Shown: piece after piece, positions 1-23,040 of the stretch | How the letters are laid out: the number at the start of each line of letters is the position of its first letter | Numbering within the stretch: position 1 is the stretch's first letter | Source: a virus | Length of the DNA stretch: 23,040 bases | IMG/VR virus record: IMGVR_UViG_3300021139_000156 | Span: 1-23,040 of that record | Reading direction: 5' to 3' (one strand) | Notes under the pieces: generated by a model | Told to the model about the DNA's origin: nothing | Databases searched by the model: none | What the model saw: the letters and a program-made list of their open reading frames with translations, nothing else | Translations under genes and position numbers: made by a program

Positions 1-226
1 CTTTAACAGTAGCGTTGACATTCTTTATTAACTCTTCTCTTGTAATTCCTACAAGATCTAAATATTCATAAATTACAGGAGTAAGACTTTCTCCAACACC
101 AATTCCAGGTTTGCTATGATCATATACTAGCGTGACATCTACATTAGATTTCCAATATTTTTTAATATAAGTGGCAGCCATGATACCTGCTGTACCTCCG
201 CCTACAACTAAAATTTTATAAGTCAT
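1..226 (-). CDS. Flavin-dependent halogenase (tryptophan-halogenase family), N-terminal part only
   Basis: This gene is cut by the left edge, leaving about 75 N-terminal residues. Translation from the ATG at 226 gives a hydrophobic beta strand followed by GGGTAG (residues 9-14), the Rossmann FAD-binding loop in the form typical of tryptophan halogenases (PF04820). A GVGES stretch follows near residue 48, as expected for this family. Such enzymes use FADH2, oxygen and halide to make hypohalous acid and halogenate an aromatic substrate. The diagnostic WxWxIP motif would lie outside the window, so a related FAD monooxygenase is not strictly excluded. The start overlaps the stop of the upstream oxygenase by 4 bp (ATGA), so it is probably translationally coupled. 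A phage-encoded halogenase (VirX1, from a cyanophage) is known from earlier work, so the family is plausible here. Confidence 0.8.
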   Translation of the reverse strand, partial: MTYKILVVGGGTAGIMAATYIKKYWKSNVDVTLVYDHSKPGIGVGESLTPVIYEYLDLVGITREELIKNVNATVK

Positions 227-819
227 TTAGTTAAAGCAAACCACGAAGACAAGATATACTTGGTGTCTTTAAGTGGAGGATTGCCCCTGTGTGTATGAGT
301 AAACGAACTAGGAAATATAACAACAGTTCCTTGGCGAGGTGGAATTCTTACACTTTGATGAATAAATTCTGTTTCACCGCCATCATTGATATCATTCAAA
401 TAGATAATAATACTTAAAAGTCGATTGGCTTCTTGTATACTGTTTTGTTCATGATGCCACATGTGATAACCCTGACCAGGTTTTGTACGCTGTATCTTAA
501 ACGGCAATATTTGTAAATTTTTAGCAAGATGACTAACACCATTTACAGTATCGGCATACGTAGCAATACATTTAGTTACTGCTTGTATTGCAGGTCCTGC
601 TAATTGCCCATTAGTTAACATTCTATTAGTATCTAGTTCTTCTCCTAGATAGTATTGCTGATCATCTTTAGCACTAATAGGAACTTGATCTACTTCTTGA
701 CGGTTAATAGTTAAATCATACCCATTTAAATATTCAAAATAAGAACACACTTTATTACAGTATTCTTTTGATAATTCGTTAGGAAAAACTCCAATTAAAT
801 TTTCTATAGTTGATGTCAT
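223..819 (-). CDS. 2OG-Fe(II) oxygenase, prolyl-4-hydroxylase / PKHD type
   Basis: The 198-residue protein has the double-stranded beta-helix signature of 2-oxoglutarate/Fe(II) dioxygenases. H122-x-E124 (in WHHE) forms the metal-binding dyad. GGETEF follows around residues 147-152. The distal histidine is H177 (or H175), and K187, ten residues later, fits the 2OG-binding basic residue. The segment TVVIFPSSFTHTHRGN is very typical of P4H-like phage hydroxylases. It would couple 2OG decarboxylation to hydroxylation of a protein or small molecule; the substrate cannot be read from sequence. Both ends overlap neighbours by 4 bp (ATGA), placing it firmly within the leftward operon between a second oxygenase-like gene and the halogenase. 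Confidence 0.85.
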   Translation of the reverse strand: MTSTIENLIGVFPNELSKEYCNKVCSYFEYLNGYDLTINRQEVDQVPISAKDDQQYYLGEELDTNRMLTNGQLAGPAIQAVTKCIATYADTVNGVSHLAKNLQILPFKIQRTKPGQGYHMWHHEQNSIQEANRLLSIIIYLNDINDGGETEFIHQSVRIPPRQGTVVIFPSSFTHTHRGNPPLKDTKYILSSWFALTK

Positions 820-1433
820 TCAGTATCCTCATAGTGGGAACTAACGCTATTTTTTCCAAGATTACGAACATTAAAATTATAAGCAACGCTAATTCGTTCA
901 TCATCGGTTAAATTATTAGGCGTAGTACCATGTATTGTACTACTTCTAAACACAATACACAACCCCTCTTCTGGATCTATACAAGTTTGGGTACTATTAT
1001 CCACAGTTGGCCCGGTATGATCTGGATCAATTGAGTACATTTGCGGGCACGGATGCATGAACATTAGTTGTCCGCTGCCTTTTGGTGCTCGAGAGTAATA
1101 TACAGCACTGATAAAGCTATTTGAGTGTACGTGAGGAGGATGCGTAGTTGCTGTGGCTGTACTAATATTAGCCCAACTATCAGCAATATACAATTCGTTG
1201 AACTCTATATTGTATCCACATTCTTTTACAAAATCAAATACTGCACTTTTTACAAAATAGTTTATTTTTTCAAATTCTTTAAATTTATGAACACCTGTTT
1301 TTGTTTGAAAAAAGTTAGAGCTACTGGTTAATAATTTGTCTTTGACAACTTCTTTAACACCGGCATGTATGGAAAAATCTAGATTATTATAAAACCCTAC
1401 AGTAGTAGGGAACATACGAGCAATTTCTTTCAT
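816..1433 (-). CDS. Putative 2OG-Fe(II) oxygenase-like protein (TIGR02466-type)
   Basis: The 205-residue protein resembles the phage family described as putative 2OG-Fe(II) oxygenases (TIGR02466/PF13759). It has a histidine cluster H98, H101 and H103, then a strand reading SAVYY and a GSGQLMF turn. A distal H168 sits in a STIHGTTPN context, and R180 in ERISVAYNFN would be the 2OG-binding arginine. The first metal motif reads H-V-H rather than the usual H-x-D/E, so the iron ligands are uncertain and the fold may be used differently. It overlaps the Nudix gene upstream and the P4H-like gene downstream by 4 bp each. Substrate unknown. The family assignment rests on motif spacing and the C-terminal strand pattern, not on a search. 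Confidence 0.7.
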   Translation of the reverse strand: MKEIARMFPTTVGFYNNLDFSIHAGVKEVVKDKLLTSSSNFFQTKTGVHKFKEFEKINYFVKSAVFDFVKECGYNIEFNELYIADSWANISTATATTHPPHVHSNSFISAVYYSRAPKGSGQLMFMHPCPQMYSIDPDHTGPTVDNSTQTCIDPEEGLCIVFRSSTIHGTTPNNLTDDERISVAYNFNVRNLGKNSVSSHYEDTE

Positions 1434-1879
1434 ATCAACTCCACTAGGTCGAATATAGTTTGAAGTTTTGTACGTATTGTTTTGCTTGAAAAGCTATTGC
1501 GTAGACCTTGATGTAAAGGTTTTGGCGCACGGTCGATAGTTGCCCATGCCCAAGCAATGTGTTCATCACTTAGTTCAGGAACAAATTCTTTTTCTATAAC
1601 ACAGAGATAGGTATGAAAGTTAAACACTTTATCATTAGATACAAATGTTTCTAACGGAATTGTTTTTAAGATTTTTGGTATTGTACCAATTTCCTCAGCA
1701 ATTTCTCGCTGTAGACCTTGCCATGGAGTTTCGCCAGTAATATTTGTACCACCAACTAAGCCCCAAGTTCCTTCATGCTTGCCATGTGCTTTTTGTAACA
1801 GTAAGAATCTTCGTGTAGATTTAGCGTAGAACAATGCTCCGCTACAAACTATTGATTCTTTTACAAGACTAGACTCCAT
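1430..1879 (-). CDS. Nudix hydrolase
   Basis: The 149-residue protein contains a complete Nudix box, GX5EX7REUXEEXGU. G44 and E50 are followed after seven residues by R58-E59-I60-A61-E62-E63-I64-G65. Nudix enzymes hydrolyse a nucleoside diphosphate linked to another moiety, with Mg2+ held by the box glutamates. Candidate substrates include oxidised nucleotides, NAD(H), ADP-ribose and capped RNA, and the exact one cannot be predicted. Similar Nudix proteins are, to my knowledge, common in T4-like cyanophages. The start lies 19 bp inside the end of the upstream structural gene, and the stop overlaps the next start by 4 bp, so it is co-transcribed and probably coupled with tail genes on one side and oxygenases on the other. 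Confidence 0.9.
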   Translation of the reverse strand: MESSLVKESIVCSGALFYAKSTRRFLLLQKAHGKHEGTWGLVGGTNITGETPWQGLQREIAEEIGTIPKILKTIPLETFVSNDKVFNFHTYLCVIEKEFVPELSDEHIAWAWATIDRAPKPLHQGLRNSFSSKTIRTKLQTIFDLVELI

Positions 1880-3297
1880 CGACCTGATGTATATACACCC
1901 TCAAAACTTTTTGCCCAGGAAACTCCGTTCCACAGGTATTGTACTCCAGTGTATATATTCGTTTGCCACACTAAGGTGTCTTTGTCTTGGTTTGCGTGGA
2001 AAACTACAGTCCATGTTTCCCCTGTCCACTCAATAATATCGTTTACTTCTGCTACAAAATCATGTCCGTAAATGTCTTGCCATGCACTAGCACCTTTTCC
2101 AGGTGCATTACGTGTGCTGCCTATTTCATCAATGATCAAGTATCGTGTGCCCACAGCAATAGGCTGATCTGTATCTTGTTTTTGAGGACGTTTTGGATTA
2201 AATGATTGTGGATTTATAATAGCATCAAATGTGCCAGGACTATTAGGTCTATAGCAATGTGATAAATCGTAACCTAATTCGTGATCTAGTAAACCCGCAC
2301 TATCAATTCCTGTGTTAGATGTAAGTGTATCAGGATTCCATTGAACATGCATGATTGTATAGTTCAACGGATCGATAGCCACAGTACCTACAATTTGACT
2401 ACCATTTGCTTGTGTTAAAAATAGTCTACTTGAACCTGCAACATATTTTCCAGGGTATTGTTGCATAATGGCCATCCAGTCTACTGGTGTGCCTTGACGT
2501 TCTGGAATATCTAATGTAGGCTCCAATGGAACTGTACTTTCGTGTGGCTCTAATAAAATAGCTTGATTGTTGTATACTTCTAATTTATAACCAGTAATGC
2601 TGATAGTCAATTCGTCAAATTGATTTTGAAAAGTTGTAGTCGATCCTAATGGGTCGCTTGATGAACCTAACCCTTCAATATAAGTTCCGCTATTAACAGC
2701 AGAACCATGCATGTTATTAATAATTTTTGTAATAACACCCAAATGTTTGACCTTAACTGGCGGATTAATCCATATAGGAGTATCTAGTGTTATGGTAGCA
2801 ATGTCAATTGGTGTGTCATTGCCTACAGGAACTGTTCGACTATCCCAGTTAATATCATTTAAGTTTAATACAGTTAAACTGGTCCAGTCAATATAATTGT
2901 CTGTAGTTTGTAGTTCTAGACTAGGATTGAACAAGACTAAAATCTGTTCAAGTATTTGTAATTTTTGATCTGTATTAGCACTCCAAATATCGCACTTCAT
3001 AGTAAGTTTGAATGGTGTTGGCATCAAACGTTCAATGGTATAATTTTTTCCTTGTTCAGGCAAGTATTTGTTAGTGCGAGGATCTATAGCACGCTCGCGA
3101 ATATTAACTGTATCTACAAAAGTTTGGTCAGCTAGTCTATCTCGATCCAATGCTAGAGCTGTAACATAGATACTGATACGTGGAACAGAGTTTACAATAT
3201 TTTCACTGTTTTGTCTAATAATGCTAGCTACTTGACGTTCAGCATCTCCATACATTACAGGTATACGATGTAAACTACCGTCACCGTATTTTACCAC
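1861..3297 (-). CDS. Virion structural protein, possibly gp15-like tail sheath stabiliser; 5' end uncertain
   Basis: The 478 residues counted from a GTG at 3297 contain segments that I associate with a conserved T4-like cyanophage tail/neck protein. These are a PVMYGD motif near the N-terminus, RQVASIIRQNSEN, a long central stretch with RLMPTPF, QKLQILEQIL and DNYIDWTSL, and a C-terminal module with NDIIEW and GVQYLW. The related annotation I recall is tail sheath stabiliser/completion (gp15), but this is not certain. The frame remains open upstream to 3381 and encodes a plausible N-terminal helix, FFYDAQIRRY, so the GTG is probably internal. There is no ATG in that extension, and an in-frame TAA lies at 3382-3384. 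It follows the upstream structural gene and overlaps the Nudix gene by 19 bp. Confidence 0.6.
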   Translation of the reverse strand: MVKYGDGSLHRIPVMYGDAERQVASIIRQNSENIVNSVPRISIYVTALALDRDRLADQTFVDTVNIRERAIDPRTNKYLPEQGKNYTIERLMPTPFKLTMKCDIWSANTDQKLQILEQILVLFNPSLELQTTDNYIDWTSLTVLNLNDINWDSRTVPVGNDTPIDIATITLDTPIWINPPVKVKHLGVITKIINNMHGSAVNSGTYIEGLGSSSDPLGSTTTFQNQFDELTISITGYKLEVYNNQAILLEPHESTVPLEPTLDIPERQGTPVDWMAIMQQYPGKYVAGSSRLFLTQANGSQIVGTVAIDPLNYTIMHVQWNPDTLTSNTGIDSAGLLDHELGYDLSHCYRPNSPGTFDAIINPQSFNPKRPQKQDTDQPIAVGTRYLIIDEIGSTRNAPGKGASAWQDIYGHDFVAEVNDIIEWTGETWTVVFHANQDKDTLVWQTNIYTGVQYLWNGVSWAKSFEGVYTSGRWSLVL

Positions 3298-3381
3298 AAA
3301 ATTACTAAACGCACGAATAGTCTGCGTAATATATCGTCTGATTTGCGCATCGTAGAAGAATTGTATAATAGTACAACGGCG

Positions 3382-3417
3382 TTAAACCGAAGCCTCCTTG
3401 TTTATATAGATGTGCAT
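3382..3417 (-). other. 11-codon mini-ORF with internal Shine-Dalgarno, coupled to upstream stop
   Basis: A TAATG junction at 3415-3419 overlaps the stop of the upstream structural gene with an ATG. That ATG opens only 11 codons (MHIYINKEASV) before a TAA. A perfect AAGGAGG ribosome-binding sequence lies inside it at 3393-3399, but no ATG, GTG or TTG follows at normal spacing. The mini-ORF is in the same frame as the gp15-like gene downstream. It is therefore either the true start of that gene damaged by small indels, or a leader peptide. Confidence 0.4.
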
Positions 3418-4871
3418 TATAAATCCGCCTTTGGTCTAAGCACTTTGCTGATGCTTTGTCTTTGTTCTTCTCTATCGTTGTATAAGGTAATAGTCCATTG
3501 TCCAGCGTAAGGAATTGTCTGTTGTTCACCGCCAATTACAGGTAAATTAATTCTTAACAACAATGGACTTGATGGAGTTTTTCTATAAGTTGTAATTAAG
3601 TTTGGATAATCACTGACAGCATAATCAATTAGTATGTTGTCTAGTTTTAAAACTACATAAATTCCCACTGGAGCAGATGGTAAAGTTGTACTGATAAGAC
3701 TAACTCCTGCATCAATTTGATCTTGTGTAAATGTTGCAAATGTTGTGGCAATTGCATCTGAATAAGTCCAAAGATTATTGTTGATAAATCCAGTTTTAAG
3801 TGTGCTACGAGTATCAGTTTGTGTCATAGTCATGCGTACACTATCTTCTACAGCTACCCATCCGCCTGTGCCAGAATCAAATCTAAACAATCTGTTAGGT
3901 AAGAAATCTACACGCAAGAAAAAGTCATTGTTAGCTGGCGCCGCTGGAAAATTAACACCAAATCCAAACGCATATCCGTTAACTGGAAAACCATCTCCAA
4001 CCAAGTATCCTGTATAACCTGTACGCAATGGTACACCGTACGTACCACTGGCAAGTTGTCCTGCATTGCTAGCATTGACAGTTTCATCATCTGCGGCCTG
4101 TAGTGTAGTTTGCCCGCCAGTAGCACTGGCCGCAAGAGTATAAAATTGACGAGTTTCATAACCACTCTTAGGAGCATCTGCTTCAGCTTGGGCAACAACT
4201 TGATTGTTAATTTCAATTTCTTTATTATATGTACTGAGCAAATCTTTAAGAGTAGTTCCTGCAACTGGATCTCCATTGGCATCCAAGGCTTGCTGATTAA
4301 AGATTTGTGCAAATTGCTGACTATCTGTAATTCGTTTAAGTTTTAATCTGTACAAATGTGGATACCAAGTTACGCTAAATCCTTCGCTAGCACGGCCTAC
4401 ATCTTCGATTACATAATAACGTGGTAAACTAAAGTCAAAATCGTTAAGAGCAAAATCGTCACGCAAATGCGGAAGTTCTATAACGTCCCCACTGATAGGT
4501 TTGCGCCCAATATACTTGATAAAATCGTTAATGTGTATGGTCATGTACAGGGTATCGTTGTCAATAAACAGGCCAAATTGGCTCAAATTAAAATCAATAT
4601 TTTGTACATTATAAAGCCCGCGAATTCTGTAGATTTCCGAGTCGTATTTTCTGTCACGATTTTCTAAAAATAGCAAATCTTGTATGTTTGTTACTGCTGT
4701 ATTAGCATAATTAGGCTGATCAGCTGTAGCATTAGCTGGGTCTGTACCAGCACCTAAGTATTTGTGCAGATAGACATCGGTTCCGCCAGCTTGAAACATC
4801 TCGCTGGCTTGGCGGTCAATGAACTTGTAGTCATTGCCCTTTTCTGGTTTATAAAGTGATAAGCGTGGCAT
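3417..4871 (-). CDS. Virion structural protein (neck/tail-associated, T4-like cyanophage type)
   Basis: The 484-residue protein begins MPRLSLYKPEKGNDYKF. It contains NIQDLLFLENRDRKYDSEIY, LSQFGLFIDNDTLYM and GDVIELPHLRDD, then YYVIEDVGRASEGFS with WYPHLYRLKLK. I recognise this arrangement as a conserved structural protein of T4-like cyanophages and related marine myoviruses. Its exact place in the virion is not known to me; a neck or tail-completion role fits its position between gp13-like and gp15-like genes. The C-terminal part (from about residue 230) is rich in Gly, Ala and Thr and is probably a later-added beta-rich domain. The ATG at 4871 lies only 5 nt after a late promoter and has no Shine-Dalgarno, implying a leaderless transcript. 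Confidence 0.65.
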   Translation of the reverse strand: MPRLSLYKPEKGNDYKFIDRQASEMFQAGGTDVYLHKYLGAGTDPANATADQPNYANTAVTNIQDLLFLENRDRKYDSEIYRIRGLYNVQNIDFNLSQFGLFIDNDTLYMTIHINDFIKYIGRKPISGDVIELPHLRDDFALNDFDFSLPRYYVIEDVGRASEGFSVTWYPHLYRLKLKRITDSQQFAQIFNQQALDANGDPVAGTTLKDLLSTYNKEIEINNQVVAQAEADAPKSGYETRQFYTLAASATGGQTTLQAADDETVNASNAGQLASGTYGVPLRTGYTGYLVGDGFPVNGYAFGFGVNFPAAPANNDFFLRVDFLPNRLFRFDSGTGGWVAVEDSVRMTMTQTDTRSTLKTGFINNNLWTYSDAIATTFATFTQDQIDAGVSLISTTLPSAPVGIYVVLKLDNILIDYAVSDYPNLITTYRKTPSSPLLLRINLPVIGGEQQTIPYAGQWTITLYNDREEQRQSISKVLRPKADL

Positions 4872-4876
4872 AATGA

Positions 4877-4884
4877 TATTTATC
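4877..4884 (-). promoter_or_regulatory. T4-type late promoter (GATAAATA) for the leftward operon
   Basis: Reading on the minus strand, GATAAATA differs at one base from the T4 late consensus TATAAATA. Its last base is 5 nt before the ATG of the structural gene, so the expected transcription start falls on or next to that ATG. It is the only promoter I see for the whole leftward gene set. Confidence 0.65.
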
Positions 4885-4887
4885 GAA

Positions 4888-4895
4888 GCTAAATA
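4888..4895 (+). promoter_or_regulatory. Possible weak late promoter (GCTAAATA) for the gp13 unit
   Basis: GCTAAATA faces rightward, with one mismatch to the GATAAATA form used elsewhere in this window. With the leftward promoter it forms a dyad TATTTA-N7-TAAATA at 4877-4895, suggesting back-to-back late initiation. It has no other support. Confidence 0.35.
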
Positions 4896-4912
4896 TGTAT
4901 GAGGAACTAATT

Positions 4913-5698
4913 ATGGACGATTTCGCACCTACAACGCTATCCGACCCAACAGCTGAAAGAAATAAGGTATTTGACTATGTCAAACTAATGCTAGGCGACG
5001 GCATGGTTGAGGTGGAATTAGACCCAGCACACTATGAAGCGGCCCTGGATAGAGCATTAAATCGCTATAGACAAAAAAGCCCAAATGCTGTGGAAGAAAG
5101 CTATTTGTTTATAGAACTAATTCAGGATACAAATGAATATAAATTGCCCGACGAAGTTATTGAAGTTCGTCAGGTATTTCGTCGTGCTATCGGTTCAAGA
5201 AGTGGTATGGGTGCAGGTGGAACATTGTTCGAACCATTCAACTTGGCGTACACAAACACTTACTTGATGAGTGGTAGCATGATGGGCGGACTAGCAACTT
5301 ATGAAGCATTTGCTGGTTATCAAAAACTAGTTGGACGTATGTTTGGTAGTTATATTGAATTTAAATGGAAACCAACTAGCCATTTACTAACAATTCTACA
5401 ACGTCCGTTTGCACAAGGCGAACAGATTCTTGTACAAAGTTATAATTTCCGTCCAGACTGGGTCTTGTTACAAGATGTATATGCCAAACAATGGTTGAAA
5501 GACTATACCTTGGCTGTTTGTAAACAGATGTTAGGTGAAGCACGTAGCAAGTTTGCCAGTATTGCTGGCCCAGGAAGTCCAATTCAGATGAATGGATCTG
5601 ATTTGAAATCAAGTGCCAAAGAAGATTTTGACCGTCTAGACAAAGAGCTAGACACTTATGTAGCAGGCGGAAGCGGCTATTATTTTGTACTAGGATAA
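4913..5698 (+). CDS. 13: Neck protein, T4 gp13-like (head completion/neck)
   Basis: The protein has 261 residues from the ATG at 4913. This start is preferred over the in-frame ATG at 4895 because GAGGAA (4901-4906) sits 6 nt upstream. The sequence carries features of T4-like gp13: VIEVRQVFRRAIGS, FEPFNLAYTNTYLM, GGLATYEAFAGYQKLVGRMFG, and near the end QWLKDYTLAVCKQMLGEARSKFASIAGP. Gp13 forms part of the neck that closes the packaged head and receives the tail. Its length is a little below the roughly 310 residues of T4 gp13. It is transcribed away from the other neck/tail genes and is followed within 4 nt by a small ORF. The family call is firm and the gene number is by analogy with T4. Confidence 0.78.
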   Translation: MDDFAPTTLSDPTAERNKVFDYVKLMLGDGMVEVELDPAHYEAALDRALNRYRQKSPNAVEESYLFIELIQDTNEYKLPDEVIEVRQVFRRAIGSRSGMGAGGTLFEPFNLAYTNTYLMSGSMMGGLATYEAFAGYQKLVGRMFGSYIEFKWKPTSHLLTILQRPFAQGEQILVQSYNFRPDWVLLQDVYAKQWLKDYTLAVCKQMLGEARSKFASIAGPGSPIQMNGSDLKSSAKEDFDRLDKELDTYVAGGSGYYFVLG

Positions 5699-5702
5699 TT
5701 GT

Positions 5703-6029
5703 ATGTCAATTAAAATTACAGATCTGCCATCAGAAGTCACGTTATCCGGCGCTACTATAATTTATGTAGTAGATCCTGTAGGCCCAACCAGCTATCAAAG
5801 TACGCTAGCCAATGTTTCTAACTACATGAAAGGCTCATTGGCCACAACAATGGTTCATGCTTTTGCTATAGATGCCAGCGGAAATTTGCAATACACACAA
5901 ATAACTGATTCAAACGTACAACTACAGTCTGGCGGTTCAGATTTATATGCCACAGTAGATGTCGGAACAAACCAATATAGCTATAGCATCGACACCAGTG
6001 GCAATTTGATTGCCACGTATAGTTATTGA
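5703..6029 (+). CDS. Small structural-type protein, function unknown
   Basis: The 108-residue protein starts 4 nt after the gp13 stop, with AGGA (5691-5694) as ribosome-binding site. Its opening, ITDLPSEVTLSGATIIYVVDP, resembles the short domain that opens many phage fibre and structural proteins (ITDLP...IPVVD). The rest is beta-rich, with two similar DASGNL/DTSGNL turns near residues 58 and 98. Its stop overlaps the late promoter of the tail fibre gene. A fibre-attachment or fibre-accessory role is an inference from position and composition. Confidence 0.55.
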   Translation: MSIKITDLPSEVTLSGATIIYVVDPVGPTSYQSTLANVSNYMKGSLATTMVHAFAIDASGNLQYTQITDSNVQLQSGGSDLYATVDVGTNQYSYSIDTSGNLIATYSY

Positions 6030-6035
6030 TAAATA
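6028..6035 (+). promoter_or_regulatory. T4-type late promoter (GATAAATA) for the tail fibre
   Basis: GATAAATA overlaps the stop codon of the preceding small gene and lies 18 nt before the fibre ATG, leaving a leader of about 13 nt. It matches the motif found ahead of other structural genes in this window. Confidence 0.6.
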
Positions 6036-6053
6036 TTAGAAATTGGAAAAACT

Positions 6054-9000
6054 ATGAGTATAACCACTATAAACTTAGGAAAGATTAGATTAAACTGGCG
6101 AGGTAACTGGGCGACAAGCACATCTTACAGTATAAATGATGCTGTCTATTACGGCGGTAGTAGCTATGTTTGTGTAACAGCTAACACATCTGGAACTTGG
6201 GCAACAGACCTTGCATCTGCTTATTGGCAAATTATGGCCAGCGGTGCTACATCTAATACAACCGCAGGCGATATAACTTATTATGGTGCAAGTGGTAATA
6301 TCAATTTACCTATCGGTAATTATGGTCAAGTGTTAACAGTCGGTTCTAGTGGTTACCCTATTTGGCAAAGTCCAGTAATTGAAGGCGATGTATTTTATGT
6401 TAGTATCAACGGTAATGACAGCAACAACGGTACTAGTTTAAACACCGCATTCAAAACACTAAAATATGCCTGTACTCAAGTAACTGGTCCAGCAACAATT
6501 TATGTCAAGACTGGTACATATTACGAAACTTTACCAATTACAGTTCCTGCAAACGTTTCTATCGTTGGTGATAGTATGCGTGATACAATTATTGCACCAT
6601 TGACTGGAACAGCTAGTACAACATATACTAGCGGCGGAAACACAACCACATTAGTAGTTGCTAGCACTACTGGAATTTTACCAGGAATGACTGTAACTGG
6701 TACAGGTTATTCAGGCGGACAAAAAGTTGTCAGCGTAACTAATAGTACAACACTAGTAATGAGTGCTGTATCTAATACAACGCCAAGTGGTACATTGACA
6801 TTTACATACCTAAGTACAGATGCTAGTCCTGTAGCTAATAATCTAAGTACTATGTTCTATCTAAGCGATCAGACTTTGTTACAAGGATTGTTACTAACTG
6901 GTATGACTGGGTTTAGCTATAGTGGTGCGCATCCAACAGATATTACATACGCAACAATTGGTGGCGTATATTTAAGATTAAATCCTAGTAGTAATATTAC
7001 CAAGAGTCCTTATATTAAAGATTGTACAGCAAAAAGTACAGGCGGCGTGGGAGCTATCATAGATGGTAGTGTTCAATCAGGCGGTAATAAGAGCATGGTA
7101 TTCTGGGCTTATAACATCGTTATAGATGGCGGTGTTGGTATCTGGTGTGCTAACGGTGGTAAAGCCGAAGCTGTATCAGTCTTTACTTATTATTGTTATA
7201 TAGGTTATGCGGCCAGCGGTGGCGGCTTAATCCGTAGTATCGCAGGTAATAACAGTTATGGTACATATGGTGCCGTTAGTACAGGTTATTTAAGTACAGA
7301 AACAGCAATTACTGGCACTGTATATGGCGGCATGCTAACATATAATAATGCTTTAGCTACAGGAATTTTTACACAAGGCGAAACAATCACACAAGCTACT
7401 AGCGGTGCTACCGGTATAGTTACTAGTGTGCAAACTGGATACTTATATTATAAATCTACTAGCGGCACATTTGATACTACTCATTTAGTCACAGGTAGCA
7501 CTAGTGGTGCTACAATGACTCCTACAGTAGTGGGAGGACAATCAAATTATGTATTAGTATTGAGCGGTGTAAGTGGAACCATTACGGCAGGTGCAAGTCT
7601 TCAATTTACATCTGGAGATACTACAGCTTATGTTGTCAGTGCTGTAAGTACAGCTACGGTAAATGGTACAGCAGTTACTATTTTAACATTGGCACAACAA
7701 AAAATTGTAGCTAGTGGTGACGGCGTCGGAGTTCAAATTCGTTATAACTTTAGTTTGATTAGATTACAGTCGCATGATTTTTTACAAATTGGTACTGGCG
7801 GTATTGCTACAACAAACTATCCAGGAACACCGACGCAAGGTCCTACTCCAGCTAATCAAATTAACTACACGTTCCCAGGTCGTGTTTATTATGTGTCAAC
7901 AGACGAACTTGGTAATTTTTATGTAGGTAACTATTTTAGTGTTAACCAAGCAACCGGTGCAGCCACATTGAACGCTAGTGCGTTTAACTTGAGCGGTTTG
8001 ACTAGTTTGCGATTAGGTAGTATTGGCGCACAACTTGGCGCACAGATTAATGAATTCTCAACAGATGGAACATTAAGTCAAAACTCAGACGTTAAAGTTC
8101 CAACGCAACATGCGGTTACAACTTATTTAGGTGCTAGTTATCAAAATCATAGCCCTGCCTATGACACAGTAGTAACAACAGCTACAGCAAGTAGTGGTAC
8201 AAATATTACAGTTGGCACAACTACTGGTATGGTTGTTAATATGACTGTAGTATTTGGCGCTAACTTAGGTAGTTTAACAGCACAAACTGTTTATTATATT
8301 TTAACAGCTAGCGGAACAACAATTACAGTTGCTCTTGCACCAGGCGGCTCGGCAGTTACAGTTGGAACAACAACTAGTCAAAGTGTTTCTGTTAATGCAG
8401 GATGGAGTTTAGGCGATCCAACTCATCGTTGGAGTCATTTGTATGTTGGTCCTGGATCAATTACACTAGGATCAATTACAATTAGTGATGTAAGCGGTAC
8501 ACTACAAGTTACAAGTTCTGGTAGTAATGCCAGTGCTAATATTAATGCTATTAACAATGGAACAAGCAATGTTACTGTAGCTAACAATGGAAGTGTAACT
8601 GTTGTTTCAGCAGGTACAACGGCAATCACAGCTACTTCGGCTAGTACAACAGTTAATAATAATTTAATTGTAAGCGGCACATTAACTGTTAACGGTTCTA
8701 CTGAATATATTCAAGGTACTAACACAGTCTTAACAGATAACTTATTAGAATTACACGCACCAACTGGCGGTGTTGGCGGTACTTGGAGTTCTAGTGACGG
8801 TAAAGACATTGGTTTACGTATGCACTATTATGCTAGTGGTGCTGACCAAAACGCGGCATTATTATTAGCTAACGATACAGGTTATTTAGAATGGTATAAT
8901 ACAGGTTCTGAAAATGGTAGCGGTGATTTTGTATCAGCCACATATGGTACAATTAAAGCTGCTACATTTTTAGCAACAACTAGTATTGTTAGCAGCAGTA

Positions 9001-11060
9001 CAACATTCAATCTTGTTAATACTACAGCAACAACCTTAAACATTGGCGGTGCAGCAACTACTGTAAGTTTAGGTGCTAGTACAGGTACAACAACTGTTAA
9101 CAATGGATTAACAGTCACTGGTTCTACAACATTAAGTTCAGCATTAACCTATGGCGGTGTAACATTAAGTAATGCAGTTACTGGTACTGGAAATATGGTA
9201 CTAAGTTCTAGTCCAACTATAACAAGTCCAAGTATTACTACAAGTATTACCACAGGCAGTACAACATTCGCATTAGCAAATACAACTGCTACTACAATTA
9301 ATGGATTTGGCGCCGCAACTGCAATTAATGTGGCATCAAGTGCTGGTTCAGCTACTACGTTGTATTTAGGTGCCAACACTAATAATAATATATTAAGTAT
9401 TTTAGGTAACGGTACAACTGGTACAGCAAGTTTAACATCTAATATAACTAATGGTACAACTAATTTGTTTGTTGGAAATGGTGGAACAGTTTATATTGGT
9501 GGGGCAGGATCTGGTGTACAAATTGGTACAAGCAGTGGCAACAGCACATTACAAATTCAAGGTAATGGTACAAGTGGTACAGCAACATTGACTACAAACG
9601 TAACAACTGGTACTGTTAATATGTTCACAGGAGCTAATAACGTCAACGTAGCTAGCGGTAGTGGAACAGTTTCTTTACAAGGTAGCACAGTTGTTTTAAC
9701 AAATAATTCTGGACCATTACAATTTTATTTTAAAGTAATTGCTACTCAAGGTACGCCTAATTTAGGATCATACAAAGGTTATCTATTATTAGCCAAAGCA
9801 TATATCAGCAATGGTAATCAATCTCTTAGCATTGTAGATGGTACATTTACTCTAATAAGAGGCAGTACAGGCAGTGGAAATAGAAATGATACATATCAAG
9901 TTGTATCACAAAGTGCTTATGGTTCAGAAAGGCTACAAGTATCTGTTTATCAAGATACTGGAAGTCCTTTTTATACTAGATTATGTAAAGTAACTTATAG
10001 CGGTGTAGTTTATCATGCTATAGAAACTACAGTAAGCGGTGGAAATCCAGATAACGGTATAACATTTACAGGTAACTACGCTAACACTACTCCTGTCTAC
10101 TGTGATACCACTTATGTTACTTCAACAATCAGTACTACTGGTACCGTTGGAAGTATAACTGGAACTGGCCCATGGACAGCAACTATTACTGGTATGAGTT
10201 CAACTAGTGGTCTAAGTGTTGGTAGTACCATTACTGCTACCGCAGGTACAGGTACATTATATGGCGGTAGCCCGACAAGTGTGATAGTTGCCAGCATTGT
10301 AAGTAGTACTAGTATAACCTATACAGTAACAGGCGGTACGACTCCTACTGCCGGTACCGTAACAAACATAACAACTGCTCCTTCAATATCAACTTTTGGT
10401 TCAGCTTATGTGTACGATTCAAGCGGAACGACTACATTCCCTAACATAACAGCTGGTAGTGTGACATCAACTGGTACTGGTAGCTTTACGTCATATGTTA
10501 CTATGGGTAGTTTAGTTGCTAACGATCCGGGTAGTAACTACTATTCATATACTCAAAGAATTGGCGGTACAGTTGGTATAAGTCAGGGTGTAAGTATTGG
10601 CCAAGGCAGCAACAGTTATACAGCACCTCCTTCAAATGGATTGTTATTATATGGACCATTATATGGCCAGCTGTATAGCTCTAGTACAAGCACAATTAAC
10701 TTAACTGGAATTACAGCAGGTAGTTTTGTATGTTTGGAAGTTATTGGTTCTGCTAATCCTAACAGCGGCGGGGCCCCTTATGTTCACCCAATACATGCTT
10801 ATGTATATTGTGCCACAGGCTACAATGGTAGTGCTGTCAGCTATTACATTTATACCCAACACGTTGCTCCTCCAGCAGCCAGTGTATCGGCTGGTCATGC
10901 ATACAGTGCCAACGAAATGGATGCTTTCTTTTACAATGGAACTTCATCTGCGACCACAATAACTACTAGCACTGGCGGTTACTATGTTCAATTACAAATT
11001 TACAACTATAACGCAACTTACGGTTCAGGATTCAACGTGCGAGTTACTCAAAGATATTAA
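6054..11060 (+). CDS. Large mosaic tail fibre / receptor-binding protein
   Basis: At 1668 residues this is the largest gene here. Residues about 8-65 (WRGNWATSTSYSINDAVYY...YWQ) resemble a carbohydrate-binding module of the CBM5/12 type. Residues about 111-185 (VFYVSINGNDSNNGTSLNTAFKTL..., then IVGDS) resemble the opening of a pectin-lyase-like right-handed beta-helix. Thr/Gly/Ser-rich repeated beta modules follow. Near residues 674-690 is an SDVKVPTQHAVTTYL segment common in trimeric fibres. Residues 888-970 hold a conserved domain (LTDNLLELHAP, GLRMHYYASG). The C-terminal 500 residues contain a distinct domain (GYLLLAKAYISNG...) and a terminal beta domain that is the best candidate for receptor contact. 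The composition is nearly free of Cys and poor in charged residues. The fibre role is well supported; the domain borders are estimates. Confidence 0.8.
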   Translation: MSITTINLGKIRLNWRGNWATSTSYSINDAVYYGGSSYVCVTANTSGTWATDLASAYWQIMASGATSNTTAGDITYYGASGNINLPIGNYGQVLTVGSSGYPIWQSPVIEGDVFYVSINGNDSNNGTSLNTAFKTLKYACTQVTGPATIYVKTGTYYETLPITVPANVSIVGDSMRDTIIAPLTGTASTTYTSGGNTTTLVVASTTGILPGMTVTGTGYSGGQKVVSVTNSTTLVMSAVSNTTPSGTLTFTYLSTDASPVANNLSTMFYLSDQTLLQGLLLTGMTGFSYSGAHPTDITYATIGGVYLRLNPSSNITKSPYIKDCTAKSTGGVGAIIDGSVQSGGNKSMVFWAYNIVIDGGVGIWCANGGKAEAVSVFTYYCYIGYAASGGGLIRSIAGNNSYGTYGAVSTGYLSTETAITGTVYGGMLTYNNALATGIFTQGETITQATSGATGIVTSVQTGYLYYKSTSGTFDTTHLVTGSTSGATMTPTVVGGQSNYVLVLSGVSGTITAGASLQFTSGDTTAYVVSAVSTATVNGTAVTILTLAQQKIVASGDGVGVQIRYNFSLIRLQSHDFLQIGTGGIATTNYPGTPTQGPTPANQINYTFPGRVYYVSTDELGNFYVGNYFSVNQATGAATLNASAFNLSGLTSLRLGSIGAQLGAQINEFSTDGTLSQNSDVKVPTQHAVTTYLGASYQNHSPAYDTVVTTATASSGTNITVGTTTGMVVNMTVVFGANLGSLTAQTVYYILTASGTTITVALAPGGSAVTVGTTTSQSVSVNAGWSLGDPTHRWSHLYVGPGSITLGSITISDVSGTLQVTSSGSNASANINAINNGTSNVTVANNGSVTVVSAGTTAITATSASTTVNNNLIVSGTLTVNGSTEYIQGTNTVLTDNLLELHAPTGGVGGTWSSSDGKDIGLRMHYYASGADQNAALLLANDTGYLEWYNTGSENGSGDFVSATYGTIKAATFLATTSIVSSSTTFNLVNTTATTLNIGGAATTVSLGASTGTTTVNNGLTVTGSTTLSSALTYGGVTLSNAVTGTGNMVLSSSPTITSPSITTSITTGSTTFALANTTATTINGFGAATAINVASSAGSATTLYLGANTNNNILSILGNGTTGTASLTSNITNGTTNLFVGNGGTVYIGGAGSGVQIGTSSGNSTLQIQGNGTSGTATLTTNVTTGTVNMFTGANNVNVASGSGTVSLQGSTVVLTNNSGPLQFYFKVIATQGTPNLGSYKGYLLLAKAYISNGNQSLSIVDGTFTLIRGSTGSGNRNDTYQVVSQSAYGSERLQVSVYQDTGSPFYTRLCKVTYSGVVYHAIETTVSGGNPDNGITFTGNYANTTPVYCDTTYVTSTISTTGTVGSITGTGPWTATITGMSSTSGLSVGSTITATAGTGTLYGGSPTSVIVASIVSSTSITYTVTGGTTPTAGTVTNITTAPSISTFGSAYVYDSSGTTTFPNITAGSVTSTGTGSFTSYVTMGSLVANDPGSNYYSYTQRIGGTVGISQGVSIGQGSNSYTAPPSNGLLLYGPLYGQLYSSSTSTINLTGITAGSFVCLEVIGSANPNSGGAPYVHPIHAYVYCATGYNGSAVSYYIYTQHVAPPAASVSAGHAYSANEMDAFFYNGTSSATTITTSTGGYYVQLQIYNYNATYGSGFNVRVTQRY
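8978..9640 (+). repeat. Degenerate internal repeats in the tail fibre gene
   Basis: Two copies of a unit reading STTF-L-NTTATT followed by GAAT lie at about 8978-9077 and 9239-9330. Two copies of a GNGT-GTA-LT-N-T-GT unit lie at about 9405-9478 and 9561-9634. The DNA copies have diverged but keep stretches such as ggtacagcaa. They are likely repeated beta-strand turns of the fibre shaft, and they may support recombination between fibre genes. Confidence 0.6.
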
Positions 11061-11079
11061 TAATTAAGGATAATACAGA

Positions 11080-11664
11080 ATGGCAAATTATACAGGTTCA
11101 GTGGGAGTTACCGGATATCCTCAGACTATTGGTAATACTGGTAACAATATAAGTTCCAATGCTTATAGTATAGGCCAGCAAGGCGCAAATTTTACGCATG
11201 TATTCATTCCTGCTACAGCATTCGATACTGCTAGTACAAGCTGGACCGTGATGTCAAGTTTGGCAATTCCGGGTCCTGGATACTGGCGTGTATGGTGTAA
11301 CTTAAGAATTCGATGGGGCGCAAACAGCTACGGCATTGGCAGTAATTTATCTTCAGCTAATTCGGCAGGATCAACTTTTATTCCCACAACTAGCGGGGCT
11401 ACTGGCAGTACCGGTACTACCAATGGACGTTGGATTATTGAGCGTGTAAGTGATAGTACTTTTGGAAATATTAACATAAGCCCAGAATGGATTGTGGCTA
11501 TGCCAACAGGATTAACATATCCTTACACAATATATCTACAAATGTACGCTCAGTCTGCGGATGGCTATAATTTAATTCAAAATGATGGCAATGGCCAAAG
11601 CACATTTGCCGCATATTGTATTAACGGATATGGTCCTACCGGTTCAACAATTTATAGTTTTTAA
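11080..11664 (+). CDS. Putative fibre-associated protein, first of a tandem pair
   Basis: This 194-residue protein has no family I can name. It begins MANYTGSVGVTGYP. Its core, FIPATAFDT, SLAIPGPGYWRVWCNLR, NISPEWIV, YPYTIYLQMY and NGQSTFAA, is shared almost position by position with the next gene. It lacks charged clusters, signal peptide and membrane segments and looks like a beta-sandwich with a Gly/Ser-rich N-terminal arm. An AAGGA ribosome-binding site precedes it, and it starts 19 nt after the fibre gene. The position suggests a tip, adhesin or fibre-accessory role, but that is inference. Confidence 0.6.
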   Translation: MANYTGSVGVTGYPQTIGNTGNNISSNAYSIGQQGANFTHVFIPATAFDTASTSWTVMSSLAIPGPGYWRVWCNLRIRWGANSYGIGSNLSSANSAGSTFIPTTSGATGSTGTTNGRWIIERVSDSTFGNINISPEWIVAMPTGLTYPYTIYLQMYAQSADGYNLIQNDGNGQSTFAAYCINGYGPTGSTIYSF

Positions 11665-11674
11665 AGGTTAACCA

Positions 11675-12265
11675 ATGGCAAACTACACAGGATCCACGGG
11701 TGTTACAAGTTTTTTTAATACCCAAGGTAATACTGCTAATAATATAGGAAACGGTATAGTCTACGGCGGCGCTTTACAAACCGGGACTAATTGGGCGCAT
11801 ACTTTTATTCCAGCCACAGCATTTGATACAAGCTCAAGTGGTTGGGCAAATATACAGTCACTGGCCATACCTGGGCCGGGTATTTGGAGAGTATGGGCTA
11901 ACTTACGCTACAAATGGAGCGGAGGCACCCAAGTGGCTTCGGTATTGACCACATCGAGCACAGGAGGTTCGGGTGAAATTCAAGCATACAGTGGAGCTAC
12001 CGGTAGCTCAGGCACTCGTAATTGGAGATGGTGTTTAGAACAGCCTGTAGCTAATAGTTTTGCCAACATGAATATAAGCCCCGAATGGATTGTGTTTTTT
12101 CCTACAGGCCTGTCTTACCCTTATACAATTTATCTACAACAATATTCATATTCTTCCGATAGTGCTTACGCAATACAAAATGACTCAAACGGTCAAAGTA
12201 CATTTGCGGCAATAATGATGAATCCCAATCCGGGCGGCAACGGTACTACAATTTATTGCTTATAA
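11675..12265 (+). CDS. Putative fibre-associated protein, second of a tandem pair
   Basis: The 196-residue paralogue of the preceding gene starts 10 nt after its stop, with AAAGG as ribosome-binding site. It shares the MANYTGS opening, FIPATAFDT, SLAIPGPGIWRVWANLR, SGATGS, NISPEWIV, YPYTIYLQQY and QNDSNGQSTFAA. Differences concentrate in the region after the N-terminal arm, in a loop around residues 90-105, and at the C-terminus. This is the pattern expected for duplicated binding proteins diverging in contact loops. No function can be read directly. It is the last gene of the fibre unit, and no convincing terminator follows. Confidence 0.6.
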   Translation: MANYTGSTGVTSFFNTQGNTANNIGNGIVYGGALQTGTNWAHTFIPATAFDTSSSGWANIQSLAIPGPGIWRVWANLRYKWSGGTQVASVLTTSSTGGSGEIQAYSGATGSSGTRNWRWCLEQPVANSFANMNISPEWIVFFPTGLSYPYTIYLQQYSYSSDSAYAIQNDSNGQSTFAAIMMNPNPGGNGTTIYCL

Positions 12266-12365
12266 ATTTAGCCTTTTAGTTTAAAGTTACCAGATTTGGA
12301 AATGTGTTAAATTCAGTCTTGGACATGATATTATATATCTTAGACTTATTTTGAACTAAAAAGTC

Positions 12366-12394
12366 TTGACCTTGTAACAAAACTGTTATATACT
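12366..12394 (+). promoter_or_regulatory. Near-consensus sigma-70 promoter (TTGACC-17-TATACT)
   Basis: A -35 box TTGACC (12366-12371) and a -10 box TATACT (12389-12394) are separated by exactly 17 nt, so the host housekeeping polymerase should recognise them. In T4-like phages this promoter type drives early transcription. The expected start is near 12401, giving a leader of about 15 nt that contains AGGGGG (12406-12411) as ribosome-binding site. Confidence 0.8.
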
Positions 12395-12415
12395 AGAGCT
12401 AACTTAGGGGGCTCT

Positions 12416-13105
12416 ATGATTATAGGTGTGTGCGGTTTTATTGGTTCTGGCAAAGATACTGTTGCTGATTATCTAGTTAATTTTCACGGTTACAGACGAG
12501 AAAGTTTTGCTGGAAGTTTGAAAGATGCTGTTGCCGCTGTGTTTGGCTGGGATAGAACCATGCTAGAAGGGCGCACAAAACAAGCTCGCGAATGGCGTGA
12601 ACAAGTTGATGCTTGGTGGGCCAATCGTTTGGATATGCCCGATCTTACTCCTCGTTGGATACTACAGCACTGGGGCACAGAAGTTTGTCGTACTGGATTC
12701 CACGACGACATGTGGATTGCTAGTTTGGAGAATAAACTACGAAATAGCAAGGACGATATTGTTATCAGTGATTGCAGATTTCCCAATGAAATTAAAAGTA
12801 TTAAAGATGCCGGCGGTATTGTAGTCCGTGTAAAGCGTGGTCCAGAACCTGAATGGTACCGAGATGCCGCAGATATGAACGCTGGCGAACATTGTATGAA
12901 TTGGGCATTAGCTAAAAATCGTATGAGCAAATTAGGTATACACGCATCGGAAACTGCTTGGGTTGGCACCAAATTTGATCATACATTAACTAACGATACC
13001 AGCATTGATGACTTGTACGCCAAAGTACAAGCTATTATAGATCCGGAACAAGATCTCCCTGACGCCAACGAACGCCCTCTTTATGCAGGACTCGAGCGCA
13101 GTTAG
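12416..13105 (+). CDS. 1: Deoxynucleoside monophosphate kinase (T4 gene 1-like)
   Basis: The 229-residue protein opens with a P-loop, GFIGSGKDT (residues 7-15), in the form used by phage dNMP kinases. Next is SFAGSLKDAVAAVFGW, equivalent to the AGPIKDAL segment of T4 gp1. LQHWGTEVCR lies at about 83-92 and a Walker-B-like VISDCRFPNE at about 116-125. The enzyme phosphorylates dNMPs to dNDPs for phage DNA synthesis in the host cytoplasm. It stands alone between late tail genes and has its own sigma-70 promoter, as expected for an early gene. Its last 71 bp overlap, antisense, the 3' end of the HNH-like gene. The gene number follows the T4 analogy. Confidence 0.85.
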   Translation: MIIGVCGFIGSGKDTVADYLVNFHGYRRESFAGSLKDAVAAVFGWDRTMLEGRTKQAREWREQVDAWWANRLDMPDLTPRWILQHWGTEVCRTGFHDDMWIASLENKLRNSKDDIVISDCRFPNEIKSIKDAGGIVVRVKRGPEPEWYRDAADMNAGEHCMNWALAKNRMSKLGIHASETAWVGTKFDHTLTNDTSIDDLYAKVQAIIDPEQDLPDANERPLYAGLERS

Positions 13106-13370
13106 CACACACAGTTTTTAGATTAACTGGGCGGCAATTGTTTAAATCTCCGTCCACGTGAAATACTGAAAAAACTTCTGTATGCGGGCTACGGAATCCG
13201 CACTTATCACACTGATTCTTGGCACGGTATCCTGATCGGAACCACTTAGGAACACCAGAATCCCTTCCATGTTTGAGACACACGTTGCACAGACTTCTAT
13301 AGAACGTTTTTCCGTTTTTCTTATAGTTTACAGCGGAGGGGCGCATACCGCAAGCACATAGTGGTCTCAT
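13035..13370 (-). CDS. Small HNH-like zinc-binding protein
   Basis: The 111-residue basic protein carries CxC (C5, C7) and CxxC (C28, C31), which could form one zinc site, and CxxC (C54, C57) with CxxC (C88, C91), which could form a second. Between the latter pair is FHVDGDLNN...NL (H71, D73, N83), the layout of an HNH beta-beta-alpha-metal nuclease core. It resembles small conserved proteins of unknown role in T4-like cyanophages. Its 3' end converges on the dNMP kinase gene with 71 bp of antisense overlap, so both C-termini share the same DNA. No clear Shine-Dalgarno precedes the ATG at 13370. DNA cleavage is plausible but unproven; a zinc-ribbon DNA-binding protein is the alternative. Confidence 0.7.
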   Translation of the reverse strand: MRPLCACGMRPSAVNYKKNGKTFYRSLCNVCLKHGRDSGVPKWFRSGYRAKNQCDKCGFRSPHTEVFSVFHVDGDLNNCRPVNLKTVCANCARVLHKEGVRWRQGDLVPDL

Positions 13371-13444
13371 GCTTTTATTTAATAAAAACCTGGCCTTTTT
13401 GAACCTTTTCTATGGTGCATATAAGGCATAAAATTCCAAAATGC

Positions 13445-13452
13445 TATAAATA
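13445..13452 (+). promoter_or_regulatory. T4-type late promoter, perfect TATAAATA, for sheath and tube
   Basis: An exact match to the T4 late consensus lies 33 nt before the tail sheath ATG. It leaves a leader of about 28 nt containing GGAG (13474-13477). Confidence 0.75.
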
Positions 13453-13485
13453 CATACAAGAACATGTTCACATGGAGATTCTAAT

Positions 13486-16400
13486 ATGGCTCAACTAAGT
13501 TCACCAGGCGTAGCGGTTACAGTAGTAGATGAAAGTTTCTACACACCAGCAGCCCCAGGTACAGTACCTTTAATCGTAGTTGCAACAGCAGCAAACAAAA
13601 TGAATTCAGCTGGAACTGGTATCGCACCAGGAACAATGCCAGCAAACGCAGGTAAAGTATACTTGCTAACAAGTCAAATGGATCTTGGAAATACTTTTGG
13701 TATTCCATACTTCCAAACTGACGCAGAAAATAATCCAGTTAACGCTGGCGAATTAAACGAATACGGTCTACAAGCTGCACACAGCTTCTTAGGCGTAAGT
13801 AATCGTGCTTATGTTGTACGTGCTGATGTTGACACAAGTCAACTACACGCTCGTGCAGCTGCTCCAACAGGATTGCCAGCAGATGGTACATTCTGGTTTG
13901 ATATTGCAGATAGCAATTTTGGTATTTTTGAATGGGACGGTGGTAGCACAAAAGCTTCTGATTCCGACTATTCAGAAACAGCACAATCTTTTGTTAACCA
14001 AACAATCACAGTTATCACTGACGCAACACTAGTTGGTGAAAACGGTGGCCCAATCAAGAGCTATGGCCAAGTTGGTGCATACGCTATCGTTGCAGCCACT
14101 ACTGATCAAGCTGTTACATTGTGGTACAAGAAACAAGCAACTGATACTCTAGCAGGTACATGGGTAGAAGTTGGAACTAGTTCTTGGAAAGCCAGCTACC
14201 CAGCAGCAGCCGGAACTATTGCTCCTCCAGCAACTGGCGGCACCGCAATTGGATTTGGTCCTGCAACAGTATTTGAAGGTTATATCAGCGGAACAACATT
14301 GACTATTACTAGTGCTCCAACACAAAACGGTTCACCAGCAACTATTACTCCAGCACTAACTAATGGTCCATTGATAGTAAGCAATGATACTAACTACCGT
14401 AGTGGTACACGTATTACCGTACAAGTTGATGGTACTCCTGGCGGCATTGGTACATATACTGTTAGCCAAAGTTATCCTAGCAGATTTCCAAGCGGTTCAG
14501 GTAATATTAGTCTAAGTATTGACAATACACAAGCAGACACATTCTTGATCAATAGCGTACACATTCCTGTTGGATCAAGCAGTGTTGCAGACTTGGCAAG
14601 TAGTATTAACAGTACAATGAATGGTCTAAACATTGGTATTTCAGCAGCTGAGTTTAACGGTAAACTATACATTTATAGCGATGGTACAGCTAATGGCGGT
14701 ACTGGTGAATTCCAATTAAATGGTACAGCAGTTAGCAAGTTAGGTTTGGAATCATCAACTACTTACTATCCACCAGCATTACAAATCAGTACACACTTTA
14801 ACGTTCCAGCATTCAAGACCACAACAGGTCGTGGATACGGTTCAAGTACTACAGCAGGCGGTAAGCCAAGCGGTAGCGTCTGGGTTAAAACAACTAGCGT
14901 AAACAAAGGCGCAAATTGGGTTGTTAAGAAATATAATGCATCTTTAAATACATGGATCATTCAAAGTGCTCCAATGTACGCAAATGGTGCAGCGGCCTTA
15001 GCAGCTCTAGATCCTAAAGGCGGTGGTGCAAACTTGTCAGTTGGCACAACTTATGTCAAGTATGATTTGACAGGAATGGACGTTGCAGACTTTAAGATTT
15101 TTGCAAGAAGCGGAGTTGGTGCAACAGTAGTTACAAGTATTCCAGTAACTGTAGGCGGTTCAGGATTTACTAACGGTACACAATATGCGTTTGACATCAG
15201 CTGGAGCACAACTGGTGCTAGTGCATATACCGCTCCTACAACTATTACATTAAATAGTGGAACCGTAGGTTCATCAGTAGACGCTACTATTACACACATA
15301 TTAGAACAGTTTACAAATATCTCTGATACAAATATTTTAGCAAAACGTGTTGGTAACACAATCAGCATCAGTCATTTAGCTGGTGGTGATATTGTATTCA
15401 CAGACGGTGAAAATGGTCCATTATCTAAATTGTTTACAGCTGATGTTACAGCAAACTATCACATGACAGATGATGGTTCGTCAACAATCGCTAGCTTATG
15501 GGTATCAACAATCGCTGGACAAGGATTTATTGTTCCAAGTTTAACACCTCCAACAACAACTCCAGAAGATCAAACACTATGGTATAACAGCGACATTACT
15601 GAAGTTGATATTATGGTAAATGCTGGTCCTGGTAACGGTTGGGTAGGTTACAGAACTGCAGCTGGTAAAGCTGTAGTTAACGGTGGAGTAAGCCAAACAA
15701 CAACAGACACAATGGGCCCAATCGTAAGTGCAACAGCACCCAAGACACAACAAGACGGATCAACAGCACTAAGCCATGGTGATATTTGGGTTAGTACAAC
15801 TGATCTAGAAATGTTCCCAACAATCTATCGTTGGGATGAGTTGAATAAGAAATGGGTTCAAATTGACACAGCAGATCAAACAACTAGTCAAGGTATTGTA
15901 TTCGCCGACGCTCGTTGGAGTGACAACAGCATGTTAGGCACACCACAAACAGGTGCAGGTGCTCCAGATGCTATTGCTGATTTGTTAAACAGCAGTTATG
16001 TTGACCCAGATGTAGAAGATCCAGCATTATTCCCAACAGGAATTTTACTATGGAATCTACGTCGTTCAGGTTACAACGTTAAGAAATATGTTAAGAACTA
16101 TATTGACACAACAGCATTAAACACAATGTACGGTAATGCGTTAATGACTAACTATCATCCAGATCGTTGGGTCAGTGATGCTCCAAACCAAATCGATGGT
16201 GCAGGAACATTTGGACGTAAAGCTCAACGTGCTGTAGTATTGAAAGCTCTAACAGCAACAATCGAAAGCAATCAAAACATTCGTCAACCAGACACAGTTA
16301 TCTATAACTTGTTAAGTTGCCCAGGATACTTAGAAACACTAAGCCCATTAATCAGCTTGAATACAGATAACGGCCAATCAGCGTTCATCGTTGCAGATAG

Positions 16401-17163
16401 CCCAGCACGTTTAACACCGGATGCTACAAGTTTAAGCAACTGGGGTAACAACGTAAATGGTGCAGCTGTAGACGGAGACGAAGGTCTAATCGCTACAAAC
16501 AGCTATGCAGCTGTTTACTATCCATGGGGTTACACACAAGACTTAACAGGTAACAATGTTGTTGTTCCTCCAAGTCATATCATGTTGCGTACAATCGCTC
16601 TAAGCGATAACGTTTCTTATCCATGGTTTGCACCAGCTGGTGTACGTCGTGGTGGTGTAACAAATGCTAGCTCAGTTGGTTATGTAGATGGTCAAACTGG
16701 TGAATTCCATACTGTTGCTCTAAACGGCGGACAGCGTGATACATTAGCTGGAATCCACGTTAACCCAATTACATATCTTGCTGGAACAGGTTTGGTATGT
16801 TATGGACAATACACACGTCAATTAGTAGCAAGTAGCTTAGATCGTATCAACGTTGCACGTCTAGTAATTTACTTACGTTACCAATTGAATAAGATTGCTA
16901 AACCATTCATATTTGAGCCTAACGATACAATTACACGTAACGAAATCAAGCAACAAATTGAAAACATGCTTCTTGAATTAGTTGGTCAACGTGCGTTATA
17001 CGACTTCTTAGTTGTATGTGATAAATCAAATAACACACCAGCTAGAATCGATAGAAACGAGCTGCATGTCGACATAGCAATCGAACCAGTCAAATCAGTT
17101 GAGTTTATCTATATCCCAATGCGTCTAGAAAACACTGGTGCTATAGCTGGTCTTGGCGCATAA
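13486..17163 (+). CDS. 18: Contractile tail sheath protein (gp18-like), unusually long
   Basis: The N-terminus (SSPGVAVTVVDESFYTPAAPGTVPLIVVATAANK) and C-terminal domain (YGQYTRQLVASSLDRINVARLVIYLRYQLNKIAKPFIFEPND..., from about residue 1097) are those of T4-like tail sheath subunits, which surround the tube and contract to drive it through the host envelope. The length of 1225 residues is nearly twice the 659 of T4 gp18. The excess lies between about residues 130 and 800. There, aromatic modules recur near residues 133 (GTFWFDI), 462 (GSVWVKTTS), 695 (QTLWYNSDI) and 764 (GDIWVSTTD), mixed with Ig-like Thr/Gly-rich stretches. These are probably surface domains facing outward. A GGAG ribosome-binding site precedes it, and the tube gene follows 14 nt after the stop. 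Confidence 0.9.
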   Translation: MAQLSSPGVAVTVVDESFYTPAAPGTVPLIVVATAANKMNSAGTGIAPGTMPANAGKVYLLTSQMDLGNTFGIPYFQTDAENNPVNAGELNEYGLQAAHSFLGVSNRAYVVRADVDTSQLHARAAAPTGLPADGTFWFDIADSNFGIFEWDGGSTKASDSDYSETAQSFVNQTITVITDATLVGENGGPIKSYGQVGAYAIVAATTDQAVTLWYKKQATDTLAGTWVEVGTSSWKASYPAAAGTIAPPATGGTAIGFGPATVFEGYISGTTLTITSAPTQNGSPATITPALTNGPLIVSNDTNYRSGTRITVQVDGTPGGIGTYTVSQSYPSRFPSGSGNISLSIDNTQADTFLINSVHIPVGSSSVADLASSINSTMNGLNIGISAAEFNGKLYIYSDGTANGGTGEFQLNGTAVSKLGLESSTTYYPPALQISTHFNVPAFKTTTGRGYGSSTTAGGKPSGSVWVKTTSVNKGANWVVKKYNASLNTWIIQSAPMYANGAAALAALDPKGGGANLSVGTTYVKYDLTGMDVADFKIFARSGVGATVVTSIPVTVGGSGFTNGTQYAFDISWSTTGASAYTAPTTITLNSGTVGSSVDATITHILEQFTNISDTNILAKRVGNTISISHLAGGDIVFTDGENGPLSKLFTADVTANYHMTDDGSSTIASLWVSTIAGQGFIVPSLTPPTTTPEDQTLWYNSDITEVDIMVNAGPGNGWVGYRTAAGKAVVNGGVSQTTTDTMGPIVSATAPKTQQDGSTALSHGDIWVSTTDLEMFPTIYRWDELNKKWVQIDTADQTTSQGIVFADARWSDNSMLGTPQTGAGAPDAIADLLNSSYVDPDVEDPALFPTGILLWNLRRSGYNVKKYVKNYIDTTALNTMYGNALMTNYHPDRWVSDAPNQIDGAGTFGRKAQRAVVLKALTATIESNQNIRQPDTVIYNLLSCPGYLETLSPLISLNTDNGQSAFIVADSPARLTPDATSLSNWGNNVNGAAVDGDEGLIATNSYAAVYYPWGYTQDLTGNNVVVPPSHIMLRTIALSDNVSYPWFAPAGVRRGGVTNASSVGYVDGQTGEFHTVALNGGQRDTLAGIHVNPITYLAGTGLVCYGQYTRQLVASSLDRINVARLVIYLRYQLNKIAKPFIFEPNDTITRNEIKQQIENMLLELVGQRALYDFLVVCDKSNNTPARIDRNELHVDIAIEPVKSVEFIYIPMRLENTGAIAGLGA

Positions 17164-17177
17164 TTAGGAGAACATAA

Positions 17178-17804
17178 ATGGCAATCGCAGCATTATCAAA
17201 TTTTACAGTACCACTAGCTAGTGACCAAAGTGCAGGTTCACAAGGCATGCTAATGCCTAAACTGAAGTATCGCTTCAGATTGAACTTTGAAAACTTTGGA
17301 AAATCTAGCCCAACAACAGAACTTACAAAACAAGTTCAAGAAGCGGCTCGTCCAAGCGTCAAGTTTGCAGACCAAGTAATTGATATCTACAATAGTAAGA
17401 TTCACTATGCAGGTAAACCAACTTGGGATCCTATCACAATTAAATTGCGTGATGATGTTACTGGAGCTGTTACTACACTAGTAGGCGAACAAAACCAGAA
17501 ACAATTCGACTTCTTCGAACAAAGTTCTGCAGCTGCAGCTGGTGACTACAAGTTCACACTACGCATTGAAATGCTTGATGGCGGTAACGGCTCAAGTGCT
17601 CCAGTTGTGTTAGAAACATGGGAACTTTATGGTTGCTATCTAGCAAGCACAAACTGGGACGATATCAAATACAGCGAACAAGGTGCTGCAACAATCACCA
17701 TTAGCATTCAATTTGATAACGCAGTTCAAACAACTGGCGGATCATTAGGATCACCAACACCAGTTAGATTGACTCCTGGCGGCACAAACAGTATTGGTAG
17801 TTAA
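17178..17804 (+). CDS. 19: Tail tube protein (gp19-like)
   Basis: The 208-residue protein shows T4-like tail tube features: MPKLKYRFRLNFENFG, QVQEAARPSVKFADQVIDIYNSKIHYAGKPTWDPITIKLRDD and WELYGCYLASTNWDDIKYSEQGAATITISIQFDNA. Its length is close to that of T4 gp19 (about 163 residues) plus a short Gly/Pro-rich tail. Hexameric rings of this protein stack into the inner tube through which DNA passes. It directly follows the sheath gene, as in T4, with AGGAG as ribosome-binding site, and is the last gene before a strong terminator. Confidence 0.88.
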   Translation: MAIAALSNFTVPLASDQSAGSQGMLMPKLKYRFRLNFENFGKSSPTTELTKQVQEAARPSVKFADQVIDIYNSKIHYAGKPTWDPITIKLRDDVTGAVTTLVGEQNQKQFDFFEQSSAAAAGDYKFTLRIEMLDGGNGSSAPVVLETWELYGCYLASTNWDDIKYSEQGAATITISIQFDNAVQTTGGSLGSPTPVRLTPGGTNSIGS

Positions 17805-17809
17805 TTAAG

Positions 17810-17834
17810 AAAGCCTAGGCAACTAGGCTTTTTT
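17810..17834 (+). terminator. Intrinsic terminator after the sheath-tube unit
   Basis: A perfect stem AAGCCTAG/CTAGGCTT (17811-17818 with 17823-17830), with one more A-T pair, encloses a GCAA tetraloop of the GNRA class. A run of T follows immediately. It closes the gp18-gp19 transcript just before the next late promoter. Confidence 0.9.
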
Positions 17835-17869
17835 ATTGACTGATCATTAAATGCTCAGTTTATTTTTTC

Positions 17870-17877
17870 GATAAATA
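17870..17877 (+). promoter_or_regulatory. T4-type late promoter (GATAAATA) abutting the next gene
   Basis: GATAAATA ends 5 nt before the ATG at 17883, the same spacing as at 4877-4884 and 22397-22404. No Shine-Dalgarno fits in the gap. It starts a new unit downstream of the terminator. Confidence 0.65.
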
Positions 17878-17882
17878 TTAGC

Positions 17883-19103
17883 ATGGCCTTCACTCCAAAC
17901 TCTGAATTAAAATCTAATACACCTATGGTGTTTAAAGATTGGCAACATGCAGCCGATCTGTTTAATGTTGACCAGTTTAGACTAGCTCCAAAAAGCAACT
18001 TCTTATTCCATGTGGCTTTTGGAATAAATCAAGGAGCATTACAAAATGCACAGTTAGTTCAACGCTATGGCCAAGAAATAAACATGTTGGTTAAGAATAT
18101 CGACCTTCCAAGTTTTGGTATTCAAACAGAAGTTTTAAATCAGTATAACCGTAAAAAAGTAGTACAGTATCAAGCAAAGTATAACGAAATTGGTATCAAG
18201 TTCCATGACGATAATATGGGCTTGATTAATCAGCTGTGGCAAAATTACTTTACCTACTACTATGCAGATTCTAGAAGTGCTACTAAACCAGGAGCATTTG
18301 CTAGAAACGCTACTCAAGGATATAGTAGTGCCATGCCAACTCCTTACGGATTTGATAACGGAAGCACACAGCCATTTTTTAACTATATTAAAATTTATCA
18401 AATGGCACGTCATGAATATGTTTGCTATCAATTATACAATCCTATAGTGACCAGTTGGAACTATAACAAAGTAGATTATAGTAATACAGGTGTACACGAC
18501 TTTGATATGAAAATTATCTACGAAGCTGTTAGTTTCAGCGCAGGCGCTGTCGAAGCTGGTATGCCAGAAGGATTTGGCCTAACACACTATGATAGTAATC
18601 CAAGTTCACTAACTGGTACTACTAGTGCAACCGCTGGCGGCCCAAGTTTTGTAAACTCCATAGATTCAAGTACTATAGCACCGGGCGTGTTACAAAATGC
18701 AATTAATACAGTTAATCAAAATCAAAATTCAAGCGGTGGCATAGGAGTAGGCAACTTGGTTGCAGGAGCAGGCTTATTAACGGCAGGTATTGGCTTATTC
18801 AACGCTGTCGGCGGGTTGAGTGGTATTGGCAGTGCTATTAGTGGTGCGGCTAGTGCTGTAGGCGGAGCAATTAGTGGTGTTGCAGATACTTTATTCCCAG
18901 GTTCTAATAAAAACGCTACTGATTCTAATAGTACTACAAATGACGCAAACACTACTCAATCATCAAGCGATAGTCCAGCACCAAGTAACGATCCTGAACA
19001 ATCAAATCCAGGAAGTGCAAGTTCTGATGAAGCAGCTCCAGTAAATACTCAAGACGGTACAGGTACTCCAAGCAATCCGTCCGACGAAGAAAGCGGAACA
19101 TAA
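17883..19103 (+). CDS. Tail-tube-related virion structural protein with Gly-rich and acidic C-terminus
   Basis: The first 240 or so residues of this 406-residue protein (RLAPKSNFLFHVAFGIN, INMLVKNIDLPSFGIQTEVLNQYNRKKVVQYQ, IGIKFHDDNMGLINQLWQNYFTYYY, FFNYIKIYQMARHEYVCYQL, MKIIYEAVSFSAG) match a structural protein I know from T4-like cyanophages. It appears to share the tail tube fold (FxVxF, VKxxDLPxF, IxFxDD). Residues about 283-345 are a Gly/Ala-rich hydrophobic stretch resembling repeated glycine-zipper helices. Residues about 346-406 are a disordered Ser/Asn/Asp/Pro tail. A role in a tube end, tail terminator or baseplate hub-tube junction is possible but not shown. The ATG probably lies at the transcript's 5' end. 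Confidence 0.6.
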   Translation: MAFTPNSELKSNTPMVFKDWQHAADLFNVDQFRLAPKSNFLFHVAFGINQGALQNAQLVQRYGQEINMLVKNIDLPSFGIQTEVLNQYNRKKVVQYQAKYNEIGIKFHDDNMGLINQLWQNYFTYYYADSRSATKPGAFARNATQGYSSAMPTPYGFDNGSTQPFFNYIKIYQMARHEYVCYQLYNPIVTSWNYNKVDYSNTGVHDFDMKIIYEAVSFSAGAVEAGMPEGFGLTHYDSNPSSLTGTTSATAGGPSFVNSIDSSTIAPGVLQNAINTVNQNQNSSGGIGVGNLVAGAGLLTAGIGLFNAVGGLSGIGSAISGAASAVGGAISGVADTLFPGSNKNATDSNSTTNDANTTQSSSDSPAPSNDPEQSNPGSASSDEAAPVNTQDGTGTPSNPSDEESGT

Positions 19104-19104
19104 T

Positions 19105-19473
19105 ATGATAAGAACTAACTTACCTCAACAACCACAAACTAACGTACAAAGTGTACGTACTTTCTTTGATAATTTTTTTACAAAGACAGTAAGTTTTCCA
19201 GCAGAGCAGATTGATGCTACAGTAGCTTTTTTTGCTAAAAGAGGATTTGATACTAATAGTGCAAACAGTATTGCTATTACATTATTAAATCAAGCTAGAA
19301 AAGAAAACGTTCCTGTTTTTTCTTTAATTGATAGTTTAAAAGGCTTAACTGATATTCAGTTAACACAAGTGGTAACACAGGTGTTAAATGCCAGTAGAGA
19401 AAAAACTAGTCTGCTAGGTTATAGAATTGCACCAGCTACAGATAGTTTTGAATCGCGCAATATACTAGTGTAA
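19105..19473 (+). CDS. Conserved phage protein, function unknown
   Basis: The 122-residue protein starts one base after the preceding stop (TAATATG). It is mostly helical by pattern: FFDNFFTKTVSFPAEQIDATVAFFAKRGF, then ANSIAITLLNQARKENVPVFSLIDSLKGLTDIQLTQVVTQVLNASR. It ends with YRIAP and FESRNILV. Similar small helical proteins occur, as far as I recall, next to head-completion genes in marine T4-like phages, but I know no function. No signal peptide, metal motif or membrane segment is visible. Its place between a tail protein and gp4 suggests a virion or assembly role. Confidence 0.55.
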   Translation: MIRTNLPQQPQTNVQSVRTFFDNFFTKTVSFPAEQIDATVAFFAKRGFDTNSANSIAITLLNQARKENVPVFSLIDSLKGLTDIQLTQVVTQVLNASREKTSLLGYRIAPATDSFESRNILV

Positions 19474-19474
19474 T

Positions 19475-19903
19475 ATGGCTAAATTTGCTCGTGGAAAATT
19501 CGTAATGAAGAACCCTGGGAAATATGTAGGAACTAAAACTCCTACATACAGATCCAGCTGGGAACATACATTTATGAATTTCTGCGATACTAATCCTAGT
19601 ATAATCAAATGGGCTAGCGAAGCTATACAAATCCCCTACAGAGATCCCCTAACTAACAGACAAACTGTTTATGTTCCAGATTTCTTTATACAATATGTAG
19701 ATAAGAAAAATCATGTACTGGTTGAACTAATTGAAATTAAACCAGCTAGTCAAACAATATTAGAACGTGTGGGCAAGAACAAATACAATCAAGCACAGTT
19801 TGTTAAGAATCAAGCCAAATGGGCTGCGGCAACCCTTTGGTGCAGACAACAGGGCATAAAGTTCCGTATTCTTAACGAAAATGATATCTTCAGCAAGGTA
19901 TAA
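19475..19903 (+). CDS. 4: Head completion protein with nuclease-like core (T4 gp4-like)
   Basis: The 142-residue protein matches T4 gp4-type head completion proteins: a basic start, KNPGKYVGT, then YRSSWEHTFMNFCDTNPSIIKWASEAIQIPY, YVPDFFIQY, and LIEIKPASQT. P68-D69 and E87-I-K89 reproduce a PD-(D/E)xK nuclease core, with E30 as a possible further ligand. Proteins of this type act after packaging to finish the head for tail joining, and the nuclease core suggests trimming of the DNA end. The length is close to T4 gp4 (about 150 residues). The start follows the upstream stop by one base (TAATATG), so coupling is likely. Confidence 0.8.
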   Translation: MAKFARGKFVMKNPGKYVGTKTPTYRSSWEHTFMNFCDTNPSIIKWASEAIQIPYRDPLTNRQTVYVPDFFIQYVDKKNHVLVELIEIKPASQTILERVGKNKYNQAQFVKNQAKWAAATLWCRQQGIKFRILNENDIFSKV

Positions 19904-19917
19904 GCATAAGTAATGTT

Positions 19918-20031
19918 ATGACAATATATCTTTATAAAAAGACTCATAATATTACAGGTTTACAATACCTAGGCAAAACTATAAAATTGTTAGACGGCAA
20001 AAGAATTTGGATAGAAAAGGAATCGGCATGA
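19918..20031 (+). pseudogene. Remnant of a GIY-YIG homing endonuclease (37 codons)
   Basis: A 37-codon ORF, MTIYLYKKTH...A, fills the gap between gp4 and gp16. Residues 3-20 (IYLYKKTHNITGLQYLGK) match the first part of the GIY-YIG domain as found in phage endonucleases (Y-L-K-x-T-x-x-x-G-x-x-Y-L-G-K-T). The following residues do not continue the fold, and the catalytic Arg and Glu region is absent. The stop overlaps the gp16 start as ATGA. It is either a deletion relic of a homing endonuclease or a residual leader that now couples translation into gp16. Confidence 0.5.
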
Positions 20032-20510
20032 CAAAAAAGTTGGAGGAAATTCTCAACTTACCTGAAAGCAAGAAAATTGTTAAGCAGGAAGAAAAAAATC
20101 AGTTAAAAGCCGAAATGGCCGCTCCGTTCCTACGAGACATGCATGAGTTTGATAAAATTGCCTCAGCACTACCACAAGTTAAAGGCTTGGGCGAAGCAGG
20201 AGATGCAGAGCTTGATGAGCTAGCACGTAAAGCTACAGAAGCTTATGACGATATTATGGACTTGGGCATGAACGTAGAAGCACGTTATAGTGCTCGTATG
20301 TTTGAAGTAGCGGCCAGCATGTTAAAAAATGCTATCGATGCTAAAACAGCCAAATTAGACAAAAAATTAAAAATGATTGATCTACAGCTTAAAAAACAAA
20401 AGTTAGATCAAGATGCAAACAGCGCAGACGAGGGTGTAACAATCCAAGGTGACGGAGTTATTATCACGGACCGTAACAGTCTGCTAGAAAAACTCAAGCA
20501 GATGAAATAA
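20028..20510 (+). CDS. 16: Small terminase subunit (gp16-like)
   Basis: The protein has 160 residues from the ATG at 20028. AAGGAA (20017-20022) sits 5 nt upstream, so this start is preferred to the in-frame TTG at 20007. The sequence is highly helical and charged. The segment AYDDIMDLGMNVEARYSARMFEVAASMLKNAIDAK aligns in pattern with the central region of T4-like gp16 (helix with PRxxEVxxxL). After a Lys-rich coiled-coil helix comes a short beta segment with VTIQGDGVIITDRNSLLEKL, matching the typical VFxGSxxEL ending. The small terminase recognises phage DNA and regulates the packaging motor gp17, which is not in this window. The assignment is by pattern, since gp16 diverges quickly. Confidence 0.68.
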   Translation: MTKKLEEILNLPESKKIVKQEEKNQLKAEMAAPFLRDMHEFDKIASALPQVKGLGEAGDAELDELARKATEAYDDIMDLGMNVEARYSARMFEVAASMLKNAIDAKTAKLDKKLKMIDLQLKKQKLDQDANSADEGVTIQGDGVIITDRNSLLEKLKQMK

Positions 20511-20513
20511 ATA
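20506..20513 (+). promoter_or_regulatory. Possible late promoter (AATAAATA)
   Basis: AATAAATA overlaps the end of the gp16 gene and lies 18 nt before the next ATG, the same spacing as at the tail fibre gene. It differs from the T4 consensus at the first base. Confidence 0.5.
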
Positions 20514-20531
20514 CAGTACTGGGATTAACAT

Positions 20532-21149
20532 ATGAAATCATTTAAAGACTACCTGACAGAAAGTGTCAAAATTTACGAGTTTAAAGTAAAGATCGCTGGC
20601 GAATGTCCAAAAGATTGTGCTTCTAAACTTAAATCTGCTCTTGCACAATTTCACGTACAATCGTGTAGTGCTGGCAAAAGTACACCAATTCAAGAGCGTC
20701 AATCAGAATTTCCTGAACACAAAAACGTTGCTACAACAGTATTTGATGTTGTAACAAGTTATCCGGCAACTAGTCTTCAAGTACGCGATATGGTCAGCGA
20801 ACGACTAGGTATTCCTTCTGCTAACATAAGAGTTAGAAATTTACAAGAAGAATTAGAAGACGAAATCAATCATCAACACGATAAAAGAACACACAAGGCT
20901 GTAATTGGTACAGACTATGAGCCAAGCAATCATCAAGATTTAGTTGGCGATAAACGTAAGATGAATTTTTTACAAGAATTAAACAAAGACAAAAAATCAA
21001 TGGAACAATACACCGGTGTTAACGATGAATTGTTTTCTAAAACAGGTAACTCAAAGAAACAGCCAGAAATGTCAACTGAAGCTAAGGCTGGAAAAAGTGT
21101 AGTTGGCTCTAGCAAAGTGAAACTTCCAGATCCAATGCGAGGAGCATAA
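20532..21149 (+). CDS. Putative capsid-interior or prohead-associated protein
   Basis: The N-terminus of this 205-residue protein, MKSFKDYLTES, closely resembles the capsid-targeting peptide of T4 internal proteins (MKTYQEFIAEA). It includes an L-T-E site fitting the (L/I)xE cleavage rule of the T4 prohead protease gp21, cleaving after E10. The next domain (about 15-105) has a YEFKVKIAGE strand, a conserved-looking TPIQERQSEFPEHKN stretch, TVFDV and a region ending IPSANIRVR. The remainder is charged and probably disordered. I recognise the domain as recurring in marine phages without known function. It is co-transcribed with gp16 and followed at one base by the next gene. Packaging into the head is an inference from the targeting-like N-terminus. 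Confidence 0.55.
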   Translation: MKSFKDYLTESVKIYEFKVKIAGECPKDCASKLKSALAQFHVQSCSAGKSTPIQERQSEFPEHKNVATTVFDVVTSYPATSLQVRDMVSERLGIPSANIRVRNLQEELEDEINHQHDKRTHKAVIGTDYEPSNHQDLVGDKRKMNFLQELNKDKKSMEQYTGVNDELFSKTGNSKKQPEMSTEAKAGKSVVGSSKVKLPDPMRGA

Positions 21150-21150
21150 T

Positions 21151-22296
21151 ATGAACTATAAAGATCTTTTAACAAAATTACAAGCAATCGAAGAAGGACA
21201 TACTCCACCGATTGCACCAACACATACCGATGGTCCTGCAGAAGAAGAAATGATGGGCATCTCTCTTCCAATGCCAGGCATGATTGGTCACGAAGAAGCA
21301 CCTAAACAATCTGACAATGTTAGCATGAATGTTAGTTTAAATGGTCAAGGTGCTGGCGGTGTACGCGATCTAATGAACATTCTTCATAACATTGAAAAAG
21401 GTGCAACTGGTGCAGAGCATGATGATATTGTGTTTGGCGAGCCGGGCGAACAGCACGAAAGACATCCACACATTGGTGATGATGAAATGGAAGAAACAAT
21501 GGGCGACAATGGCCAAACATTTGGTAATAGTGTCCATGGTGATCATGGCACACACGTACACGGTATCGATGCTGTTACAGCTACAGGCGATGATTTGGCT
21601 AGCAAAGGCAAAGCAAGTCCACTACAACGTGCTCCAGGCGTTAACCCATTACGTAGACCAATGGAAGAAGGTCTAGTTAAAAAATTACAAAATTTATATA
21701 ACGAAATTAAAACACGTGATTTAAATGAAAATGTATTGACGGATGAAACAGGCCATACAATGCAACATATCTTGCACACACATCAGCGTGATGTTAGAGA
21801 TTTTGAACAAAACGGCGATATGAGCGATAGCTTGTACGATGCACTATACGATTATTACTTTGACGATATGCCATACGGTGTTAAGAAAGCTCGCGATGGC
21901 GACCCGTACGAGTGGATTAGTGATCGTTTTGCAGATGATTTAGGCATTAGTGAAACAGTAGCAATGAATCAACAAGTTGAAGAAAATCAAGCAGGGCACG
22001 ACTATCAAACTGGTGAGCCTTTAAAACAAGGCCCGGACGGCAAATGGTATAACAGCAAAGGCGAAGAACGTGATCCTATGCATGGCGGGCCATTACGTCC
22101 TGATGGAAGTGCAACACTTAGAAGTTTAGTACCTAAACCTCCTAAACCTTCGGCAAATATGGATAAACCTAATCCAGCACCAACACAACCTACAAATATT
22201 ACACCACCTGCAAATTCAGATAACAGTAAAATATCTATAAACATGCCAGAATCGGTACAGCTAGCAGAAATGTTGAAGATTGCAGGATTAAAATAA
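21151..22296 (+). CDS. Acidic, low-complexity structural/prohead-type protein, function unknown
   Basis: The 381-residue acidic protein starts MNYKDLLTKLQAIEEG, a short amphipathic helix ending in I-E-E, again compatible with (L/I)xE protease cleavage. The first half is rich in Met, Pro, Gly, Asp, Glu and His. It includes DNVSMNVSLNGQGAGGVRDLMNILHNIEKG and AVTATGDDLASKGKAS, segments I have seen in hypothetical proteins of T4-like cyanophages. The middle holds a helical domain (DSLYDALYDYYFDDMPYGVKKARDGDPYEWISDRFADDLG). The C-terminus is Pro/Asn-rich, closing with ESVQLAEMLKIAGLK. GGAG provides the ribosome-binding site, and the gene ends just before a terminator. A prohead core or scaffold role is a guess from composition and position. 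Confidence 0.55.
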   Translation: MNYKDLLTKLQAIEEGHTPPIAPTHTDGPAEEEMMGISLPMPGMIGHEEAPKQSDNVSMNVSLNGQGAGGVRDLMNILHNIEKGATGAEHDDIVFGEPGEQHERHPHIGDDEMEETMGDNGQTFGNSVHGDHGTHVHGIDAVTATGDDLASKGKASPLQRAPGVNPLRRPMEEGLVKKLQNLYNEIKTRDLNENVLTDETGHTMQHILHTHQRDVRDFEQNGDMSDSLYDALYDYYFDDMPYGVKKARDGDPYEWISDRFADDLGISETVAMNQQVEENQAGHDYQTGEPLKQGPDGKWYNSKGEERDPMHGGPLRPDGSATLRSLVPKPPKPSANMDKPNPAPTQPTNITPPANSDNSKISINMPESVQLAEMLKIAGLK

Positions 22297-22333
22297 AAGT
22301 TTCGTCGCAGTTAGCACTCTGTTTAACAGTGCC

Positions 22334-22361
22334 AAATAGCTCCGTAGGGAGCTATTTTTTT
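22334..22361 (+). terminator. Intrinsic terminator after the gp4-gp16 unit
   Basis: A perfect 10-bp stem AAATAGCTCC/GGAGCTATTT (22334-22343 with 22348-22357) with loop GTAG is followed by further T residues. It lies 38 nt after the stop of the acidic protein gene and ends the late unit that began at 17870. Confidence 0.9.
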
Positions 22362-22396
22362 CGGTAAATTTTCTAGAAGGTATTTTAACTAAGATA

Positions 22397-22404
22397 TATA
22401 AATA
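22397..22404 (+). promoter_or_regulatory. T4-type late promoter, perfect TATAAATA, abutting the HNH gene
   Basis: The perfect consensus ends 5 nt before the ATG at 22410, with no Shine-Dalgarno between. It repeats the promoter-to-ATG geometry seen at 4877-4884 and 17870-17877. Confidence 0.65.
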
Positions 22405-22409
22405 ACTTT

Positions 22410-23040
22410 ATGTTTAAAGAAAACAAATATTATCGATGGTATTTTCAAATAATTAAAAACGCTCAGGGCCGCGTATTAGATATATACAGCGAGACTCATC
22501 ATATTATACCTAGATGTTTAGGAGGTAATGATTCTAGAGAAAATTTAGTAGAATTAACAGCAAGAGAACATTTTATTTGTCATTGGCTGTTGACAAAATT
22601 TGTGTTAATTGGCAAAGAAAAAATGGATTATGCGTTATGGTTAATGATAAATGTAGAAAATAAGCTCCAAGAACGTTACAAAATTAATTCTAAAACTTAT
22701 GAAATTTTAAGGACTAAACTTTCTAAAACATTTAGTAAACAACATACGGGCAGGAAAATGTCCGAAGAAACTAAACGAAAGATTAGTGAAACAAGGAAAA
22801 AGAAATTTAAAGACGGCACATTGGAAATAAAAGTATATGATACTACTAGAAAAAAACTTTCTAAAAATCGTTCTGGGTATAAACATACACAAGAAACAAA
22901 AGATAAAATAGGAAATGCTCATCGAGGAAAAGTAATATCCGATGAACAGAAACAGACATTGTCCGAAATCAATACTGGCAAACAATGGGCAGAAGAGACA
23001 AGAACAAAACTTAGCAATACCCTTAAAGATGATTATAAAT
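22410..23040 (+). CDS. HNH homing endonuclease with NUMOD3 repeats, 3' end outside window
   Basis: The frame is open from the ATG at 22410 to the right edge, at least 210 residues. Residues 28-64 (SETHHIIPRCLGGNDSRENLVELTAREHFICHWLLTKF) are a classic HNH nuclease core, with H30-H31, N45 and H54. From about residue 112 come at least four NUMOD3-type DNA-binding repeats of the form GxxxSEETKxKISExxxG (GRKMSEETKRKISE, GYKHTQETKDKIGN, GKVISDEQKQTLSE, GKQWAEETRTKLSN). Such proteins nick or cut a specific phage target and spread by homing. It stands alone behind a terminator with its own late promoter, as expected for a free-standing homing gene. The basic, Lys-rich composition differs from the structural genes nearby. 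Confidence 0.88.
   Translation, partial: MFKENKYYRWYFQIIKNAQGRVLDIYSETHHIIPRCLGGNDSRENLVELTAREHFICHWLLTKFVLIGKEKMDYALWLMINVENKLQERYKINSKTYEILRTKLSKTFSKQHTGRKMSEETKRKISETRKKKFKDGTLEIKVYDTTRKKLSKNRSGYKHTQETKDKIGNAHRGKVISDEQKQTLSEINTGKQWAEETRTKLSNTLKDDYK

Follow-up and report, generated by a model that had tools for sequence, protein, structure and literature searches.

What do phage halogenases modify, and why does one lie beside two oxygenase genes at the end of a tail-gene operon? To our knowledge, phage halogenases and 2-oxoglutarate (2OG) oxygenases have been counted among the auxiliary metabolic genes for ~15 years with no known substrate. The locus described here belongs to a large lake phage and is at the left end of a viral contig of 23,040 nucleotides (IMG/VR record IMGVR_UViG_3300021139_000156), the complete record, hereafter the window. 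Recurrent islands at the same place in other phages make the natural job of viral halogenases testable, and their fibre-side position, their linkage to hydroxylase and protein arginine methyltransferase (PRMT)-like genes, and the similar setting of the halogenase VirX1 in a cultivable cyanophage pose the question of whether virion proteins are halogenated and hydroxylated.

Organization of the gene run at the contig edge

The left part of the window contains a leftwards-transcribed operon, a divergent gene and a large tail-fibre gene, with the following features:

2–226, minus strand: HAL-A, N-terminal 75 residues of a flavin-dependent halogenase (PF04820 9.4e-17, profile 1–73); open at the contig edge, 481 residues in relatives
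223–819, minus strand: 2OG-Fe(II) oxygenase, prolyl-4-hydroxylase (P4H)-like, HxE...H...K (PF13640 2e-14)
816–1433, minus strand: 2OG-Fe(II) oxygenase-like, PF13759/TIGR02466 type, HxH...H...R (PF13759 2.2e-19)
1430–1879, minus strand: Nudix hydrolase (PF00293 4.9e-16)
1861–3297, minus strand: gp15-like (T4 gp15) tail sheath stabiliser (PF16724 2.5e-18; phrog_11196 1e-60)
3417–4871, minus strand: neck-type virion structural protein in the gp14 position, first gene of the operon (phrog_11591 3e-89)
4877–4884, minus strand: motif GATAAATA, resembling a T4-type late promoter and located 5 nt 5′ of the ATG of the first operon gene
4895–5698, plus strand: gp13-like head-tail adaptor, divergent to the operon (phrog_211 1e-30)
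6054–11060, plus strand: large tail-fibre protein (phrog_9851 3e-189)

The overlapping five-gene run described in the initial annotation (a structural gene, here gp15, then Nudix, two oxygenases and the start of a halogenase) is borne out by the open reading frames, the overlaps and the profile matches. The gp15 and Nudix genes overlap by 19 bp and the next three junctions by 4 bp each, all ATGA, and the PF04820, PF13640 and PF13759 matches are those of a halogenase and two 2OG oxygenase-like proteins. The run is not a chance arrangement, since 56 of 76 related loci have the same 19-bp overlap and nearly all differences from a 92% identical relative are synonymous. The synonymous/nonsynonymous counts are 17/0 for the halogenase, 44/2 for oxygenase 2OG-3, 45/9 for 2OG-5 and 17/1 for the Nudix gene, and dN/dS is 0.009 for the 223–819 oxygenase and 0.037 for the 816–1433 gene; the genes compared are thus under strong purifying selection.

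Of 55 loci, 39 have the T4 late promoter-like motif [TG]ATAAATA just 5′ of the first operon gene, where shuffles give an expectation of 0.75, so the earlier suggestion that the operon is expressed late with the virion genes is likely to be correct. The first operon gene starts 5 nt past this motif with no visible Shine-Dalgarno sequence (window 4871–4884, minus strand, and 55 related loci), and the late transcript may therefore be leaderless; the divergent gp13 gene of many relatives does have such a site, of GGAG type.

The run is one end of a larger enzyme island

Because the window is the whole record, the halogenase gene could not be extended within it, and relatives were used for the leftward reading. 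Contigs that are 92–96% identical over shared stretches carry the gene run beyond the window edge; those used agree with it at all 75 halogenase residues (100% identity), and one (L011) continues to the full enzyme. The extension called for in the initial annotation yields a complete halogenase of 481 residues, with a FAD-binding GxGxxG motif (G9, G11, G14) and catalytic residues K75 and E326 (equivalent to PrnA K79 and E346), but the expected WxWxIP motif is degenerate (WILQVP).

The feature is also larger than was described, as the gene run is the end of a ~12 kb island. In the 62-kb contig G001 this island is located between the tail-neck and tail-fibre genes and contains ~13 enzyme genes, including three halogenases, about eight 2OG-like genes and one PRMT-like methyltransferase, with nearly all neighbours overlapping or abutting. 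On the gp15 strand the order is Nudix, two 2OG genes, halogenase A, four 2OG genes, the PRMT-like methyltransferase and a further 2OG gene; a convergent group from the fibre side consists of a companion protein (phrog_17480), a degenerate 2OG gene, a 2OG gene, halogenase B and halogenase C. Pfam and PHROGs together identify eight 2OG-like proteins plus the degenerate one. By curated searches, five of the six related contigs have three halogenases each and the remaining contig has two. The far flank of the island is formed by tail-fibre genes with endosialidase-type chaperone domains; fibre-tip proteins are encoded at 22005–25170 of G001. Scans for tRNAs in G001 and for Rfam families in the window were empty.

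Synonymous divergence between the window (223–4871) and G001 (35723–40371) is 0 in the neck gene, 0.07 in gp15, 0.20 in Nudix and ~0.48 in the oxygenases, a rise along the operon that indicates a recombination boundary within or near gp15. The first fibre of the window phage shares 79% identity with that of the relative over residues 1–1193 and is unlike it beyond (window 6054–12265 against G001 41554–54649), and the later fibre genes of the two phages do not match each other; these two close relatives have thus exchanged fibre genes.

The Nudix gene belongs with gp15

The neighbourhood was surveyed in 80 gp15-anchored viral loci, picked irrespective of halogenases and ranked by gp15 similarity. 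A Nudix gene directly follows gp15 in 76 of them, two of the four exceptions being contig ends, and the pair is adjacent in loci with and without halogenases. The Nudix box is near-canonical (GTNITGE-x7-REIAEEIGT) and conforms to GX5EX7REUXEEXGU with T at the last hydrophobic position. The same adjacent pair is present in the jumbo phages 121Q and GAP32 and in the PA5oct group. In cultured 121Q and GAP32 it is also followed by virion and fibre genes, and the slot after Nudix holds annotated virion proteins and no annotated halogenase or oxygenase. As Nudix is constant beside gp15 regardless of halogenases, it is a partner of gp15 and probably lies outside the halogenase/oxygenase system; its own role would probably be nucleotide housekeeping. 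The proposal that the four enzymes form one functional unit and act together accordingly fails for Nudix, which occurs without the others.

The position of this gene also bears on whether the Nudix hydrolase, a dUTPase-like companion, the oxygenases and the halogenases act together on nucleotides or DNA. Nudix does adjoin the island, and the companion protein family has a weak dUTPase-like fold match; however, Nudix is found without the other enzymes, and the oxygenases match P4H, TIGR02466 and PKHD types, with no score to the TET/JBP or AlkB families, which makes nucleotide modification quite improbable.

Halogenases and oxygenases are linked cargo on the fibre side

In 45 loci the downstream sequence is at least 4 kb long; 16 of these have halogenases together with oxygenases, one has a halogenase only, six have an oxygenase only and 22 have neither. 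Oxygenases are thus present in 16/17 halogenase loci and 6/28 others (Fisher p=1.7e-6, an optimistic value as the contigs are related). The halogenases and oxygenases are therefore variable cargo linked to each other, and the co-occurrence for which the initial annotation proposed a survey holds for these two enzyme types but not for Nudix, the exact four-gene order having turned up only in the window phage population. The loci are mostly metagenomic fragments and related contigs are not independent; oxygenases were counted with local HMMs (E 1e-5) whose seeds came from the islands themselves and from two cultured phages, and the halogenase and one oxygenase family were compared with Pfam on 19 contigs.

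The cargo is strongly asymmetric about gp15: the 434 kb lying towards the fibres contain 36 halogenases and 94 oxygenases, and the 369 kb in the opposite direction contain 0 and 6. Islands of halogenase-anchored loci contain as many as five halogenases and eleven oxygenases; curated Pfam models support such islands on long contigs, most matches in the cassette-bearing ones falling within 10–20 kb. Since the cargo is frequently on the strand opposite to gp15 (57/93 oxygenases and 14/33 halogenases), coupling to gp15 itself is incidental. Fibre-side confinement relative to gp15 is not explained if the enzymes modify host proteins or the host surface late in infection, for example to block superinfection or aid release, rather than the virion. 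The same protein-modifier enzyme types and late expression would also fit that alternative, and we regard it as improbable.

The island enzymes

The FAD-binding and catalytic residues are well conserved among the cassette halogenases: G9 and G11 are present in 95/95 and G14 in 92/95, and the catalytic Lys and Glu in 95/95 and 87/95 respectively. The other two halogenases of the island have WLWRVP and WVWQVP; as the WxWxIP motif is variable across the cassette set, the family and fold assignment of HAL-A stands, with halogenating activity predicted. The model of HAL-A (pLDDT 93.6) has a predicted PrnA fold (TM 0.88). The alignment of the two sequences ends at PrnA 409, and the structural alignment spans nearly the whole chain; PrnA 443–455, near the C terminus, are presumably the residues that recognise free tryptophan. 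In profile scores HAL-A is also weakly similar to the peptidyl-residue maturases LodB, GoxB and QhpG, of which QhpG hydroxylates Trp within a protein (PMC7876137). In a tree of 145 phage halogenases (FastTree, with some long branches) the three enzymes of the window phage are in three different, deep clades. Tandem duplication is thereby rejected as their origin, and halogenases of one island drawn from different old clades are as expected for enzymes with distinct sites.

The 223–819 oxygenase resembles the Bacillus P4H structures 3ITQ and 5HV0 (E 5e-8), and a relative's copy of the 816–1433 gene matches TIGR02466 (6.6e-23). The candidate residues for the iron triad (expected HxD/E...H) and for 2OG (Arg/Lys) are HxE...H...K in the former and HxH...H...R in the latter, a pattern common to other PF13759 members.

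The island methyltransferase has the sequence hallmarks of a putative protein arginine methyltransferase. It matches CARM1 (E 7e-21 over residues 19–153) and has the SAM motif VLDIGAGLG, a double-E loop (HEIFGPFLLDE) and a THW-like RHW/HHW motif (two phages). Only one short partial match was found among 50,697 phage records, and the single further clear relative in IMG/VR also adjoins a gp15-Nudix pair and halogenases.

Other islands differ in content. Six other loci have a gene resembling JmjC protein hydroxylases (NO66 E 1e-6 for one), seven other cassettes have a carbamoyltransferase, DUF6445 is present in other islands, and one locus (L143) has an RfaE-like sugar enzyme, as read from the sequence. 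The companion protein family is present in 10/20 gp15 loci with a halogenase and 3/60 without; the weak dUTPase-like matches are the only ones that a structure search with its model gives.

Comparison with cultured phages and known systems

VirX1, which we take to be the structurally solved, broad-range iodinase of cyanophages Syn10 and syn9, is identical in its PDB entry (6QGM) to syn9 gp42 except for the first residue. The order in syn9 is tail-fibre genes, a halogenase, VirX1, a companion gene and about eight 2OG-like genes, and HTVC008M, Sf-CH11, S-RIM44 and S-CREM1 have similar arrangements. VirX1 and HAL-A are both members of the PF04820 family located in islands beside tail fibres, but they share only ~27% identity and HAL-A has WILQVP for WxWxIP. 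The window phage is also of another lineage than syn9, with a gp15-Nudix pair, three halogenases and a PRMT-like gene. Among 16 phages inspected by hand, approximately nine halogenases are beside fibre, neck or virion genes, six, mostly lone, are elsewhere and one is unclear; the fibre-side association is therefore a property of multi-enzyme islands rather than of every phage halogenase.

In cyanomyoviruses, variable cargo is present within the structural module beside gp15, in the hyperplastic region from g15 to the sheath gene g18 (Millard et al. 2009, as cited in PMC2984593), and the cargo that this review names is mainly carbon and electron-transport genes. The window lineage differs in that the cargo is between gp15-Nudix and the fibres, and the sheath gene is on the other side of gp15.

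A putative role in modification of virion proteins

The enzyme island fills the slot between gp15-Nudix and the tail-fibre genes in a myovirus lineage related to jumbo phages. The reading that we favour, at somewhat below even confidence, is that its flavin-dependent halogenases, 2OG-Fe(II) oxygenases and PRMT-like enzyme would be made late alongside the virion proteins and would together modify protein side chains, probably in the receptor-binding apparatus and most likely in the fibres or other virion surface proteins. The chemistry would include aromatic halogenation, hydroxylation of Pro, Lys, Asp or Arg, and Arg methylation, and the likely benefit would be a changed or stabilised receptor-binding surface. 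A protein substrate is suggested by the PRMT-, P4H- and JmjC-like enzymes and the weak maturase similarity of HAL-A, together with the location of the island and the content of that of the window phage, in which profile searches of relatives' contigs found no synthase, carrier, ligase or precursor gene. The reading as a whole is further favoured by fibre-side confinement, halogenase–oxygenase linkage, the late-promoter motif and the similar setting of VirX1 in syn9. Literature searches within open-access papers turned up no account of phage virion proteins with halogenated or hydroxylated residues.

Several observations point the other way. The predicted fold of HAL-A is that of free-tryptophan halogenases, the window phage and its relative have enzymes in common but differ in the downstream fibre set, seven other cassettes contain a carbamoyltransferase, the frequent companion family is weakly dUTPase-like, and lone phage halogenases are often located away from fibre genes. 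Fibre Trp content shows no clear rise in loci with cassettes (p=0.10; 9 proteins, against 68 from loci without), and Tyr, Pro and Arg are not enriched. Collagen-like fibres, considered as a hydroxylase substrate, are not linked to the cassettes (0/19 halogenase loci and 3/60 others) and were rejected.

The main alternative is that the product of the island is a small molecule or glycan, newly made or decorated, such as a halogenated amino-acid- or sugar-derived metabolite or a capsule or LPS decoration. This has been proposed for the 10-gene cluster of S-SSM6a, which contains a halogenase, 2OG enzymes, carbamoyltransferases and a cupin (Iyer et al. 2021, PMC7824862), and it is in keeping with the seven carbamoyltransferase-bearing cassettes, the sugar enzyme of L143 and the predicted PrnA fold. 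In both that cluster and the island of the window phage, a methyltransferase and multiple 2OG enzymes accompany a halogenase. However, genes for a carbamoyltransferase, sugar enzyme, ligase or carrier are absent from the latter island, which has three halogenases, a PRMT-like rather than HemK-like methyltransferase and a neck–fibre slot. These absences, the PRMT-like enzyme and the fixed position beside virion genes speak against a small-molecule or glycan product, which we consider less likely than the favoured reading. A purely metabolic function, in which the oxygenases draw down 2-oxoglutarate and tune the host nitrogen response, has been proposed for cyanophages (Sullivan et al. 2010, PMC3037559), but it leaves the halogenases, the PRMT-like enzyme, the diverse paralogues and the location unexplained and is very improbable here.

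Modification of virion proteins may extend beyond this lineage. A dedicated viral virion-decoration system, with several halogenases, a hydroxylase battery and a PRMT in a fixed fibre-side slot, could diversify the receptor-binding apparatus across large-myovirus lineages and constitute the natural role of VirX1-type halogenases. We put this wider proposal forward tentatively, as plausible but doubtful. Halogenated and hydroxylated virion proteins, if they exist, would open a further level of chemistry in phage host range and supply halogenases that act on proteins.

Other features of the loci

A deoxynucleoside monophosphate kinase gene and a homing endonuclease gene are present among the tail genes of the window (12416–13105 and 22410–23039). 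Another phage of the same lineage has GroES- and GroEL-like genes, read from the sequence, that separate the gp15-Nudix pair from its oxygenase/halogenase island (L206:6624–8597). A 258-residue 2OG-like protein of a further locus (L061:6177–6953) has Tyr in place of the distal His and so is probably catalytically dead. Some island proteins (L260, which is syn9, L262, and PHROG families phrog_274, phrog_2297 and phrog_3531) are annotated as 'DNA endonuclease V', 'minor coat protein' or 'ferrochelatase'. These names are probably misannotations, as the proteins match 2OG-oxygenase HMMs or stand among proteins that do.
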